A stretch of 64,000 bases of DNA, taken from positions 62,001 through 126,000 of the forward strand of contig JAIQGL010000001.1 of assembly GCA_020072585.1 (NCBI GenBank). The letters run 5' to 3'. A model generated the notes under the pieces. It saw only the letters and a program-made list of their open reading frames with translations. It did no database searches and was not told where the DNA came from. Below, piece by piece: positions 1 through 64,000 of the stretch. Both the position numbers and the translations under genes were made by a program. Position 1 is the stretch's first letter. Each line of letters begins with the position of its first letter. This DNA comes from Terriglobia bacterium (lineage in GTDB: Bacteria > Acidobacteriota > Terriglobia > Terriglobales > Acidobacteriaceae).

Positions 1-203
1 TGGCCTCGCGATCCGGAAATTCGGTCTGTATCCGATGGACAGTGAAGCCCAGTCGCAGCGTGTGGTCTCCACCAACATCGCAGGCTTTTTCTATGTGTCA
101 CAGGAAGCAGCACGCCACATGCGGCAGAAGGGCGGCGGTCAAATCATCATGATCTCCACGACACTGGCTTAGCAAGCCGGTGGCCGGAGTAAATGCGGCG
201 CCC
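1..203 (+). pseudogene. Decayed short-chain dehydrogenase/reductase fragment
   Basis: The frame starting at base 2 encodes the middle of a classical SDR: a helix with NIAGFFYVSQEAARHM, then GGGQIIMISTTLA, the strand before the catalytic site. It stops at TAG 170-172. The expected continuation (PVAGVNAA) appears in the next frame at about 177-203, so a frameshift separates the two parts. The YxxxK active site and C-terminal half are missing, and no further SDR sequence follows before the AraC-type gene. The 5' end lies outside the window. I read it as a dead gene. A sequencing error could explain the frameshift but not the absence of the rest. Confidence 0.7.
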
Positions 204-398
204 AGGCGAGGAAGTGATAGACCACCACTGGGAGAGCGCGGCGAGGAGCAGGTGGGAAGAACGCTTCGTTCAGTTCTGACGGCAGGAAACTACAGGTGTA
301 TCCCTACTGGCAGGCATTGACATTCCAGCGGCCGGCAAGATGCCGAATCATCACGAGAATGGTTTCTATGTTCGAAATGATTGCTGGGCTGCGCGCTC

Positions 399-1358
399 TC
401 AGGCGGTTCTCCTGATCTCCTTAACACCTACATTAAGCCGCTGGCGCAGCAGTGCTCGCAGAGTCGCGCCGTCTGCGTATCCCACGCGAGTGGCAACTTC
501 GTCCACGGTCGCGCTGCCCGTTTTCAAGAGATGCACCGCACGCTCCACCCGCAAGCTCTGGAAATAAGACAGCGGTGATTTTCCGAGCACGCTCTGCAAG
601 TGGCGCGCGAGTGTCCGCTTGCTGGACCCAGTGGCTTTGGCCGCATCGTCGAGCGAAAACCCCTTGCTCAATCTCGCGCGGGCCCAACCTTCGAAGCGTT
701 GGACCAGGGGGTCCGCGTGGACCAGGTGATCGGTCAGGGCATACGCAGACTGCGACGGACGGGAATCGACGATAAGATATTTCGCGGTGAGAGAAGCAAG
801 CTGCGGACTCACTCCCCGAATCAGCCATAGAGCAAGGTCCATATGGCTCAGCGCCGCCCCCGCAGTCACGAAGCGGCCAGATCTGACGAGCATGTTCGAT
901 TCATCGAGCAACACGTTCGGGTATCGCTTGCGAAACAGCGGCGCCAGCCACCAGGTTGTAGTTGCGCGCTGATGATCGAGTAGGCCCGACTCAGCCATTA
1001 CAAAGGTCCCGACGCAGGCGGCCGTCATCGTTGCACCGCGGCGGGACCACCGTTGAAGCGCAGCACCGGCGTCCCGGATGTCTGGCCGGACAAGGGCATT
1101 TTCCAATGGACCGGGCATCTTGAATCCAATTGCCGGGACCACGACGCAGTCAGGCATCCGCGCGTCAATGGCAGCAACGGGAACGCTGAGCCCCTGCGAT
1201 GTCTTGACTGCCTTTCGTACCCCCACAATCTTCACATCAAATCGTGGCACCGCTAGACCGGCGACCTCAATCAATTCGTTCGCGGTCTGGAATGCATCGA
1301 GCACAGCCGAGAGGCCCAAATCAAAGACGCCGTCAAGTACAAGCACATTTATGCGCAT
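399..1358 (-). CDS. AraC/GlxA-family transcriptional regulator with DJ-1/PfpI-like N-domain
   Basis: A 319-residue regulator. The N-terminal ~170 residues form a class I glutamine-amidotransferase-like (DJ-1/PfpI) fold, starting MRINVLVLDGVFDLG and containing TAACVGTFVMAESGLLD at the nucleophile-elbow position. The last ~100 residues hold two AraC-type helix-turn-helix units (LDDAAKATGSSKRTLARHL and VDEVATRVGYADGATLRALL). Family members (GlxA, FtrA) bind promoters and often control metabolism of small nitrogenous or oxidised compounds; the ligand here is unknown. I start at Met 1358 rather than 1409 because the fold begins there; no strong ribosome site is visible. It is divergent from the monooxygenase-like gene at 1459, with a 100-bp shared promoter region, so it may control that gene and the SDR after it. 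Confidence 0.88.
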   Translation of the reverse strand: MRINVLVLDGVFDLGLSAVLDAFQTANELIEVAGLAVPRFDVKIVGVRKAVKTSQGLSVPVAAIDARMPDCVVVPAIGFKMPGPLENALVRPDIRDAGAALQRWSRRGATMTAACVGTFVMAESGLLDHQRATTTWWLAPLFRKRYPNVLLDESNMLVRSGRFVTAGAALSHMDLALWLIRGVSPQLASLTAKYLIVDSRPSQSAYALTDHLVHADPLVQRFEGWARARLSKGFSLDDAAKATGSSKRTLARHLQSVLGKSPLSYFQSLRVERAVHLLKTGSATVDEVATRVGYADGATLRALLRQRLNVGVKEIRRTA

Positions 1359-1458
1359 GGCAATAATGATATCAAATAAGGCATTCTTGCCTCTAGTGTG
1401 AAAACGCACCGAGACGTAGTCTCGGAACAGGCCGCACTCGGCCTAAGGAGAATTGAAA

Positions 1459-1776
1459 ATGCTTGCACTTGGATTGTTTGTACGTCTTGAGGCAAAACCC
1501 GGGAAGGAAAAAGAGGTCGCCGCCTTCCTGAAACAAGGTCTTCAACTGGCACATCAGGAAGCCACCACTCCGCTGTGGTTCGCGCTGCGCCTGGGCCCAT
1601 CCACGTTCGGCGTATTCGATGCGTTTGCCGATGAGTCGGGAAGGCAAGCCCACCTCAACGGGCCCATTGCCAAAGCACTCTTTGCCAAGGCGCCAGATCT
1701 CTTGGCCGTGCCGCCTTCCATAGAAAAACATGAGGTTCTGGGAGCCAAGCTTCCGCAGGAGGTGGTAGTCGGCTAG
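1459..1776 (+). CDS. Putative quinol monooxygenase, ABM domain (YgiN-like)
   Basis: 105 residues, the usual size of single-domain antibiotic-biosynthesis-monooxygenase proteins. It has a beta-alpha-beta ferredoxin-like pattern: MLALGLFVRLEAKPGKE, a helix with FLKQGLQLAHQE, then TPLWFALRLGPSTFGVFDAF. Such small dimeric proteins oxidise quinols or aromatic compounds without a metal or flavin, or act as protective oxygenases. The start is set by AAGGAG at 1445-1450, 8 bases before ATG 1459. It is followed after 79 bases by the SDR gene on the same strand and faces the AraC-type regulator, a common layout for a small redox-stress or detoxification unit. The substrate cannot be read from the sequence. 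Confidence 0.85.
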   Translation: MLALGLFVRLEAKPGKEKEVAAFLKQGLQLAHQEATTPLWFALRLGPSTFGVFDAFADESGRQAHLNGPIAKALFAKAPDLLAVPPSIEKHEVLGAKLPQEVVVG

Positions 1777-1855
1777 AAGTGTGTTGCTGCTAGGGCGGCT
1801 CATTCTGAGGCCGCCCCAACAACACAGAATCAGCCCACTACCCAGGAGGTTCTAA

Positions 1856-2671
1856 ATGCAGATTAAGTTTCAGACAGCTTTGATCACCGGCAGCTCACGC
1901 GGATTGGGGCGGCAGATTGCGGTGAAACTGGCGACGGAGGGTGTTAAGAGAATCGCCATTCATTACCGGACGGGGAGGTCCGATGCGGAGACTACTTTGT
2001 CTTTGATTGAGGCGGCGGGCGCCTCCGGTGTGCTTGTGCAAGGCGATGTGGCCGACCCCGTGGTTGCGGAGAACCTGGTGAAGGAGGCGGCCCAGAAACT
2101 TGGAGGCTGCGACATCTTTATTCAGAGCGTGTGCCCTCCGCTAGGAGAGATTTATGAGCACGTGATGGCGACGGAGTTTTCGCTGGAGAAGTGGCAACTC
2201 GCATTCGATACGCAGGCACGCGCGTTTTTCATCAGTGCCCGGACCGCGGCGAAGTTTATGCGTGGTGGAGGGCGGATTATTGGGTTGTCGTATACCCAAG
2301 GCGGGAAGACAGGCGGTTGGCAACCTTGGGTGGGCATGGGGCCGGCGAAGGCGGCGATGGACAGTATCGGCCGGTATTTCGCGGTAGCGCTGGGGCAGTA
2401 TGGGGTGACGGTGAATACGGTGAGCCCTGGAATGTCGGATGGCGGGCTGATGGTACAGACTCCGCAAGAGTTTCAGGATGCAATCAAGGAATGGGCGCAG
2501 TCAGGATGGACTCCTTTGGGCCGGCGAGGCACTCTGCGGGATATTGCAGACGTTTGTGCGCTGCTGTGCAGTGATGAGGCGCGGTTTTTGACGGGACATG
2601 CGCTTTCAGTGGATGGTGGGAGTTCATTGATGAATTCGGATTTCCCTTTGGCGCTTCAGCTTCCGGGGTAG
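1856..2671 (+). CDS. SDR-family oxidoreductase with altered active site
   Basis: 271 residues with the SDR nucleotide-binding motif TGSSRGLGR (11-19), a D64 region (GDVAD), NTVSPG after the active-site helix, and the usual ending (FLTGHALSVDGG). The catalytic region is unusual. Before Lys165 the sequence is WQPWVGMGPAKAAM, so the classical YxxxK tyrosine position (161) is Met and the enoyl-reductase-type Y-x6-K position (158) is Trp. Ser145 and Tyr146 precede it. The MGPAK stretch resembles FabI/FabL-type enoyl-ACP reductases more than ordinary SDRs. A strong AGGAGG site lies 6 bases before the ATG. It may form a unit with the upstream monooxygenase-like gene. The reaction is unknown. Confidence 0.85.
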   Translation: MQIKFQTALITGSSRGLGRQIAVKLATEGVKRIAIHYRTGRSDAETTLSLIEAAGASGVLVQGDVADPVVAENLVKEAAQKLGGCDIFIQSVCPPLGEIYEHVMATEFSLEKWQLAFDTQARAFFISARTAAKFMRGGGRIIGLSYTQGGKTGGWQPWVGMGPAKAAMDSIGRYFAVALGQYGVTVNTVSPGMSDGGLMVQTPQEFQDAIKEWAQSGWTPLGRRGTLRDIADVCALLCSDEARFLTGHALSVDGGSSLMNSDFPLALQLPG

Positions 2672-2726
2672 AGTGCTCTCGGCCCTGGTAGACGTTTTTT
2701 TGCGCTTCGCGCGTTCGGCGTTTTGG

Positions 2727-2760
2727 TCGCGAGAGTCGACACAGGCTACGGCTCTCGCGA
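2727..2760. terminator. Inverted repeat between convergent genes, possible terminator
   Basis: TCGCGAGAG (2727-2735) pairs perfectly with CTCTCGCGA (2752-2760) across a 16-base loop, in the gap between the SDR gene and the convergent hydrolase. No clear T-run follows on either side, so it may be a weak bidirectional terminator or only an mRNA-end hairpin. Confidence 0.35.
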
Positions 2761-2803
2761 TTCAGAAACGATTTAGACAAATCGCATCGCGCTCCACGAT
2801 TAC

Positions 2804-3781
2804 TTACGCCGCAGTCTGAAGAAATTGCCTGACTTCAGACCACAGTTCTGCCTCATGTCCTACGGCGAGGTGCCCGCCAGTGGGATAGCCGAGGAACCGT
2901 GCTCCGGGAATATTCTCCGCGGTATAACGAGCGCCTGGATAGGTGTTGTAGAGGCAATCCTCGATGCTGGACACCAGGGTCGGAAGCTGCAAGTGTTCCA
3001 GATCATATCGCGGCAGGGACCGGGCGACGGCAGCCTCGTTCTGCAAACCTTTTTTGCGTTGGCTGACCGGCTCGATGTGGTCCAGGACCTCGGTGATGCG
3101 CGCCTGTTCTTCCGCACCGGCCTGCTCTACGTCTTCCGGCGGTGTGCCCAGAACGGTCTTGAACATGGTGTTACGCGCCAGCTTCGACATGGCCCAGAAA
3201 ATGAAGTCGGAGCTGACAGCCGTGTTGGCCAAAAATTCCCGCAATGCTGATGGCGGCGCGCCGGCGGGGGCGCCGCTATACACCAGAGGAACTGCGAGCA
3301 CCAGCGACGTGCATCGTTTGGGGTGACGCAGGCAGAGTTGCATGGCAGAGGGAGCCCCGGCGGAAACGCCCAGCACCGCAACCTTCTCGAGTTGTAAGGA
3401 ATCGAGCAGGCTGGCGTGGGCATCGGCCTGCGCCATGGGCGAAGCATCCTTGGGCAGCGGCGTGCGTAGATAACCGAATCGCGACGGAGCGATGACTCTG
3501 AAGCCGGCGTCGACCAGAGGACGGGCGAATTCCAGTCCCTGATCGAAGCCACCGCCTGCCCCGTGAATCACGAAAACGGGAGCACCGGTTCCAACGTCAG
3601 CATATTCAATCAGGCCCGACGGGGTATTCGCCAGCTTACTTCCTGAAGAAACACGCGTCCTGGCTGCGGTCAGATCGCGACGGTAACGGCGGTAGACCAG
3701 GGCCCCTGCTACTGCGAGCGATGCGGGAACAACGGTCAGAAGCGCGAGAGAAATTTTCCGTTTTGCAAGCTGTGATTTCAT
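2804..3781 (-). CDS. Membrane-anchored or exported alpha/beta hydrolase
   Basis: 325 residues. The N-terminus (MKSQLAKRKISLALLTVVPA and following residues to about 31) is a basic stretch plus one hydrophobic helix, so the enzyme is probably anchored in the inner membrane facing the periplasm. The alpha/beta-hydrolase core follows: oxyanion-hole HGAGGGFDQG at about 73-82, nucleophile elbow GVSAG with Ser140, a likely acid in SSIEDCLYN, and His304 or His309 in GGHLAVGH near the C-terminus. The ATG at 3781 is preferred over the one at 3805 because the signal-like segment starts directly there. Family members cleave esters, lactones or C-C bonds; the substrate is not predictable. It is convergent with the SDR gene and stands alone. 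Confidence 0.85.
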   Translation of the reverse strand: MKSQLAKRKISLALLTVVPASLAVAGALVYRRYRRDLTAARTRVSSGSKLANTPSGLIEYADVGTGAPVFVIHGAGGGFDQGLEFARPLVDAGFRVIAPSRFGYLRTPLPKDASPMAQADAHASLLDSLQLEKVAVLGVSAGAPSAMQLCLRHPKRCTSLVLAVPLVYSGAPAGAPPSALREFLANTAVSSDFIFWAMSKLARNTMFKTVLGTPPEDVEQAGAEEQARITEVLDHIEPVSQRKKGLQNEAAVARSLPRYDLEHLQLPTLVSSIEDCLYNTYPGARYTAENIPGARFLGYPTGGHLAVGHEAELWSEVRQFLQTAA

Positions 3782-4046
3782 ACACTGCCCCCGGGGCTGA
3801 ATCACTTAAAATTGGAAACCTTTTTTGCGTGCCAGACCATGACAGCGATCACACTTGGTTGGGAGAGCAATCCAAACCTTGTTGTTGATTATCGTAAGTA
3901 ATGTGGATATTTGGCCTTCCGTGCTCTTTGTACCGAAATGGGACTTTTTGATTTCTGAAACGCTCTGCTAACATCAGTCACTATTTGATGGGACTGGCCC
4001 GTATTAACTGTGAACTACGGGAAATTGTGTCCTGCAAGAGGAACTT

Positions 4047-5342
4047 ATGAGCGCAATCGAAGCCGAAATTCTCGTCGTTGCCGTCTTTGGCCTCGTAGCT
4101 ATCTTCGCCTTGGCTTGGGGGCGCAAGAGCTGTGCAATGAGGATTTGTGATGTGAGACACACGTATGCAAAAAGTAAAAAGCAGTGCGGGATCGGGCGTC
4201 GTCCGACAGGTGCGTTGCGATGGACGAGCGGAGTGCTCCTGGCGGTGGTAGTCAATCTCGTATTGGCGGTATGTTCGAAGGTAGTCGCGGCGCCGACCAT
4301 TTCTCCTGGAGCCCATGCACTCACGGATGCGGGACAATGCCTTCCGACGGCGTTCGAGCCGTGCCCGCAAGATCCGCCATCCCCCCAGGGGGGTGGCATA
4401 CCACCTGGCCTCAGTCTCAGCTACACCTGGGCGTCGTGTCTTGCGCCGGTGACGGACTCGGACGGAGACGGACTCGACGATGGCTGCGAGATGACGCTCG
4501 CCAGCGCGTTTGCGCCGTCGCTGATGGTCGACCTCCGCGATTGCAATTGGGACGCGGGACTCAATCGATTGGGCGGCGAGTACTATTACGGTGTGAAGCG
4601 CCGTTTGAGCAATCAAAGCATCATACGCATCGGGTACCTGCCAGCCTACTACTCGGATTGTGGGTCTGAACCGCATACAGGAGACTCGGAGTTCATCCTC
4701 GTCGACGTGACCTACAACACGACGACCGCCCGATGGACCTTTCAGGGGGCGTTTCTCTCGGCACACTGTGGCGCTGAGCAGTTCTCAATTTCGTCCGATC
4801 CCGATTGTCAGTTCTGGGGGCACGAGTATTGGGATGGGGGCAGCGTGCAAGACGGGCTTGTCTCGCATGCCAGCGGCAGCTATGTCGGGGGCATCGCACG
4901 GGGTGCGCCGATCATCTGGGTCCCGACCGGCAAGCACGGGAACTACTACTCGGGCGACAAGTGCAACAACTCCCAGGCTGGGCTAGCCGGGGTCGACATT
5001 TGTCCGTATCTCACTACGGCTCCGCAGCGTTTTCCCGTTACCTCAAATCGGTGGCAGAACATCGATTTTCCGGAATCGGGCGTATGGGCTCCATTCGGCC
5101 CACGCTGGGGTAGCACACTGCCGACACCAGGGGCCATGGAGGAGTTCAACGAAGGCGGAGCGTGCAGCAGCACGTCGACAAACTGCTATGTATTCAATGG
5201 CTGGCTCAGACCATCGTTGGGCGGTGGTGCCACGCGATATGGCGATCTGATTCGACGCTACTTCGACTGGTGGGTAACGACCGTTTACTGGCCGCCGTGT
5301 ACCACGCTTCATAACGCATTCGAACCCTGCACCGGTGGGTGA
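4047..5342 (+). CDS. Secreted or anchored protein with a calcium-type DxDGDGLDD motif, unknown function
   Basis: 431 residues. There is one hydrophobic segment at 7-25 and a second, signal-peptide-like one at about 64-83 ending near VVAAPT, so it is exported or anchored. After a Pro-rich linker comes DSDGDGLDDGCE, a thrombospondin type 3/EF-hand-like calcium loop, then a Cys- and aromatic-rich domain (ASAFAPSLMVDLRDC, GAFLSAHCG, FWGHEYWDGG). The layout resembles Vps62-like and other secreted proteins that begin with a DGDGLDD loop and an AFAP motif. GAGGA before ATG 4047 supports the start; Met at 4137 is an alternative. The coding frame continues openly past the TGA at 5340-5342 for 56 more codons to TAA 5511-5513, inside a terminator hairpin (see findings). 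Confidence 0.65.
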   Translation: MSAIEAEILVVAVFGLVAIFALAWGRKSCAMRICDVRHTYAKSKKQCGIGRRPTGALRWTSGVLLAVVVNLVLAVCSKVVAAPTISPGAHALTDAGQCLPTAFEPCPQDPPSPQGGGIPPGLSLSYTWASCLAPVTDSDGDGLDDGCEMTLASAFAPSLMVDLRDCNWDAGLNRLGGEYYYGVKRRLSNQSIIRIGYLPAYYSDCGSEPHTGDSEFILVDVTYNTTTARWTFQGAFLSAHCGAEQFSISSDPDCQFWGHEYWDGGSVQDGLVSHASGSYVGGIARGAPIIWVPTGKHGNYYSGDKCNNSQAGLAGVDICPYLTTAPQRFPVTSNRWQNIDFPESGVWAPFGPRWGSTLPTPGAMEEFNEGGACSSTSTNCYVFNGWLRPSLGGGATRYGDLIRRYFDWWVTTVYWPPCTTLHNAFEPCTGG

Positions 5343-5499
5343 GCTCATGGTGGGGTCCAGCCTGCCGCCTCGATCTCCAGCGGCAGTGAGACACTAAACA
5401 CTGAACTCGGGAACGAGAACGCCGCCGCCGTGACGTTTCTCGCGAACAGCAATGCGCTCAACATCGACCTGCGCAAGAATGGCGGGGGCACGCGTCAGC

Positions 5500-5532
5500 A
5501 AAGACGCGCTTAATTCCGCGTCTTTGTTTTTT
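5500..5532 (+). terminator. Rho-independent terminator
   Basis: AAAGACGCG (5500-5508) pairs perfectly with CGCGTCTTT (5517-5525) across an 8-base loop and is followed by G then six T. It ends the transcript of the gene starting at 4047. The TAA at 5511-5513, in frame with that gene beyond its TGA, lies in the loop. Confidence 0.85.
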
Positions 5533-5638
5533 ATTTAAAATCGGCCAGCTTCTATTTGGTGCGGAACTCGACATCCTTCAAAATTATTTACAGTCCTGTA
5601 GACGAAAAGGCAGGAGTCAGCCTAACTCATTGCAAGAT

Positions 5639-5715
5639 TGGTCGGGGCGACAGGATTTGAACCTGTGACCCCCTGCGCCCAAGGCAGGTGCGCTACCAGG
5701 CTGCGCTACGCCCCG
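5639..5715 (-). tRNA. tRNA-Pro, anticodon TGG
   Basis: Reads on the minus strand from 5715 to 5639. The acceptor stem CGGGGCG pairs with CGCCCCG. The D arm uses GCGC/GCGC, the anticodon stem CCTGC/GCAGG encloses CTTGGGC (anticodon TGG, decoding CCA), and the T arm ACAGG/CCTGT encloses TTCAAAT. The discriminator base is A, and the 3' CCA is encoded in the DNA (5641-5639). All four stems pair without mismatch in 77 bases. Confidence 0.97.
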
Positions 5716-6442
5716 ACATAATGAAGCAATTATTTTCATTCTAACCGATTTTGCAGGGCTTGAGATTTTGCCCGCTTAAGGGCGGCAGGCATTGGTGCGT
5801 TTCGTTTCCAGAATAGGTATTTCCGATGGGTTGCAGGCCCGGCTCCTCCGGTGGGGGCGTGTCTGTTACGAAAACCAAAAAAATTAGCAAAAACGGCTCG
5901 TGCATCCGCACACAAATGTGTGCTTGGCCGGCGAGCTTGCCGGTGAGTCTGAGGCGCCATTTCAGCACTCCGATTATCTCCGTATTCCTCCATTGCTCTT
6001 GGGAACAGGAAAGCAAGCCTAATCCGGGATCAACCCCAGGAGTTGGGGGGCAAGAAACAACAGAAAGGACCGTGAGAAAGCTCTACAAAAGTAGCGAAAA
6101 ATGGCCATTCAAAGACATTCCCAGGTCCAGAAAAGATGTGAAGGTAGCCTTGAAAAGTGAAAGGAACCGGGGTGCGGTCCGGCAAAGTTTGAGTTAAGAT
6201 TACGACCGGCCATGGGCAAAGGTAACCTTAGAGCGCCCCGTACTTATTTCTAAAGTAAGACCAATATTTTCCCTTAGTAAAGCTCTAATAACCACCGAGC
6301 CAGCGTCGAGGGGTGAAGTTCCCAATTCGGGAAAAATCTGTTCTAGATTCGGAAACTCATACTAAGGCTAATCGTTTGTTATGGATACCCGATGCAACGT
6401 GAAACTTGTCTCGCAAGTCATTCACCTCTGAGGAGATCACGC
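5716..6442. other. Long intergenic region with no recognisable gene
   Basis: 727 bases between the tRNA and a tiny peptide gene. Short open frames exist on both strands but have no ribosome site and no family resemblance. Two AAGGT-type palindromes are visible, AAGGTAGCCTT (6140-6150) and AAGGTAACCTT (about 6220-6230), followed by the hairpin TACTT/AAGTA (about 6240-6256). They may be regulatory for the downstream genes. Nothing else is supported. Confidence 0.4.
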
Positions 6443-6571
6443 ATGAAGAAGGCGATTGTAAGGTTTGTGATATTGGCAGCTTTGTTTTTGTCAGCCAACG
6501 TTGGTGTTAGCAATTCGATCGTTCAGAGCGATCTGCCATGGCCCTGCCCGCCAATATGCCCCGTGCAGTAG
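6443..6571 (+). CDS. Tiny exported Pro/Cys peptide (42 aa)
   Basis: A 42-codon gene. AGGAG (6431-6435) lies 7 bases before ATG. MKKAIVRFVILAALFLSANV is a typical signal peptide or single membrane helix, followed by about 20 residues ending in DLPWPCPPICPVQ, where Cys35 and Cys39 form a Pro-rich CxxxC. The signal-sequence shape and ribosome site make chance unlikely. The next gene, an integral membrane protein, starts 86 bases downstream on the same strand. Function unknown; it could be a small membrane-associated or secreted peptide, possibly disulfide- or metal-linked. Confidence 0.6.
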   Translation: MKKAIVRFVILAALFLSANVGVSNSIVQSDLPWPCPPICPVQ

Positions 6572-6657
6572 ACCGTGACGCTGGTAACCTGGAGAGATTA
6601 AAACACTGTCATTAAGACTTGTAGAGTGACTGGTCAAGAAGTATCCTTTAGGGAGTT

Positions 6658-7407
6658 ATGTCACTCGATCATCTTATACACAACGTCTGGTTTCTGGGCT
6701 TGTTTCTCCAGGCCCTGCTGACTGGCGTTCTGCTGATCAAGAGGACGTGGAGAACCTTTCCCGTCTTTACCAGCTACACGGCATTCAGTCTGCTCGAATC
6801 GCTGGTGGCGTGGGCGGTTTATATTTACAAAAACCAGACGGCGTACCTCATCACGTACGTGGTCGGCGAGAGTGTGCTATTAATCTTGGGGTTAGCGCTA
6901 GTGCGCGAGATTTTTACCCATCTGTTTTCCGCGCATGCCGGGTTGCGCAAAGTGGCAACTTTGCTTTTCCGGGTTGTTGTGGTGTTACTGATGGTACTGG
7001 CCCTGACGGTGATTTCCATCAAGGCCCCGATTGGTAGTAGCTCGTTAAGAATTGTCGTGCCGATCGTGGAAGAAGCCGGACGGATTGTGCAGGTGGGGCT
7101 GATCATGCTTTTGTTCTTGTTCTCCAGCGCTTTTGGACTGCGCTGGCGGCAGCATGTTTTTGGAGTGGCCCTGGGTTTGGGCGTGACCACTGTTGTTGAA
7201 CTGCTGGCGATTACGCTGGTGCCGCATGTCAATAAGGCAATGGCATCCGCACTGAATCTGGCCCATGTTGTAACGTTTGACTTGGCTCTGCTGGTGTGGA
7301 TGGGCTATCTGATCGCACCAGAGCCGGTGAGGAGCAGCGTGGATGTTCCCAAACGGGCCCAGTTGGAGCAGTGGAACCAGGCAGTTATGGAGCTAATAAG
7401 CAGATGA
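6658..7407 (+). CDS. Integral membrane protein, about seven helices, unknown function
   Basis: 249 residues, mostly hydrophobic, with about seven predicted transmembrane segments: near 10-28, 35-55, 63-84, 103-122, 143-163, 168-190 and 200-220. The cytoplasmic tail is hydrophilic (PEPVRSSVDVPKRAQLEQW). The start is supported by AGGGAG directly upstream. The stop overlaps the next ATG (ATGA at 7404-7407), so the two genes are translationally coupled and probably act together. I recognise no family; the fold resembles other small seven-helix proteins of unknown role common in Acidobacteriota. Confidence 0.75.
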   Translation: MSLDHLIHNVWFLGLFLQALLTGVLLIKRTWRTFPVFTSYTAFSLLESLVAWAVYIYKNQTAYLITYVVGESVLLILGLALVREIFTHLFSAHAGLRKVATLLFRVVVVLLMVLALTVISIKAPIGSSSLRIVVPIVEEAGRIVQVGLIMLLFLFSSAFGLRWRQHVFGVALGLGVTTVVELLAITLVPHVNKAMASALNLAHVVTFDLALLVWMGYLIAPEPVRSSVDVPKRAQLEQWNQAVMELISR

Positions 7408-7919
7408 TTACTGTGATCGTTATTGCGCTTGCGTTGTGCGCCGTCATGTTGTTTTACATGGCGGTACGCAGCCGCAGAAAGCAGGCGGGACAATCGTTTC
7501 GCCCGGTAGATCTAAACGCTTTCCGTACCCTGATGGACAGGGATGATGAGCTCTTCATGCGGGAAAAGCTCCCGCGTTCAAAATTTCTCCAGCTTAAACG
7601 CCAGCGTATTCGCGTGACGATGCGCTATGTGGCCAGGATCGCAAGCAATGCCTCAGCGGTGCTGCATGTGGGTGAGGCGGCGCGAGTGAACCCGGCGCCG
7701 GAAGTGGCGCAGGCGGCCGTGCAGGTCACGGAACTGGCAGCGCAGATTCGCCTGCAGTGCCTGTTAGCCATGGCAAAACTCTCACTCGAATACGCGGTGC
7801 CGTCTCTTCAGCTTACTCCGGCTATGCTGGTGCCCAAATACCAGACATTGCGGGAGAACCTGCGGCGTCTGGGTGCGCTGCAAACGCAGAACCCGGCCCC
7901 GCTGGCAACGGCCATCTAA
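7404..7919 (+). CDS. Single-helix anchored protein, unknown function
   Basis: 171 residues starting at the ATG that overlaps the previous gene's stop. The first 20 residues (MITVIVIALALCAVMLFYMA) are one membrane helix; the rest is a soluble, mainly helical cytoplasmic domain rich in Arg and Ala (DRDDELFMREKLPRSKFLQL, VTELAAQIRLQCLLAMAKLS). The coupling suggests it binds or regulates the membrane protein before it. A strong terminator follows 17 bases after the stop, so the transcription unit ends here. No known family is recognised. Confidence 0.75.
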   Translation: MITVIVIALALCAVMLFYMAVRSRRKQAGQSFRPVDLNAFRTLMDRDDELFMREKLPRSKFLQLKRQRIRVTMRYVARIASNASAVLHVGEAARVNPAPEVAQAAVQVTELAAQIRLQCLLAMAKLSLEYAVPSLQLTPAMLVPKYQTLRENLRRLGALQTQNPAPLATAI

Positions 7920-7936
7920 AATTTCCATTTCCATCA

Positions 7937-7966
7937 AAAGCCCTGCTCTTTGAGCAGGGCTTTTTG
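7937..7966 (+). terminator. Rho-independent terminator
   Basis: AAAGCCCTGCTC (7937-7948) pairs perfectly over 12 bases with GAGCAGGGCTTT (7952-7963), with a 3-base TTT loop and a T-run. It ends the two-gene membrane operon. Confidence 0.92.
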
Positions 7967-8061
7967 TTATTCACATGCACTCATTTTGAGCACGCCGGGC
8001 AGCGAAGAAAGCCAAGGCCCACCAAAAGGCTTTCGGGGTAAAGTGTGAAATACTCAGAAAC

Positions 8062-8757
8062 ATGCAATCGTTTACTGTGCCGGTCCGCTTCTGCGGCCCG
8101 CCCGGTTCCGGCAATGGAGGCTATGCGTGTGGCATGGTCGCCGGGAAGCTAGGGAGTGTCATAGAGTGCACGCTGCGCAGCCCCGTCCCCCTGGATGCGC
8201 TTCTACAGGTTGAACGCACGCAGGCCGGCGCAGTCCTGCGGCAGGGTGACAAGGTAATTATTGAAGCGCAGTCCACCACCCTTGCCGTTGAGCCGCCAAC
8301 TCCAATCCGTTTGGAAGCCGCCACTGCTGCAATGGCCACTTCACTCGCTCTCGATCCGCGCCATCCATTTCCAACATGTTTCGTCTGCGGCCCGCAACGG
8401 GAGATGCGGGACGGCCTGAGAATTTTCCCGGCTGCAATCGATGAAGAGCTGTATGCGGCCACATGGCTCCCAGCCCCCGAATTTGGCGATAGCCGCCAGT
8501 TGCTGAAAACGGAATTCCTGTGGGCGGCGTTGGATTGTCCCACGGGCTTCGCGGCTGGATTCCCCGCTGCCGGCAAGCTGGTAACGGGACGGTTGGCCGT
8601 GGAGCAACTCCAGCCAGTCCGCGTAGGCGAGAGCTGCCTGCTTCTGAGCTGGCCGCTTGGAATGGAAGGGCGAAAACATTTCAGCGCCGCCTGTCTTTAC
8701 CAGAATGAAACGCTGTGCGCCGTTGCGCGGGCAACCTGGATTCGTCTGGAAGCTTGA
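8062..8757 (+). CDS. Hotdog-fold thioesterase-like protein
   Basis: 231 residues. The pattern FPTCFVCGPQREMRDGLRIF at about 108-127 is typical of a family of hotdog-like proteins, annotated as thioesterase-superfamily, with a conserved CxxCG in the middle of two related halves. The N-half has VERTQAGAVLRQGDKVIIEA and the C-half TGRLAVEQLQPVRVGESCLL, each matching one hotdog strand set. The CxxC could bind a metal or be structural. If it is a thioesterase, the substrate would be an acyl-CoA or acyl-ACP. No obvious ribosome site precedes the ATG. It stands alone between a terminator and the aldolase gene. Confidence 0.65.
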   Translation: MQSFTVPVRFCGPPGSGNGGYACGMVAGKLGSVIECTLRSPVPLDALLQVERTQAGAVLRQGDKVIIEAQSTTLAVEPPTPIRLEAATAAMATSLALDPRHPFPTCFVCGPQREMRDGLRIFPAAIDEELYAATWLPAPEFGDSRQLLKTEFLWAALDCPTGFAAGFPAAGKLVTGRLAVEQLQPVRVGESCLLLSWPLGMEGRKHFSAACLYQNETLCAVARATWIRLEA

Positions 8758-8876
8758 GTGATGCCAAAAGTACCAGAAAGGTGCTTTTTCCCGGATTGGG
8801 CCAAGGACTTTGTTTTTTGCGCGATTGCAGCGCCGGTGAAACTTTCAAGCCATGTGTTTCGGTTTAGAATCATTGC

Positions 8877-9947
8877 ATGTTCCTGCAAGGTATATTCCCA
8901 GCCGTAACAACGCCGTTCTACCCAGACGGAGCGGTGTACTACAAGAAGATCGAACATAATATTGACCGCTATTCGCGGACACCGGTTGCCGGCATGGTGG
9001 TACTGGGCTCAACGGGCGAAGCGGTGATGCTGAATGATGAAGAGCGGCGCGAGGTGTTGCGCGTGAGCGCTGAAGTAGCTGCGCCGGAGAAAGTATTGAT
9101 CGCCGGTACGGGCGCCGAATCCGTGATTGAAACCTTGCGGTTGACCGAGCTGGCAGCCAAATTGAACTATGACGTGGCATTGGTGCGCACGCCCCACTTT
9201 TACCGGCCGCAGATGAAACCGGAGGTGTTGCTGGCGTTCTATCGCACGGTGGCGGACCGGTCACCTTTGCCGGTGCTGCTCTATACGGTGCCCCCATTCA
9301 CAGCCTATGACCTGCCGCTTGAGGTGATTGCGGCGCTGGCCGAGCACCCGAACATTATTGGAATTAAAGAATCGAGTGGCAATGTAGAAAAAGTGGCCGC
9401 CATGGTGGCAGCCACAAAGCATGTGAAGAGAACCGCTACGGTCACGGAAGTCCAGCAGGCCGTGACTGCGCGTATGCTGGCCGCGCCGGTCAGGGAAGAA
9501 AATGGCGGCCAGTTGGTCAGCGTGGGCCAGCTGAATGGCGGATCGGAGATTGCCGTGGCAACGCCGCCAAAACTTTCGCCTCCCAAAATCAAAACACGCA
9601 GTAAAGAAGTGGGCTTCCAGGTCCTGGTGGGCGCGGCACATACATTGCTGGATTCACTTCAGGCAGGCGCGAGCGGAGGAGTGCTGGGGATTGCTGCTCC
9701 GGCGCCTACGATTTGTTTTGAAATTTACACGGCGTGGAAAGACAATGACCAGGAATTGGCGCGGTCCAAGCAGTTGGGGCTGGCGCCTGCGACGAAACGA
9801 GTGGTATCAGAATTGGGTATCCCAGCAATTAAGTACGCCATGGACCTCAATGGATATTATGGCGGTGTTCCCCGTCTGCCGCTTCTTCCGCTCACGGCAG
9901 GCCAGAAACGGGAGGTAGAAGCGGTAATGGGCCCTTTCCGAAATTGA
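8877..9947 (+). CDS. Dihydrodipicolinate synthase-family aldolase with internal insertion
   Basis: 356 residues, about 60 longer than usual for DHDPS/N-acetylneuraminate lyase-family enzymes, which make or cleave C-C bonds with pyruvate through a Schiff base on Lys. Signature parts are GIFPAVTTPF (5-14), GSTGEAVMLNDEER (44-57), Tyr136 in LLYTVP, and the Schiff-base Lys164 in IIGIKESSGN. Normally the next barrel strand follows within a few residues. Here residues about 185-245 (with PPKLSPPKIKTRSKE) are extra before FQVLVGAAHTLLD. It may be dapA for lysine/diaminopimelate synthesis, but the family also includes sugar-acid aldolases, so I give no symbol. No linked lysine genes are present. Confidence 0.82.
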   Translation: MFLQGIFPAVTTPFYPDGAVYYKKIEHNIDRYSRTPVAGMVVLGSTGEAVMLNDEERREVLRVSAEVAAPEKVLIAGTGAESVIETLRLTELAAKLNYDVALVRTPHFYRPQMKPEVLLAFYRTVADRSPLPVLLYTVPPFTAYDLPLEVIAALAEHPNIIGIKESSGNVEKVAAMVAATKHVKRTATVTEVQQAVTARMLAAPVREENGGQLVSVGQLNGGSEIAVATPPKLSPPKIKTRSKEVGFQVLVGAAHTLLDSLQAGASGGVLGIAAPAPTICFEIYTAWKDNDQELARSKQLGLAPATKRVVSELGIPAIKYAMDLNGYYGGVPRLPLLPLTAGQKREVEAVMGPFRN

Positions 9948-9965
9948 TGGGGAGATGGATTTCAA

Positions 9966-10019
9966 TACCAGATTTTTAAGAACCAGAGTTTTTAAAACCA
10001 GGGTTTGTAAAACCGGGGG
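9966..10019. repeat. Degenerate 15-bp tandem repeat
   Basis: Three consecutive units (9966-9980, 9981-9995, 9996-10010) and a partial fourth share the pattern ACCAGNGTTTTTAAA with few changes. They lie just after the aldolase gene. The surrounding gap 9948-10355 holds no other supported feature. Confidence 0.6.
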
Positions 10020-10355
10020 ATTCAATAGCATAGCTTGTTGGGGTATGGAGCCGCTATTTTCAAGATAATCAGGGTGCCTGATGTGTAGAACGTTAAGCCA
10101 GTCCGGAAAAATGCCATCAGAACAAGCACTTTAGAGATCAACAGGCAGCTCTTTTGTATATTCCCCAATGGGGTGAAGGTTTCTTTATGCAAGCTGGCAG
10201 CCTTGGGGTTAAACTAGGTGCCAGTATTTTGAATTGAATTGCCGCTACACTTACAATCTTCCGGCGTGAATAATTAAGTTTTCCTGTTTCCACTGTGACT
10301 GGCGATTGCGGCGCGGACGGCAGGGAAGCGATTTACGTGGGCCGAGGAATTTACT

Positions 10356-11189
10356 GTGCTGTCAGCGGGCAAAAAGTTACGCGAGTTGCGCGAGCAAATG
10401 GGTCTCACACTGCGGGACGTAGAGCTCGCAAGTACCTCGCTGGCTGAATCAAGAGGGATTGAAGAATTCATCATCAACCCCAGCCGCCTTTCTGACATTG
10501 AGACCAAAGGGGTCATTCCCAGCATTTACCGGCTCTATGTCCTTTCCGTAATCTATCGTGCGGATTTCACGGAATTGCTCAAGCTGTATGGCGTGGACCT
10601 GAGCTTTACCGCCGCCGACTTTGCCATTTGCCGTCCAGGCAAGACGCACCGGCTGGAAATCGCCGCAGGCCGGGGCAATGTGCAAATCCCGATCAAGCTG
10701 GATCCAGGCTTTGATCTTCGACGCTCCGCTGACCTGGGCCGCATGATTGAGAGCTGGGGCGTGGTTCCGATGCAATACCTGCAAGAGCTTTCCAAGCAGA
10801 AATACACCTACGCCTATATCGGCACGGAAGACCTGACCATGTATCCTCTGCTGCTGCCTGGCTCGTTTGTCCAGGTGGATGAAACGCGGAGCCGCGTGGA
10901 AGAAAAGAAGTGGCGTTCAGAGCTGGAGCGCCCGATCTATTTCATTGAAACCAGAGAAGGCCACGTGTGCTGCTGGTGCTCCGTGCGGCGCGGGGAAATC
11001 GTGCTGCAATCCCATCCTCTTTCACCGGTGTCAGCACGGATCCTGAAACACCCGCAGGAAGCCGAGGTCCTGGGCCAGGTGGTGGGCGTGGCTATGCGAC
11101 TTGGTGAGTCGTACTCTCCTGCTGAGCCAATGCAACAACCGAGTCCTGAAGAAGACGTAGGTGAGCCGAAAGAATTGCGTCGCCGTTAA
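10356..11189 (+). CDS. XRE-family regulator with S24/LexA-like C-domain lacking the catalytic Ser
   Basis: 277 residues. The N-terminal helix-turn-helix (residues 4-65, LRELREQMGLTLRDVELAS) continues with SRLSDIETKGVIPSIYRLY. The C-half has EDLTMYPLLLPGSFVQVDE, which matches the S24/LexA region, but Thr replaces the usual nucleophile Ser in the SMxP motif and no clear catalytic Lys is seen, so self-cleavage is unlikely. It probably senses something by the C-domain and regulates transcription. GTG start: GAGGA lies about 8 bases upstream. Its last 98 bases overlap the convergent gene 11092-11493. Confidence 0.8.
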   Translation: MLSAGKKLRELREQMGLTLRDVELASTSLAESRGIEEFIINPSRLSDIETKGVIPSIYRLYVLSVIYRADFTELLKLYGVDLSFTAADFAICRPGKTHRLEIAAGRGNVQIPIKLDPGFDLRRSADLGRMIESWGVVPMQYLQELSKQKYTYAYIGTEDLTMYPLLLPGSFVQVDETRSRVEEKKWRSELERPIYFIETREGHVCCWCSVRRGEIVLQSHPLSPVSARILKHPQEAEVLGQVVGVAMRLGESYSPAEPMQQPSPEEDVGEPKELRRR

Positions 11190-11493
11190 CCGGGGCTTTC
11201 AGCACGAAAGAGTTCGGGTTGAGAATCTCTGGAACGCCGGAGTGGGCGATGGCTTGCTGATACTCCTGAAAAATCTCACGTACGGGCACATGGCTTAAAG
11301 CCAGAGACGTCTCCATGTGGGCGGCGTAAATGGCCTCTTGCGTGGGGCGATTGCCATAGGCGCGTGAAAATCCCCAGTGCAGATAGCCTCCGCTGCCGGT
11401 CTGCAACGAACAGATATAGGCCAGTTTTTCCACCAGTGTGGGCAGAGCGCTTAATGTGCGTTTTTTGAAGTCCTCAGCAGCTTTAAGAATCAT
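11092..11493 (-). CDS. Conserved-looking hypothetical protein, 133 aa
   Basis: The sequence looks like a genuine soluble protein: a helical N-terminus (KRTLSALPTLVEKLAYICSL), a central GGYLHWGFSRAYG and a C-terminal helical part. It overlaps the 3' end of the XRE gene by 98 bases in the opposite direction, more than usual for convergent genes, so the true end or start of one of them could be misplaced. No function is recognised; I have a weak impression that similar HWG-containing proteins occur in Acidobacteriota. Confidence 0.55.
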   Translation of the reverse strand: MILKAAEDFKKRTLSALPTLVEKLAYICSLQTGSGGYLHWGFSRAYGNRPTQEAIYAAHMETSLALSHVPVREIFQEYQQAIAHSGVPEILNPNSFVLKAPVNGDAILSAHLRLLQDSVVALAQQESTTHQVA

Positions 11494-11625
11494 GGCGCGT
11501 GATCCCCCGGAAACTGCTCAATTTCAGGCAGTTTTCTTCAGCCAACAGGCAGCTTATCCATGAAAACATAGCATAAATGCCTGCCGGTGGCAGCACTTTT
11601 AGTTTCTGTTCTGAAAATAAGAAAA

Positions 11626-11760
11626 TTAGGTACTGGAGTAACCATGGAGGGGCTGGGAATCTGGCATCTGGCGGGCCGTCAAGTCCCGGAGAGCCTCTAT
11701 CTTGTCCAAATCAATGATCGGGGAGACGATATCACCTAGAATTTTTACAGTTCCTTTCAT
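11626..11760 (-). CDS. Possible small protein, 44 aa
   Basis: A short frame on the minus strand beginning MKGTVKILGDIVSPIIDLDK. The amphipathic pattern looks protein-like and it follows the hypothetical gene 11830-12135 on the same strand, but the ribosome site is poor (AGG directly before ATG, AGGAG about 16 bases away). It could be a small antitoxin-like protein or a chance frame. The rest of 11494-11829 shows nothing else. Confidence 0.25.
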   Translation of the reverse strand: MKGTVKILGDIVSPIIDLDKIEALRDLTARQMPDSQPLHGYSST

Positions 11761-11829
11761 CCTGCCAAGCCGGTTAGCTCCTCTCCGTATCCGGGGTTCG
11801 CATTTGCAGCAATCCATGGAGTTTCTTTA

Positions 11830-12135
11830 TCAACGCTCCAACCGAAAGCGATTTCCCCCCAAAGGGGTGAGAGTCAATCTAGGCGGGTGCTGCGGTTTCC
11901 AAGGAATGAGACGCAAGCTTCGCATCCATTCTTCAAACGCCAAATTCCGCAATTCAGGACAGTTTCTCCAGAAGCTACTGGATAGATTTACCGTGATCGA
12001 CAAACGACCCAACTCCACCACTACGTTTGTCCATTTCCTGTCAAAGAATTGTTGGGCGTTTTTAGCGCCAACCCTAATTCCAAAAATTAATCCCAACGAT
12101 CCCAAGGGACCATTTTTCCAGGCCGTGACGTGCAC
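11830..12135 (-). CDS. Small hypothetical protein, 101 aa
   Basis: Starts at GTG 12135 with AGAGG about 6 bases upstream. The protein has a recognisable internal logic: GIRVGAKNAQQFFD, WTNVVVELG, a helix with FWRNCPELRN, and the ending PPRLTLTPLGGNRFRLER. I have seen similar small proteins in Acidobacteriota genomes with the same FxxxW, CPE and PPR-PLG-NRFRL elements. The function is unknown; the size and mixed alpha/beta pattern suggest a small single-domain binding protein. It is divergent from murG. Confidence 0.62.
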   Translation of the reverse strand: MHVTAWKNGPLGSLGLIFGIRVGAKNAQQFFDRKWTNVVVELGRLSITVNLSSSFWRNCPELRNLAFEEWMRSLRLIPWKPQHPPRLTLTPLGGNRFRLER

Positions 12136-12247
12136 TCTTTACCTCTTTGCCCGACGTTAATACCGCTTGTGTATTCTATGGCTACAGCCACGCCAAAGCC
12201 AGATCAACGATTTGGTCACAGATTTTCAATCTGCTACATTCAAGCAA

Positions 12248-13330
12248 ATGGAGAGCATGCGAGTTCTTATAGCCGGTGGAGGCACCGGCGGACATGTAAT
12301 TCCAGCCTTGGCGATCGCGCGTGAACTCAAGACACGTTATGACGCGGAGGTGTTGTTTATGGGCACAGCCAGGGGCCTGGAAAACCGCCTGGTGCCGCAG
12401 GCCGGCTTCGGGCTAATGCGGGTCAAGGTTGGCGCGCTCAAGAATGTAAGCCTTGTCACCCGGATGCGGACGCTGTTTGACCTGCCCCGCGCGGTAGTGG
12501 ACGCGCGCAAAATCATCAAAGTATTCGATCCCGATGTGGTGGTTGGCGTGGGCGGATACGCTTCCGGTCCGGCCATGGCAGCGGCGATCATGATGCATAT
12601 CCCCACGCTGGCATTTGAGCCGAACTATGTGCCCGGCTTCGCCAACAAGATCGTGGGGCACCGCGTATCAGCCGCAGCGGTGCACTTTGAGCAGACCCAG
12701 AAGTTTTTTCGCAACGCACAGGTGGTCGGCGTGCCCGTTCGGGCGGAGTTCTTTAAGGTTCCAGCTACAGGCGGCACACGTCCACCAACGTTGCTGGTTT
12801 TTGGCGGAAGCCAGGGCGCGCAGGCGATCAACCAGGCCATGGTGGCTGCTGCACCAGAAGTACTACGGCAAATTCCAGCGCTCCACATCATCCACCAGAC
12901 CGGAGAGCGCGACTATAATGACGTTCAAGCCGCTTACGAGCGTGCAGGTGTGCGGGCGGAAGTGTCTGCGTTTATCGATGATATGCCCGCAGCCTTTGCC
13001 CGGGCGGACTTGCTGCTGTGCCGGTCGGGCGCGAGCACGGTGGCGGAAATTACAGCGGCAGGGAAGCCGGCGATTTTTGTGCCGTTCCCGCGCGCCGCGG
13101 ACGACCACCAGCGCCGCAATGCGGAGGCGATCGTGCAGTCCGGCGCGGCCGTACTGGCGCCGCAGGCGGAACTTACGCCGGAGCGGCTGGCAAGGGTGGT
13201 CACAGAACTGTTTGCCGATCCGAAGCGTCTAAAGAAAATGGCGGAGCAGGCACGGGCGCTCTCACACCATGACGCCGCAGGTCGAGTGGCGCGGATGGTG
13301 GCGGAATTGGCGAAACGTAAGACGGTTTAG
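12248..13330 (+). CDS. murG: UDP-N-acetylglucosamine--N-acetylmuramyl-(pentapeptide) pyrophosphoryl-undecaprenol GlcNAc transferase
   Basis: 360 residues. MurG adds GlcNAc to lipid I at the inner face of the inner membrane, giving lipid II. It shows the N-terminal G-loop [16 protein letters not shown], the second G-loop [10 protein letters not shown], the C-domain loop [13 protein letters not shown], and the UDP-GlcNAc site [20 protein letters not shown] followed by [18 protein letters not shown] fold, normal length. The start is uncertain: ATG 12248 and ATG 12257 (MRVLIAGG) are both close to the fold start, and no good ribosome site precedes either. murC follows 389 bases later with repeats in between. 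Confidence 0.96.
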
Positions 13331-13405
13331 CTGCGAATGAACGCGAAGAGCGCGAATTTGGGGACTGAAAGCGACTTGTTTCGCACAGCGCGGTGAACGA
13401 GACAC

Positions 13406-13483
13406 AGGGGCTAAAGCCCATTCACTTTAAGCGCTATATGGCACGGATAAATCCGTGCCCTGATACCGGCTGAGGCTAAAGCC
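13406..13483. repeat. REP-like palindromic element
   Basis: Contains AGGGGCTAAAGCCC, GGCACGGATAAATCCGTGCC and TGATACCGGC followed by GAGGCTAAAGCC. The same order and nearly the same bases appear at 25164-25243, and inverted at 24616-24696, on both sides of the RAYT transposase gene. It lies between murG and murC. Confidence 0.8.
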
Positions 13484-13496
13484 GGGAAAGCAAAGA

Positions 13497-13708
13497 ATAA
13501 AGGGGTGAGCCCGGCTTGCGCGACGAACCCGCTGTAACAAGCGCAGAACGTATTTGCCGAAGGCAAAGCGCTTGCGCGGGTTGGAGTAAAGCGACAGAAA
13601 AAATAAGAATAAGGGCGAACCCGGCGAGCGCGGTGAGCCCGCTGCATCAGGCGCACAACGCATCGGAGTTGGCTGAGCTCTTTAAGCGGTTTGGAGCGTA
13701 GCGACATA
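13497..13708. repeat. Imperfect ~110-bp tandem repeat before murC
   Basis: Two units, about 13497-13605 and 13606-13708. Each runs GAGCCCGG or GAACCCGG, then a GCGCGG-type stretch, CCCGCTG, an AGCGC core and an ending GTTTGGAG or GTTGGAG with AAGCGACA. A third related copy is at about 61310-61408, where a 30-base 3' portion agrees at 28 positions. Not coding, despite a long open frame on the minus strand. Confidence 0.65.
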
Positions 13709-13719
13709 AACTAAAGACA

Positions 13720-15141
13720 ATGTTTGCAAAAATTCAGCGTATCCATTTCGTAGGCATCGGCGGCATCGGCATGAGCGGCATTGCCGAAGTCCTGCTTACG
13801 CTTGGATACAAGGTCTCGGGCTCCGATCTCAGGCATTCCAGCGTGACCGAACGGCTGGCGGAAAAGGGCGCCATTATTTTTGAAGGCCATCGCGCGGAAA
13901 ACATCACCGGCGCCGAGGTGGTTGTAGCCAGTTCAGCCATCCGTCGTGACAATGCGGAGATCATGGCAGCGCACGCCGAGCTTATTCCGGTGATCCAGCG
14001 AGCGGAGATGCTGGCTGAACTTATGCGCCTGAAATACGGGATCGCCATTGCCGGCATGCATGGCAAGACCACAACAACAAGCATGGTTGCGGCGGTGCTG
14101 GCGGCCGGCGGACTCGACCCTACCGTCGTCGTGGGGGGACGCGTGGATGCCATGGGCTCCAATGCGCGTCTGGGCAAATCACAATACATGGTTGCCGAGG
14201 CCGATGAGAGCGACCGCTCATTCCTGAAGCTGTCTCCCATTCTTGCCGTGGTCACCAACATTGATCGCGAGCATATGGATTGCTACCGTGACATGGCGGA
14301 CGTGGAGCAGGCTTTTCTGGATTTCATTGATCGCGTTCCTTTTTACGGCATGGCCGTGCTCTGCCATGACGATGAGCGTCTGCGCGGCATGTTGCCGCGC
14401 CTTGCCCGTCGTGCTACTACATACGGCACGCATGCGGACTCTGACTTCCGCGTCCTGGGCGCTAAAGGCAAATGCGCAGGCAACAAGCATTACGCGCATT
14501 TTTCCGTGGAATACCGGGGCAAATCGCTGGGCGACTTTCACCTGCGCGTCCCGGGCAATCACAATGTGCTCAATGCCACAGCGGCCGTGGCTGTGGGCGT
14601 TGGGCTGGATATTGAACCAGAGCGCATTCGTGAAGCGCTGGAAAACTTTCGCGGTGTTGATCGCCGTTTTCAACTGCGGGGCCGCGCTGCCGACGTGAGC
14701 GTGATTGACGATTACGGCCACCATCCTACTGAGGTTCGCGCTACGCTGGCTGCGGCGCGCCATTGCGGATTCAAACGCGTCCACGTGATCTTTCAGCCGC
14801 ACCGCTTTACCCGCACGCGCGACCTGCTGGAGCAGTTCGGCACCTCGTTCAATGATGCGGACACCGTTTTTGTGCTCGATATCTACGCCGCCAGCGAGCC
14901 GCCTATTCCTGGCATTACCGGGGAGCGGCTGGCGCAGACGATCCAGGCGCTCGGCGGAAAGAGCGGCAATGTGAGCTACATCAGCTCGTTCGATGAAGCG
15001 GCGCGGCAGGTGATTGCGCTGGCCGAATCAGGCGACATGGTGCTGACTCTCGGGGCAGGCAGCGTGTCACAGCTTGGACCCATGGTGCTGGAGCAGTTGA
15101 AGAAGAAGCAGGCAGCGCTCAAGGAAGCGGCAAGCTATTAG
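13720..15141 (+). CDS. murC: UDP-N-acetylmuramate--L-alanine ligase
   Basis: 473 residues, normal length. MurC uses ATP to join L-Ala to UDP-MurNAc, the first amino-acid step of the peptidoglycan stem. It has the N-terminal UDP-binding motif HFVGIGGIGMSGIAE (9-23), the ATP loop GMHGKTTTT (112-120), the acylated-intermediate region EADESDRSFL, the middle-domain NHNVLNATAA, and the C-domain DDYGHHPTEVRATL. The gene starts 11 bases after a repeat copy, with no strong ribosome site visible. It is in the same direction as murG; other dcw-cluster genes (murD, ftsW, ddl, ftsQ) are not in the window. Confidence 0.98.
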   Translation: MFAKIQRIHFVGIGGIGMSGIAEVLLTLGYKVSGSDLRHSSVTERLAEKGAIIFEGHRAENITGAEVVVASSAIRRDNAEIMAAHAELIPVIQRAEMLAELMRLKYGIAIAGMHGKTTTTSMVAAVLAAGGLDPTVVVGGRVDAMGSNARLGKSQYMVAEADESDRSFLKLSPILAVVTNIDREHMDCYRDMADVEQAFLDFIDRVPFYGMAVLCHDDERLRGMLPRLARRATTYGTHADSDFRVLGAKGKCAGNKHYAHFSVEYRGKSLGDFHLRVPGNHNVLNATAAVAVGVGLDIEPERIREALENFRGVDRRFQLRGRAADVSVIDDYGHHPTEVRATLAAARHCGFKRVHVIFQPHRFTRTRDLLEQFGTSFNDADTVFVLDIYAASEPPIPGITGERLAQTIQALGGKSGNVSYISSFDEAARQVIALAESGDMVLTLGAGSVSQLGPMVLEQLKKKQAALKEAASY

Positions 15142-15167
15142 CACAGAGTCACGCGCCGTGCAAAAAC

Positions 15168-15214
15168 CAACCTGCCCAGTCTCAAGAAAGAAGAATTCAA
15201 GACCAGGCAGGTTG
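15168..15214. terminator. Inverted repeat between murC and the convergent gene
   Basis: CAACCTGCC (15168-15176) pairs perfectly with GGCAGGTTG (15206-15214) around a 29-base loop. It sits in the 86-base gap between converging genes, so a bidirectional terminator role is plausible, although no T-run is present. Confidence 0.35.
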
Positions 15215-15227
15215 AGCCCCATCCGAT

Positions 15228-15755
15228 CTAAAAGCCCAGACCAAAGTGAGTAGCAAATGTCACCGAGTTCGTGGAAGGACCACCCGTGGGGCGGTTGAAC
15301 TTCACCGGCAGATCGGCTTCAACGAAATACGATTTGAAGAAGCCATTCGGGTTCTTGAACTTCCAGCTCTTGTTCACCAGCGGGATAAACCCAAATTGCG
15401 ATGAGTTGATGTCGAAGGCGACGCGCCCTCCGGCAGCCCATCCATGCGAGATGCTCCAGACCAGGCCGGGATCCACGGTGAGTGAGACGGAACGTGGATC
15501 GTCAGAGATGCTGGGCACCATTTCCAGGTCCAGGGTCATGCGGCCTTTGCCGTGGAAGGAGACTCCCAGCGGAAACCCGATCTGGAAATTGTCGCCGATG
15601 GTGGTGGTCTGTCCGCCGCCGTGCGTGACCCATGGAATCACGAATCCCACATGGCCCCCCACGGTTATCTGTGCCTGTGCGGCCGGGGCCGCCACGAGCA
15701 TGACGAATGCTACCGCTGCAACGATTGCAATACGCAGAACTACGCTTCTGAGCAT
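15228..15755 (-). CDS. Exported small beta-barrel-like protein, unknown function
   Basis: 175 residues with a clear signal peptide (LRIAIVAAVAFVMLVAAPAAQA, cleavage after AQA). The mature part has alternating strands rich in Gly and aromatics: GGHVGFVIPWV, DNFQIGFPLGVSFHGKG, RMTLDLEMVPSI, GGRVAFDINSSQF. It ends in FATHFGLGF, a terminal Phe as in outer-membrane barrels. An eight-stranded outer-membrane protein is likely. No family-level function can be named. It faces murC and has a long upstream gap (15756-16100) without other features. Confidence 0.7.
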   Translation of the reverse strand: MLRSVVLRIAIVAAVAFVMLVAAPAAQAQITVGGHVGFVIPWVTHGGGQTTTIGDNFQIGFPLGVSFHGKGRMTLDLEMVPSISDDPRSVSLTVDPGLVWSISHGWAAGGRVAFDINSSQFGFIPLVNKSWKFKNPNGFFKSYFVEADLPVKFNRPTGGPSTNSVTFATHFGLGF

Positions 15756-16139
15756 TTCTCTCTCTTAACCTTTCTTGTTTGATTTGAATTGTGTGTTGAA
15801 AAAAAAGGAGGCCCGCACCGGGGCGCCGCAAGTAGCATGTTGCGGCGAAAGAGCGGAGTGTGAAGCGGTCACCCGTGGACTTGACCGGGGAGAACTTCAG
15901 CCCACCGCAGCTTACAGCAATGGCGCGGTTGTCTGCAACGAATTGTGAGCGGCGAGCGGGAATTTTTGACTTTAGACCCTGCGGGAACCGCAAGAAGCGT
16001 CAATAGCGATTAAGCCAAAGCAGGCGTGGTTTGACTCGCGAAATTCCCCAGCGCTCGAAATCGCGTGCCGGGCCACGTTCTCAGGTGCGCTCCAAAATTT
16101 TGCAACTTTTTCCGCCGCGGAGGGTCTAATCATTCCATA
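15756..16139. other. Intergenic region with no recognisable gene
   Basis: Nothing coding is supported. TTGCAA (16100-16105) and TCTAAT (16125-16130) could be a weak promoter, 19 bases apart, for the structured segment that follows at 16140-16255. Confidence 0.3.
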
Positions 16140-16255
16140 TAACGCTCTGATTTTTTATCCGAGCAAGGTGGGGAAGCCGTCCTGGGGACTTGGGACCGCT
16201 TCACTACGGAAGAGCGATGCAAGAAGCGGCCGCGGTCTCTCCTGCGGCCGTTTTT
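16140..16255 (+). ncRNA. Possible small structured RNA or leader, unclassified
   Basis: About 100 bases without a gene fold into two hairpins. In the first, AAGC-C-GTCC (16174-16182) pairs with GGAC-C-GCTT (16193-16201), with one C/C mismatch. The second is a terminator hairpin (16227-16255). The segment could be an independent small RNA or a leader controlling the ferredoxin-like gene 18 bases after it. I do not recognise it as a known riboswitch class. Confidence 0.3.
16227..16255 (+). terminator. Rho-independent terminator or attenuator
   Basis: CGGCCGC (16227-16233) pairs perfectly with GCGGCCG (16244-16250), followed by TTTTT (16251-16255). There is no plus-strand coding gene directly upstream, so it ends either a small RNA or a leader before the gene at 16273. 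Confidence 0.7.
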
Positions 16256-16272
16256 CTATTAAAATTGAACCC

Positions 16273-16611
16273 ATGTCCAATTCGGGGCCTTTGTTCCGCC
16301 CGTATGACAAGCTGGTGAAGATCACACTCGGGGAGAAGCAGTTTGAAGTTCCTGACGGCAATATGCTTCTGCGTGGATTGCAGTATCTCTCACCTGAAGA
16401 CATCTCCTACGGAAAATTCTGCTGGAATGAAGAGTGCCAATATTGCCGCGTGAATTACGATCTGGGGCCGGGCACGCAGAACCGCACTGCGATCTCATGC
16501 AAACTGATGGTGCAGGAAGGGATGCGCGTGACGGAAGTAGCGCAGGAGATCAAGTATTGCTTGCGGAAGCTGGGGCTGGACCTGAAAGTGAAGGCGGCAA
16601 CGAAAGAGTAG
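16273..16611 (+). CDS. Small 2Fe-2S ferredoxin-like protein
   Basis: 112 residues. A beta-grasp ferredoxin pattern: VKITLGEKQFEVPDGNMLLR, then FCWNEECQYCRV giving Cys-x4-Cys-x2-Cys, and a fourth Cys in AISCKLMVQEGM. This spacing and the CxxCRV-EGM pair match 2Fe-2S domains such as the N-terminal part of NuoG or formate dehydrogenase subunits. It is probably a soluble electron carrier. ATG 16273 starts the beta-grasp fold; the longer frame from 16168 would begin inside the upstream hairpins. Convergent with cpoB, 4 bases apart. The redox partner is not shown by the neighbourhood. Confidence 0.75.
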   Translation: MSNSGPLFRPYDKLVKITLGEKQFEVPDGNMLLRGLQYLSPEDISYGKFCWNEECQYCRVNYDLGPGTQNRTAISCKLMVQEGMRVTEVAQEIKYCLRKLGLDLKVKAATKE

Positions 16612-16615
16612 TGGC

Positions 16616-17518
16616 TCAGCGATGGCTGGGCGAAGGGCGAGGAACTTTGGCCTTGGAGGCCGCGCCCGCGGCCCCCAGTTTTGTAAGACGATCCCGGGCC
16701 TGCAAGGCCTCAGGGCTTTTTGGATAGCGGCTGATCAGGCTGCGCAACTCCTGCACACCGGCGTCACGCTGGCCGAGCTCCAGCAGAGCATAAGCTTTCT
16801 TCAGTTGGGCCGCTGCGGTCTTGTTGCCGCCCGGATATTGGTCGAGCACCTTGTTATAAGACTGAACGGCGCCGCTGAAATTGCCCTGGCGATAGGCAAT
16901 CTCTCCCAGATAGAACTGCGCATTGCCGGCAAGATCGGTGTTGCCATAAACCTGCAAATATTGCGTGAACTCCTGCGAAGCAAGATCATTCTTGTTGGCG
17001 TTGTAGTCACGCAGCCCGTCGTTATAGAGCTGGTCAGCGGGCGGGGCCTGCGGGACGTTGCTTGCCGCACCGGGCGACGCACCACCGGGTTGCGATCCCG
17101 GAGGAGAGGTGATGTTTTGCTGCGCGGTCTGCATGTCATCAAGTTGTTTGCTCACCTTGGCGAGGCGAGCCTTCAGTTCGTCCACGGCGTCATGCAGCGC
17201 CTGCACCTGCCCGGAAATCTGATCGACCTTGCTGCCCGCGTCCGTGGTCTGCTGTCCCAGCGATTTTTGCAGGTTCTGGACGGTAGTACCCATTTTGTTT
17301 ACGTTATCGATCTGCTGGGTGAGCAGGTCTTTCATGATGCCCATGCGCTCATCAAACGATTGCTGCATGCGGGCCATGTTGTCCTGCATGATCTGGAGCT
17401 GGGTGGAGATCTGGATCAGCTGCGACTTGGTGTCAGCGGCGGCAGCGTTGTGGCTGGCACACACTGTGAAAAGCAGCAGAGCGAGCAGGGCGATGAGACT
17501 TTGTTTCTTCATAGGCAT
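16616..17518 (-). CDS. cpoB: Tol-Pal system protein CpoB/YbgF-like
   Basis: 300 residues (298 from the second Met). A signal peptide (LIALLALLLFTVCASHNAAA) leads into a periplasmic protein. Residues ~35-130 form a coiled coil (LIQISTQLQIMQDNMARMQQ, VQALHDAVDELKARLAKV), then a Pro/Gly linker, then tetratricopeptide repeats at about 160-280 (LYNDGLRDYNANKNDLASQE, AQFYLGEIAYRQGNFSGAV). CpoB trimerises through its coiled coil and links the Tol machine with peptidoglycan synthesis during division. It is the last gene of the tol-pal operon, as in many bacteria, 111 bases after pal. Confidence 0.9.
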   Translation of the reverse strand: MPMKKQSLIALLALLLFTVCASHNAAAADTKSQLIQISTQLQIMQDNMARMQQSFDERMGIMKDLLTQQIDNVNKMGTTVQNLQKSLGQQTTDAGSKVDQISGQVQALHDAVDELKARLAKVSKQLDDMQTAQQNITSPPGSQPGGASPGAASNVPQAPPADQLYNDGLRDYNANKNDLASQEFTQYLQVYGNTDLAGNAQFYLGEIAYRQGNFSGAVQSYNKVLDQYPGGNKTAAAQLKKAYALLELGQRDAGVQELRSLISRYPKSPEALQARDRLTKLGAAGAASKAKVPRPSPSHR

Positions 17519-17629
17519 TTAACTCGTTAGATGCAGAATGGCTGTTGATCCTGCAAGAATTTTCTTGTTTTTCAAGACGAGAGGCGCGGAATTGAAGCCG
17601 GACGGGCGCGGGCCCGCCCGGCGTTAGGT

Positions 17630-18370
17630 TTAGTGTAACAGCGTGAAATGATCGCGGCGGTTTTTCTGCCAGCAATCCTCATTGGATTCAGAGCATTGCG
17701 GCTTCTCTTTGCCGTAGCTGATGGTCTTGAGCGCGTCCGCCCCCACACCGTTCTGGATGAGCGCCTGTTTGGCGGCATCGGCGCGGCGTTCACCCAGCGC
17801 CAGGTTGTACTCGGTGGAACCGCGTTCGTCGCAATTGCCCTCGATCTGTACTTTCCAGCCCTTCTGCTTGATGATCTGGGCGGCCTGGGCCAGGGCCTGT
17901 TGCGATTCAGCACGCAGGTCGGCTTTGTCAAAGTCGAAGTAGATGTCTTTGACCATCTGGGCAAAGAGCTGCTCGTCGGTGACGGGAGGCGGTGTTGGGG
18001 CCGGAGTCGGCGTTGGTGTGGGTGGAGCGGTCACGGAAACTTGCGCCGTCGCGTCCTGCGTTCCGCCTGCGCCCTTCGCGGTCAGATGATACGTGGTGGT
18101 TTGCGTCGGTGAAACGGTTTGCGAACCACTGGGGTCAACTTTGTTGCCGTCGAGAGCAACATCAGTTGCGTTCTCCGTGCTCCAGGTCAGTGTGGATGAT
18201 TGCCCGCGCTGAATGGATGCCGGGTTGGCTGAAAGAGTGGCGGTTGGCGCTTTAGGCGGTGGCGGCGGCGGTGGCGCGGGCTCTTTCTTTTTACAGCCGC
18301 TTGCCACCATGAACAGGACCAGCACCCCCAGGACGAAGATCCGAATGCTCTTGCTGTTGTTCACCCTCAT
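17630..18370 (-). CDS. pal: Peptidoglycan-associated lipoprotein Pal
   Basis: 246 residues. Lipobox MVASGC gives lipidation at Cys, followed by a Pro-rich linker (EPAPPPPPPP), an Ig-like beta domain (ATLSANPASIQRGQSSTLTW) that most Pal proteins lack, then the OmpA-C domain: DIYFDFDKADLR, GNCDERGSTEYNLALGERRA, TISYGKEKP. The His usually found in EGHCDERG is Asn here. Pal sits in the outer membrane and binds peptidoglycan and TolB. GGAGG lies only 2 bases before ATG 18370 but 8 bases before the in-frame GTG 18364, so translation may begin at GTG. It follows tolB by 35 bases. Confidence 0.95.
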   Translation of the reverse strand: MRVNNSKSIRIFVLGVLVLFMVASGCKKKEPAPPPPPPPKAPTATLSANPASIQRGQSSTLTWSTENATDVALDGNKVDPSGSQTVSPTQTTTYHLTAKGAGGTQDATAQVSVTAPPTPTPTPAPTPPPVTDEQLFAQMVKDIYFDFDKADLRAESQQALAQAAQIIKQKGWKVQIEGNCDERGSTEYNLALGERRADAAKQALIQNGVGADALKTISYGKEKPQCSESNEDCWQKNRRDHFTLLH

Positions 18371-18405
18371 GTCCTCCAAAAAAGTAATGCACGTCAATAT
18401 AAAGC

Positions 18406-19764
18406 CTATTTAAAACTCCAGTTGGGCTGGCTGTTCCGGCCCTGGCGCGTCAGTTGCTGTAAGTGCGTGCCGTCCGCCAGGACGCTCCATACCTGTTCTG
18501 TGCCGCTGCGGTTGGATTGAAATACGATGTGCCGCCCGTCCGGCGACCACGATGGAAAGTCATTGCGCCCGCCATCGTGGGTCAATTGTATGATCTGTCG
18601 TGATGCGATATCCATAAGATAAATGTCCGAACCGCCAAGAATGCCGGGGCCATAATTTCTAACCCAGGCAAAGGCCAGCAACAATCCATTCGGGGACCAG
18701 GCTGGCGAAACAGCATACCCCTGGTCGGTCATCTTCTGCACGTTACTGCCGTCCGCGTCCATTACATAGATCTGGGGCAGCCCTGTTCGTCCGCTGACCC
18801 AGGCAATCTGGCCGTTCGTTTTCGGGTTAAAAACAGGTGAAACGTCACCTTTACCGGTGCTGAGCCTGCGTGTGCCGGCGCCTGAAGCCTCGGCGATAAA
18901 AATCTCTGACAGTCCGCTGTGCATGGAAGATGCAAAGGCGATTTTAGTTCCATCGGACGACCATGCGGGAGAAAAATTGTCTCCGCCATTGCGTGGGAAG
19001 GCTACAGTGCGGCCCAGGTCGAGCGAGTACATCATGATCTGCCAGGAGTCTTTGGTCAGTCCGCTGAACGCCAGCCGCGAACCATCCGGCGAAATCCGCG
19101 GTGACAGCGCTATTGACCCTAGCTTGGTGAGCTGTTTCTGGTTGGCGCCGTCATAATCCATGGACCAGATTTCTTTATTGCCGCTGCGATTGCTCACAAA
19201 ATAAATCTGGCTTTCGGCGATCCCCGGTATGCCGCTGCCCAGGCGGGCAATAATCTCATCGGCAAAGCGGTGTGCGATCAGCCGTGCGTTGTCCGGTGTG
19301 GCATCTTCTTTATATTGCTTGCCCAGGATCTGCGGCGAGCCCGGGTTCTTCACGTCATAGAGCCAGCCCTGGACATCGATCTTTCCGCTGTTCACGCCCA
19401 CGTTGCCAAAGGTAAGTACGCCGGCGTTTGGTGGCGGATCGCCCCATGCTTTCGCGTTCAACTCCGCCGGCTGCCCCGGCGTTTGCGACGGATAAAAACT
19501 CTTCGCCACCAGATCAAAGATTCCGGCATTCTCCAGGTCACTCCACAGCACCTGATTGAACACGGTGTTGAGCGGGCCGGTCTGCGCATCAGCATTCGCC
19601 GCCTTAAAGTCCGGCACGGCAATCCGCGGACGCTCCTGGCCCATGTTCAGTTCAATCTTGATCCGGTCCTGTGCCGGCGCGCTCACAACCGCGCACAACA
19701 TCATCAGCGTTAAACCAGCCAGCCAGAGCGTTTTTCCCGTGCCAATTCTTTTTTCGCTATGCAT
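18406..19764 (-). CDS. tolB: Tol-Pal system beta-propeller protein TolB
   Basis: 452 residues. A signal peptide (LWLAGLTLMMLCAVVSAPAQ) is followed by the N-terminal TolB domain (RIAVPDFKAANADAQ, FNQVLWSDLENAGIFDLV) and a six-bladed propeller whose blades carry the repeated SPRISPDGSRLAFSG, SPAWSSDGTKIAFAS, SPAWSPNGLLLAFA and PSWSPDGRHIVFQSNRSG motifs. TolB is periplasmic and moves between Pal and TolA during outer-membrane constriction. The gene is 8 bases downstream of the tolA/tonB-like gene. Confidence 0.97.
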   Translation of the reverse strand: MHSEKRIGTGKTLWLAGLTLMMLCAVVSAPAQDRIKIELNMGQERPRIAVPDFKAANADAQTGPLNTVFNQVLWSDLENAGIFDLVAKSFYPSQTPGQPAELNAKAWGDPPPNAGVLTFGNVGVNSGKIDVQGWLYDVKNPGSPQILGKQYKEDATPDNARLIAHRFADEIIARLGSGIPGIAESQIYFVSNRSGNKEIWSMDYDGANQKQLTKLGSIALSPRISPDGSRLAFSGLTKDSWQIMMYSLDLGRTVAFPRNGGDNFSPAWSSDGTKIAFASSMHSGLSEIFIAEASGAGTRRLSTGKGDVSPVFNPKTNGQIAWVSGRTGLPQIYVMDADGSNVQKMTDQGYAVSPAWSPNGLLLAFAWVRNYGPGILGGSDIYLMDIASRQIIQLTHDGGRNDFPSWSPDGRHIVFQSNRSGTEQVWSVLADGTHLQQLTRQGRNSQPNWSFK

Positions 19765-19772
19765 GCCTTCGC

Positions 19773-20564
19773 CTATTTCGGGGGATAGTCAAACCAAAAA
19801 TCTACTGTCACCTTGTTGCCTTCCGGCAGCTTGCCGAAAGAATCAATGCGCTGGATCGCTCGCATCGCCGACTGATCAAGTGACGGCACGCCGCTCGTCT
19901 GCGCCAGGTGCACGTTGGCCGGACTGCCGTCGCCCAGAATGTCAAACTCGATATACGCGCGATGCGGCGCCTTGATCCGCGGATCAATCTCATACGTCAG
20001 CCAGTTCTGCTGTACCCGGCGCTTCACTCCGTCCACGTACCAGCCGTACTTGCCGCCAAAATCGGCATTGCGAAAGCTGAAACCGCCTTTGTAGTTGGCC
20101 GTGGTAACTGAGCCATATGGCCCGCTTACCGGACCACCTTCACCCAGTGGCACAGCCGTATCCACCGGCGTGGGGACAGGATGCGGAACAGCATGTGTCG
20201 GCGGCACTGGCCGGTCGATCATCTTCTTGGGTGGCGTAACTTTGCTGGTGATCGGAATTGCGTCGTCCGGCGGCTTCTCTATGGCCTTGGGCTGCGGTAC
20301 CGTCTGCGTTATACCCTTGCTTTCATTGGCAACAATGTTGTCAGACTGCTCCTGCTTCGGAATCGGAATGGAGGCGCTCACCAGCGTCGCCGTCACTGCG
20401 TCACCTTCCTTGGTGCCCCAGTCATTCGCGTTGCTATGCGCATTCATCACCAGGCCCAGGGCAAACCCCGCCGCCACCAGTCCCAGATGGAATGCGGCGG
20501 AGATGAGCAGCGGTTTCCGCCATTGCTCGCGCTCGTAAAACAGGTTGGCCCGGACGTATGCCAT
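19773..20564 (-). CDS. TolA/TonB-type energy transducer
   Basis: 263 residues. One membrane helix (PLLISAAFHLGLVAAGFALG, about 18-38), a Pro/Lys-rich periplasmic linker (VPQPKAIEKPPDDAIP, RPVPPTHAVPHPVPTP), and a C-terminal TonB-like domain (GVKRRVQQNWLTYEID, AYIEFDILGDGSPANVHLAQ, SLDQSAMRAIQRIDSFGKLP). Its place between tolR and tolB indicates the TolA role: spanning the periplasm to connect the TolQ-TolR motor with TolB/Pal. The C-domain looks more TonB- than TolA-like, as is common outside Proteobacteria. It is separated from tolR by a 268-base gap containing repeats. Confidence 0.88.
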   Translation of the reverse strand: MAYVRANLFYEREQWRKPLLISAAFHLGLVAAGFALGLVMNAHSNANDWGTKEGDAVTATLVSASIPIPKQEQSDNIVANESKGITQTVPQPKAIEKPPDDAIPITSKVTPPKKMIDRPVPPTHAVPHPVPTPVDTAVPLGEGGPVSGPYGSVTTANYKGGFSFRNADFGGKYGWYVDGVKRRVQQNWLTYEIDPRIKAPHRAYIEFDILGDGSPANVHLAQTSGVPSLDQSAMRAIQRIDSFGKLPEGNKVTVDFWFDYPPK

Positions 20565-20572
20565 GGTTGTCA

Positions 20573-20826
20573 GTTACTTTCCGGTCGTGACAAAAAGTTA
20601 CTTTCCGGCAGCAGTAAAATTTGAAACTCGTATCCAGCGACTGTTTGAAAACTGTATCCAGCCACCGGGTGGAGCAGGGCTTCAGCCCTGCGTTGCCTGC
20701 CCGCAAATCCTCCGGCTTTAACCGCTGAGGGAACTCCTACCGGATACATGAGGCAACCGACTCCCTCTTGATGCCTTCTTGAACTCGGGTTCCCGATCTG
20801 CGGCTATCTGCGCTAATCTGCGGCAA
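20573..20826. repeat. Repeat cluster inside the tol-pal operon
   Basis: The gap between tolR and tolA/tonB contains AGTTACTTTCCGG twice (about 20575 and 20597), two related GTATCCAGC stretches, a perfect palindrome GCAGGGCT-TC-AGCCCTGC (20674-20691) like the REP elements elsewhere, and three ATCTGCG-type units at 20801-20823. The last family recurs near 60365 and, more distantly, near 41340. It splits an otherwise compact operon. Confidence 0.6.
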
Positions 20827-20832
20827 AAACTC

Positions 20833-21255
20833 TTACTTCTTCCCTGGCTGAATCGGCTCCGTCACAATGCTCACGTTCGTGATCCCCGCCGATTTCACCG
20901 CGCTCATCACCGTGGCAAAAGCGCCAAACGCCACGTTTTCATCGGCGCGCACATACACCGCCTGGCCGCGCGGATCGCGAAACTTCTTGCGCAGCGCATC
21001 GCCAATTTCGTCCAGCCTCACGTGGTCGTTGTTCAGGTAAACTTCCTGCCCCTTGGTGATGGAGATGACCAGCCGCTCCTCGGAAATTTCCTTCACCACT
21101 TTTGTCTTGGGGACGGAAACCTCAATGCCGGATTGCAGCACCGGCGCCGTGACCATGAAAATAATCAGCAGCACCAGCACCACGTCGACAAACGGCGTGA
21201 CGTTGATCTCTGAAAGCGACGTCTCCGTGCGCCCGTTTTTACTGGTAAACGCCAT
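20833..21255 (-). CDS. tolR: TolR/ExbD-family proton-channel subunit
   Basis: 140 residues. Short cytoplasmic N-terminus, SLSEINVTPFVDVVLVLLII as the single membrane helix with the proton-handling Asp of the family (VTPFVDV), and a periplasmic domain (VSVPKTKVVKEISEERLVIS, VYVRADENVAFGAFATVM). Works with TolQ as the proton-motive-force motor for TolA. Its ATG overlaps the tolQ stop by one base (TGATG), which indicates translational coupling. Confidence 0.93.
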   Translation of the reverse strand: MAFTSKNGRTETSLSEINVTPFVDVVLVLLIIFMVTAPVLQSGIEVSVPKTKVVKEISEERLVISITKGQEVYLNNDHVRLDEIGDALRKKFRDPRGQAVYVRADENVAFGAFATVMSAVKSAGITNVSIVTEPIQPGKK

Positions 21256-21947
21256 CAGCGGACCCCCGTTGTGACCCCGGTGGTGCGCTCAATAAAGTTC
21301 ATGATCTCCATGGTGAAGTCGTCCATGCGCGCGCCAAACTCGCGCAGGCTGTGCGTGAACTGGTTATAGAAGATCACGGCCGGAATGGCGGCAAACAGGC
21401 CCGCGGCGGTGGTAATCAGCGCTTCTGAAATTCCCGGAGCCACGGCGCGCAGCGTGGCTGCGCCGGCATCGCCCAGGCCGTTGAAGGCGTCAATAATGCC
21501 CCAGACGGTTCCAAACAACCCGACGAACGGCGCCACCGCGCCCGTCGTCGCCAGCCAGGGCAGCTTGCGCTCCAGCCGCGTCAGCTCTTCTGACGAGGCA
21601 ATCTGCGCCGCCCTCTGCACGGCGTTGATGTTGCCATCGCCCTGCCGCCGGTACTCGTCATAGGCGTTATCAAACACGGCCACCAGCGGGCTGGGCTTGA
21701 ACTGCTCGGAGACGGCGGCAATGTCCTGAAGGCGCTGCGCTTTGCGGAACGCCCTCAGGAACCTTCCGCTCTGGGTGCGCGCTCTCCGGATGGAGCCCCA
21801 CTTGGTAAGAATAATGGACCAGGACATGATGCTGAAGACCAATAGAATCACGAGGACAACCTGCGCCACGGCCCCGGTCTGCCGTATCAGGTTGAAGATC
21901 TCCCCGCCGCCCACTAAGCCCACCAGAAAAAAATTTGAATTTATCAT
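21255..21947 (-). CDS. tolQ: TolQ/ExbB/MotA-family proton-channel subunit
   Basis: 230 residues with three membrane helices: AVAQVVLVILLVFSIMSW (~28-45), ATTGAVAPFVGLFGTVWGII (~128-148) and SEALITTAAGLFAAIPAVIF (~173-193). The conserved ATTGAVAPFVGLFGTVWGI and EALITTAAGLFAAIPAV stretches are family signatures. With TolR it forms the inner-membrane motor. It is the first gene of the operon running tolQ-tolR-tolA-tolB-pal-cpoB on the minus strand. Confidence 0.94.
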   Translation of the reverse strand: MINSNFFLVGLVGGGEIFNLIRQTGAVAQVVLVILLVFSIMSWSIILTKWGSIRRARTQSGRFLRAFRKAQRLQDIAAVSEQFKPSPLVAVFDNAYDEYRRQGDGNINAVQRAAQIASSEELTRLERKLPWLATTGAVAPFVGLFGTVWGIIDAFNGLGDAGAATLRAVAPGISEALITTAAGLFAAIPAVIFYNQFTHSLREFGARMDDFTMEIMNFIERTTGVTTGVR

Positions 21948-22109
21948 TGCAAAGTCAACCGCCTCTATCAGTTAACTCTTGACCGTAACACCTCAAGGTG
22001 CTCACGTCAAACGGGTGAATCCATTGGTTAAACAGGGTTACGGAAGGACTAGTACCGTGTGAAGATTTGGAGAAAGTTTTTCCCGATAGAAACAGACGGA
22101 AGCTTGGAA

Positions 22110-22245
22110 AGATTTGTTCCCGGCTTCAGCCGCTGGGACTTTGCTTCTTGTCGCTTCGCTTCGCTGCGCGATTGCCTGCGGCAGCAAGGAATGAATCTTT
22201 CCGGCTTGGTGGCGGCATGAGCAAACTCATGCCCTGTTACGCGAT
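22110..22245. repeat. Degenerate REP-like region
   Basis: GGCATGAG (22214-22221) pairs with CTCATGCC (22226-22233), and the following CCTGTTAC matches the CCTGATAC that follows the equivalent hairpin in the REP copies at 13406 and 25164. Upstream are CGGCTTCAGCCG (about 22121-22132) and TCGCTTCGCTTCGCTGCGCG. Open frames through here are not believable genes. The rest of 21948-22332 shows nothing else. Confidence 0.5.
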
Positions 22246-22332
22246 CTCACCCATTGATCCTCGCCGATCAAGCTGAGCGCCGCAGGCGATGCTAACCAGT
22301 CTATAGTGACTTCGTTCTTGTGTTGTCCCTCT

Positions 22333-22512
22333 TTATTCCTTATGGCCCCGTTTAGGCGTTTGCGGCGGGTGTTTTTGAACATATTCCCGAATAAACTCAA
22401 GGAGAACATCGGTCATCTTCTTGCCTTGTGCGGCAGTAGAGGCTTTGAATGCATCGTGCAGGTTGGTTTCCACATTCAGGTTCATGCGCTTCCACCTTGG
22501 CTCTCTGGCCAT
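22333..22512 (-). CDS. Small ribbon-helix-helix-like DNA-binding protein, 59 aa
   Basis: 59 codons. GGAGG lies about 9 bases before ATG. After a basic start (MAREPRWKRMN) comes NLNVETNLHDAFKASTAAQG, then KKMTDVLLEFIREYVQKH: one strand and two helices, the arrangement of ribbon-helix-helix proteins such as ParG or antitoxins. These bind DNA as dimers through the paired strands. The tail is Pro/Lys-rich. It is the last of three small DNA-binding-protein genes on the minus strand (23180 to 22333). Chromosomal partner unknown; no obvious toxin is adjacent. Confidence 0.72.
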   Translation of the reverse strand: MAREPRWKRMNLNVETNLHDAFKASTAAQGKKMTDVLLEFIREYVQKHPPQTPKRGHKE

Positions 22513-22630
22513 TTCCGCCCACCTCCCTCGTCAGAGACGAGCTTATACGTTTATGAGTAATTTCGGCATTGACCGCATGCGCTGGGTAAGCTGGAGGGAC
22601 ATGCAAGCCCCTTTCAAGGGTGCGGCACAC

Positions 22631-22846
22631 CTACAAATCCTTAAACAGTTTCACCAGCGGCACACCCAGGCCAATCGCCAGATACTCGATATTCCGCAGG
22701 CACGGCTCCATTCTGCCGTTTTCAATCGAGGAAAGCGTCTTCTGCTCAATGTCGGTCTTGTGGCAGAGTTCCTCTTGGGTGATCTTTTTCTGCGTCCGTA
22801 TCAGTCTGATCCGCTCTCCGAACCGCTTGCATATATCTTTTGACAC
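22631..22846 (-). CDS. Small XRE-family HTH regulator (copy 2), 71 aa
   Basis: 71 residues consisting almost entirely of one helix-turn-helix domain: RFGERIRLIRTQKKITQEEL, then IEQKTLSSIENGRMEPCLRN, ending VPLVKLFKDL. GTG 22846 is chosen because GGAG lies 7 bases upstream; the longer frame to 22873 lacks a site. It is a paralogue of the gene at 22965-23180: same length, same ENG(R/K)xExCLRxIExLA core and the same KDL end. It probably acts as a repressor of nearby genes or of itself. Confidence 0.82.
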   Translation of the reverse strand: MSKDICKRFGERIRLIRTQKKITQEELCHKTDIEQKTLSSIENGRMEPCLRNIEYLAIGLGVPLVKLFKDL

Positions 22847-22964
22847 TAAAAATCTCCATTGCAAATAACGCACAGGCGCAAAATGATTGGGCCCAGCCTC
22901 GTCAGCGCTGGAATAGCCTGAAGGTAACCAGCATAAAAATCCGAGCGCCGCAGGTGCGGCACGC

Positions 22965-23180
22965 CTACAGGTCCTTAAACATTTCGCTGAGTGGCACCTT
23001 CAGGCCCATTGCCAGCAATTCAATAAACCGCAGGCATGTTTCCTGTTTTCCGTTCTCAATCCTGGAAATCGTCGCCTGGTCAGTTCCTATCTTGTCCGCC
23101 AGGATGGTTTGATTCATGTTTCTGGTTTTGCGTAATCCCTGAAGTCGCCTGCCGAACCGCACAACAATATCTCTGGACAT
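22965..23180 (-). CDS. Small XRE-family HTH regulator (copy 1), 71 aa
   Basis: 71 residues, one helix-turn-helix domain: VRFGRRLQGLRKTRNMNQTI, IGTDQATISRIENGKQETCL, ending VPLSEMFKDL. Start at ATG 23180 (MSRDIVVRFG), equivalent to the GTG start of copy 2; no strong ribosome site is seen. It is divergent from the gene at 23254 across 73 bases that hold TCATATG and AATCATAT, possibly its operator. About 334 bases separate equivalent points in the two copies, in keeping with a tandem duplication. Confidence 0.82.
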   Translation of the reverse strand: MSRDIVVRFGRRLQGLRKTRNMNQTILADKIGTDQATISRIENGKQETCLRFIELLAMGLKVPLSEMFKDL

Positions 23181-23253
23181 GTATCCAGTTTCGGCATTAT
23201 GATTCAAACATCATATGTCTGATAAATCATATTGAACTTAAAGGTAACCAAGC

Positions 23254-23574
23254 ATGAAACCCTCGGCGGAAGGCAGCCGTGAAGGGCGGGGCATAGACCC
23301 GTTGGAACCCGAAGAAGTCAAAGCCGACATTTATGAAGGCCTCGCCGTCATCAACCGGGCCTTTCAGCAGATCATCGGCACAATTGGCCAGCTTCAGACC
23401 AAAGGCGTTGTCTCGCCGGACTACGTGCAGGACCAGGAAATCATCGCCAACGACCTGTGGGCCAGGATCAATACCCATCTTCTCGCCAAAATCACTGAGC
23501 GCGAGTTGGACGACCGCAACCACTACGGCAAAATGCGAGCAACGATGGAGAGACGAATCAGGGGACGGCAGTAA
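23254..23574 (+). CDS. Hypothetical helical protein, 106 aa
   Basis: AAGG lies about 9 bases before the ATG. The protein is mainly helical (EEVKADIYEGLAVINRAFQQ, DYVQDQEIIANDLWARINTH, RNHYGKMRATMERRIRGRQ) with charged ends and no signal peptide. It faces the XRE gene, which may regulate it, and converges on the nuclease-like gene with only 13 bases between. Being flanked by island genes on both sides, it is probably part of the same accessory unit. No family recognised. Confidence 0.6.
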   Translation: MKPSAEGSREGRGIDPLEPEEVKADIYEGLAVINRAFQQIIGTIGQLQTKGVVSPDYVQDQEIIANDLWARINTHLLAKITERELDDRNHYGKMRATMERRIRGRQ

Positions 23575-23587
23575 GTCCCGTACAGTC

Positions 23588-24553
23588 CTAGCGGGCCGTG
23601 AGTTTCGCGACGACGGCGCTCAGTTCGAGGACTTGCAGGCCGGGCGGGCAGTTCCGCCAATTGTGGCGCCAGCAGACAATCACGTCACAATGCCGCGAGT
23701 CATGATGATGGCTGCGGAACTTGCGGCTTTCATATTCAAACTCAATGCGCACGCGCTGCCAGCGTCCTGGCTCTACCTCTATTTTGGCCTCGCAATCGGG
23801 AAAGCCCATCTGCACCGACTCAATGATGAAACCCAGGTAGTGGGCGAGCATGCCGAAGAGCAGGACCACGCCCATCTCATTGACAGGCTCATGGGCGAGA
23901 GCAGGCAAGTTGGTAGGCGGGCCGAGGAGCGGACGATCGGGATAGACATGGCGAGGAAAAAAGCCGGCAAGGTCGGCGGCGCCGCGAAATAACACCGGCA
24001 GCATAGTAGGTGTGACGCATCGCTTGCCATGAAGCGGCGGGGGCAGGACCGAGATGCTGGATGGACTTTGCCGTTGCCTTGGAGCAGCAGAGCCAGGTTT
24101 ACGCTTCTTCAGCCAGTGACGGCCACCGCCGCGTGTGGGCATGGGGCCGTTATGAATTTTTTCAATCACGTCAGACCATTTACCGGCAAGCCCCGTTGAT
24201 TCGGCAAACTGCACAAAGGCAGCGGGTATCTGTGACCAGCGATGAAAGCGTGTTTCCAGGCTGGCCGTGGCGTAGCGGCCTTCGCGATCGTATTCGTCGC
24301 GCGTGGGCACGCGGCCTTTTTTGCGGGCAAGCCGGGCCCAGTCCGTGAGCAGGTCGGAGGTTTCAATGCGGACGCCGCCGGGATGAGGCGCGAGTCCAGC
24401 AGCGCGAATGGCGGCACGGTATCCGGGAAAGTGCGGGATGAGTTTGCAGTAGTGGATGTCGCTCAGGCGCATGAATTCAGCGCGGGTAGGCGCATGGCCG
24501 AGTTTGCGGGCGGCAGAGCGGATGGCGGAGAGGATTTGAGATTTGGTGAGCAT
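23588..24553 (-). CDS. Homing-endonuclease-associated repeat protein with C-terminal nuclease-like domain
   Basis: 321 residues. Two HNH-associated (homing endonuclease associated) repeats at about 6-55 and 66-120: IRSAARKLGHAPTRAEFMRL and WARLARKKGRVPTRDEYDRE, each followed by a strand-and-helix part (HFPGYRAAIRAAGL, RFHRWSQIPAAFVQFA). After a low-complexity linker the C-terminal ~100 residues hold FPDCEAKIEVEPG, VRIEFEYESRKF and CDVIVCWRHNW, which resembles a restriction-endonuclease (PD-D/ExK) core, with candidate residues D253, E255, K257, E271, E273, D290. The repeats probably bind DNA. It could be a solitary mobile endonuclease or a defence nuclease. Confidence 0.65.
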   Translation of the reverse strand: MLTKSQILSAIRSAARKLGHAPTRAEFMRLSDIHYCKLIPHFPGYRAAIRAAGLAPHPGGVRIETSDLLTDWARLARKKGRVPTRDEYDREGRYATASLETRFHRWSQIPAAFVQFAESTGLAGKWSDVIEKIHNGPMPTRGGGRHWLKKRKPGSAAPRQRQSPSSISVLPPPLHGKRCVTPTMLPVLFRGAADLAGFFPRHVYPDRPLLGPPTNLPALAHEPVNEMGVVLLFGMLAHYLGFIIESVQMGFPDCEAKIEVEPGRWQRVRIEFEYESRKFRSHHHDSRHCDVIVCWRHNWRNCPPGLQVLELSAVVAKLTAR

Positions 24554-24570
24554 AGGAACCTTAATAAAGC

Positions 24571-24696
24571 GGGGAGCAGGCCTTTCAGGCCTGCGTTAAG
24601 TGACCGAGAGTGACCGGCTTTAGCCTCTGCAGGTATCAGGGCTCGGCTTTAGCCGTGCCGTCCGTTGTCCTAACTAGACTGGGCTTTAGCCCCTGC
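24571..24696. repeat. Left REP element of the RAYT unit
   Basis: A palindrome GCAGGCCT-TTC-AGGCCTGC (24576-24594) is followed by the REP (24616-24696) with GGCTTTAGCC, GTATCAGGGCTCGGCTTTAG and GGGCTTTAGCCCCTGC. The REP is close to the reverse complement of 25164-25243. It covers the last ~27 bases of the RAYT gene, including the stop codon. Confidence 0.85.
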
Positions 24697-25161
24697 GTGC
24701 TTTTGCTGTTTGAAATATGCCGAACTGAAAGGAAACTTCTCCGGAGAATCCACCAACCCTGCCTTCACTGGATTCTGCTCGATATAATCTCGATGACTCA
24801 AGAAACTCTTTCGATCCAATATCCGTACCTCAGAAAACCCCTTCTGCCATACCTCGCCTGCATAACCCAATTCCTTTTTTGCCCGATAAGAGAAGCCGCC
24901 TTTAACCAGTTGCATCGCCTTCTCAACGCTCATCAATTGGTCCAGCGTAAACAGAAGATGAATATGGTCAGGCATCACGACAAAATCATGCAGAACAAAC
25001 TTTCCCGCGGCAACATAAGAACGCAGTACGTCGATTATCAGAAGGGCCATGCGCTCAGATCGCAGGACTGCCTTGTTAGGCGCAGTTTTTGAGGTAATAA
25101 AGAATGTGCGCGAGATGCCGCGCACTGCTTCTGTTTCGGAATTTCGAGCAGGTCTTGCCAT
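24670..25161 (-). CDS. REP-associated tyrosine transposase (RAYT, IS200-like Y1 family)
   Basis: 163 residues. It has the HUH-type motif FVVMPDHIHLLF (HxH) near residues 60-71, a helix with QLVKGGFSYRAKKELG, the target-like VWQKGFSEVRILDRKSF, and DYIEQNPVKAGLV whose Tyr is the likely nucleophile, followed by FPFSSAYF. RAYTs cut and join single-stranded REP DNA and are thought to spread REP palindromes. Both ends are bounded by inverted REP copies: the start codon is 3 bases from the right REP and the last codons are inside the left one. No ribosome site other than REP sequence precedes the ATG. Confidence 0.9.
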   Translation of the reverse strand: MARPARNSETEAVRGISRTFFITSKTAPNKAVLRSERMALLIIDVLRSYVAAGKFVLHDFVVMPDHIHLLFTLDQLMSVEKAMQLVKGGFSYRAKKELGYAGEVWQKGFSEVRILDRKSFLSHRDYIEQNPVKAGLVDSPEKFPFSSAYFKQQKHAGAKAQSS

Positions 25162-25163
25162 AA

Positions 25164-25243
25164 CAGGGGCTAAAGCCCGGTGTTTTTATCGCCGATACGG
25201 CACGGCTAAAGCCGGTGCCCTGATACCGGCAGAGGCTAAAGCC
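25164..25243. repeat. Right REP element of the RAYT unit
   Basis: CAGGGGCTAAAGCCCGG, CACGGCTAAAGCCGGTG, CCTGATACCGGC and GAGGCTAAAGCC in order. Same orientation as the copy at 13406-13483 and inverted relative to 24616-24696. Confidence 0.85.
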
Positions 25244-25301
25244 AAAGCTTGAACAGTATAGCGAAACTAAAACGAATAAGCAATAAGAAAACTTCAACTA
25301 C

Positions 25302-25371
25302 CAGGAGGGGATGGGAGAATCGCTCAGGAGGGGATGGGAGAATCGCTCAGGAGGGGGATGGGAGAATCGCT
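25302..25371. repeat. Three-unit 23-bp tandem repeat
   Basis: Units at 25302-25324, 25325-25347 and 25348-25371; the first two are identical and the third has one extra G. The core is AGGAGGGGATGGGAGAATCG. G-rich and not convincingly coding. A terminator hairpin follows about 30 bases later. Confidence 0.9.
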
Positions 25372-25399
25372 TTGTCATCATGCTTTCCTCGCAATAAAA

Positions 25400-25424
25400 A
25401 GCCACCCTTTAGTGGCTCTTTTTT
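25400..25424 (+). terminator. Rho-independent terminator-like hairpin
   Basis: AGCCAC (25400-25405) pairs with GTGGCT (25412-25417), preceded by A's and followed by a T-rich run to about 25424. No clear gene lies upstream on the plus strand, so the transcript it ends is unknown; the A and T runs would let it also work on the minus strand. The remaining gap to 25851 shows no other feature. Confidence 0.6.
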
Positions 25425-25851
25425 CTGGTTTTGGGTTTTTCTGATTTTGGGTTTGCCTTTTGCTAATGGCTAAGTGTTCTATACCGGGACATAAGTTACG
25501 CCGATGCGCTGCACAGGAGGCAGCTAAGTGCTAATGGCCTGTTTACACACCACAGCCCCAAGCCGCGGGCAAAACCAGAGATTTGCTCTCTGTATCAGCG
25601 GGGCCATGGCAACTGGGAACGATACGAGGGCCCCCAGTCCATAGGGTTGCAGGCCGTTTCGGGGTTTCTCCCGCCCAACTTCTGTTCGCCGGCGCCGCTC
25701 CCGGCATAAAATCCACCCTCACTATAGACGAAAATAAAACGAATGTCAAATGCTTTTTATTCAATTCGCTCACTTGTTCTCCACAGCTTCTCCCTCATCC
25801 ATCCCAAACTGCTGCTTTTTCATCCAACCTCACTTGGAACAACCTTATTGT

Positions 25852-26862
25852 ATGAAGCGCACTTTTACGCCCATTGGGCTGCTGATTCTCTCTGCGATCG
25901 CGCTTGTCCTGGCGACCGGCTGCGCGGCCCGGATCAACCCGCGTGAGTCTCTGGCTGCCGTGCAATCCAGAGCGCCGGGGGGCAGCCCCAAATTGCTGGC
26001 GATCTATCAGCCGTGGTTTGGCCAGGCGGCCCACATTGACGTGGGCTATTCCTGCCATGACCCCAAAGTTCTGCGGCAACAGATCACGAGCGCCCGGGGG
26101 CTGAACATCAGCGGGTTTGTCGTCAACTGGTATGGTCCGCGCAAGGAGTTTGAAGACCAGAGCTTCGCCCTGCTGCAGCAGGCGGCCAGCGAAGACGGCA
26201 GCTTCAAAATCGCGGCGCAATACGATGAAGCCGTTGACCATCCCGGCTATGACACGGACGCGGTGATCGTGGACCTGCAATACCTCTATGATCGCTACAT
26301 TGGGCCGAATGCCGGCCCCACGCGCAACGCCTACCTGCGTTACAACGGACGTCCCGTGGTGTTTATTTTTCCCAAGGACTCAGGCACGGACTGGAACCGG
26401 ATACGCCAGGTCACCAAATCATGGCAGGACCCGCCGTTGCTGATCTACAAAGACATGAATGACAAATATCCTGATGCGTTTGACGGATATTACGCTTGGG
26501 TGCAGCCGGGCAAAGACGGCTGGGCGCGCGACGGCAGCAACTACGGCGAAGACTACCTGAATTATTTTTACCGCAACATGCAGGAGCACCATCCGGAAAA
26601 GATTGCCGTGGGCGCGGTGTGGCCGGGCTTTGATGACACCAAGGCCTCATGGAGCCGCAACCGGCACATCGCGTACCGCTGCGGCAAGACGTTTGACGAC
26701 GTGCTGAAGGTCTTCCGCAAATATTACGGATCGCAGAATGCCGCGCCTTTTCTTTTGGTGGAGACGTGGAATGATTATGAAGAGGGCACCGACGTGGAGC
26801 GAAGCATAGGTCACTGCGGCGGCAACAGCGGAATGAATAGCGCAGGAGCGGGACAGCAGTAG
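25852..26862 (+). CDS. Lipoprotein, glycoside hydrolase family 99-like/GH71-like
   Basis: 336 residues. Signal peptide with lipobox ending LATGC, so it is a lipoprotein anchored to a membrane. The mature part begins LLAIYQPWFGQAAHIDVGYS, then QITSARGLNISGFVVNWYGP, KIAAQYDEAVDHPGYD, and ends VETWNDYEEGTDVERS, the usual order in GH99/GH71-like proteins that act on alpha-mannan-type or other glycans with a TIM barrel. Candidate catalytic Glu residues are near the C-terminal ETWNDYEEG. ATG 25852 is chosen over the longer frame because the signal sequence begins there. Possible role in polysaccharide breakdown; it stands apart from other glycan genes. Confidence 0.75.
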   Translation: MKRTFTPIGLLILSAIALVLATGCAARINPRESLAAVQSRAPGGSPKLLAIYQPWFGQAAHIDVGYSCHDPKVLRQQITSARGLNISGFVVNWYGPRKEFEDQSFALLQQAASEDGSFKIAAQYDEAVDHPGYDTDAVIVDLQYLYDRYIGPNAGPTRNAYLRYNGRPVVFIFPKDSGTDWNRIRQVTKSWQDPPLLIYKDMNDKYPDAFDGYYAWVQPGKDGWARDGSNYGEDYLNYFYRNMQEHHPEKIAVGAVWPGFDDTKASWSRNRHIAYRCGKTFDDVLKVFRKYYGSQNAAPFLLVETWNDYEEGTDVERSIGHCGGNSGMNSAGAGQQ

Positions 26863-26929
26863 AGCAGTAGAATGATGGCAGGGTTTTTCGTGGGAACTCC
26901 CTGATGCGGTATGGTGATCTGAAATATTC

Positions 26930-26992
26930 TCGGGGTCCTTCGACTCGCTCTCTGTCGCTTCGCTCCTTCGCGCGTCGCTCAGGATGACAAGG
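26930..26992. repeat. Possible dispersed intergenic repeat
   Basis: GGGGTCCTTCGACTCGCTC, then TCGCTTCGCTCCTTCGCGCG and CGCTCAGGATGACAAGG. This combination is of a type seen often between genes in soil-bacterial genomes (from memory). Only one copy occurs in this window, so it is weakly supported here. Confidence 0.35.
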
Positions 26993-27108
26993 GGTATGCG
27001 GTGTGGGTTGGGTGACAAGTAATCAAGGGATTCACGGCACGGCCAAGAATTGACGCACTAAGCCAAGCATAATGGCGTTGACAAGCAAGTTTGTTGAGAG
27101 GAATTTCT

Positions 27109-28083
27109 ATGCGGGTACTGGTAACAGGTGGTGCGGGTTTTGTGGGGTCGCATCTGTGTGATGCGCTGCTGGGGGAAGGCAATGACGTGGTCTGCGTGGA
27201 CAATCTGCTTACGGGCAGCCTGCGCAATATTGCCCATCTGAAAAATGAGTCGCGCTTTGAGTTCGTGCAGCAGGACGTGAATGAGCCCTATGACGTGGGC
27301 CGCGTGGACTACATTTTTCATTTCGCCTCGCCCGCCAGCCCCGTGGACTACATGGAGCACGGCATTGAGACCCTGAAGGTCGGCTCGCTGGGATCGTTCC
27401 ACTCGCTCGACCTGGCGAAGAAATACGGCGCGAAATATCTGCTGGCCTCAACGTCAGAGTGCTATGGCGACCCTCTGGAGCATCCGCAGAAAGAGACATA
27501 CTGGGGACACGTGAACCCGATTGGCCCGCGCTCCGTCTATGACGAATCCAAGCGCTTTGCGGAAGCAGCCACCATGGCCTACCATCGCTACCACAAGGTG
27601 GACACGCGGATTCTTCGCATCTTCAATACCTATGGACCACGGCTACAGTTGAACGATGGCCGCGTGATTTCCAACTTTATGAAGCAGGCGCTGCGGGCGG
27701 AGCCGCTCACCGTCTATGGCGACGGCCAACAGACGCGCAGCTTCTGCTACGTGAGTGATGAAGTGGATGGAATCCTGCGGCTCTCACGCGCAGACACGCA
27801 CGATCCGGTAAACATCGGCAACCCTACCGAGTTCACCATTTTGGAGTGCGCCAAGCTAGTTTTGAAGGTCACGGGATCGAGCAGCCCGATTGCTTATGAG
27901 CCGCTGCCGCAGGACGATCCCAAGCAGCGCCGTCCGGACATCAGCAGGGCGCAGCGTTTGCTTGGCTGGGAACCCAAGATCGATCTTGAGGCCGGACTGA
28001 AGCTTTCCATGGCGTACTTCCGCCAAGCCATCGCAATCGAAGGCGCGAGCAAGGCGGGCCGCCCACAGACGGTGAGCGTTTGA
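27109..28083 (+). CDS. NAD-dependent sugar epimerase/dehydratase, UDP-glucuronate decarboxylase-like
   Basis: 324 residues. Extended SDR with the NAD motif [12 protein letters not shown] (5-16), [13 protein letters not shown] near 71-82, Thr115 in [10 protein letters not shown], and Tyr144/Lys148 in [11 protein letters not shown]. The FASPASP segment and [11 protein letters not shown] are typical of UXS enzymes converting UDP-glucuronate to UDP-xylose. GAGAGG lies 8 bases before ATG 27109. UDP-xylose or a related sugar feeds surface polysaccharide synthesis. It stands alone in this window, so the product is inferred from the motif alone. Confidence 0.88.
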
Positions 28084-28214
28084 GCCTGAGGAATCCGCGC
28101 CATGGGAGGATGATTGCCAGAGAAGGCCATGCATGCTCCATCAGCGGGCTGGCTCAGGTGAACTGCTCACCGGCGGAAGCGCAAAGGGCGCCGTTTGGCG
28201 GACTCTAATTGTAT

Positions 28215-28276
28215 TAAGGTCTTTACCTTAGCGCCATAGGGCATTTCACTGCTGGCTAGAGAAATAGTAACTATTT
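28215..28276. promoter_or_regulatory. Palindromes upstream of the sensor kinase, possible operators
   Basis: TAAGGT-CTTT-ACCTTA (28215-28230) and AAATAGT-A-ACTATTT (28262-28276) are two perfect palindromes in the 256-base gap before the kinase gene. They look like binding sites for dimeric regulators, possibly the response regulator encoded next. No other support is available. Confidence 0.35.
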
Positions 28277-28339
28277 AGTTCACAGTAGCTTCGGGGCGCT
28301 GTAAAATACCTTAGAGATAGGGTTTTTCCGGTTATCCAG

Positions 28340-30022
28340 ATGGTAATGGCCGGGGAACGGCCACCTCGTCAATACAAGACTCAGGAAGTGCCAGTGACAG
28401 CAGTACCGCCGTTCAAGGAATCATCCCGGGAGTTAATCGCTGAAGTTGCGCGTGCACTTGAACCTTATTTTCCAGATATTACAAATAAGTGGCGTGAGCA
28501 ACTGGCGGCGGAATTCGGCTTTGATGGCCGTACTCTGGCGGCGGTTGAGCGCCTGACCCTGGCGGCAGGCTGCTCTTATTTTTGCCACAATGACTATCCC
28601 GGTTTTCAGGAAAATCTCCAGTATTTTGGTACACGGCTCTCCAAGCTGCAAGTGGATACGCGCGCGGTAGCGCGAGCGCTGGAACTTTATCAATCCTGTT
28701 GCGAACCTTATATAGCCGGATTGTTCCCGGAGCGCGAAGCTGAGGCCAAAGCAGCTCTGGAAATGCTCTCTTCCGTTTCTTTCGTCATCATTTCAGGCGC
28801 GTACTTTGATTCCAAAACTCTGGAATCCTCCGTGTTGCTCCACTTGCTGGATGCCGAGCTGGCGTCGGCTGATCTGGTGGCGCTGCTGAGCAAGGTGCTG
28901 GACATTACCACGCAGACATTCCAGGCCTCTGTGGGCATCATACTTCTGTGTGACACCGAGAACGGCGTTCTGCGCATCTCTGCTTCCGTTGGTCTGGATG
29001 TGGCAATACCGGAAGATTTCAAGGTCGAGCTGGGCAGCGGATTTTCCGGCAAGATCGCCATGAGCGGTGAGCCGGACATGGTCCTGGACACCAACCTGGA
29101 TACAGGCGCGTTGCGGCCGATGATCCGTATTAAGGCCAAATCTCTCTGGGGTGTTCCGCTCAAGGCCGATGGCGAGACGATTGGCGTGATGGTGATTGGC
29201 TTCCCCAAGCCGTATGAGTGGCTGCCGACGGAGCGCGAGTTGATGCGCGCCATTGGAGACAGGACGGCGCTGGCGATTGAACGCGCGCGCATGACGGACG
29301 CTCTGCGGGAACGCGAACAGCGGATCGCGGAATTATCCGGCCATCTGCTGCGCGTGCAGGAAGAAGAGCGCAAACGCATCAGCCGTGAGCTGCATGATGA
29401 AACCGGCCAGGCGCTGATGGTGATCCGGTTGTATCTGGGAATGATGGAGCCCGGCGCCACGGCAAAAAATATTCGCGGCAAAATTCGCGAAACCGTGGAC
29501 GTTGTGGACCGCACGATTGAGGGAATCAGAAGGATTATTGGCAAGCTCTCTCCACTGGTGCTACAAGAACTAGGACTGGTGGCGGCGATCCGCAAAGAAG
29601 CCAAGGATTTTGCGCGGAACACCGGCGTGAAGGCGCGTGTGCTGATTGCCGACGATGTTGGCCGGCTCGCGTCAGGAACGGAACAGGCGATTTATCGCGT
29701 GGTGCAGGAAGCTCTGCACAACGTGGCCAAGCACGCCCATGCAAAGAACGTGACGGTGCAGATGGAGCGTGCGCACGAGTTGGTACGAGTGGTGGTTGAA
29801 GACGATGGCGTTGGCATCCAGACGCGTAGCAGCAATTCGCGTGAATCATTTGGGCTGGCCGGAATTAAGGAACGAATTGCCATGTTGGGCGGGATCTCAC
29901 GCGTGATCTCGGCCAAAGGAAAGGGCACGCGTATTGAGATCAGTGTGCCGGCGGGTGAAGCCACGCAGGTGGTGGAACGCCAGTTGGCGCATGCGGCGCA
30001 TGCCGCACAAAGGCCGAATTAA
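28340..30022 (+). CDS. NarL-type sensor histidine kinase (GAF, HisKA_3, HATPase)
   Basis: 560 residues, soluble. N-terminal ~30-165 is a helical sensor-like region, 178-315 a GAF domain (LLSKVLDITTQTFQASVGII, LWGVPLKADGETIGVMVIGF), a coiled linker with LREREQRIAELSGHLLRVQ, then the HisKA_3 dimer helix EERKRISRELHDETGQAL with His352, and the HATPase (YRVVQEALHNVAKHAHAKNV, EDDGVGIQ, FGLAGIKERIAMLGG). No membrane helices, so it senses a cytoplasmic signal, probably through the GAF domain. The response regulator gene follows 17 bases later. Confidence 0.93.
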   Translation: MVMAGERPPRQYKTQEVPVTAVPPFKESSRELIAEVARALEPYFPDITNKWREQLAAEFGFDGRTLAAVERLTLAAGCSYFCHNDYPGFQENLQYFGTRLSKLQVDTRAVARALELYQSCCEPYIAGLFPEREAEAKAALEMLSSVSFVIISGAYFDSKTLESSVLLHLLDAELASADLVALLSKVLDITTQTFQASVGIILLCDTENGVLRISASVGLDVAIPEDFKVELGSGFSGKIAMSGEPDMVLDTNLDTGALRPMIRIKAKSLWGVPLKADGETIGVMVIGFPKPYEWLPTERELMRAIGDRTALAIERARMTDALREREQRIAELSGHLLRVQEEERKRISRELHDETGQALMVIRLYLGMMEPGATAKNIRGKIRETVDVVDRTIEGIRRIIGKLSPLVLQELGLVAAIRKEAKDFARNTGVKARVLIADDVGRLASGTEQAIYRVVQEALHNVAKHAHAKNVTVQMERAHELVRVVVEDDGVGIQTRSSNSRESFGLAGIKERIAMLGGISRVISAKGKGTRIEISVPAGEATQVVERQLAHAAHAAQRPN

Positions 30023-30039
30023 ATAAAAAGGACTCCCCC

Positions 30040-30705
30040 ATGCCAAAGATCAAATGTTTACTCGTAGATGACCACACACTGTTTCGCCAGGGCGTACGCC
30101 GGCTGCTGGAAAGCGAAAGCGATTTTGAAGTCGTAGGCGAAGCCGCGGATGGCGGAGAAGCTGTAGAGAAAGCGCGCGAACTGCGTCCGGACATCGTGCT
30201 GATGGATATCGGCATGCCGGGACTGTCGTCCTTTGAGTCAGCGCGGCAAATCAAGAAAAATCGCATGGAGACGAAGATCCTTTTCCTCACCATGTATGAA
30301 GACGAAGACTACCTGGTGCAGTGCCTGGAAGTTGGCGCATCGGGCTACGTGCTGAAAGATACCCCCGCGCCGCAGCTGCTCACGGCGGTCAAAGACGTCT
30401 ACAAAGGTGGGAAATATTTGAGCTCGCAGGTGCTGGGCAAGCTGGTAGAGGATTTCCGCTCGCGCGTCCGCGATACCAGAATGCGCCCGCGCATCTCCAC
30501 CCTCACGCCGCGTGAACGGGAAATACTGAAGCTGCTGGCAGAAGGAAACTCGGTAAAAGAGATCGCGGTCATCCTGGGCCTCAGCGTGAAAACCGTGGAA
30601 GCGCACAAGTTCAACCTGATGCGCAAGCTCGACATTCACAACAAGGCTCAATTAGTAACGTATGCGATTCAGAAAAAAATCATCAAGATCCCGGTAAATC
30701 AATAA
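30040..30705 (+). CDS. NarL/FixJ-family response regulator
   Basis: 221 residues: receiver domain with LLVDDHTLFR (Asp10, Asp11), phospho-acceptor Asp56 in VLMDIGMPG, Lys ~106 in GYVLKDTPAP, and a LuxR-type helix-turn-helix near 150-205 (LTPREREILKLLAEGNSVKE, LGLSVKTVEAHKFNLMRKLD). AAGGA lies about 7 bases before ATG. It is the cognate partner of the preceding kinase and ends with a terminator at 30735. Target genes are not shown. Confidence 0.95.
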   Translation: MPKIKCLLVDDHTLFRQGVRRLLESESDFEVVGEAADGGEAVEKARELRPDIVLMDIGMPGLSSFESARQIKKNRMETKILFLTMYEDEDYLVQCLEVGASGYVLKDTPAPQLLTAVKDVYKGGKYLSSQVLGKLVEDFRSRVRDTRMRPRISTLTPREREILKLLAEGNSVKEIAVILGLSVKTVEAHKFNLMRKLDIHNKAQLVTYAIQKKIIKIPVNQ

Positions 30706-30734
30706 AGCTTGTTGTACCCTCCCCGCTAAGAAAG

Positions 30735-30762
30735 ACGGCGCTCCGCAAGGGGCGCCGTTTTC
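30735..30762 (+). terminator. Rho-independent terminator
   Basis: ACGGCGC (30735-30741) pairs with GCGCCGT (30752-30758) across a 10-base loop, followed by TTT. It ends the kinase/regulator operon. Confidence 0.75.
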
Positions 30763-30856
30763 GTTTGCGCGTGGTTACCAACGTTTGTTGCTTAATTGGT
30801 CACTTTTTGTTGATATAAGCCAAGTCCCCATATCCATTTCCAAGGAGAAAAGAATT

Positions 30857-31516
30857 GTGAAGCAGAACCTCTTTGCCCGGCTCACAGTCTGTCTTTTGCT
30901 GTTTTTGTCCGTCTCAGCCGCGTTTGCCTTTCAGTCGCCGCAGCCTTTTTCTGCCGACTACTCAACCACTTCGGCCAGCGGCAACATGAACATGTCCGGA
31001 AAGATTTATTTTTCCATGCCCAAAATGCGCATGGACATGACGGACATGAACAATGCCGGCAAAGGCAAGCCGTCTGGTCCTTTCGGCGGCAAGATGAGCA
31101 TGATTATTGACGGCAACGCGAAGACAATGTATATGCTGATGCCCGAGCAACAAATGTACATGGAGTTCTCCACGGAACAGAACAGCCCCATGGCCCCGCG
31201 AACGCCTAAATTTGAGGATCTGTTCAAGGGAAACGACCCCTGTGCCGGACGCGAGGGCGCTACCTGCAAAAAACTCGGGACTGAAACCGTCAATGGCCGC
31301 ACTTGCGACAAATGGCTGATCACCGAAACAAGCGGCAAAACGGAAACCTTCTGGATCGACCAGAAAATCCATTTCGTCGTCAAGGCAATCGTCGGCGACA
31401 TCACCACCCAATACACCAATATCAAGGAGGGTGCCCAGGACGCAGCGCTCTTCAAAGTCCCTGACGGCTACCAGAAGATGGATATGGGCGGGATGGGCGG
31501 CCGCAGGCCACACTAG
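30857..31516 (+). CDS. Exported Met-rich protein, DUF4412-like
   Basis: 219 residues. GTG start with AAGGAG 9 bases upstream. Signal peptide (ARLTVCLLLFLSVSAAFA). The mature part has strands with many Met: MNMSGKIYFSMPKMRMDMTD, MSMIIDGNAKTMYMLMPEQQ, then Cys pair DPCAGREGATCKKLG and RTCDKWLITETSG, a pattern of LolA-like lipid-binding proteins grouped as DUF4412. It may bind lipids or a metal in the periplasm. The C-terminus is Gly/Met-rich (MDMGGMGGRRPH). A terminator follows 25 bases later. It is after a terminator too, so it has its own promoter. Confidence 0.75.
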   Translation: MKQNLFARLTVCLLLFLSVSAAFAFQSPQPFSADYSTTSASGNMNMSGKIYFSMPKMRMDMTDMNNAGKGKPSGPFGGKMSMIIDGNAKTMYMLMPEQQMYMEFSTEQNSPMAPRTPKFEDLFKGNDPCAGREGATCKKLGTETVNGRTCDKWLITETSGKTETFWIDQKIHFVVKAIVGDITTQYTNIKEGAQDAALFKVPDGYQKMDMGGMGGRRPH

Positions 31517-31541
31517 ATTTCCCCTTCGCTTCGCAACACAT

Positions 31542-31567
31542 AAGGACGCCGCAAGGCGTCCTTTCTT
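31542..31567 (+). terminator. Rho-independent terminator
   Basis: AAGGACGCC (31542-31550), GCAA tetraloop, GGCGTCCTT (31555-31563), then T-rich. Ends the DUF4412-like gene. Confidence 0.88.
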
Positions 31568-31606
31568 GTCGAACGCAAGAATGGAACGCTGCTGCTGCCT
31601 TTAGTT

Positions 31607-31633
31607 GTCTTCCGGCTATACTGTTACGCTTCT
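31607..31633. repeat. Direct repeat, copy 1, upstream edge of redoxin/peptide pair
   Basis: 27 bases agreeing at 26 positions with 32743-32769 (core CCGGCTATACTGTTACGCTT versus GCGGCTATACTGTTACGCTT). Contains TATACT, a -10-like hexamer. The two copies bracket the redoxin and Cys-peptide genes. Confidence 0.85.
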
Positions 31634-31669
31634 CTCATTTCCAGATACGGATCATGGCAGGAATAAGCT

Positions 31670-32236
31670 TCACCCGGCGATTTTGGCCGTTACTTCCTTT
31701 TCTGCTCGATTGGGAAGCTTGCCGATCCAGACATTCCGGACCACTCCTTGATTGTCGACGAACAGGAGAGTGGGGGTCCCGTAGATTTCGAGTTCTGATA
31801 ATCTGGCCTGCAGTACCTCGTCAAATTCAACGCCCAGGCTCTTGGTGTACTCTTTTGCTGCTTCCGGCGGTTGCGGCAATATGGCAATTGTCCTGACGTT
31901 ATGGAGTTTACACAGCCGCGAGAGCTCACGATAAAACGCAGCGCTTTCCGTGCAGAAATGACAGGTAGCGGAAATCGCAAAAACGACATTTCTTTCGTTG
32001 CCCCGCCAATCAACATCGCGCAAAGCGAACCTGGTTCCAGCAGAAATCTGGCGCGGGTTTTCAGGCCGCTGCAGCAAATGGCTTCTTACCAGGACCACCG
32101 CAATTACCAGAGAAACCAGAATAATGGCGTAATTCGCCCCGGTTTCCACTTTTTTTGCCAAATCAGCCACGTTGTACCACACCCCAGTTGATGAAATTGG
32201 GTCCAGCGAAAGACGCGGCAACCAATGCGGCCGCAT
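31670..32236 (-). CDS. Membrane-anchored thioredoxin-like redoxin (TlpA-type)
   Basis: 188 residues from ATG 32236 (GGAG 10 bases upstream); TTG 32284 and GTG 32170 are alternatives. A single membrane helix (NYAIILVSLVIAVVLV, ~35-50) anchors a periplasmic thioredoxin fold: GTRFALRDVDWRG, active site ATCHFCTES with Cys92 and Cys95 (CHFC), and cis-Pro loop EIYGTPTLLFVD. Such proteins reduce or form disulfides in exported partners. The gene directly follows, on the same strand, a gene for a six-Cys exported peptide (stop at 32300), making that peptide the obvious candidate substrate. The pair lies between near-identical direct repeats. Confidence 0.8.
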   Translation of the reverse strand: MRPHWLPRLSLDPISSTGVWYNVADLAKKVETGANYAIILVSLVIAVVLVRSHLLQRPENPRQISAGTRFALRDVDWRGNERNVVFAISATCHFCTESAAFYRELSRLCKLHNVRTIAILPQPPEAAKEYTKSLGVEFDEVLQARLSELEIYGTPTLLFVDNQGVVRNVWIGKLPNRAEKEVTAKIAG

Positions 32237-32299
32237 CGTATTGCCGCTCCATACGAGCAGAATGTTACCTGGAAATTTCCCCAACGCCTGAACCGTCGC

Positions 32300-32500
32300 T
32301 TACTGACAGCGATTCACGCAAGCAATATAGACTTCGTCGCAGCCGAGAAGCCCTTGTTGTACACACTGCTGATAGTCATTGAGACAGTCATCCAGGCACG
32401 TGAAGGCATAGGCACGTGTAGGCTGTGACAAGGACAATGCGCCCACGATCAGGGCGCCAAGCACGAGCAAACGGGACACCGCTTTTTTGTAACTGGACAT
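32300..32500 (-). CDS. Small exported six-Cys peptide, predicted helical hairpin
   Basis: 66 residues. A consensus AAGGAGG lies 6 bases before the ATG. Signal peptide (SRLLVLGALIVGALSLSQ, cleavage probably after AYA). The mature ~34 residues have six Cys at 35, 39, 46, 54, 61 and 65, giving spacing 3-6-7-6-3, symmetric about the centre. Such a pattern fits two antiparallel helices stapled by disulfides 35-65, 39-61 and 46-54, as in CX3C helical-hairpin families. The redoxin gene follows immediately. Function unknown: it could be an antimicrobial, a metal-binding peptide or a structural one. Confidence 0.72.
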   Translation of the reverse strand: MSSYKKAVSRLLVLGALIVGALSLSQPTRAYAFTCLDDCLNDYQQCVQQGLLGCDEVYIACVNRCQ

Positions 32501-32742
32501 GTTCGACCTCCTTCCAGAATCAAGTCTGCAGGCGAACTATATTCCCGAGGATGCTGAAAAGAATGAAAGGGCGCAATCATTTACATATCCGAAAACGAAC
32601 CTTCCGATGCCAATCTGGCACGCAAAATACGACGCGCGCGCCTTCGCTTTGCCGTCAACCCGGGCCCGGCCTTGAATCGCTCGGCATGTTTCAGGTCCAG
32701 ATTTCCTCGGGTGCCTGTTTCCTTTCCTTGAGCAATGAGTAG

Positions 32743-32769
32743 GTCTTGCGGCTATACTGTTACGCTTCT
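32743..32769. repeat. Direct repeat, copy 2, promoter region of the M14 peptidase
   Basis: Partner of 31607-31633 (26 of 27 bases equal). TATACT at 32753-32758 with TTGAGC at 32728-32733 (19-base spacing) could be the promoter of the peptidase gene starting at 32799. Confidence 0.8.
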
Positions 32770-32798
32770 TCCATTCCCAAAGACAGAGATCACCAACC

Positions 32799-35378
32799 AT
32801 GCCCAAGCAGAAGAGCGCTGCCCTCGTCGTTGCCTTGCTTTTTCTCGCGACCGCCACACAGACTTTCGCGCAGAAGACCTCTCATGTCCCCACGCCTTCT
32901 GAAGTTCTGGGCTTTGAAGTTGGCGCGGACCGCAAGCTCGCTGACTATCGCCAGATCGCCTCGTACTTCAAGGCGCTCAGCGCGGCTTCGGACCGCGTAC
33001 AAATCCAGGTCCTGGGCAAGACCACGCTGGGCGAAGAGATGTTTATGGCCGTGATCTCCTCCGCGGATAACCTGCGCAACAAAGCCAAATATCAAGACAT
33101 CGCCCGTAAGCTGGCCGATCCGCGCGGCCTGTCAAAAGATCAGATTGACGCGCTCGCCAGTGAAGGCAAAGCCATCTTTCTGCTCACGTGCAACATTCAC
33201 TCCACTGAAATCGGCTCCAGCCAGATGGCCATGGAGTGGGCCTACAAACTCGCCACCACCGCCGATCCTGAAATGCTGCGCCGTCTCAATGACGTCATCA
33301 TTCTGCTGGTGCCTTCGCTCAATCCTGATGGCGAGACCATGGTGACCGAATGGTATCGCAAATATCTCGGCACAAAGTATGAAGGCGGCGCCATGCCGTA
33401 TCTCTACCACCACTATGTCGGGCATGACGATAATCGTGACTGGTACATGCTCACCCAGATTGAAACCAGGAACGTGAACCAGGCCGTCTATCACGAATGG
33501 TTCCCGCAGTTCTGGCTGGATGAGCACCAGATGGGCTACTACGGCCCGCGCATTTACATTCCGCCCAACGCTGATCCTGTCGCCAAGCTCGTCAACCCGC
33601 TGGTGCATCGCGGCAACAATCTGGTGGGTGCCGCCATGGGCTGGCGGCTGGAAGAAGCCGGCAAATCCGGCGTGATCTATAACTACTCTTTTGATGCCTA
33701 CTGGCCCGGCGGCACGCGCAACACCGGCTGGTGGAAAAATATGTACGGCGTGTTGACGGAGGTTGCGTCCGCGCGCATCGCCACGCCCATGCGGATTTCT
33801 CCTACTGAACTTCAGGGCGGGACCAAGGGCCTGATCAGCTATCAGCAGCAGATCAATTTTCCCAATCCCTGGCCTGGCGGCACGTGGCGCATCCGCGACA
33901 TCATGGACTATGAGCTTCTGGTCTCTGATGCTGCTCTTGAGACCATGAGCAAGTATCGCCGTGAGCTTCTCCATGGCGTCGCCAGCATGGCCGCCGAAGC
34001 CATTCATTCCGCTGATTCCTCTGAGTTCTGGCGCATTCCACTCGACGACCAGCGTGATCCCGTTGTCGCCTCCCGCCTCGCTGCGCTCATGCTTGAGCAC
34101 GGCGCGGAGGTAAAGCTCGCCAAGGACGGAAAAACTTTCTTGCTTCCCACGGCCCAGCCGTATGGCCGCTTCGTCGATGAGATGCTCGGCATCCAGCGCT
34201 ACCCTGAAGTCCGGCCCGCGCCCGGCAGTGGCATTCTTGAACCCTATGACGTTGCTGCCTGGTCGCTTCCGCTCATGATGGGCGTAAAAGCGGAAAAGAC
34301 AAAACTCTCCGCTGCTGAACAGCAGTCAGCCAAAGTGATCAAAACAGTAACGTGGCCTGAAAGCGGACTCACCGGCAAAGGTGGTTACTATTCCATTGCT
34401 GACCGTCAGAACAACGCGTTCGCTCTGGTCAATGCCATGCAGAAAGCAGGCGGGCAGGTTTTCTTGCAGCATGCCGCCGGCCAGTCGCCGCAATGGATTT
34501 TTGCTGCTCATGCTCAGCTCGCCGCCAACGCGGAGAAGTTGCATCTTGCCCTTGCCGCCATTTCTGACCTGCCGAAAGGAGCGGCGCCGCTCAAAGCAGT
34601 CCGCGTTGCGCTGTACAAACCCTACGTTGCCTCCATGGACGAAGGCTGGACCCGCTTTGTCCTTGAGCAATACGGCTTCAATATCAAGAACATTGAGAAC
34701 AAGCAGGTGCGCGCCGGCAATCTTAACGCTGCGTTTGATGTTGTCATCCTTCCCGATACGGGCCGGGAAATCATCACGGAAGGCCGCCAGGGCCGTGAAG
34801 GTTACTTTGAAGACTTTCCTCCTGAATATTCAGGCGGCATCGGCAAGGAAGGAGTGCGCGCGCTCCGGGATTTTGTTGACAAGGGCGGAACGCTGATCAC
34901 CCTCGCCCATTCGTCAGAACTTATCTTTGGTGAAGACTTCAATCTGCCCGTGCGCAATGCTGTGTCCGGCGCTGCGGGCCGCGGCGCGGGTGCGGTTCCA
35001 GCTTCAGCTTCAGCGGCTGACTTTAACATTCCCGGATCGCTCCTGCGCGTTTACGTCGATGAACAACATCCTGTCGGCTTCGGCATGCCCCGGGAGGTCG
35101 CCGCTTTCGTTGATGCGCCGCTCGCCTTTCAGACCACCTCGCCCGGCACTGACACCGAGCGCTCCGTCATCGCCTGGTATCCGGACAATGCCAAAGACAT
35201 CCTCGTCTCCGGCTACGCTCACGGTGCTGAGCGCCTGGAGCGCAAGGCTGCCGTCGTGAGCTTTACCCGCGGCAAAGGCAAGATCGTCATGTTCGGCTTC
35301 CGCGTGCAGCACCGCGCCCAGACGGAAGGGACGTTTCAAATGCTCTTCAATGCCATTGAGTGGGCGGGCATGGAATAG
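32799..35378 (+). CDS. Exported M14-family zinc carboxypeptidase-like protein
   Basis: 859 residues. Signal peptide (ALVVALLFLATATQTFAQ). The M14 domain covers about 45-400: CNIHSTEIGSSQMAMEW supplies the zinc ligands His134 and Glu137, and His243 in WLDEHQMGYYGP the likely third. The region ~470-859 continues into domains of unknown role, with a glutamine-amidotransferase-like stretch (AAFDVVILPDTGREIITEGR, LRDFVDKGGTLITLAHSSEL). These periplasmic or secreted enzymes usually trim C-terminal residues from peptides. It is in the plus direction after the redoxin/peptide pair, with a repeat-containing promoter. Confidence 0.9.
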   Translation: MPKQKSAALVVALLFLATATQTFAQKTSHVPTPSEVLGFEVGADRKLADYRQIASYFKALSAASDRVQIQVLGKTTLGEEMFMAVISSADNLRNKAKYQDIARKLADPRGLSKDQIDALASEGKAIFLLTCNIHSTEIGSSQMAMEWAYKLATTADPEMLRRLNDVIILLVPSLNPDGETMVTEWYRKYLGTKYEGGAMPYLYHHYVGHDDNRDWYMLTQIETRNVNQAVYHEWFPQFWLDEHQMGYYGPRIYIPPNADPVAKLVNPLVHRGNNLVGAAMGWRLEEAGKSGVIYNYSFDAYWPGGTRNTGWWKNMYGVLTEVASARIATPMRISPTELQGGTKGLISYQQQINFPNPWPGGTWRIRDIMDYELLVSDAALETMSKYRRELLHGVASMAAEAIHSADSSEFWRIPLDDQRDPVVASRLAALMLEHGAEVKLAKDGKTFLLPTAQPYGRFVDEMLGIQRYPEVRPAPGSGILEPYDVAAWSLPLMMGVKAEKTKLSAAEQQSAKVIKTVTWPESGLTGKGGYYSIADRQNNAFALVNAMQKAGGQVFLQHAAGQSPQWIFAAHAQLAANAEKLHLALAAISDLPKGAAPLKAVRVALYKPYVASMDEGWTRFVLEQYGFNIKNIENKQVRAGNLNAAFDVVILPDTGREIITEGRQGREGYFEDFPPEYSGGIGKEGVRALRDFVDKGGTLITLAHSSELIFGEDFNLPVRNAVSGAAGRGAGAVPASASAADFNIPGSLLRVYVDEQHPVGFGMPREVAAFVDAPLAFQTTSPGTDTERSVIAWYPDNAKDILVSGYAHGAERLERKAAVVSFTRGKGKIVMFGFRVQHRAQTEGTFQMLFNAIEWAGME

Positions 35379-35408
35379 GAGCCTTCGTTTTAGGCTGATT
35401 TGCTAGCC

Positions 35409-36398
35409 TCAGTGCGTATGATTTCCCGTTTGCTTGGAGGTAAGCGCGACTTCGGTTTCCACTGCAACTTTAAGAGAATCGAGAGAAACGGCGCCGGTAA
35501 TTTTGCGGCCGTTGATGAAGAGCGTTGGCGTGCCTGTGATTCCCAAGGGTTCGACGTCCACAATCCGGGCTTGAACGCGTCGAGCGGTCTCGGGCGAATG
35601 TATGCAGAAGTCATAGGCCTGCGCCGCGACGCCTGATTGCACAGCGAGCCCCCGCAATTGCTGGGTTGCTGTTTTGGCGGCAATCTCCTGCTGGTGCTGA
35701 TACACAAGATGCTCGAACTTCCAGAATTGCGAAGAACTCTGTGCCGCCGCACATTCGCCGGCAATGGCGGCTGCCTGCGCCCACGGATGAATTTTTGTGA
35801 GGGGATGGTTCTTAAAGACCCACCGCAGAGACTGGGGAAAGGCGGCCCGTAATTGTTCGAGCTCTCCGTTGAGCTGGGCGCAAAATGGACATTCAAAATC
35901 GCCGAATTCAATCAGTGTTACCGTGGCATCGGAAGGGCCGGTTGCCGGTGCATCTGCGACCAGGGGCGCAAGCCTGTCACGATCGCCACTCCAGGGGTCT
36001 GAGGAAAGTTTGTCGAGCGAACCGCGCAGGATCTCTCCGCCGTCTGACGTGACGTAAAAAACATTTGTGACCGGCGGTTGGCTGTTATTCAGGCGCACAA
36101 CCGCTTTGCGAATTCCGTGTGCATCCGCGGCGCTGAACTCAACGACTTGAATGTCGCGCATCGGAACGAGCGCCGTGCGAGCCACATAGTCCCGCAGACG
36201 TTCGCGAAACGGCGCTTCCTCTGGACTTGAATCGGTGGTGCGGGCAATGTTGCTCGGATTTTCTTGTGCGCGCGTTGCGGGAGGGAGAGCGAACCCGATT
36301 CCTAAGGCCGAAATCAGGATAGCGAGAGACCCAAAATGAGTGAAACCGGGCTTCCGCCGCAAGGGCAGTACCGCCATACAGTCAAGAATCCTTTGCAT
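35409..36398 (-). CDS. DsbA/DsbG-like thiol-disulfide oxidoreductase (thioredoxin_4 type)
   Basis: 329 residues from ATG 36398 (AAGGTG about 6 bases upstream); the longer frame to 36524 lacks a site. N-terminal hydrophobic segment (FGSLAILISALGIGFALPPA), a ~100-residue N-domain, then the thioredoxin fold with FGDFECPFCAQLN (CPFC, Cys170/173), HPLTKIHPWAQAAAIAGECA, and cis-Pro loop GITGTPTLFINGRK. This form of periplasmic DsbA-like protein usually introduces or isomerises disulfides. Upstream in the same direction is a Cys-rich exported protein gene (36530-37120), a probable substrate. Confidence 0.88.
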   Translation of the reverse strand: MQRILDCMAVLPLRRKPGFTHFGSLAILISALGIGFALPPATRAQENPSNIARTTDSSPEEAPFRERLRDYVARTALVPMRDIQVVEFSAADAHGIRKAVVRLNNSQPPVTNVFYVTSDGGEILRGSLDKLSSDPWSGDRDRLAPLVADAPATGPSDATVTLIEFGDFECPFCAQLNGELEQLRAAFPQSLRWVFKNHPLTKIHPWAQAAAIAGECAAAQSSSQFWKFEHLVYQHQQEIAAKTATQQLRGLAVQSGVAAQAYDFCIHSPETARRVQARIVDVEPLGITGTPTLFINGRKITGAVSLDSLKVAVETEVALTSKQTGNHTH

Positions 36399-36453
36399 AG
36401 GCACCTTTTGGCATAATCCGCGAAAGGTCCAAGGGGATGGGACTCCTGTCACA

Positions 36454-36510
36454 CAGCCTGGGCATCCCCTGTTACTGAAGACAAAAAACAGAAGTGGTGT
36501 GCCCAGGCTG
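36454..36510. promoter_or_regulatory. Hairpin between the Cys-rich gene and the DsbA-like gene
   Basis: CAGCCTGGGCA (36454-36464) pairs perfectly over 11 bases with TGCCCAGGCTG (36500-36510). An inner CCTGT/ACAG pair may extend it. There is no T-run, so it may set mRNA stability or relative expression of the two genes rather than end transcription. Confidence 0.5.
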
Positions 36511-36529
36511 CGCAATTCTCTCAAGCCCG

Positions 36530-37120
36530 CTATTTTTTACGGCGGGCCTTTCGCAGACCAGTGTTGCACGCATTTATGCACGCCAGCTTCTGTGGAAGTG
36601 TGGTCCAGCAGCATACGATACCGTTGTCACAGAGCAGGCAGGGGTCTCCCCCATTCGCACAGGTTTTTGTGGCGAGATTGGATGTGACTACCTTTAATGT
36701 GATCGCGGGCAGGCCAAACTGTGCCAGGTCCGCAAGTTGAATTGAATCGCCGGTCGCCCCAATCACGTAAGAGCCAAGCGCTTTCGTGTCTGAGTTGCGG
36801 GCTGTCTGAAATGATGGACCTTTCGCATCTGTCCAGCTGTCTCCCAGGACCGCTCGAACGCGCACTGAGACCATCTGACCTGACATGTATGGTTCGAGCT
36901 GTACGCCGAAAACTCCTTTCGCGCCAGGAGTCGGAATGATGGATGATACTTTGCTTTGAACAGGAACGGTTTCGGAGGAACCATCCGGCATGGTGACGGA
37001 AATTCCCATCGTGTTAACTGCCTGGGTGGACCGCTGCCCCTTGGAGGTTCCCGCAAATAATGGAGAGGCAAGAAGCAATGCGGCACAGGCTAAGACAAGA
37101 TTCACGCGTGTGCGTCCCAT
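36530..37120 (-). CDS. Exported protein with Cys-rich C-terminus, unknown function
   Basis: 196 residues. Signal peptide (VLACAALLLASPLFAG). Residues ~30-145 form a beta-rich domain with repeated Val/Ser strands (GISVTMPDGSSETVPV, VFGVQLEPYMSGQMVSVRVR). The last 45 residues hold seven Cys (154, 161, 164, 170, 171, 181, 185) in TCANGGDPCLLCDNGIVCCW and a tail of basic residues (RKARRKK). Disulfide-bonded or metal-binding in the periplasm is likely. The following gene on the strand encodes a DsbA-like enzyme, and the arrangement parallels the peptide/redoxin pair at 31.7-32.5 kb. Confidence 0.68.
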   Translation of the reverse strand: MGRTRVNLVLACAALLLASPLFAGTSKGQRSTQAVNTMGISVTMPDGSSETVPVQSKVSSIIPTPGAKGVFGVQLEPYMSGQMVSVRVRAVLGDSWTDAKGPSFQTARNSDTKALGSYVIGATGDSIQLADLAQFGLPAITLKVVTSNLATKTCANGGDPCLLCDNGIVCCWTTLPQKLACINACNTGLRKARRKK

Positions 37121-37671
37121 TTTGGCACTCCTTTCGTGTCAACGAGACTTCCACATTTTTCCCAGTAGTGTCTCGATCTGACACTCTAGTCGGCTGACAA
37201 GGTACTCCAAATCCAGTCTATGTGCAAGCTATTATCCAGGGTCGGATTTATCCCTTAATAGCTGCTATGTTCGAAAGCTATGCTCTTTTAGATAGAAGTA
37301 TTTTGTGGCCCAATAAGAGAAAGTTGGAGCGGCAAAAGTGGAACCAAGTTCCTAGGTGCAGAATCTATACAAGCTCTGTTGAAACTACAAAGTCTTATTA
37401 ATCTATTGATTGGATATTGCGCGATCAAATATCAGCCCATAGCCAGGTGCCGGGGGAAGTGATGTCCCTGAACCATCTATTTCCCCTTGCTCTCATGTTT
37501 TGATGTTAGAAGAATTGTATTAGGCAGCGCCTTAACCCCAAGAAACAGCTCTGGAAATCCGCTTAGCGCGCGACATTCTGCGGCATTGCCGCCGCTGACT
37601 TGCTTTGTCGCTTTTCTGCCGGTCCTCCGTTTGGGTAATTTTCTATTGTGCATCACTCCCGGAGGGAGCCC
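37121..37671. other. Intergenic region, comparatively AT-rich
   Basis: 551 bases between the divergent genes at 37120 (minus) and 37672 (plus). No open frame of interest, no palindromes beyond short ones, and base composition clearly lower in GC than the flanking genes. It may hold two promoters, but none is convincing. Confidence 0.4.
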
Positions 37672-38469
37672 ATGAAGAAGTTAGCCATCGCGGTTTTCAT
37701 GCTCTTGTTCGCTGGATCGTATGCTGGCGCCTCGGGCAAGAAGGTGTGGAGCATCAACGTTCGCAGGTTTGAATACCGCGGCGATCGTACAAGGACCATT
37801 GTGCGCTGGCGCGGCCCATATGTGGTGATTGGATCGTTTAAGTTCATTCGCGATGAAATCAACCGGCAGTGTGTGCTTGCTTTCGATCCTAACCAGCCAT
37901 TGCTGGTCTTTGATACCGTTCGCCGCATGCAGGTCCCTAAGGAAATTCTGGGCGCCTATGAAAGTGGGTGGGAGCCGCCTCGCGCCCAAAAAAATTCTTA
38001 TCCCTGCGCGCAGAGCACTCGTTTTTTCCCCTCGCTGCCCATTATCAGCATGAGTCCCGAACTATCCTACGAATATTCCTGGGAAAATGAGGAGTTCATT
38101 GTCTCTGACATACACCTGAAAGAAAAATACCGGATCCCTGCGCTTTATGGCTGCTGGGGCACTTGCTTTGTTTCCGACCGGACAGGCTCGCGATTCGCTC
38201 TTCTGGAGGAAGGTCAGACTTGGGCGGCAAGGATCGTCAATGCGATTGAACAATACCGCGATGATATCTATACCAACAAGAAAGTGATGAGAATCTTTTC
38301 TTCCCAGGACGGGAAAAAGCTCTTCGAGCATTCGTGGCTAAAACCGGTAGATTGCCGGGCTTCCGGCTTGGATCTGACCGAAAGGGTCGCCTTCTCTGAC
38401 GGCGGAGAGATGGTTGCCGTTCTGGGAGATGACGCGGATCTGGAGATCTTCCGCATTTCAGACAATTAA
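37672..38469 (+). CDS. Exported hypothetical protein, 265 aa
   Basis: Strong site GGAGGGAG before ATG 37672. Signal peptide (MKKLAIAVFMLLFAGSYAGA). Beta-rich mature domain with phrases recalling propeller blades (VWSINVRRFEYRGDRTRTIV, RVAFSDGGEMVAVLGDDADL). Cys at FDPNQPLLVFDT-flanking RQCVLA, PCAQST, YGCWGTCF and PVDCRAS could form disulfides. No known family is recognised. It is convergent with the LolA-like gene, 57 bases apart. Confidence 0.7.
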   Translation: MKKLAIAVFMLLFAGSYAGASGKKVWSINVRRFEYRGDRTRTIVRWRGPYVVIGSFKFIRDEINRQCVLAFDPNQPLLVFDTVRRMQVPKEILGAYESGWEPPRAQKNSYPCAQSTRFFPSLPIISMSPELSYEYSWENEEFIVSDIHLKEKYRIPALYGCWGTCFVSDRTGSRFALLEEGQTWAARIVNAIEQYRDDIYTNKKVMRIFSSQDGKKLFEHSWLKPVDCRASGLDLTERVAFSDGGEMVAVLGDDADLEIFRISDN

Positions 38470-38526
38470 CGATCCCGCTGACCGCATACGGACGGCACTC
38501 ATGCCGGAGCGCATCTGCAATTGGAT

Positions 38527-39534
38527 TTACTTCGGCGCCGGCTTCTCCTCCGTCGGCACCTCTCTCACCCCCGGCAGGATCTTCACCGATGAGCTGAACT
38601 TTTTGTAGTTGGAAAAAGTGTCTTCCTGCTCGATCGCCTCGTTTTTAAGCAACGCGATCCTGGCCCCGCCATTGATATAAAACCGCCGCATCAGCCAGAC
38701 TTCGTTGTTCAAATGCATCTGCTGGAAGTTAAAGCGCGATCCCGGATGCAGACGGACCAGAAAAAGACCGAAGGAGATGGTGTCAAAGTTCTCCGCCTCC
38801 ACCCGCACCCAGCTATATTGCTTCTTGTCGATCCACATCTTGCCCTTGATTTTCTTGAGCATGTCGGCATGCGGCTGGGTGGGTTTAAAGTCCGGGCGCG
38901 GCGTGGCTTCAATGACCCATGTATCGGTTCCTTCCAGCTCCTCTTCTCCCACAATGCGGAAGTCGTAGGCATTCACCACATCGCGCAGAAAGGCCCGGCC
39001 TTCTTCGCGCTCCTTCTTCTCTTTTGCATGGCGCTTCTGACGGTCTTCTTCGCTCTCTTTGCGATATTTGGCCAGAAATTTTTCCTGCTTCTCATCTTCT
39101 TTTTTCTGCTCTTTCTCGCTGAGCGGCTTGTCGTCAATCATGATCAGCCTGGAGTATTCCTCGCCATAGTAGAAGCTGATGTCAAAGGTTTTGATCTCCG
39201 TGGACTTCACGTTCCCATGCTTGTCCAGGTGTTTCAAAACCTCACGATGCTGGCAGGTATAGCTGCGTGCCAGCTCCAGGGTCCGCCGGTCGAGCTCCAC
39301 GGCCCTGCGCATGATCTCTTTGGGATCGTTCGTCGGCGGCAGCTGCGCCAACTCGCTCTCAGGTCCGCTTTGCTGCGTCGCGGATACAGGCTCTGGCGCT
39401 GCAGCGGGTGTGGGCGAGCTTTGGGCTTTGGGCGCGGAAGCCCCGTTGGCCGGAGCTTCCTGCTGTGCGCTGGCCATCACACAAAAAAGTGCTGCAAGGA
39501 CTACATAGCCGGGCTTGGTAAGCCGTTTTAACAT
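38527..39534 (-). CDS. Exported outer-membrane-lipoprotein-sorting-like protein
   Basis: 335 residues from ATG 39534. Signal peptide (TKPGYVVLAALFCVMASA), Ala/Pro-rich linker, helical YTCQHREVLKHLDKHGN, a charged coiled-coil insert (EKEQKKEDEKQEKFLAKYRK, HAKEKKEREEGRAFLRD), then beta strands YDFRIVGEEELEGTDTWVIE, GKMWIDKKQYSWVRVE and a final helix/strand part. This resembles LolA/LolB-like half-barrel proteins (DUF4292 type). A longer in-frame extension to 40074 is antisense to the gene at 39688 and is not credible. Possible lipid or lipoprotein handling in the periplasm. Confidence 0.72.
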   Translation of the reverse strand: MLKRLTKPGYVVLAALFCVMASAQQEAPANGASAPKAQSSPTPAAAPEPVSATQQSGPESELAQLPPTNDPKEIMRRAVELDRRTLELARSYTCQHREVLKHLDKHGNVKSTEIKTFDISFYYGEEYSRLIMIDDKPLSEKEQKKEDEKQEKFLAKYRKESEEDRQKRHAKEKKEREEGRAFLRDVVNAYDFRIVGEEELEGTDTWVIEATPRPDFKPTQPHADMLKKIKGKMWIDKKQYSWVRVEAENFDTISFGLFLVRLHPGSRFNFQQMHLNNEVWLMRRFYINGGARIALLKNEAIEQEDTFSNYKKFSSSVKILPGVREVPTEEKPAPK

Positions 39535-39687
39535 GGATGGGAAACCTGCGTGCCTTCTTGCCAGTCTAGCCGTAGTTTGCCCGGCTGAACAAGAGAAAGT
39601 CCCGCCCAAAACCATCTGTTTAGCTGCTATACTGAGGCCAGTCGGTACACCCCCCAAAGCCAGATCCAATACCCCCTTGGGAGTCAT

Positions 39688-40353
39688 ATGCCCACGTTTC
39701 GCTTTCGTGTCCTTTTTGTCGATGACGAACCCGCGGTTAGAACCACCGGCGCCGCCGTGCTTGAAGCCGCGGGCTATGAAGTGCTCACGGCCGCGGACGG
39801 AATGGAAGGACTCCACGCTCTGGATGATGCTCAGCCTGATCTCATCATCTCCGATTTGCGCATGCCCAATATGTCTGGCTTTGAATTTCTCGCCGTGGTG
39901 CGCACCCGCTTCCCGCAGATTCCTACCATTGCCTTGAGCGGTGAATACGTGACTGACAATATTCCCGATGGTCTTCTGGCCGATACTTTCTTCCAGAAAG
40001 GGGATTACTCCATCCCGGACCTGCTGAACAAGGTGAAAGAGCTTGTGAGGAAGGCCCCGGAGAGGCCGGTGCAAGGAAAGCGCAATACCTCCCGGATCTG
40101 GATTGCGCTCAATGGTTCAGGGCAGGTGATTGTGACCTGCCCCAAATGTCTGCGCTCTTTTGATGTTGATCCCAGCCAGCTGAAGGAGGAGGGAATACAC
40201 AAGATCTCCTGCCCATCATGCGCCAATGAGTTCAGCTCCAACATCGATCATTTCAGCATGCCGCAGTTCTTTGGCGCCGGGGAAGGCGCATCCTCCAGAC
40301 CCAGGAAAGCCATTGCCGGGCGCCGCTCTGGCAGAGGGCAGCGCTTGTCTTAA
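39688..40353 (+). CDS. Receiver domain protein with C-terminal zinc ribbon
   Basis: 221 residues. Receiver with VLFVDDEPAVR (Asp12, Asp13), Asp56 in LIISDLRMPN and Lys104 in TFFQKGDY. The C-terminal part has CPKC (151-154) and CPSC (175-178), an MJ0042-like four-Cys zinc ribbon, then a basic tail (RPRKAIAGRRSGRGQRLS). GGGAG lies 5 bases before ATG. There is no DNA-binding helix-turn-helix, so output may be RNA, protein or DNA binding through the zinc ribbon. No kinase is adjacent. Confidence 0.85.
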   Translation: MPTFRFRVLFVDDEPAVRTTGAAVLEAAGYEVLTAADGMEGLHALDDAQPDLIISDLRMPNMSGFEFLAVVRTRFPQIPTIALSGEYVTDNIPDGLLADTFFQKGDYSIPDLLNKVKELVRKAPERPVQGKRNTSRIWIALNGSGQVIVTCPKCLRSFDVDPSQLKEEGIHKISCPSCANEFSSNIDHFSMPQFFGAGEGASSRPRKAIAGRRSGRGQRLS

Positions 40354-40492
40354 GGTTCGCGCTTACCGCACACAACTCTATAAAACAAAAAGACTTGATC
40401 TGCTGCCGATCTCCAGTTGATTCCCAATTTACCCTCCGTGCATTGCCGCTTTTGCTCATAAGAACCATGATGGCCGCAGGAGGGAACCAACC

Positions 40493-41242
40493 ATGCGGCT
40501 TTACGCGAAAACCATCTTTGTCAAAACCACTCTTGCAGCTTTTCTCTTCTGTGCAGCTCTTGCGGGCTTTGCACAGAACCAGGACGCGAACCAATCCAAA
40601 CCAGACACTTCCACGCAGGGCAATCAGCCTGTCAACCGCGATCTCCGCTGCCCTGTCCAGCCCGCTGATGCAACGTGTGTCCCAGCGGGAACCAGTGTCG
40701 TGATCATCAACGATGCGGCCCGTCGTGACATGGAAGAGGCAGCTGCCTATAAGGCGCTAGTGCGCGCGCGTGCTGCTCAGGAAGAAGCCGCTCGCAGCCA
40801 GCGTTATGAGCCCGAGCCCAAGCTTCGCGCCAATCCTGATGCGCCGGACCAATCCATGCTGCTCAAGAATTCCAAGGACCACGACTTCATCCTGCGCAAC
40901 TTTCACACCATGTATGTGGACGCGCAGGACGCGCAATACTTTGGCAGCGACCAGATGAAGGCGGCGCTGGGCAAGAACGAGGATTTTCAGAAGCTGAACA
41001 TCCACATTGTGGAAGACGCGCGCGTTGCCGATACGGTGCTGACCGTCGGCTACACTTTTGCCTGGGACTATCCGTTTGCTTTGCGCCACCAGAACACCAC
41101 GATGGTGCTGGTTTCTGGCAAGGGTGAAGGCCCATTCTCAGGCCCGCTGGGCGCGGCGGATGTTGCGCGCCAGTTTGTGAACGCGGTCAAACAATGGCGA
41201 GAGGAAAGGAAGACCCCAAAAGTTACCACTGATCAACACTGA
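40493..41242 (+). CDS. Exported hypothetical protein, 249 aa
   Basis: GGAGGG before ATG and a signal peptide (TTLAAFLFCAALAGFA). A Gln/Asn-rich spacer, then DLRCPVQPADATCVPAGTSV and VIINDAARRDMEEAAAYKAL. The C-half (DHDFILRNFHTMYVDAQDAQ, LNIHIVEDARVADTVLTVGY, FSGPLGAADVARQFVNAVKQ) looks like a small alpha/beta domain, similar to hypothetical periplasmic proteins of this phylum. Function unknown. A repeat region follows its stop. Confidence 0.65.
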   Translation: MRLYAKTIFVKTTLAAFLFCAALAGFAQNQDANQSKPDTSTQGNQPVNRDLRCPVQPADATCVPAGTSVVIINDAARRDMEEAAAYKALVRARAAQEEAARSQRYEPEPKLRANPDAPDQSMLLKNSKDHDFILRNFHTMYVDAQDAQYFGSDQMKAALGKNEDFQKLNIHIVEDARVADTVLTVGYTFAWDYPFALRHQNTTMVLVSGKGEGPFSGPLGAADVARQFVNAVKQWREERKTPKVTTDQH

Positions 41243-41271
41243 GGACAAAGATCAAAAACAAAACCTAATCT

Positions 41272-41494
41272 AAACAAATCCGTGTAAATCAGTGTCATCA
41301 GTGAAATCAGCGGTGAGGGTTTATTTTTTGCTCCGCGCACATCTGCGTTGATCCGCGATAAAAGTTTGTTCCAGGGTCGAAACCGCAAGAAAATCTGACC
41401 GCTGATAAACACAGATGGCACGGATTTAACGGATCAGGAAAGAAATCAAACAAATCCGTGTAAATCAGTGTCATCAGTGAAATCAGCGGTGAGG
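41272..41494. repeat. Direct-repeat cluster, two identical 47-bp copies
   Basis: 41272-41318 and 41448-41494 are identical over 47 bases (core CCGTGTAAATCAGTGTCATC). Between and around are related units such as ACATCTGCGTTGATCCGCG (about 41339) and CATCCGTGAAAATCAGTG (about 41511), so the whole of 41243-41553 is built of one repeat family with ATC(C/T)G motifs. Confidence 0.85.
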
Positions 41495-41553
41495 TTTTCT
41501 CTCCGCAAAACATCCGTGAAAATCAGTGTTTATCCGTCAATCCGTGGTGAGGT

Positions 41554-42933
41554 TTACATGTAGATAACGTAAGAGCTATGCCACAGGGCGCTGGGCAGGC
41601 TGCCCGGTTTGCGCGCGGTCAGAATGACGTTGTAGTCCTGTGAAACTGGCAGCGCATCAAGAAACAAGGGATCGCGGCTGTCCGGCTGGACGGTTGCCAG
41701 GTAGCGCAGAAAATCTGCCAGATGCAGGCCGCCATCGTAGCAGGAGCCGGCAAAAGAGAGGTCAATGTTCTCGCTGTTGAAATGGCACGCCAATGACGCT
41801 GCCATGGAAACCGCGTGTTCATACGCCACTGGGGTAACGCGGCCCGGCTCAGGATTATCGAAGACCAGACGCAGTCGCCGTTCGTCCTCGCGGGTGAACT
41901 CGCGCACTTTGAGTGATCCCGTCTTGGCCGTGGCCTTCCAGTCGATGAACCGGCCCGTGTCCTGCGGCGTGTGCTCGCGTATGCGGTACAACTCAGTGCC
42001 GCGGCCACGGACGAATGAGACAAACTCGCCGGTAATCATCGGCAGCACATCCAGAAAATCGTCCGGCTCCAGCAGCGCGGGATAAACCAGCAGGTCGCGC
42101 TCCAGCGTGACTTTGCGGCTCTTGATCAGAAAGGAAAAAGGGAAGCGCGTGGCCAGGCTGAATCCATCCTGCTCATAGTGGCCGCGCCTGGGAAACGCCA
42201 GCTCAAGCTCCGTGCCCACCGTGCTTCTGGGCGCGACGAACGTAAAATAAACCGCGCGGGTCAGGATCTTTGCCTGCCACGCCGGAGGACTCTTTCTGCG
42301 CAATGTGTAATCCGGCAGGCGCAACCAGCTCCGCCGTTTGGGAAATGCGAATTCGGTTTTGGTCCACTCCCATCCGCGCAGCTTCTTGTTTTTCTCCACC
42401 GGACTGAAAACCTTCACGGAGAATGCCGGCATCCACAGCCGCGGATTCGTCAGGTTCACGCGCACCTGCACCGGCTTTGTCGCAAACGCGTTTCTGGGGA
42501 CGACTACATCCAGTTCCAGCCGCCGCAGTACCGCCGCTGAAGCCACGCCTGAAACCACAATCGCCGCCAGCATCGCCGCCAGCACGATAAACAGCAGGTT
42601 GTTCGCCGTGTTGAGCGCCGCCACGCTGATGACCAGAGAGACGCCGATGTAAGCCATGCCTTCGCGCGTCAGCTCATAATGGAAGGCGTCTTTCATCCGG
42701 TGTGCGGCCACGCGCCGCGCCAGAAAGGGCACGGTGAGCAGCCCAACCACAAGAGACAGAAAGAGTGCAGAAAGCGCAAAAATCGCGGTGGCCAGCGTGT
42801 TGCCACGTTCGCGCGCCACGGACGAAAACACAGCCGCCGCAAACGCCAGCCCTAGTCCGGCAACGGCCATAAAGAACCGCTGCCATGCTTCGCGGTCCAC
42901 GTTCGCCAACGCCGACTTTAAATACTCACGCAT
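41554..42933 (-). CDS. DUF58 domain protein
   Basis: 459 residues. Two N-terminal membrane helices (FFMAVAGLGLAFAAAVFSSV, FALSALFLSLVVGLLTVPFL), two more near 95-125, then a DUF58 domain: SRKVTLERDLLVYPALLEPD, RIREHTPQDTGRFIDWKATA (the REHxPGDxxRxIDWKAxA pattern), KVREFTREDERRLRLVFD. These are found beside MoxR ATPases in secretion or protein-folding clusters, but none is present here. It sits in a convergent position with the exported protein gene. Confidence 0.85.
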   Translation of the reverse strand: MREYLKSALANVDREAWQRFFMAVAGLGLAFAAAVFSSVARERGNTLATAIFALSALFLSLVVGLLTVPFLARRVAAHRMKDAFHYELTREGMAYIGVSLVISVAALNTANNLLFIVLAAMLAAIVVSGVASAAVLRRLELDVVVPRNAFATKPVQVRVNLTNPRLWMPAFSVKVFSPVEKNKKLRGWEWTKTEFAFPKRRSWLRLPDYTLRRKSPPAWQAKILTRAVYFTFVAPRSTVGTELELAFPRRGHYEQDGFSLATRFPFSFLIKSRKVTLERDLLVYPALLEPDDFLDVLPMITGEFVSFVRGRGTELYRIREHTPQDTGRFIDWKATAKTGSLKVREFTREDERRLRLVFDNPEPGRVTPVAYEHAVSMAASLACHFNSENIDLSFAGSCYDGGLHLADFLRYLATVQPDSRDPLFLDALPVSQDYNVILTARKPGSLPSALWHSSYVIYM

Positions 42934-42988
42934 TCCTGCCTTATTCCTGGTACCAGTCTGGCACAGACCCGGAAAATCCTGTTAGTGC

Positions 42989-43843
42989 CTAAAGTGCTTT
43001 GCGGGCCTGCTGGGCCACGGAAGTCCTTTCCAGAAACTCCAGCACCAGCCGGTTAAATTCATCGGGCGTTTCCTCAAACGGGAGATGTCCAGCGCCCTGG
43101 ATCAGGGCCCGCTCACATTCGGGCAGCACTCGCATGAGAGTCTCTGAAGATTTCAGGTCTACTGCGCCATCCCGCGTTCCCCAGATCAGCAGAGATCGCG
43201 CTTGTACGCGGGCAATCGCGCCGCGCAATGCAGCCACGTCATTCTCCCAATGGCGCAGGGTATTCAAGATGCTATGCACCCTGCCCTGCCGCATCAGCAG
43301 GGAAGCGTAGCCCTCCAGCGTGCCTTCGGGAATGCGCCCGGGGTCGCCATACATGCGTTCTAGCGCCGTCTTGTGCAGCGGACGTGACACGGGCATGACC
43401 ATGCGAAGCAGCATTCCTCCCATCCGGCCGTTGAAAAAGCGTATGCGTTCCGCGCCAAAGTCTGACCATGGATTCACCGGCGCTGCCAGCACCAGGGAAC
43501 GCACTCTCCGGCTCATGGCTGCAAGAAAAATCGCCACGGCCCCTCCCCAGGATGACCCAACTACATCCACCCGTTCCAGTCCGAGCTTCTCCAGCAGACC
43601 GCAAAGCCGGATCGCCTGCGCTTCCATGCCGCAATCCAGATGGCGCGGCGCGTCATTCTCGCCAAAGCCCGGCAGATCAAGGGCCAGCGTGGTATGCCGT
43701 TCGGAAAAGGCCGGAATGTTCAGCCGCCAGCAGAACGCTCCGCCGAGCAGTCCATGGACAAGAAGCAGCGGCACCCCGGAGCCGGCCTGAAGATACTTAA
43801 ATTGTTGTCCGTCGATAGCGATTCGGTGTTTCTGTATTTGCAT
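42989..43843 (-). CDS. Alpha/beta hydrolase
   Basis: 284 residues, cytoplasmic. Catalytic elements: VHGLLGGAFCW (oxyanion hole), GSSWGG with Ser98, an acid in WGTRDGAVD and His in GAGHLPFEE. ATG 43843 has AAGG nearby and begins MQIQKHRIAIDGQQ. Typical of the lipase/epoxide-hydrolase-like subgroup with a cap region (INGRM-like residues ~145-200). The substrate is unknown. It is on the same strand as the DUF58 gene, 55 bases upstream of it. Confidence 0.88.
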   Translation of the reverse strand: MQIQKHRIAIDGQQFKYLQAGSGVPLLLVHGLLGGAFCWRLNIPAFSERHTTLALDLPGFGENDAPRHLDCGMEAQAIRLCGLLEKLGLERVDVVGSSWGGAVAIFLAAMSRRVRSLVLAAPVNPWSDFGAERIRFFNGRMGGMLLRMVMPVSRPLHKTALERMYGDPGRIPEGTLEGYASLLMRQGRVHSILNTLRHWENDVAALRGAIARVQARSLLIWGTRDGAVDLKSSETLMRVLPECERALIQGAGHLPFEETPDEFNRLVLEFLERTSVAQQARKAL

Positions 43844-44125
43844 GGGGCCTTCTGACAAACTGGCTGCGGACAGCACTTTCCCGATTCAGGCATTCAAACC
43901 GGATGTTACTGCCCCTTGTCACTTCTATATTGTGGGATGATCCAGGAAGTCCCGCAATTTTTTAAAGCCTGAGTCCGGAATTCAGCTATAAAACCGTCCT
44001 AAAAAGCATAAATACAAAAATTCACACGCAAATCCCAATTTTAGTAGCTTTCCTCTTTCAAGCTATCTATAATTTTGTAAACATAGGTAAATAAGGCGCT
44101 TATTCGTTTTCGTGAGCGGAGAATC

Positions 44126-47050
44126 ATGGCATCCCACTTGCATCTATCTAGCCGGAGGCAGCTCGACCCCAGCGAGGGTCGAATGGCGGAGAGATTTAAA
44201 AGCCAGAGGATGCGAAAGGACTCCATAATCCGGTTTTCTGCTGTTGCACTGGCGTTGCTTACGGCGGCCACCGTTGTTTTTGCCATCATCAACTGGCAAA
44301 AAGAAGGGCAATATACCACGCCCACAGACGGCATTTGGTGGAAAGAGCAAAGCGGCTTTCTGGTAGCAAAAGGGCTGATTCCCAGCGGTCCTGGAGATAA
44401 AGCCGGAATCAAAATCGGGGACCGTTTGCTCCGCGTCAACGGTCTTCCTCAAGACCGCACCATCAAGAACATTATTGAGTTTGAAAAGTACCTCTATCGC
44501 AGCGGCGTTTATTCCCGTGCCACCTATTTGTTGAACCGCCAGGGAATCAACGTGGAAGTTGGGCCGGTCATTCCCATGCCCGCCGACAATTCCTTGAAGC
44601 TGGGGCAACGGCTTATCGCGCTGATTTATCTGGGCATTGGTTTATATGTGCTTTTCCGGCGCTGGACAGCTCCAAAATCCACGCATTTCTATTTCTTCTG
44701 TCTGGTTTCATTTGTTCTGTATTCGTTTCATTACACGGGCAAGCTGAATGCTTTTGATCAGACAATTTTCTGGGCCAGCATTGTTGCCTGGTTATTGCAA
44801 CCGGCGCTGTTCCTGCACTTTGCGCTGACGTTCCCAAGGCCGCGCAAGCTTCTTGCCAGGTATCCATGGGCCATCTCGCTGGCATACGTGCCGGGAGTGG
44901 TGCTGCTGGCGATGCATATTTTTGCCATTTCGTTCCTGGAGTTCACAGAATCCCTGCGCTGGGGCCTGGACCGTCTGCAGATGATCTACCAGACGCTCTA
45001 CTTCGCCGTGGCAGCCGTGATCCTGTGGCGCAGATACAGGCAAGCCAGTACGCCTTTGCAGCAACAGCAGCTTAAGTGGATCTCTCGCGGAACTGTTCTG
45101 GCGATCGGCCCTTACACGCTGTTCTATGTCATACCCTACATCGCTGGCACGCTTCCCACGGCTGCGATGAAGATTTCCGTGCTCTCACTGGTGTTCCTGC
45201 CGGTCACCTGGGGCTACGCCATTGTTCGCTACCGGCTGATGGATGTTGACATCATCTTCAAGCGCGGCGTGGCATACACACTGGCCACGGCTGCCATTGT
45301 TGGCGCGTACTTTATGGGCATTGGAATCCTTGCTGGCTCCATCACCACAAAGTATCCCGGCACAGGCACTTACGGTCTGATTGCGGTCATCATTATCACC
45401 GCGTTGATCTTTGAGCCGCTCAAGAACTGGATTCAGGTCCGGGTGGATCGTTTCTTTTACCGCAAGCGTTATGACTATCGCCGCACACTGATCGAGTTCG
45501 GGCGCGAACTCAGCTCTGAACCCGATCTGAGCGCCCAGTTGGTGTCAGTGATTGACCGCCTTTCGCGCACCCTGCTGGTTGATCGCATTGCTATCTTTCT
45601 GGCCACTGACGAAAATGCCCATGAATTTGTCATGGAGAAGTCTTTCGGCATTAGTTACAACGGCGTGCTCGATCTCAGCTTCCTGGTGGTGGAGCGTCCG
45701 GAGCAATACGCCGGGCATATCTTCTTTGACAACACGCGCAAGGCCCTGCAAGAGAGCGTTACGGCGCGCGAAACCATCGCCAAGCTGAATCTGAACTATT
45801 ACATCCCGTGCACGGTGCAGAACCGCACCATCGCCGTAATGGGCCTGGGCAAGACCATGGCCGGTGATTTTCTATCGAGCGAAGACGTGGAGCTGCTGGA
45901 AACCCTGGCCGGCTATATGGGCATCGCCATCCAGAATGCCCGTCTGTATGCGTCGCTTGAGCAGAAAGCCAGCGAGTATGAGCGGTTGAAGGACTTCAAC
46001 GAAAACATCGTTGAATCCATCAGCGTGGGCGTGCTGGCCGTGGACCTGGAAGACCGCATTGAGTCATGGAATTCCCAGATGGAAGTCATGTATGCCATGC
46101 CGCGCTCGCAGGTGCTGGGTGAGCGGCTGAGTGAAGTCTTTCCTGCGGCCTTCATGGAAGAGTTTTACCGCGTGCGGCAGAACCCGGGCATTCACAACCT
46201 GTATAAGTTCCGGCTCAACACACGCGCTGGTGATACGCGTATCGCCAACGTGGCCATTGCGCCGCTGGTCACCAGAAATTTTAACGTCATTGGCCGCCTG
46301 ATCATCGTGGATGACATTACCGAGCGGATCGACCTGGAATCGCAGCTGAGCCAGGCGGAGAAGCTCTCATCCATCGGCCTGCTGGCAGCCGGTGTCGCGC
46401 ATGAGGTCAATACGCCGCTGGCGGTGATCTCCAGCTACGCGCAGATGCTGACCAAGCAGATCAACGGCGACGCCAAGCTCGGTCCGCTGCTGGAAAAGAT
46501 CACGCGCCAGACCTTCCGTGCTTCGGAAATCGTCAATAACCTGCTGAATTTCTCGCGCACCAGCGCCACAGAGTTCAGCGCCATTGATCTCAACAAGATC
46601 ATTGCGGAAACCCTTACCCTGCTGGAGCACCAGCTCAAGACCTCGCACATCAAGGTTGAGACGGACCTCTACCAGGGGCTGCCGCTCATCCACGGCAACT
46701 CTGGAAAGCTACAGCAGGTGTTCCTGAACCTGTTCCTGAACGCCAAAGACGCCATGGCGGGCAAGGGGGGCACGCTGCACATCAGCACGGCCAACGGAGA
46801 CGCCGTGCAGGTGAATATCAGTGACAGCGGCGCCGGTATTGCGCCGGAGCACATCCGCAAGATCTATGACCCGTTCTTTACCACCAAGACCGCGCCTCGT
46901 GAAGGCCAGTCGCGTGGCACGGGCCTGGGCCTCTCCGTTACTTACGGAATCATCCAAGAGCATGCCGGCAAGATTCGCGTGGACTCACAACCTGGGCAGG
47001 GGACCAGGTTCCAACTGGAATTTCCCATGAGAAAGGCAGTCAATGTCTGA
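44126..47050 (+). CDS. Sensor histidine kinase with PDZ, multi-helix membrane part, GAF and PAS
   Basis: 974 residues. After a first membrane helix (~37-55) comes a periplasmic PDZ-like domain (DKAGIKIGDRLLRVNGLPQD), then about eight more helices (~163-430), a cytoplasmic GAF domain (~460-610), PAS (~625-735), HisKA with His759 in LLAAGVAHEVNTPL and an HATPase (HGNSGKLQQVFLNLFLNAKD, GAGIAPEH, GLGLSV). It couples periplasmic or membrane state to the regulator gene that overlaps its end. GGAG lies 5 bases before ATG. The PDZ placement suggests it senses exported peptides or misfolded proteins. Confidence 0.92.
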   Translation: MASHLHLSSRRQLDPSEGRMAERFKSQRMRKDSIIRFSAVALALLTAATVVFAIINWQKEGQYTTPTDGIWWKEQSGFLVAKGLIPSGPGDKAGIKIGDRLLRVNGLPQDRTIKNIIEFEKYLYRSGVYSRATYLLNRQGINVEVGPVIPMPADNSLKLGQRLIALIYLGIGLYVLFRRWTAPKSTHFYFFCLVSFVLYSFHYTGKLNAFDQTIFWASIVAWLLQPALFLHFALTFPRPRKLLARYPWAISLAYVPGVVLLAMHIFAISFLEFTESLRWGLDRLQMIYQTLYFAVAAVILWRRYRQASTPLQQQQLKWISRGTVLAIGPYTLFYVIPYIAGTLPTAAMKISVLSLVFLPVTWGYAIVRYRLMDVDIIFKRGVAYTLATAAIVGAYFMGIGILAGSITTKYPGTGTYGLIAVIIITALIFEPLKNWIQVRVDRFFYRKRYDYRRTLIEFGRELSSEPDLSAQLVSVIDRLSRTLLVDRIAIFLATDENAHEFVMEKSFGISYNGVLDLSFLVVERPEQYAGHIFFDNTRKALQESVTARETIAKLNLNYYIPCTVQNRTIAVMGLGKTMAGDFLSSEDVELLETLAGYMGIAIQNARLYASLEQKASEYERLKDFNENIVESISVGVLAVDLEDRIESWNSQMEVMYAMPRSQVLGERLSEVFPAAFMEEFYRVRQNPGIHNLYKFRLNTRAGDTRIANVAIAPLVTRNFNVIGRLIIVDDITERIDLESQLSQAEKLSSIGLLAAGVAHEVNTPLAVISSYAQMLTKQINGDAKLGPLLEKITRQTFRASEIVNNLLNFSRTSATEFSAIDLNKIIAETLTLLEHQLKTSHIKVETDLYQGLPLIHGNSGKLQQVFLNLFLNAKDAMAGKGGTLHISTANGDAVQVNISDSGAGIAPEHIRKIYDPFFTTKTAPREGQSRGTGLGLSVTYGIIQEHAGKIRVDSQPGQGTRFQLEFPMRKAVNV

Positions 47051-48476
47051 AGCTGCGGTCTTAAATCGTCCTCGGACTGACGCCGCCAATGGCGGTTCCA
47101 TCCTGATCATTGATGATGAGGCCGCGATCCGTGAGTCATTGGAAACCCTGCTGGAATTTGAAGGCTACAGTGTGGAGTCGGCTGAGACGGGTGAAGATGG
47201 ACTGGCCCGCCTGAACGAGCGGACCTTCGATCTGGTCCTGCTGGATTTTGCTTTGCCGGACCGCAACGGCCTGGAGATTCTGGCCGATATCCGCTCGCGC
47301 GATTCGCAGCTTGCCGTCATCATGATTACGGCCTATGGCACCCTGGACAACGCCGTGCGCGCCATGCAGCAAGGCGCAACCAACTTCATCCAAAAGCCAT
47401 GGGATAACGAAAAGCTTATGGCTGACGTGCGCGCCGCGGTCGCACGCCGCCGCGCCGAAGAAGAAAATGAGCAGCTCAAGCGCGCCCTCAAACAGCGTTA
47501 CAACTTTGAGCATATCGTCGGTAAATCTGATTCCATGCTCAAGATTTTTGACCTGGTCGGGCAGGTCGCGCCCAGCCGCTCCACCGTCCTCATCCAGGGC
47601 GAGAGCGGTACCGGCAAAGAGCTCATTGCCAAGGCCATTCACGCCAATTCAACGCGCAAGAACCATCCCTTTGTGCCCGTCAATACCGGCTCCATGCCCG
47701 CTGACCTGCTTGAATCCACGCTGTTCGGACACGTAAAAGGGGCGTTTACGAGCGCAGTCTCCTCCAAGAAAGGCCTGTTTGAAGTAGCTGACACGGGCAC
47801 CATCTTCCTGGATGAAATCGGCACCATGAGCCTGGAGACGCAGGCCAAGATCCTGCGTGTGCTGCAGGACCGCAAATTCATGCACCTGGGCGGCATCCAT
47901 GAGTTGCAGGTCGATGTTCGTGTGATCGCGGCCACTAACATCGATCTCCATGTGCTGGTGCGCGAAGGCAAGTTCCGTGAAGACCTTTTCTATCGCTTGA
48001 ACGTAATCACCGTGGATTTGCCTCCGCTGCGCAACCGCAGTGAAGACATTCCCCTGCTGGTCATGCGTTTCTTGGAGAAGTTTTCCCGCGAGAACGGCAA
48101 GTCTGTGGCGAACATCTCGCCGGAGGCCCTGCGGCCCCTGATGGACTACGGCTGGCCGGGCAACGTACGCGAACTGGAGAACGTGATTGAGCGCGCCGTG
48201 GTGCTCTGCAATGGGCCTGTAGTGGGTATTGAGCTGATCCCGGACCACATCGTGGGCCGTGGCTCTGAGGGCAAGATGTTTGAACACCGCCCTGACGCGT
48301 CACTGTTTGAAATCGTCGAGGACTGCGAGCGCCGCCTGATCGTCAACATGCTGGAGAAGTGCAATTGGAACCAGACGGACGCCGCGGAGCGCTTCCACAT
48401 TCCGCTCTCCACGCTGAACCAGAAGATCAAGCGCCTCAGCATTGAGATCAGGAAAAAGGGCTCTAGGGATTTGTAG
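47043..48476 (+). CDS. NtrC-family sigma-54-dependent response regulator
   Basis: 477 residues. Receiver (Asp24/25, phospho-Asp68 in LLDFALPD, Lys118 in QKPW), AAA+ domain with Walker A GESGTGKE (186-193), Walker B FLDEIG (255-260), and an FIS-type C-terminal DNA-binding helix (ERFHIPLSTLNQKIKRL). In the sigma-54 contact loop, GAFTGA is GAFTSA (233-238). It overlaps the kinase by 8 bases and is its clear partner. It would activate sigma-54 promoters for envelope or export functions, by position only. Confidence 0.95.
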   Translation: MSEAAVLNRPRTDAANGGSILIIDDEAAIRESLETLLEFEGYSVESAETGEDGLARLNERTFDLVLLDFALPDRNGLEILADIRSRDSQLAVIMITAYGTLDNAVRAMQQGATNFIQKPWDNEKLMADVRAAVARRRAEEENEQLKRALKQRYNFEHIVGKSDSMLKIFDLVGQVAPSRSTVLIQGESGTGKELIAKAIHANSTRKNHPFVPVNTGSMPADLLESTLFGHVKGAFTSAVSSKKGLFEVADTGTIFLDEIGTMSLETQAKILRVLQDRKFMHLGGIHELQVDVRVIAATNIDLHVLVREGKFREDLFYRLNVITVDLPPLRNRSEDIPLLVMRFLEKFSRENGKSVANISPEALRPLMDYGWPGNVRELENVIERAVVLCNGPVVGIELIPDHIVGRGSEGKMFEHRPDASLFEIVEDCERRLIVNMLEKCNWNQTDAAERFHIPLSTLNQKIKRLSIEIRKKGSRDL

Positions 48477-49128
48477 GGTTCGCAGCCTGGCGGCGGTGCC
48501 ACATCGTCTGCCACAGACGCAGCCCGACCAGCACAATTGCCATGGCATAAAAGCCTGCCTGTGGAGTGATGAAATGAACAGCCAGCATGGCTGAGCCCAG
48601 CGCTGCGGGAAAGAAAAAGATTTGCTGTCCCATCAGCTGGGCCTTCCGCGGTTCGTCTTCGCTGAGCAGTTTCTTCTTTCTGGCCACCAGCCATTGCAGC
48701 GCCAACAGGGCAGACGCCACAAACATGTTCCCAAAGTAAATCTCCTGGGCCGCACGGTTGCGCAGAAAATGACCAAGCAATCCACAGGAAAAAGGCATGA
48801 CGGAAATCGACATCAGAAACAGCAGGTTTAGCCATACCAGGGCAATTTGCAGATGCCGGACAAAATGCATTGCCAGATGGTGCATGAGCCAGAGCAGTCC
48901 ACAATAAAGAAACGAAACAAAAAAGCTAAAAAAAGCCGGTGCTTCATGGCCAATACTTTGCAGCAGCTCGCCGGTGCTAACCGACTTGGGCAGGTCAGGG
49001 ACCCTCAGTTCCAGTACCAGCAGCGTCATGGCGATGGCAAAGATCCCGTCCGTAAGCGCTTCCATGCGCCCTTTGGAAAGCAGAATGCTATGGATCAGCT
49101 TTCTGGCCGAGGTAGGTGGTGTGCTCAT
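48463..49128 (-). CDS. TMEM175-family (DUF1211) membrane protein
   Basis: 221 residues from ATG 49128 (MSTPPTSARKLIHSILLSKG). The first helix carries GRMEALTDGIFAIAMTLLVL, matching the RxxxxxDGxFAIAxT signature of TMEM175-type potassium channels; five more helices follow (FFSFFVSFLYCGLLWLMHH, LNLLFLMSISVMPFSCGLL, others), six in total. Bacterial members form tetrameric potassium-selective channels. Its stop overlaps the end of the NtrC-like gene by 14 bases (convergent). Role in ion balance inferred. Confidence 0.82.
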   Translation of the reverse strand: MSTPPTSARKLIHSILLSKGRMEALTDGIFAIAMTLLVLELRVPDLPKSVSTGELLQSIGHEAPAFFSFFVSFLYCGLLWLMHHLAMHFVRHLQIALVWLNLLFLMSISVMPFSCGLLGHFLRNRAAQEIYFGNMFVASALLALQWLVARKKKLLSEDEPRKAQLMGQQIFFFPAALGSAMLAVHFITPQAGFYAMAIVLVGLRLWQTMWHRRQAANPTNP

Positions 49129-49231
49129 TTGGGCTGAGATTGTAATGTAGGCTGTTTGCACACACAAATCAGGCGTTTGGTCTCCTCTATTTTTGGGGCA
49201 CAGGCGCACGCTCTGCTATATTTCCTCTTGG

Positions 49232-50005
49232 ATGGAACTGACCTCCCCGTTTGATTTCGTGAAGCGAAGTGTCCTCGCGGTCCAGGAGTACACCTACCTT
49301 TCCTTCCGAGCCGTTACCAATACGCTCCGCAAACCGTTCTACATGGCGGACACCATCCAGCAGGCCGATCTGATTGGCGTGGGGTCACTGCCTATCGTGA
49401 TGCTCACCGGAATGTTTACCGGCATCGTGCTGGCGCTGAATACTTCCAAGACCCTGGAACAGTTCGGCTCATTGTCGCTCACCGGGCAGTTGGTCTCTTT
49501 TTCCATGGTGCGCGAGCTCGGCCCCGTGCTCACCAGCCTGATGGTGGCCGGACGCAACGCTTCCGGCATGGCCAGCGAACTCGGCTCCATGAAAGTCACG
49601 GAGCAGATTGATGCCATGCGCGCCCTGGGCACTGATCCGTACAAGAAGCTGGTGACCCCGCGCGTCCTCTCCACCGTCTTCATGATGTTTTTTCTGACCA
49701 TCATTTCCGATCTCGTGGGCCTCGCGGGCGGATGGATCATTTCGTCTTCCATGCTGGGCCTTGATAGCTACCAGTACTGGAACAGCGCCTACCAGGTGTT
49801 GAAATACAATGACGTAATCACCGGACTGGTCAAGCCGCTGGTTTTTGGTTTCATCATCGCCACCGTGGGCTGCTACTACGGCATGAACACCAAGGGCGGC
49901 ACGCAGGGCGTGGGCCGCGCCACCACGCAGGCCGTGGTCGCTTCGTCCGTGCTCATCCTGGCTGTCGATGCGGTGCTCACCCAACTCTTCATCACGATGA
50001 GATGA
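49232..50005 (+). CDS. mlaE: MlaE-family lipid ABC permease
   Basis: 257 residues, about five membrane segments. The MlaE signature GLALQSxxQL is represented by TGIVLALNTSKTLEQFG, followed by SFSMVRELGPVLTSLMVAGR, SELGSMKVTEQIDAMRALGT and DPYKKLVTPRV, all typical. It transports phospholipids between the inner and outer membranes with MlaF. ATG 49232 is chosen because the family begins near MELTSPF. mlaF starts 6 bases after its stop. A periplasmic mlaD-type gene does not follow. Confidence 0.93.
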   Translation: MELTSPFDFVKRSVLAVQEYTYLSFRAVTNTLRKPFYMADTIQQADLIGVGSLPIVMLTGMFTGIVLALNTSKTLEQFGSLSLTGQLVSFSMVRELGPVLTSLMVAGRNASGMASELGSMKVTEQIDAMRALGTDPYKKLVTPRVLSTVFMMFFLTIISDLVGLAGGWIISSSMLGLDSYQYWNSAYQVLKYNDVITGLVKPLVFGFIIATVGCYYGMNTKGGTQGVGRATTQAVVASSVLILAVDAVLTQLFITMR

Positions 50006-50011
50006 CCCGGC

Positions 50012-50857
50012 ATGCCGCCTCTTGACACCGCCATTCCGCTGGATGATGACCGGTCGCTGGATACCGTGCACAAGGCCATCATCTTTGAAGACGTTTCCAT
50101 CTCCTTTGAGGATGCTCCCGTACTGAACGGCGTATCGTTTGAGCTCCGCCGGGGTGAAACCAAAATAATTTTTGGCGTCGCCGGTTCCGGCAAGAGCACA
50201 ATTCTCAAACTCTGTCTTGGCCTGCTCAAGCCGGACAGCGGGCATATTTACGTGCTTGGACATGACATCACCAAAATGACGGAAGAAGAGCTGTTTGACT
50301 TGCGCAACAAGGTCGGCATCGTCTTCCAGGAAAGCGCGCTCTTTGACTCGCTCAACGTGCGCGATAACGTGGCCTTTCGCCTGATGGAAGAACACCTGCC
50401 TGAGGCGGAGGTGGAAAAGCGGGTGCGTGAATCTCTAAGCTTCGTCGAGCTGGAGGATGCAATCGAGAAGTTCCCCGCCGAGCTTTCCGGTGGTATGCGC
50501 CGCCGCGTCGGCATTGCCCGCGCCATCATCACCCAGCCTGAGGTCTTGCTCTATGACTCGCCCACCGGCGGCCTCGATCCCATTACCTCAACCACGATCA
50601 TCGAGTTGATCATGAAACAGCGCGACGTCTACAAGACCAGCGCGCTGATGGTGACACATCGCCTACAGGACGGCTTTACACTTGCCGGCCACACTTTTGA
50701 TCCAGCCACCAAACACATGAAATCGTCTGACGGAATGCCATCACTTGATGTCCGTACAAGCTTCATGATCCTGCGGGACGGGAAAGCGGTTTTTGACGGC
50801 AATGCGCACGACCTTGGAAAGGTGGAAGACCCTTACATCAAGGAATATATTTCTTAG
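50012..50857 (+). CDS. mlaF: MlaF-family lipid ABC transporter ATPase
   Basis: 281 residues. Walker A GVAGSGKST, Q-loop VFQESALFDSLNVRDNV (the typical FQxxALFDSLTVxENV of MlaF), signature LSGGMRRRVGIARA, Walker B EVLLYDSPTGGLDP, and His in VTHRLQ. The C-terminal extra (TSFMILRDGKAVFDGNAHDL) is as in MlaF. It powers MlaE. The two genes are the last of the plus-strand group; no terminator is visible until the minus-strand one at 51051. Confidence 0.94.
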   Translation: MPPLDTAIPLDDDRSLDTVHKAIIFEDVSISFEDAPVLNGVSFELRRGETKIIFGVAGSGKSTILKLCLGLLKPDSGHIYVLGHDITKMTEEELFDLRNKVGIVFQESALFDSLNVRDNVAFRLMEEHLPEAEVEKRVRESLSFVELEDAIEKFPAELSGGMRRRVGIARAIITQPEVLLYDSPTGGLDPITSTTIIELIMKQRDVYKTSALMVTHRLQDGFTLAGHTFDPATKHMKSSDGMPSLDVRTSFMILRDGKAVFDGNAHDLGKVEDPYIKEYIS

Positions 50858-51050
50858 AGGGACGCCGCCTTCGCCGTTTCCACAGCAAACTTCATGCCTG
50901 TGGTTTAGCCTGCGCAGAATCCCGGCTTCAGCAGCTGGGGACGGTGGCCGGACTGCGATTTAGCGTTTTTAGCAGCGTGGTGGGCGTGACTGATGCCTCG
51001 ATCCGGTCCTTGCCATCCTGTTTGCCGTGGCCTTTTTCCGGACGTGGCAT

Positions 51051-51082
51051 AAAAAAAAGGCGGCATTATTCATGCCGCCTTT
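51051..51082 (-). terminator. Rho-independent terminator of the pilin genes
   Basis: On the minus strand AAAGGCGGCAT, 5-base loop, ATGCCGCCTTT, followed by eight T (A-run 51051-51058 on the plus strand). The stem is 11 bp, perfect. Located 14 bases after the pilX-like stop. It could also stop plus-strand transcripts from mlaF. Confidence 0.9.
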
Positions 51083-51096
51083 GTCTTTACAGCTGG

Positions 51097-52989
51097 CTAG
51101 AAATAAGAACTCTGGTTCAGCCACTGCACGCGCTGCACCGTCGTGGTGGCGGTTGCTGCCGTGACAGAGCCCAGGGTGACCGTAGTGGATGGGAACCACG
51201 GAGGGGCAAAACCGTTCTGAGAGAAGCGGCGATCAAAATACTGGTTACGCGTGGTTGTATTGCCGGCCTTAAGCTTGTTCGTAATGCGGCCGCCCACGAT
51301 CGTCAGGGTATTGATATGCGCGCCCACGTTGATTAAGCCGCCGGTGCCGCCCTGGGAAATTGACGCCAGTGCTGCATCAACCTCCAGGTTGCCGTTTGCC
51401 TGCTGATTGTTGAGTTGAATGTCGCCTGTGGCCGTGAAGATTCCCAACACCTGCCCTTTATCATTTCCCGGAATCAGAGTGTCCGCAGGCTGTCCTGGAA
51501 TCTGGTTCTGGGTCATCGTGACCGGTTCAGTCTTGTAAAGAACATCGCCCGTGATGGCGACGTTCTGTGCGGCTGTGATGGTTACAGCACTGTGGTCCTG
51601 GATTGCCGGTAGACCCTGGCCCGGTCCGGAGAGCGAAGTGATGCTGCCATTCGCGTACAGCATGGTCGCCGGACTTGTCGCGTTTGTGACCGGATCGACC
51701 ATCTGAGGCACCCCTGTGATGTTCAGCGTCGTGCTTCCGGAATTGACCGTGGTCAGGTTGTTCAGCACGTCAACGGTGACCTTTGTGGTTGTGGAGCCCT
51801 GCTTTATCGTAAAGATCTGCTGCGGAGAATTGTTCGCGCCCGTTGCCGTTGAAAGCGTTACCGTAGCGCTGCCTTCAACGTAGATGCCGCCACCGTTAAA
51901 TGTGGGCTGGCCATTCTGGATACTGTAAGGCAGGAAGACGCCGGAGCTTGCTCCCGAATTAGGATAGGCGTTCTTGTTGATGTCCATTACGCTGTTGTGG
52001 AGATCGCTCTTGGAGACGGGGCTATTGCTGTCGCCCTTGCCATCCAGTACGGCTCGTTCCTGATTGTAGTCATTCGCCGGCAGCGGTATAGCCGGTTGCC
52101 CCAGACTGAGACCCGCCTCGAATGTTGGAGCGATGGTCTGGCCGCCCAATTTGTCACTCGCTGCTGCAACCTGGTCGCACTTGTTGTTGAACTGATAACC
52201 GGCTTTCGCGTTGTGCAACGTTACTGTGTCAGTAAAAATGTAGCTGCCTGTGGTCCCGAAGTTAAAGGAGTCGTTGGAGAAGACCGGACCTGAGATCGTG
52301 CCAGGCACAAAAGATGTTCCATCGCAGATGGACCATTGATCGACGAACAGGCCCCAGGCAGCAAAGCTGGTCGTGGAATTCACCGGCTTTAGCGTGACGT
52401 TCACAGTCACGCTGCCACGGTCCGTCAGCGTAGTAGCCTGGGTTGACTGCGCCTGACCGATTGATTCCAGGGTGTAGTTGAAGATGTACCTATAACCTGT
52501 CACTGCACCAGTTGGCGCCTGGCAGGTCCCGCCCCCGCCCAGCACCGAGCAACCGTTCGTCGGATTCAGGACGAATGTTCCTGTGACTTTGTATCTGCCC
52601 GGCCAGGAATTGGAGGCTTGCCCCTGGCTTGTAAATGTTTGATATGACCCGCCGAATGCGCTATTGAGGTTCGCCTGCACCGTGGCATCGGTCCCAAGGG
52701 CTATGGGTTGCTGAGTGACGCTGAAAGACGCTGGAATGGCGGCGACGACCTGGTTCCGTAGATACGTTCGGGCCGCGTTCAATCCGGAGTCGGCGGCATA
52801 GAACGATCCGCGAAAATTCCGGTAGTAGCCATTCATCAGCATGTCTGATCTGACCGAGAAAACCATGGCCAGAATCAAGGCAGTCATCAACATAAGAATC
52901 AGCAAGGTGGTGATCAATGCGATTCCACGCTCGTTTTTACCCGCCTGCCTGCGTCTTGGCCTTAAATTCCGAACCTTTTCATATTTCAT
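51097..52989 (-). CDS. PilX-like type IV pilus minor component
   Basis: 630 residues, large for PilX. N-terminal hydrophobic helix with NERGIALITTLLILMLMTAL, preceded by basic residues, then SVRSDMLMNGYYRNFRGSFY AADSGLN-type pilin stalk. The long C-region is Thr/Asn/Gly-rich with beta-helix-like repeats (STATGANNSPQQIFTIKQGS, NLTTVNSGSTTLNITGVP), suggesting a long secreted adhesin-like domain. It is the last gene after pilV- and pilW-like genes. It should be assembled with the minor pilins that prime the pilus. Confidence 0.82.
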   Translation of the reverse strand: MKYEKVRNLRPRRRQAGKNERGIALITTLLILMLMTALILAMVFSVRSDMLMNGYYRNFRGSFYAADSGLNAARTYLRNQVVAAIPASFSVTQQPIALGTDATVQANLNSAFGGSYQTFTSQGQASNSWPGRYKVTGTFVLNPTNGCSVLGGGGTCQAPTGAVTGYRYIFNYTLESIGQAQSTQATTLTDRGSVTVNVTLKPVNSTTSFAAWGLFVDQWSICDGTSFVPGTISGPVFSNDSFNFGTTGSYIFTDTVTLHNAKAGYQFNNKCDQVAAASDKLGGQTIAPTFEAGLSLGQPAIPLPANDYNQERAVLDGKGDSNSPVSKSDLHNSVMDINKNAYPNSGASSGVFLPYSIQNGQPTFNGGGIYVEGSATVTLSTATGANNSPQQIFTIKQGSTTTKVTVDVLNNLTTVNSGSTTLNITGVPQMVDPVTNATSPATMLYANGSITSLSGPGQGLPAIQDHSAVTITAAQNVAITGDVLYKTEPVTMTQNQIPGQPADTLIPGNDKGQVLGIFTATGDIQLNNQQANGNLEVDAALASISQGGTGGLINVGAHINTLTIVGGRITNKLKAGNTTTRNQYFDRRFSQNGFAPPWFPSTTVTLGSVTAATATTTVQRVQWLNQSSYF

Positions 52990-52998
52990 TGCGCCCCC

Positions 52999-54072
52999 TT
53001 AGTCATTCATGCTGAGATTCCGTGGATTGATTACCACGGAGGCACTTTCGATTTTGTACGCGCCTCCATCAAACGTATTGCGGAAAATATTGGACGGGTC
53101 CGCTGGAGTGCGCCCGATCATCGAGACCCGTATCGAGCGGATCAGGTTCCAATCATGGTTGTAGGTGGAAGCGTCAAAGCTATACGTGTTGTCCGTGGTG
53201 CCATTCCAGATCGTTGCGCCGACTTTGAAACCAATGATCTGCTCGGCAATCACATTCGTCTGCCCTGACTGCGTCCTGACCAGCTTAGGGTTAGTCGGAT
53301 CAGAGGCGTCCACCGAATACGTGATGGCTGCGAGCTTCAGCACCCAGTCGGTGGCACAGAACTGGGTTCCCAGCTTGTTGCTGTCCGCTGTATTGGACAG
53401 CGAGAGCGGGTCGTAGGTGGTGCCATTGGTTCCATCCGCTCCGGTTGGATTGTGCGCCAGCTTTACTTTTCCGCCGGTAATTTCACCATCGCTGGTCAAG
53501 ATAGTGGTCGTCATCTGCGAGCCATCGCTCTTTACCAGCAAAAGCTGGTCGCCGGCGTGAAAGTCATCTGCCAGCTGGCTCAAGGTCGTCGTGCCCACAG
53601 GCGTTACAAACAAGCTGGAACTTGTGGTGCTGACGCAGTTGGAGCCGATGTCTTGAGGATTGGATGGCGGCGTTTTTCCGTCGATGGCAATGACATTCAG
53701 TGTGTCAAAGCAGCTCGGGCCGTAAGCTTTCGTGGTTGCGTTGTAACATCCAGTGCCCGGTAAACTATTTACGATGGTTATGCCGATGGGCCATGACGGT
53801 ATGTTGACGCCCTGATAGTAGCCGGTGCCGGCGTTGACCACGTCAATCTGCATCTGCGCTACGCTATTGCGCAAGGCAATATTTAACCCCGTCTGGTTCT
53901 GCTGCGAGACGAAGACCGGAACGTGCGACTTCACCAGGCCAATCGTGGCGGAGCTAATGACCAGAAAGAGCGCCATGGCCACCATCAGCTCTATAAGTGA
54001 AAAACCTGGCGATGATTTGCGCCGTAGCTCTTGCCGTGCAATCGTGCCTGCTAGTATGTGCCTTTTTGTCAT
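52999..54072 (-). CDS. PilW-like minor pilin
   Basis: 357 residues. Prepilin signature SSPGFSLIELMVAMALFLVI: short basic leader, then the hydrophobic stalk with Glu5 of the mature protein (after cleavage before Phe). The C-domain is beta-rich and Thr/Asn-rich with Cys (GTGCYNATTKAYGPSCFD). Such minor pilins form the pilus tip complex. It follows the pilV-like gene by 4 bases and precedes pilX by 9, an operon. Confidence 0.88.
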   Translation of the reverse strand: MTKRHILAGTIARQELRRKSSPGFSLIELMVAMALFLVISSATIGLVKSHVPVFVSQQNQTGLNIALRNSVAQMQIDVVNAGTGYYQGVNIPSWPIGITIVNSLPGTGCYNATTKAYGPSCFDTLNVIAIDGKTPPSNPQDIGSNCVSTTSSSLFVTPVGTTTLSQLADDFHAGDQLLLVKSDGSQMTTTILTSDGEITGGKVKLAHNPTGADGTNGTTYDPLSLSNTADSNKLGTQFCATDWVLKLAAITYSVDASDPTNPKLVRTQSGQTNVIAEQIIGFKVGATIWNGTTDNTYSFDASTYNHDWNLIRSIRVSMIGRTPADPSNIFRNTFDGGAYKIESASVVINPRNLSMND

Positions 54073-54076
54073 AACT

Positions 54077-54691
54077 TTACCTCAACATGCTGGCCTGGAA
54101 ATCGGTTGGCGCAGTCGCGTTCTGCAATGACACCAGAACGGTGAAACGACGCACCCCGGTGGGCAGGTTCGCAGGGCTTACTTCTATTGCCCATCGCCGC
54201 GAGAATGTAAGCATGTCGGGCGTTGCCGCCGGCGCGTTCGTTGCAGTCACTACGCTTATGCTTCCGTCCGGTGCGTGTGTCGTTGTGGTGTAGACGATAT
54301 TGCCACTCGCGTCTTTTCCGCTGACTGTCTCCACCATCTTCCCGTTGCCGGAAGAGATCCTCACTTGATCGAAGTAGTCCACCACTTCAGTGACTGCCCC
54401 AACGGTGACGGTTGCGGTGAGATCAGCGGTCAAACTGCCCGAACTCGTCCCACTGGGGACGGCTATGGCCGGATCGTTGTAGGGATAACGGTTCAGATCG
54501 TCCAGCTTCTCGGATGCCAGCAAAGCTTCCGTACTCATGTAACGGGACTTGGTCGAATTCCCGCCCATCTGTGCGAGCAGGGCCGCTAAAGCAAGCAAAC
54601 CGAAGGCGAGGATGGAGATTGCAATGACCGTCTCGATCAGGGCGAAGCCGCTTACGCGGCGGGACTTTCCGCGTGACTTGGATACTTCCAT
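54077..54691 (-). CDS. PilV-like minor pilin
   Basis: 204 residues from ATG 54691. Prepilin leader SRGKSRRVSGFALIETVIAI, cleavage before FALIE, then the hydrophobic helix LAFGLLALAALLAQMGGN. Remainder beta-rich with DYFDQVRISSGNGKMVE. It is the first gene of the pilin operon. The frame is open up to 55057 with sequence of unknown meaning, and Met 54727 is an alternative start; no clear ribosome site decides it. Confidence 0.82.
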   Translation of the reverse strand: MEVSKSRGKSRRVSGFALIETVIAISILAFGLLALAALLAQMGGNSTKSRYMSTEALLASEKLDDLNRYPYNDPAIAVPSGTSSGSLTADLTATVTVGAVTEVVDYFDQVRISSGNGKMVETVSGKDASGNIVYTTTTHAPDGSISVVTATNAPAATPDMLTFSRRWAIEVSPANLPTGVRRFTVLVSLQNATAPTDFQASMLR

Positions 54692-55317
54692 ATCTGGATA
54701 CCGTGTTGGCTTTACTCTTGCCGCCATAGTGTCGGAGTTGATGTTGGGCCTTTGGTGGAAGGCTGACGCCATTCCATCAGGGCAAAGTTGTAGTGTTGTG
54801 TCTGCCCGCTGCGCAGCGACGAACGCATGTTCTGTCAGTTCACTTATCGTTACTGGAGGAGCAAAGCTCAAAGCGTTGCCCTGCGTCGCCTGGCTGGTTA
54901 AGGCGTGCTCAAAATGGCGGTTCAAATCACCAACCGCACTGTCCAGGCAGCTGAGCACAGTGGTATGGCTGCCAATGAGAAGGTCTCCACTGGTTTGGGC
55001 CAGACAAGGCTCTTCTGGCGAAAACGTGGAAATGCGCAAAAATAGACTGCAATTCATTACTTCTTGGGTCCTGGGCTATCTTTACTATCTTGGCGTGCGT
55101 TTCTGGGCGAGCTTTAATCTTCGCGATCTTCTAGCTGGGCGAGCTCTATCTGGGCGAGCTGTTTAGAGGGAGTGAGGGAGTGATGGGAAGATTATGGTAC
55201 ATCGCCTCAAGTAACGCGACATTACAAAAGTAATAAAAAATTTAGAAATTCGCCCGAGGACTATAGTACTCATGCACGCGCAACCCGGCCGGAGCGAGAG
55301 CAGGAGACTTTCTGCGG
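54692..55317. other. Upstream region of the pilin operon, with direct CTGGGCGAGCT boxes
   Basis: No separate gene is supported, although an open minus-strand frame to 55057 could extend the pilV-like gene. CTGGGCGAGCT occurs at 55103-55113, 55135-55145 and 55150-55160, 32 and 15 bases apart. They may be regulator-binding sites for pilin expression or chance repeats. Confidence 0.4.
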
Positions 55318-55319
55318 CG

Positions 55320-55347
55320 AAAAAAGGCGGCCGTTTCAGGCCGCCTT
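55320..55347 (-). terminator. Rho-independent terminator of the topA operon
   Basis: AAGGCGGCC (minus strand 55347-55339), 6-base loop, GGCCGCCTT (55332-55324), then six T. A perfect 9-bp stem located 24 bases after the last gene's stop. Confidence 0.9.
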
Positions 55348-55370
55348 AAACAGATTTGGAATCGTAAACA

Positions 55371-55826
55371 CTACTTTCCGGCTTTGGCCGCCGCTGTTGC
55401 TGTGGCGCGGCGCTCAATTAAACGATCGCGCAGCCCTTTGATCTTTTTCTTCGCCGCCGGTTTGGATGTGAGCTTTTCCAGATGCAGGAGATACTCGGGA
55501 TCGATCTGGTCTTTGCGTGCCTGCGGAATATAGTGGCCAAACTTCGCCCACAGGAAGTAAGGCTCGGTTTGGGTTTCTATGAACAATTGTTCATCCACCG
55601 CGCCACGCAGCACCATGGCGGCAATCATGTTCCAGAATGTCAACACTTGGCGGAGGTAGGCATTGGGCTCCGTTCCGTACCCAACGATGATCGCCTTGAA
55701 CTCTTCATAGTTCTGCGGCCACAACTCGCCTATGGCATAGTTCCTGGCCGCTCGCATTACGGGTTCTCGCCGTAGATCATAAATTTTCAGAATAAACTGC
55801 GTGTCTTCCGCCTTCACTTTTGCCAT
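55371..55826 (-). CDS. Hypothetical protein co-transcribed with topA, 151 aa
   Basis: ATG 55826 (MAKVKAEDTQFILKIYDLRR) with AGGAGG about 12 bases upstream. Mostly helical and soluble: ARNYAIGELWPQNYEEFKAI, AYLRQVLTFWNMIAAMVLRG, EPYFLWAKFGHYIPQARKDQ, then a Lys/Arg/Ala-rich tail (ERRATATAAAKAGK). 23 bases after topA in the same direction and ended by a terminator. It may bind nucleic acid by its tail; no family function is recognised. Confidence 0.72.
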   Translation of the reverse strand: MAKVKAEDTQFILKIYDLRREPVMRAARNYAIGELWPQNYEEFKAIIVGYGTEPNAYLRQVLTFWNMIAAMVLRGAVDEQLFIETQTEPYFLWAKFGHYIPQARKDQIDPEYLLHLEKLTSKPAAKKKIKGLRDRLIERRATATAAAKAGK

Positions 55827-55849
55827 AGCCGTTCTGTTCTCCTCCTGCT

Positions 55850-58447
55850 TTAGCGTGCTTCGCGCTGCTCTGCTGCGGCGGCCTGTGCCTGCGTTACCCA
55901 TTCAGGCGTGGGAATTGACTTTGAATAATCGCACTTTACCACCACGGCTGCCGGCGCTGCTGCTTCGGCTGCGGCGCCCTTTTTGCCGCGTTTCCTCGGC
56001 TTCGGCTGGTCTTCTTCTTCAACTGACTTCTTGCTGTTGTTCGGGCACACCAGCACCGATCCTGACTTCAAATGTTTTTCCAGCAGGTATGGACTATTGC
56101 ACTGTGGGCATACCTCAGCCACCGGCTTGTAAGCCGACGTGAACTCGCACTTGGGATAATTCGAGCAGCCATAGAATGTGTTGCCGCGGCGGCGCGCCTT
56201 CTTTTCCACCAATTCGCCATCCGCGCACTGCGGGCACTTCACGCCGATAAAATTCTGCTTGATGTACTTGCAGTCCGGATAGCCGCTGCAGGAGACGAAC
56301 TCGCCGTAGCGTCCGTGGCGCAGCACCATGTTGCGGTTGCACTTGGGGCAGAGCTCTTCCAGCGGGACATCGGGAACGCGCTTGCCCTGGTCCAGCCGCC
56401 GCGTGGTCTTGCAGTCAGGATAGCCCGTGCAGGCCATGAACTGCCCAAAGCGTCCGCGCTTCAGCACCATCACGCGACCGCAGTTCTCGCAGTATTCATC
56501 CTGTCCGGTCTCCGGCATCTCCGCGCCGTCAAATTCAGGCAGGTTGACCGGGTTTTCCTTGGTGAATGTGCAGCTTTCCGGATCATCCTTTTTATAGGAG
56601 CTACAGGCGTAAAACGAGCCGTGTTTGCCCCACTTGAGCACCAGAGGAGAGCCGCATCGCTCGCACTTTTCGTCCGTGGGCTTTTCCATCCGCTTCACGT
56701 TCTCCATATGCTTTTCAGCGTAGCGGAGGTCCTTGGAAAATTTTTTATAGAAGCCGCCCAGCGCGTCCGTCCACTTTTCCTTGCCTTCTTCAATCTCGTC
56801 CAATTCTTCTTCCAGTCGTGCCGTGTAAGCAGGATCAAAAATTTCCTCAAAGTTCTTTACCAGCAGATCGGTTACCACCAGCCCCGTTTCCGTGGGTATG
56901 AACTTGCCGCCAATCTTCGTCACGTACTGGCGTTCCAGGATGGTGGAAAGAATGGTCGAGTACGTCGACGGACGTCCGATGCCGCGCTCTTCCAGTTCTT
57001 TCACCAGTGACGCCTCGTTGAATCGTGGAGGCGGCTCGGTGAAGTGCTGCTCCGGTTTCAGTTCGCGTAGCGTGAGCGCCTGACCCACTTCCAGCGATGG
57101 CAGCTTGTGCTTCAGCGCCTCGTCTTCTTCGTCCTTTGCGTCCTTCGATTCTTCATAGACTTTCAGGAAGCCTTCAAACTTCAGCACCGATCCTGTCACG
57201 CGGAAGGTGAATGATTCCGCCCCGTTTTTAGCCTGGATATCAATGCTGGTCTGGTCGAACACCGCCGGCATCATCTGTGAAGCCACAAATCTCTGCCAAA
57301 TTAATTTGTAAACCTTGTACTCGTCCTCCTGGAGATATTTCTTGATCTCATCTGGATGGCGCGAAACTGCCGTTGGTCGAATGGCTTCATGCGCTTCCTG
57401 CGCCGCCTTCTTTGACTTATAGACGTTCGGCTGATCGGGCAGAAAATCCTTGCCAAAGGTCGCCTCAATCGCCTGGCGCACTTCGCCCAGCGCGTCATTG
57501 GATACCCGCACGGAATCCGTACGCATATAAGTAATGAGGCCGACCGAGCCTTCATCGCCCAGTTCCACGCCTTCATACAGGCGTTGGGCAATCATCATTA
57601 CGCGCTTCACGCTGAAACGCAGCTTGCGTGATCCATCCTGCTGGAGCTTGCTGGTGGTAAAAGGCGGAGCAGCGCTGCGGCGGCGTTCCTTCTTTTCAAT
57701 ATCGCGTACGGACCACCGGGCCTGCTCCAGCGCCGCGGTGATCTTCTTGGATTCTTCCTCGTTCGGGACCTCGGTCTTTTCATCGCCCCGGCCGACAAAG
57801 CGCGCGTCAAATGCCGGAGGCTTGCCCCCGAAAAGATGAGCGTCAATGGTCCAGTATTCTTTCTTCTCAAACGCCTTGACTTCGCGCTCGCGTTCCACGA
57901 TCAGCCGTAGCGCCACGGTCTGAACGCGTCCGGCGGAAAGGCCCCGGCGGACCTTGTCCCATAGAAGCGGCGAGACCTGGTAGCCCACAATCCGGTCCAG
58001 CACTCGGCGTGTCTGCTGAGCATCCACCAGGTTGCGGTCGATATCGCGCGGATGCTTGAATGCCTCCAGTACGGCCTTCTTCGTAATCTCGTTGAAGGTC
58101 ACCCGATGAAACGGAGTTCCGCCCTTTTTTTTCTTTTTGCTGCCGTTTTCAGAAAGCTCTTCTTCCAGGTGCGCGGCAATGGCTTCGCCTTCGCGGTCCG
58201 GGTCAGGCGCCAGATAAATGGCCACGGCGCCCTTGGCCAGCTTCTTCAGCTTGGCCACAACTTTCTCTTTTCCGGGGATGACGACATACTCGGTGGAGAA
58301 GTCGCCTTCCAGGTCCACGCCGAGCTGGCTTTTGGGCAGATCTTTGATGTGCCCGAGCGAGGCTTCGACTTCATAGTCCTTGCCCAGGTATTTATTGATG
58401 GTCTTCGCCTTGGCCGGCGATTCGACAATGACGAGTGATTTTGCCAA
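55850..58447 (-). CDS. topA: DNA topoisomerase I (type IA)
   Basis: 865 residues. TOPRIM domain with Glu9 (VIVESPAKAKTI) and DPDREGE (82-88), catalytic Tyr307 in GLITYMRTDSVRVS, and the family's EAHEAIRPT. The C-terminal part has five Cys-type zinc-ribbon modules (CERCGSPLVLKWGKHG, CENCGRVMVLKRGRFG, CPKCNRNMVLRHGRYG, CPQCADGELVEKKARR, CPQCNSPYLLEKHLKS), the last one with an incomplete second pair, then a basic Ala-rich tail. It relaxes negative supercoils. Normal gene order start at ATG 58447. Confidence 0.98.
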   Translation of the reverse strand: MAKSLVIVESPAKAKTINKYLGKDYEVEASLGHIKDLPKSQLGVDLEGDFSTEYVVIPGKEKVVAKLKKLAKGAVAIYLAPDPDREGEAIAAHLEEELSENGSKKKKKGGTPFHRVTFNEITKKAVLEAFKHPRDIDRNLVDAQQTRRVLDRIVGYQVSPLLWDKVRRGLSAGRVQTVALRLIVEREREVKAFEKKEYWTIDAHLFGGKPPAFDARFVGRGDEKTEVPNEEESKKITAALEQARWSVRDIEKKERRRSAAPPFTTSKLQQDGSRKLRFSVKRVMMIAQRLYEGVELGDEGSVGLITYMRTDSVRVSNDALGEVRQAIEATFGKDFLPDQPNVYKSKKAAQEAHEAIRPTAVSRHPDEIKKYLQEDEYKVYKLIWQRFVASQMMPAVFDQTSIDIQAKNGAESFTFRVTGSVLKFEGFLKVYEESKDAKDEEDEALKHKLPSLEVGQALTLRELKPEQHFTEPPPRFNEASLVKELEERGIGRPSTYSTILSTILERQYVTKIGGKFIPTETGLVVTDLLVKNFEEIFDPAYTARLEEELDEIEEGKEKWTDALGGFYKKFSKDLRYAEKHMENVKRMEKPTDEKCERCGSPLVLKWGKHGSFYACSSYKKDDPESCTFTKENPVNLPEFDGAEMPETGQDEYCENCGRVMVLKRGRFGQFMACTGYPDCKTTRRLDQGKRVPDVPLEELCPKCNRNMVLRHGRYGEFVSCSGYPDCKYIKQNFIGVKCPQCADGELVEKKARRRGNTFYGCSNYPKCEFTSAYKPVAEVCPQCNSPYLLEKHLKSGSVLVCPNNSKKSVEEEDQPKPRKRGKKGAAAEAAAPAAVVVKCDYSKSIPTPEWVTQAQAAAAEQREAR

Positions 58448-58530
58448 CGTTACTCTTTTCCCTTGAATTCAAGTTGAAGCTAACACGAAACGGGCCACAC
58501 GACAAACATCACCATGGTCGTCGGCTCTTG

Positions 58531-58552
58531 GCTTTTAGCTTTTGGCCCTTGG
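58531..58552. repeat. Left inverted repeat of the four-helix-bundle unit
   Basis: 22 bases (GCTTTTAGCTTTTGGCCCTT plus GG) that agree at 20 positions with the reverse complement of 59044-59065. Related TTGGCTCTTGG units flank it on both sides. Confidence 0.75.
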
Positions 58553-58606
58553 CCAGTCAATGATGGCCGGGCTTGATTTCTACTAAAAATGTTCCTTGTA
58601 TGGCCT

Positions 58607-59047
58607 TTAACTAGCTCCGGCAGCCTTCTGCTTTGTTCCCGATTCCAATGTTGTAAGCAGCGAGGCTAACATCTTTCGAACTCTGGTTAACTCAAGACAT
58701 AAACTCTGATGCTCTTTGGATTGCAAATACCCGAAATCGTGGGCAAGCAGCAGGTGGTAATCCAACTCACTTGCGGAGCCCATGGATATCCGAACAAAGC
58801 GCGCCAGTTCCGGCGTAGTTTGCCGGCCGCAACCTTCAGCCAGATTCGCTCCCATCGACATTGCCGCCCTGCGCAACTGTGACGTAAGTCCGTAGAACTC
58901 TTCTTTCGGAAAAGTGCGGGTTCTCTGGTAAAGGAGTAGCGTCAGTTTGTGTGCCCTTTTCCAAACGTCCAAATCACGATAATTTCTCAACCTGGCACCT
59001 CGCGCCTGCTGTAAATCCAAAGACGCCCACACAAAGCCAAGAACCAA
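58607..59047 (-). CDS. Four-helix-bundle protein (23S rRNA intervening-sequence type)
   Basis: 146 residues. Typical of the family: NYRDLDVWKRAHKLTLLLYQ, RTFPKEEFYGLTSQLRRAAM, SMGANLAEGCGRQTTPELAR, SMGSASELDYHLLLAHDFGY. These small pentameric helical bundles are encoded in the intervening sequences of some 23S rRNA genes and also as solitary genes; their function is not well established. The gene lies between dprA and topA in the same direction, with inverted repeats on both sides. The exact start is unclear; the family begins near NYRDLDVW (LRNYRDL). Confidence 0.85.
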   Translation of the reverse strand: MVLGFVWASLDLQQARGARLRNYRDLDVWKRAHKLTLLLYQRTRTFPKEEFYGLTSQLRRAAMSMGANLAEGCGRQTTPELARFVRISMGSASELDYHLLLAHDFGYLQSKEHQSLCLELTRVRKMLASLLTTLESGTKQKAAGAS

Positions 59048-59065
59048 GAGCCAATAGCTAAAAGC
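59044..59065. repeat. Right inverted repeat of the four-helix-bundle unit
   Basis: Partner of 58531-58552 (20 of 22 bases). It overlaps the start region of the four-helix-bundle frame and ends 6 bases before the dprA stop. Confidence 0.75.
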
Positions 59066-59070
59066 TGCGT

Positions 59071-60225
59071 TCAGAACGCCTTCACATAATTTTTCCCTGG
59101 CATCTGTTTCACCTTCCCGCTCATTTCCAGCTCAAACAGCGCTGTAAAAACCTCTGCCGATGAGACGTGCCCCTCCAGCCTTTCCATGATTTCGTCAATA
59201 TGAGTGGACTCGTCCTGGCGCAAGATTGAGAGCAATTTCTTTTCCGCCGGACTCAATTCGTCACCAAACAGGCTGCTGGTGGGCTTCTCCTCTGATGCTT
59301 CCGGCCCCCGTTCGGATTCAAGCTGCTGTTTTACGGCGGCGGGCAATTCCTCCCAAACGTCCTCCCATGTTGCAGTTAGCTTGGCTCCCTGCTTGATCAG
59401 CGTATTTGGCCCCCAGGAGTTCCGGGAGATCACATTGCCCGGCACGGCAAAGATCTCGCGGCTCTGTTCCAGGGCGCAACGGGCCGTAATGCGCGTGCCG
59501 CTGTACTCGCCGGCCTCCACCACCAGCACACCTAGAGACAGTCCACTGATGATCCGGTTGCGAATGGGGAAATTTTGCGGCGCCGCAAATGATCCCAAAG
59601 GGAACTCGCTTACCAACGCGCCGCCACACTCAAGAATGCCGTCTGCAATCTTCTTGTTTTCGCGGGGATAGATTACGTCCACCCCAGTGCCAAAGACCGC
59701 CACGGTCTTGCCCTTGGCCTTGAGTGCGCCGCGATGGCCATACGTATCCACGCCACGCGCCATGCCGCTAAAGATCACCAGGCCCCGTGATGCCAGATCG
59801 CAGGACAATCGCTCAGCCATGCCAATCCCATAGGGAGTCGGGTGCCGCGTACCTACGATGGCAATGCCCGGGTGCGATAAAGCTTCTGCGTTCCCGCGCA
59901 CAAAAAGCACCAGCGGCGGATCATAAATTTCGCTGAGCCGGGCGGGCCAGTTCGCATCGTCACGGCAAAGAATCAGAACACCAGCGGCTGCCGCTTTGGC
60001 GACCTCATCATGCGCCAGCTCCAGTGATTTTCCCAAAGCAATATGCTGGGCGGATTGCGCTTGCAGGTTTTCGGCTTCCAGCTCCGTGAGCGATGCGTGA
60101 AATATGTCCTGGACGTGGCCAAAGCGCTCCCTCAGCTTGCGCCCGCGTGTGGGGCCCAAGCCGGGCGTGAGTGAGAGCGCCAGCCAGTAGATTGCGTTGG
60201 AAGTGGCCGCATGTGCGGTAGCCAT
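59071..60225 (-). CDS. dprA: DNA-processing protein DprA/Smf
   Basis: 384 residues. N-terminal SAM-like part (LTPGLGPTRGRKLRERFGH), then the Rossmann-like core: GIAIVGTRHPTPYGIGMAE, FSGMARGVDTYGHRGALKA, VFGTGVDVIYPRENK, EFPLGSFAAPQNFPIRNRII, VVEAGEYSGTRITAR, and the C-terminal winged-helix-like part (DESTHIDEIMERLEGHVSSA). It binds incoming single-stranded DNA and loads RecA during natural transformation. It is followed downstream by the four-helix-bundle gene and topA in the same direction, a familiar dprA-topA neighbourhood. Confidence 0.97.
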   Translation of the reverse strand: MATAHAATSNAIYWLALSLTPGLGPTRGRKLRERFGHVQDIFHASLTELEAENLQAQSAQHIALGKSLELAHDEVAKAAAAGVLILCRDDANWPARLSEIYDPPLVLFVRGNAEALSHPGIAIVGTRHPTPYGIGMAERLSCDLASRGLVIFSGMARGVDTYGHRGALKAKGKTVAVFGTGVDVIYPRENKKIADGILECGGALVSEFPLGSFAAPQNFPIRNRIISGLSLGVLVVEAGEYSGTRITARCALEQSREIFAVPGNVISRNSWGPNTLIKQGAKLTATWEDVWEELPAAVKQQLESERGPEASEEKPTSSLFGDELSPAEKKLLSILRQDESTHIDEIMERLEGHVSSAEVFTALFELEMSGKVKQMPGKNYVKAF

Positions 60226-60354
60226 ATATAAAGATATTCCCTGCTATCAGCAAACTTCGCGGACTGTACACGGATTTTTAAAAGGCTGTCAACCCCGGTC
60301 CTGGCATTCCTTGCGACTTTATTTCCTGTAACTCCTCATGCTTTCCGCCTCTTG

Positions 60355-60386
60355 ATCAGTATTCATCTGCGTAAATCTGCGGCAGA
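60355..60386. repeat. ATCTGCG-type dispersed repeat
   Basis: TTCATCTGCG and TAAATCTGCGGCAGATC, related to the three ATCTGCG units at 20801-20823 inside the tol-pal gap and more distantly to 41339. Confidence 0.5.
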
Positions 60387-60446
60387 TCCGGTTCTTTGCA
60401 AGGGCCGGCAAATTCCCAGAATGGCATCTTGATAAAATAAAGATAC

Positions 60447-61298
60447 ATGCCCCCACTTCGTATCTCCGCCATCAGCTTTCTGAACACGGCTCCGCTCATG
60501 TGGGATTTTGAGAATGGAGAACCGGCGGCATTGCTGCGCCAGCGCTTTGACGTCAGTTACACCATTCCCTCACGTTGCGCTGAGCAATTAAAAGAGGGCT
60601 CTGCCGATATCGGGATCATTCCGGTCGCGGCATACACAACGATCCCTGATCTGGTCATTGTTCCTGATGTGGCGATTGCCGCCAAAAATAAAGTGCGTTC
60701 GATCCTGCTGGTGAGCAAGGTCTCTCTGGAAAACATCCGCAGCGTTGCCACGGACGATTCTTCCCGCACCTCCGCAGCCCTGGTGGAGATTTTCCTCAGG
60801 AAGTTCGTCGGTACCGATCCCGGCTTTACCCGGCAGAAGCCGGACCTGAAGACTATGTTGCAGTGGCATGATGCCGCGCTGCTTATTGGCGATCCGGCGC
60901 TGCAGGCGCATGTGGCTGGTTACTTTGTTTACGATCTGGCGGAAGAGTGGAAGCGCTGGACTGGCCGTCCGTTTGTGTTCGCATTCTGGGCGGTACGCAA
61001 GGCGGCCTTGCAGGGACGCGGCGCAGGGGCCAACGTCGCGCAGGTCTTTCAGCAATCGCGCGACAACGGACTCAAGCATATTGCTGAGATTGCCTCTGCC
61101 TGGGCGCCCAAACTTGGCCTCTCCGCCAAACTGATTGCTGAGTACCTTACGGAGAACGTTGACTACTCTCTGGACGTGGACAATCTTGAAGGGCTCCAAT
61201 TGTTCTATCGCTACGGAGTTGAATGCGGAGTTTTTGGCCGTGTTCCAAAGCTGGCGTTTTTGGAGCAGCCCATCGCAAATACAGCTGTTCGTCTTTAG
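60447..61298 (+). CDS. mqnA: Chorismate dehydratase MqnA (futalosine pathway)
   Basis: 283 residues. Periplasmic-binding-protein-like fold used as an enzyme: RISAISFLNTAPLMWDFENG, YTIPSRCAEQLKEGSADIGI, IPVAAYTTIPDLVIVPDVAI, SSRTSAALVEIFLRK and IGDPALQA are matching elements. MqnA dehydrates chorismate to 3-enolpyruvyl benzoate, the first step of the futalosine route to menaquinone. Other mqn genes are not within the window. The divergent partner is dprA. No strong ribosome site. Confidence 0.93.
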   Translation: MPPLRISAISFLNTAPLMWDFENGEPAALLRQRFDVSYTIPSRCAEQLKEGSADIGIIPVAAYTTIPDLVIVPDVAIAAKNKVRSILLVSKVSLENIRSVATDDSSRTSAALVEIFLRKFVGTDPGFTRQKPDLKTMLQWHDAALLIGDPALQAHVAGYFVYDLAEEWKRWTGRPFVFAFWAVRKAALQGRGAGANVAQVFQQSRDNGLKHIAEIASAWAPKLGLSAKLIAEYLTENVDYSLDVDNLEGLQLFYRYGVECGVFGRVPKLAFLEQPIANTAVRL

Positions 61299-61309
61299 GA
61301 TCTCAGTGG

Positions 61310-61408
61310 TCGGGCGAGGCCACCAGGCGCCGAGCCCGCTATCAAACAGGCGCGACTATCTAGCCACGTGCGGGAATCTTAAAGCGGTTTGGAGCGAAGC
61401 GACATAAA
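61310..61408. repeat. Copy of the murC-upstream repeat
   Basis: Contains GAGCCCGCT, a GGCGCGAC core and the 3' part 61379-61408 that agrees at 28 of 30 bases with 13681-13708 (core GCGGTTTGGAGCG then AGCGACATAAA). Located between mqnA and the DedA/YqaA-like gene. Confidence 0.7.
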
Positions 61409-61469
61409 TAGAAGCTCACTTTACAACTCTCAACGGGAATTCCCGCTGGAAATCGGCATCCAATGATCT

Positions 61470-62114
61470 GTGGCATTTGTCATTTTCTCCTCACTAGGGG
61501 CATGGCTGGAGCGGCTGGGCGGAGTTGGCCTGGTATTGCTCGGGTTCGCTGATAACTCCGTGGTGCCGATGCCCGGCAGCATGGACGCGCTTACCATCAT
61601 GCTCTCCGCGCACCAGAAGAGTTTTTGGCCGTATTACGCCATCATGGCGACCATCGGCGGGCTGGTGGGCGGATATGCCACCTATGCTCTTGGGGCCAAA
61701 AGCGGCGAAGGCGCTTTGGAAAAAAAGCTCCGCAAAAAACAGGCGGAAAGAATTTACAAAATTTTCAACAAATACGGCTTCTGGAGCCTGTTTGTGCCCG
61801 CCTTGCTGCCGCCTCCGGTACCGTTCTCGCCGTTCCTGCTGGTAGCAGGAGCGCTGAAGTATTCCAGGCGCAACTTACTGATTGCCGTGGGATCGGCGCG
61901 GGCCATCCGGTATGGGCTGCTGGCCTGGCTGGGATCGATCTACAGCAAGCAGATCTTCGGTTTTTTCCATGAATATTACAGCCCGGTCCTGTGGACCGTG
62001 ATGACCCTGGCTGTTGGCGGCGGCCTTGCCGCCGGTTTTTATGCATGGAAGCGAAAACGCGAGGGCAAGGAAGTGATTCCTGATGCCAAAGAGTCGCGCC
62101 CCCGCACTGCGTGA
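61470..62114 (+). CDS. DedA/YqaA-like membrane protein (VTT domain)
   Basis: 214 residues. GTG start. Signature parts: LLGFADNSVVPMPGSMDALT, IGGLVGGYATYALGAKSG, NKYGFWSLFVPALLPPPVPF (the family's re-entrant loop with Pro-rich segment), ARAIRYGLLAWLGSIYSK, and a final helix. DedA-family proteins are inner-membrane transporters thought to flip undecaprenyl phosphate or related lipids, which fits the window's envelope genes. The C-terminus is basic (AWKRKREGKEVIPDAKES). Confidence 0.85.
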   Translation: MAFVIFSSLGAWLERLGGVGLVLLGFADNSVVPMPGSMDALTIMLSAHQKSFWPYYAIMATIGGLVGGYATYALGAKSGEGALEKKLRKKQAERIYKIFNKYGFWSLFVPALLPPPVPFSPFLLVAGALKYSRRNLLIAVGSARAIRYGLLAWLGSIYSKQIFGFFHEYYSPVLWTVMTLAVGGGLAAGFYAWKRKREGKEVIPDAKESRPRTA

Positions 62115-62176
62115 GCGCTATTGCGGTGCCCACTCCAGCTCAGGCAGAGTTCCTGGACTTCAATCCGCTGTTCGCT

Positions 62177-62566
62177 TCAGTGTGTTTCGGACTGCGGCGC
62201 AAAATCGAACTTCACTTCAAGCAGGCTTGTTTTCTCCGCCGTCTCATATTTCCATTTCTTTACCGCGCGGGCCAGGGCATCCACCAGAACGGGGTTTCCA
62301 CCCAGTTCCTTGACTTCCTTGACTGTGCCATCTGGCGCAATGGTCACCTGCACTCGTGCTGTACCGCGCATGTTGAGTCTCCGGGCGAGTTCCGGATACT
62401 CCGGAGGCTCACCGCTCTTCATTCTGCGGTCGTCAATCGCGAAAGCCGCATGACTCAAAAGTACACAAGCAAGGACGAGTCCAGACACGATACGAACAAG
62501 GAGCCGGCCAGGCAGAAACCTTCGACCGGCCCGGCGCTCTTGTACAACTTCTGTTTTGTTAATCAC
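62177..62566 (-). CDS. TonB-like energy transducer, short
   Basis: 129 residues from GTG 62566, with GAGGGG about 7 bases upstream. Hydrophobic N-terminus (LVRIVSGLVLACVLLSHAAF) acting as anchor or signal, then directly the TonB C-terminal domain: YPELARRLNMRGTARVQVTI, DGTVKEVKELGGNPVLVDAL, ARAVKKWKYETAEKTSLLEV. It lacks the long Pro-rich linker, so it is shorter than usual TonB and may not span the periplasm unaided. It follows the receptor gene by 10 bases and presumably serves it. Confidence 0.85.
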   Translation of the reverse strand: MINKTEVVQERRAGRRFLPGRLLVRIVSGLVLACVLLSHAAFAIDDRRMKSGEPPEYPELARRLNMRGTARVQVTIAPDGTVKEVKELGGNPVLVDALARAVKKWKYETAEKTSLLEVKFDFAPQSETH

Positions 62567-62576
62567 GTCAGGCCCC

Positions 62577-64000
62577 TCAGAAACTGAATCTCGCTCCGAG
62601 CTGGATCTCTCGCTTGGGAAAGTCTGCGGTGAATCCCAGGGGCTGGTTGGGCAGCAACTGGGAGTTTCCGTGCACGTTAAATGGGGCGGCAAAAGCCGGT
62701 CCAACCTCGCCGTTCACCCGGGAGTAATTCGTTCTGTTCAGGAGATCGAACGCTTCAGCGGTCAGGTGAATGCTGGCTGTTTCATTGATCCGGAACCGCC
62801 GGCTCAAGCGCAGAGAGGTATTGGCATATTCCGGACCAATTCCGGTATTGCGGCCTGCGCCGGGCGGCCGGTCGGCAAAATCCGTGCGATCGCCGTTTAC
62901 GTCAGTTCCCGCATAAAGATTGAACGGATGCGGGCTACGGTATTCAACAATGGGCGCCAGTTCAAACCCTTTGAGGATTGGCGATCGGAACGGACTATCG
63001 ATAACGGCGGCTATGACTATTCTGTGCCGCTGGTCAAAGGATGAAAGCGCGCGCTCAGCCGCGGTCTGCACCTGATTGTTGGACCAATAGGTAAAGTCCG
63101 GGGAGTCATCCATGGCTTTGCTGTAGGTGTAGTTGGCCAGCAAGGTGAAGTGGTGGCTGAACCGCTTCTTCAATTCCAGCGTGCCTGCCTGATAGACCGC
63201 GTCGGCCGTTGATGAAAATACGTTGTTGCTGAAGAGTAGAGGATTAGCGAAGCATGGATTGTTGATCGCCACCTGGCACTGCGGATCGGCCCAGTTTTGG
63301 AAAGGCAGGCCGTTGGTCCCGGGGACGTTGGCTGTCACAGGCGCCCCGGACAGTACGTTTACGTCCGTAGAGCGGGCCAGATGGACCGAATGAACGTAGA
63401 TGTAATTGGCGGCAATCGATAAGCCAGGCGCCAGTTCACGCTCAATTCCCAGTGTAGCCTGTTGCGAATAAGGATTGCGGAAATCCGGCGCCGTATTAAA
63501 CGTGATGGCAAATGGCGGCAAGGCGCCGGAGTTGTTCACATTGATGCCGAAGGGCAGCAAATCTGTCGGCGTAATGCAGCCGGGATTGCCCGCAGCCGGT
63601 TGCCCGCACGAAATTTTTCCCTGGGTAAACAATGTCTGGAAGATGGCTGCTGAATTGGCCGCGGGATTTCCCGGAAGACCGTTCAAGGGCACCACGAATG
63701 ATGTGACCTGACGATTGTTGCTCTGACCGCCGTATTGCGCGGAGGACGTATCCACCTGAAGGATGATGGGCGAATAGTAGATTCCATAGCCGCCGCGGAC
63801 CACGGTCTTGTGGTCCTTGAATGGGTCCCAGGCAAAAGACGCACGGGGCGCGAAGTTGTTATAAGACGTGTGAATAAAGGCGCGCTGGTCGATTTCATAG
63901 CGGACGCCCAGATGCAGGCTAAAGTTGGAGCGGAGACTCCAATCGTCTTGCAGATAAACGCTGGTCAGTGGCATCTGAGTGGTTACAGTGGGGTTCCCGA
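62577..64000 (-). CDS. TonB-dependent receptor, Oar-like, partial (5' end outside window)
   Basis: The visible C-terminal ~473 residues form the outer-membrane beta-barrel: SVYLQDDWSLRSNFSLHLGV, NNFAPRASFAWDPFKDHKTV, GGYGIYYSPIILQ, QATLGIERELAPGLSIAANY, HFTLLANYTYSKAMDDSPDF, RIVIAAVIDSPF, ending GREIQLGARFSF with C-terminal Phe as barrels require. The plug and signal parts lie beyond base 64000. The pattern (DDW, Y-S-K-A-MDDSPDF, RRF-NE) is that of Oar-like receptors with carboxypeptidase-type N-domains, numerous in Acidobacteriota. Uptake substrate unknown. Confidence 0.92.
   Translation of the reverse strand, partial: GNPTVTTQMPLTSVYLQDDWSLRSNFSLHLGVRYEIDQRAFIHTSYNNFAPRASFAWDPFKDHKTVVRGGYGIYYSPIILQVDTSSAQYGGQSNNRQVTSFVVPLNGLPGNPAANSAAIFQTLFTQGKISCGQPAAGNPGCITPTDLLPFGINVNNSGALPPFAITFNTAPDFRNPYSQQATLGIERELAPGLSIAANYIYVHSVHLARSTDVNVLSGAPVTANVPGTNGLPFQNWADPQCQVAINNPCFANPLLFSNNVFSSTADAVYQAGTLELKKRFSHHFTLLANYTYSKAMDDSPDFTYWSNNQVQTAAERALSSFDQRHRIVIAAVIDSPFRSPILKGFELAPIVEYRSPHPFNLYAGTDVNGDRTDFADRPPGAGRNTGIGPEYANTSLRLSRRFRINETASIHLTAEAFDLLNRTNYSRVNGEVGPAFAAPFNVHGNSQLLPNQPLGFTADFPKREIQLGARFSF

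Follow-up and report, generated by a model that had tools for sequence, protein, structure and literature searches.

A redoxin family of Acidobacteriota adjoins variable, cysteine-rich exported proteins and may handle their disulfides

Introduction

Why should a gene for a short exported peptide with six cysteines lie beside a gene for a thiol enzyme? The question is raised by two minus-strand genes in the window, by which we mean the whole 64,000-nucleotide stretch of Terriglobia bacterium DNA that was analysed. Thiol enzymes dedicated to a single cargo are known from few systems, such as sublancin and methylamine dehydrogenase. In the mau cluster, MauD, a TlpA-like redoxin, is encoded with a cysteine-rich exported protein, the small subunit of methylamine dehydrogenase, and TlpA itself is a reductant in copper-site assembly. 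The CX3C motif, present in the window peptide, is also that of the plant alpha-hairpinins. In Streptomyces, mauE occurs in three candidate RiPP families, one of which also has mauD, with precursors of at least eight cysteines (PMC7794033, as far as the accessible part of that paper goes); a redoxin next to a cysteine-rich product is thus not a new idea. A sequence-only reading of the window pair had proposed a compact module that makes and folds a hairpin peptide, with an antimicrobial, metal-binding or signalling purpose. Here we compare the pair with its relatives across Acidobacteriota.

Results

The features of the two genes are collected in Table 1 and agree with what had been described from the sequence: a 66-codon gene with a ribosome site, a signal-like N-terminus and palindromic cysteine gaps, and next to it on the same strand a membrane-anchored redoxin with a CHFC active site. 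By eye, the N-terminus of the peptide resembles a signal peptide, with basic residues and a hydrophobic core ahead of the P-T-R-A-Y-A that precedes the first cysteine; the mature part has a net charge of -4. The peptide matched nothing in Pfam, NCBIfam or PDB, and its own genome holds no credible paralogue, the two weak matches found there both containing stops. Its stop codon and the redoxin ATG are 63 bases apart. A sigma-70 scan of both strands between 31500 and 32850 found no promoter-like sites, and the single terminator-like match in that interval falls inside the peptide gene. DUF4412 and M14 peptidase genes flank the pair, a DsbA-like protein is also among the neighbours, and no phage genes were seen among the neighbours read.

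Table 1. Positions of the features of the peptide and redoxin genes in the window.
Feature	Coordinates	Strand	Basis or remark
Exported six-Cys peptide precursor, 66 aa, ATG start	32300..32500	-	ORF list and relatives
Signal peptide, residues 1-32, ending P-T-R-A-Y-A	32405..32500	-	cleavage site placed by eye
Mature 34-aa part with Cys gaps 3-6-7-6-3, predicted to form a stapled helical hairpin	32303..32404	-	helix-wheel geometry
Shine-Dalgarno AAGGAGG of the peptide gene	32507..32513	-	direct sequence reading
TlpA/redoxin-like protein with membrane anchor, 188 aa counted from ATG	31670..32236	-	alternative TTG start 32284
GGAG, ten bases upstream of the redoxin ATG	32247..32250	-	direct sequence reading
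Predicted N-terminal membrane anchor of the redoxin	32072..32134	-	alignment; hydrophobic stretch by eye
Active site CHFC (C-x-aromatic-C)	31952..31963	-	sequence and alignment
Thr-cisPro-Thr (TPT) loop of the redoxin	31769..31777	-	alignment

We assembled 49 non-redundant redoxins of the window redoxin's family (at least 85 bits, window included; L022, L025 and L067, which score below 85 bits, and duplicates were left out) and, as controls, 30 PF08534 redoxins outside the family, drawn from 17 genomes in which it occurs. Detection thresholds were fixed after the first loci had been seen and were the same for the controls. An exported cysteine-rich ORF lies on the same strand within 400 nt of 31 of the 49 family redoxins as against 1 of the 30 controls (Fisher 5e-8), a loose control set in that 16 of its members lack a CxxC motif and are probably peroxiredoxins; among the 14 CxxC-bearing controls none has such a partner (0/14, Fisher 2e-5). 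Within 200 nt the figures are 31/49 and 0/30. The count within 400 nt is 30/48 with the window left out and 30/49 under a slightly stricter partner rule. Extending the distance to 1100 nt on the same strand gives 36/49 against 3/30, and adding the opposite strand 38 against 4, with L063 (one of the 36) and the control matches looking like chance frames.

Eighteen of the 49 have no partner within 400 nt. Five of these (L015, L016, L033, L050 and L030) have one farther off, at L015 a 438-aa protein 784 nt downstream that exceeds the size limit of the partner rule, and L040, scored as partnerless, has a cysteine-rich frame beside its redoxin that is apparently frame-shifted. For about a dozen family redoxins no same-strand partner was found. 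Near the redoxins of L034 and L020, which lack an adjacent partner, are opposite-strand or upstream cysteine-rich proteins with D-N-D-C-D-G-like repeats.

With the redoxin profile at E 1e-15 and no more than eight candidates scored per genome, the family was found in at least 17 of 396 phylum genomes and at least 26 of 398 family genomes. The 15 loci that came from a scan of GTDB species genomes are all from Acidobacteriota by title, although the patterns of that scan were narrow and other phyla are possible. The redoxin family is not confined to hairpin peptides; it adjoins unrelated cysteine-rich exported proteins phylum-wide, and the compact module proposed for the window is real and conserved. 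Could the window genes nonetheless be chance neighbours, a generic reductase next to an unrelated or spurious peptide ORF? A short ORF without a family match invites that explanation, but the pairing recurs without surrounding synteny, and both the relatives and the contrast with the controls contradict it, so that we give it almost no credence. The window genome carries a second redoxin and cysteine-rich pair on contig 38 (L024, 1507-2311), whose partner has 70 aa.

A single-sequence search with the peptide alone in 300 family genomes yielded three true relatives (L004, L005 and L006), each adjoining a redoxin of the window redoxin's family; a match at L007 was set aside as a chance match inside another kind of ORF. 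Two further hairpin peptides, L013 and L051, were reached from the redoxin side. Run against 398 family genomes, a profile of the six peptides recovered its own six members as strong matches (E 1.4e-21 or better), which therefore do not count as an independent test, and nine weak matches besides (E 0.0024-0.0088). Of the latter, L121, from the same genus, is a genuine exported peptide with eight cysteines, and the 3.2-kb locus around it holds no redoxin; L119, L120 and L124 look like chance frames, and no exported cysteine-rich ORF is evident at the remaining five. There is no further strong relative among the 398 family genomes sampled. The peptide-side evidence for pairing is three independent relatives, not six, and it is the redoxin-side evidence that carries the claim. 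The relatives keep the cysteine spacing and, at L004-L006, stand beside a redoxin, so that neither of the two outcomes named as fatal to the sequence-only reading (homologues without conserved spacing, or a peptide never next to a redoxin in other genomes) was seen; the hairpin-like L121 is a relative with no redoxin nearby.

Random ordering of the five cysteine gaps of the window peptide gives a palindrome in 6.7% of shuffles, and a single peptide is therefore weak evidence of symmetry. Exact palindromes occur in 6 of 15 cargos hand-picked from the partners: the window peptide, L011 and L013 (both 3-6-3-5-3-6-3), L008 (3-6-3-9-3-6-3) and the tandem peptides L030a and L030b (both 3-10-12-10-3). 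The other nine are not palindromic; two of them retain most of the ladder, L051 beginning 3-6-3-6-3-6-3 and L047 holding 3-6-3-5-3-6 before it diverges. Mirror symmetry thus characterizes the hairpin-type cargos and not every partner. On a helix, cysteines at i, i+4, i+11 and i+15 all fall inside 60 degrees of one face; those of the window peptide lie at 0/40/20 degrees in helix 1 and 0/340/20 degrees in helix 2, with the polar and acidic residues mostly opposite. The ladder and its one-face geometry support a predicted antiparallel hairpin with nested disulfides, and the window peptide looks like an eight-Cys ladder minus its innermost pair, with a shorter loop. Among hairpin-type precursors, 21 pairwise comparisons give an identity of 36.3% for the signals, which are compositionally biased, and 19.9% for the mature part without its Cys positions.

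The partners as a whole differ widely. The shortest cargo has 53 aa (L059) and the longest 438 aa (L015). The number of mature cysteines, counted by a fixed rule, is even in 34 of 37 partners, related members of which are not independent; of the exceptions, L065 has an odd number, so does L054, whose reading frame seems to break close to the end, and L047, entered one codon short, truly has 10. Such even numbers suggest complete pairing. A scan of 33 partners matched four Pfam and five NCBIfam families, each in a single member. The best family match, of L024 to a carboxypeptidase-inhibitor knottin, scored 21.8 bits, below the cut-off of 25; the next best was to a mussel myticin prepro model (E 0.0019), and the others were weaker than 0.01. 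Csp/DUF326 found no match in the 33 partners at E 0.05, and peptide P0001 matched no family at E 1.

Some cargos recur. One type, with 17 invariant cysteines, is shared by L019, L037, L043 and L107 and is found on chromosomes and on a phage contig. At L015, L016, L033, L050 and L108 an exported protein of ~240-280 aa stands between the redoxin and the cysteine-rich protein. The cysteine-rich proteins of L015, L016, L033 and L108 have a C-terminal domain in common, which L054 shares without the middle gene; it mostly contains a D-R-N-G-N-like motif, possibly calcium-binding, and across this domain the L108 protein matches phrog_3677, annotated as a protease. Signals carry a P-[ST]-x-A-like motif in 17/35 partners and 3/17 controls (Fisher 0.04), the control set being small and itself containing partners and redoxins; with this same mixed set, G-x-Y occurs in 14/35 and 6/17, no difference. 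When cargo classes, which we assigned ourselves, are placed on the redoxin tree they require 18 changes against a minimum of 4 and a shuffled mean of 26.7, so the classes are clustered yet switch often. The window redoxin groups (95/81) with its closest relative in the tree, that of L052 from the same genus, whose cargo is two tandem peptides of another kind.

What chemistry would suit such cargos? Against Redoxin PF08534 the window redoxin scores 28.9 bits (gathering cut-off 26.6), and Pfam groups it with Redoxin/AhpC-TSA. In comparison with MauD, it has no adjacent MauE and a cargo that is not MauA, and the NCBIfam MauD model TIGR02661 failed at E 0.1 to match it or 14 of the 15 family redoxins searched, the fifteenth matching at E 0.0012. 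The curated ResA model gives the window redoxin 15.5-15.8 bits against a cut-off of 170 and matches 12 of 15 family redoxins weakly (best E 6.4e-6). Its CHFC active site is unlike the CEPC/CVPC type of ResA, CcmG and TlpA. C-x-[F/Y]-C was found in 45 of 46 family motifs located by script, as was Thr before the cis-Pro; by eye L056 also fits C-x-[F/Y]-C, L060 has CIHC and L045 has lost its CxxC. In contrast, Phe and Tyr are absent from that place in all 15 control CxxC motifs (CGPC, CVPC, CAPC and similar), and TPT occurs in one control redoxin (L089). A C-terminal rhodanese-like extension was noticed by eye on the family redoxins of L018, L045 and L066.

Tyr in the CXXC motif together with Thr-cisPro is given as a mark of isomerases in the available portion of PMC5909903, where DsbC is CGYC/TcP, HP0377 (CSYC/TcP) refolds scrambled RNase, and TlpA or ResA have CVPC/McP or CEPC/LcP. 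The redoxin thus resembles DsbC/DsbG and HP0377 in its C-x-Y/F-C active site and Thr-cisPro (PMC5909903, same portion). It is unlike DsbC/DsbG in having a hydrophobic anchor in the place of the DsbC_N dimerisation domain, to which the window redoxin shows no match at E<=1, and in being tied to a neighbouring cargo instead of housekeeping. Exchange of the Thr before cis-Pro for Val or Leu left HP0377 activity unchanged (PMC5909903, in the part seen), which makes this Thr a weak marker. Isomerase chemistry appears most likely from these motifs, with oxidase or reductase possible. VKOR is present in 16 of 20 genomes and MauE is above cut-off in 15 of 20; in those 20 genomes no match to either lies closer to the redoxin than 10 kb, and recycling of the redoxin must therefore fall to general systems.

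The cysteines might instead serve metal handling: Cys-lined helices would bind a soft metal such as Cu(I), and the redoxin would keep them reduced. One-face CX3C repeats also suit thiolate metal sites, and TlpA-like redoxins are often reductants. Redox potentials in the accessible part of PMC5909903 bear on the same side. This reading is improbable in our judgement, given that partner cysteine counts are so regularly even, that their layouts are quite different (down to the knottin-like L024, below cut-off), that the active site is isomerase-like and not the CVPC/McP of TlpA, and that no conserved third gene lies nearby. Metal storage in particular is weakened by the even counts and the absence of Csp/DUF326 among the 33 partners.

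Comparison of 19 loci (4-20 kb each) showed the redoxin to be the sole gene that recurs in more than two, and the pair is a cassette rather than an operon remnant. Eight chromosomal loci read at 13-20 kb contain ordinary genes and, by eye, no evident phage genes; one transposase-like ORF is present, in L103. Two IMG/VR phage contigs carry the cassette. On L110 (3187-5768) the redoxin, an exported protein and a cysteine-rich protein occupy the strand opposite the head genes and are flanked at one end by minor head, portal and terminase genes and at the other by those for scaffold and major head; L110 alone thus has the reverse-oriented accessory genes within a structural operon that characterize a phage moron. 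On L109 (6001-8378) the redoxin and three or four cysteine-rich exported ORFs, two of them with similar upstream regions, adjoin an integrase, and a terminase lies on the same contig. Five viral scans led to the same two contigs, two of these scans having been queried with a protein of one of them. The L107 redoxin found no match in 50,697 phage records, and a search of plasmid records gave none.

Placement beside an integrase on L109 and opposite the head genes on L110 would fit a phage-conflict set, in which the exported cysteine-rich protein alters or shields the cell surface, perhaps as a guard against superinfection, and travels as a moron. The viral contigs are only two, however, the L107 redoxin has no counterpart in the phage records, and the eight chromosomal loci are without evident phage genes, the L103 ORF apart. 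We consider this explanation unlikely, if more plausible than metal handling.

Discussion

To account for the pattern in the sequences, the repeated occurrence of the two genes side by side, the variable cargos with their even cysteine numbers and carriage on two phage contigs, we favour as the probable explanation a mobile cassette in which a cargo-dedicated, DsbC-like enzyme would act on a neighbouring, variable, disulfide-rich exported protein. The first gene would give a disulfide-rich protein that leaves the cytoplasm via Sec, and the second an enzyme of the thioredoxin fold, held by an anchor in the inner membrane, whose active site would face outwards. This enzyme would work on the cysteines of its neighbour; its combination of C-x-[F/Y]-C with Thr-cisPro, as in DsbC, makes disulfide isomerase or proof-reader its most likely role, in which it would help numerous cysteines lying close together to find their right partners. 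For the window cargo we predict an antiparallel helical hairpin of 34 residues with putative nested disulfides C1-C6, C2-C5 and C3-C4. Adjacency of redoxin and cargo does not equal activity; our confidence is good for the pairing and fair for a role in disulfide handling.

The nearest working parallel is sublancin, which is not of the same family. Sublancin and the glycocins (SunA-BdbB, SP-beta prophage) likewise join a short two-helix disulfide peptide to a thiol-disulfide enzyme of the same operon, with a phage-borne type case (PMC6391423, in the portion available), and their disulfides are nested on two helices (accessible parts of PMC6391423 and PMC12457901), an arrangement that the cysteine spacing of the window peptide would fit on a helix-loop-helix. 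Unlike the glycocins, the window pair adjoins no glycosyltransferase or C39 transporter/peptidase, its signal is of Sec type and not the usual double-Gly leader, and the peptide is acidic with an extra outer CX3C rung. The alpha-hairpinins share the helix-loop-helix, predicted here, with CX3C on each arm; they have four cysteines (PMC11591084, as far as the part seen states), whereas the bacterial peptides have six to ten and are acidic.

Is the cargo, then, a bacteriocin or interbacterial toxin that kills neighbours, with the redoxin maturing it in the way that BdbB matures prophage-encoded sublancin? A two-helix disulfide peptide, a dedicated thiol enzyme and phage carriage all parallel sublancin (PMC6391423, same portion), and cargo diversity is high. 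Yet the 19 loci have no recurring gene beside the pair for immunity, a transporter or a leader peptidase, cargos above 400 aa are atypical of bacteriocins, and of 33 mature cargos 28 are acidic, 3 are neutral and 2 have a charge of +1. We hold this as a minority possibility, to be taken somewhat more seriously than the phage-conflict set. The prevailing acidity also weakens the antimicrobial option among the purposes first proposed for the peptide, and a cationic antimicrobial in particular, the window peptide itself being at -4.

Within the preferred reading of a mobile cassette, cargo variability, phage carriage and the absence of fixed neighbours lead us to guess that the cargo acts at the surface or after secretion, in competition or phage-host conflict. 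A broader and distinctly tentative interpretation is that Acidobacteriota and their temperate phages may share a mobile arsenal of hypervariable, fully disulfide-bonded exported proteins with a role in bacterial competition or phage-host conflict. As in the gene families of venom peptides, the signal peptides would be more conserved and the mature parts would change freely, and each protein would travel in a two-gene cassette with a membrane-anchored isomerase of its own.

We found no description of this redoxin/cargo pairing in open-licence PMC text, nor, in the same text, of a phylum-wide link of cysteine-rich products to one redoxin family, with hypervariable cargos and phage carriage. Across a poorly studied soil phylum, many cargos that are disulfide-rich but unrelated to one another appear to share a single redoxin family, and disulfide-rich exported proteins are here linked to temperate phages. 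The redoxin offers a genomic hook by which to find exported, disulfide-rich proteins missed by the family libraries searched, and could also yield small hairpins as scaffolds together with a catalyst suited to fold them.

A second thiol-enzyme pair lies 3 kb from the window pair. An exported 196-aa protein with a cysteine-rich C-terminus (36530-37120, minus strand), for which 300 family genomes gave one weak relative, is directly followed by the gene for a DsbA-like protein (Thioredoxin_4, CPFC; 35409-36524, minus strand).
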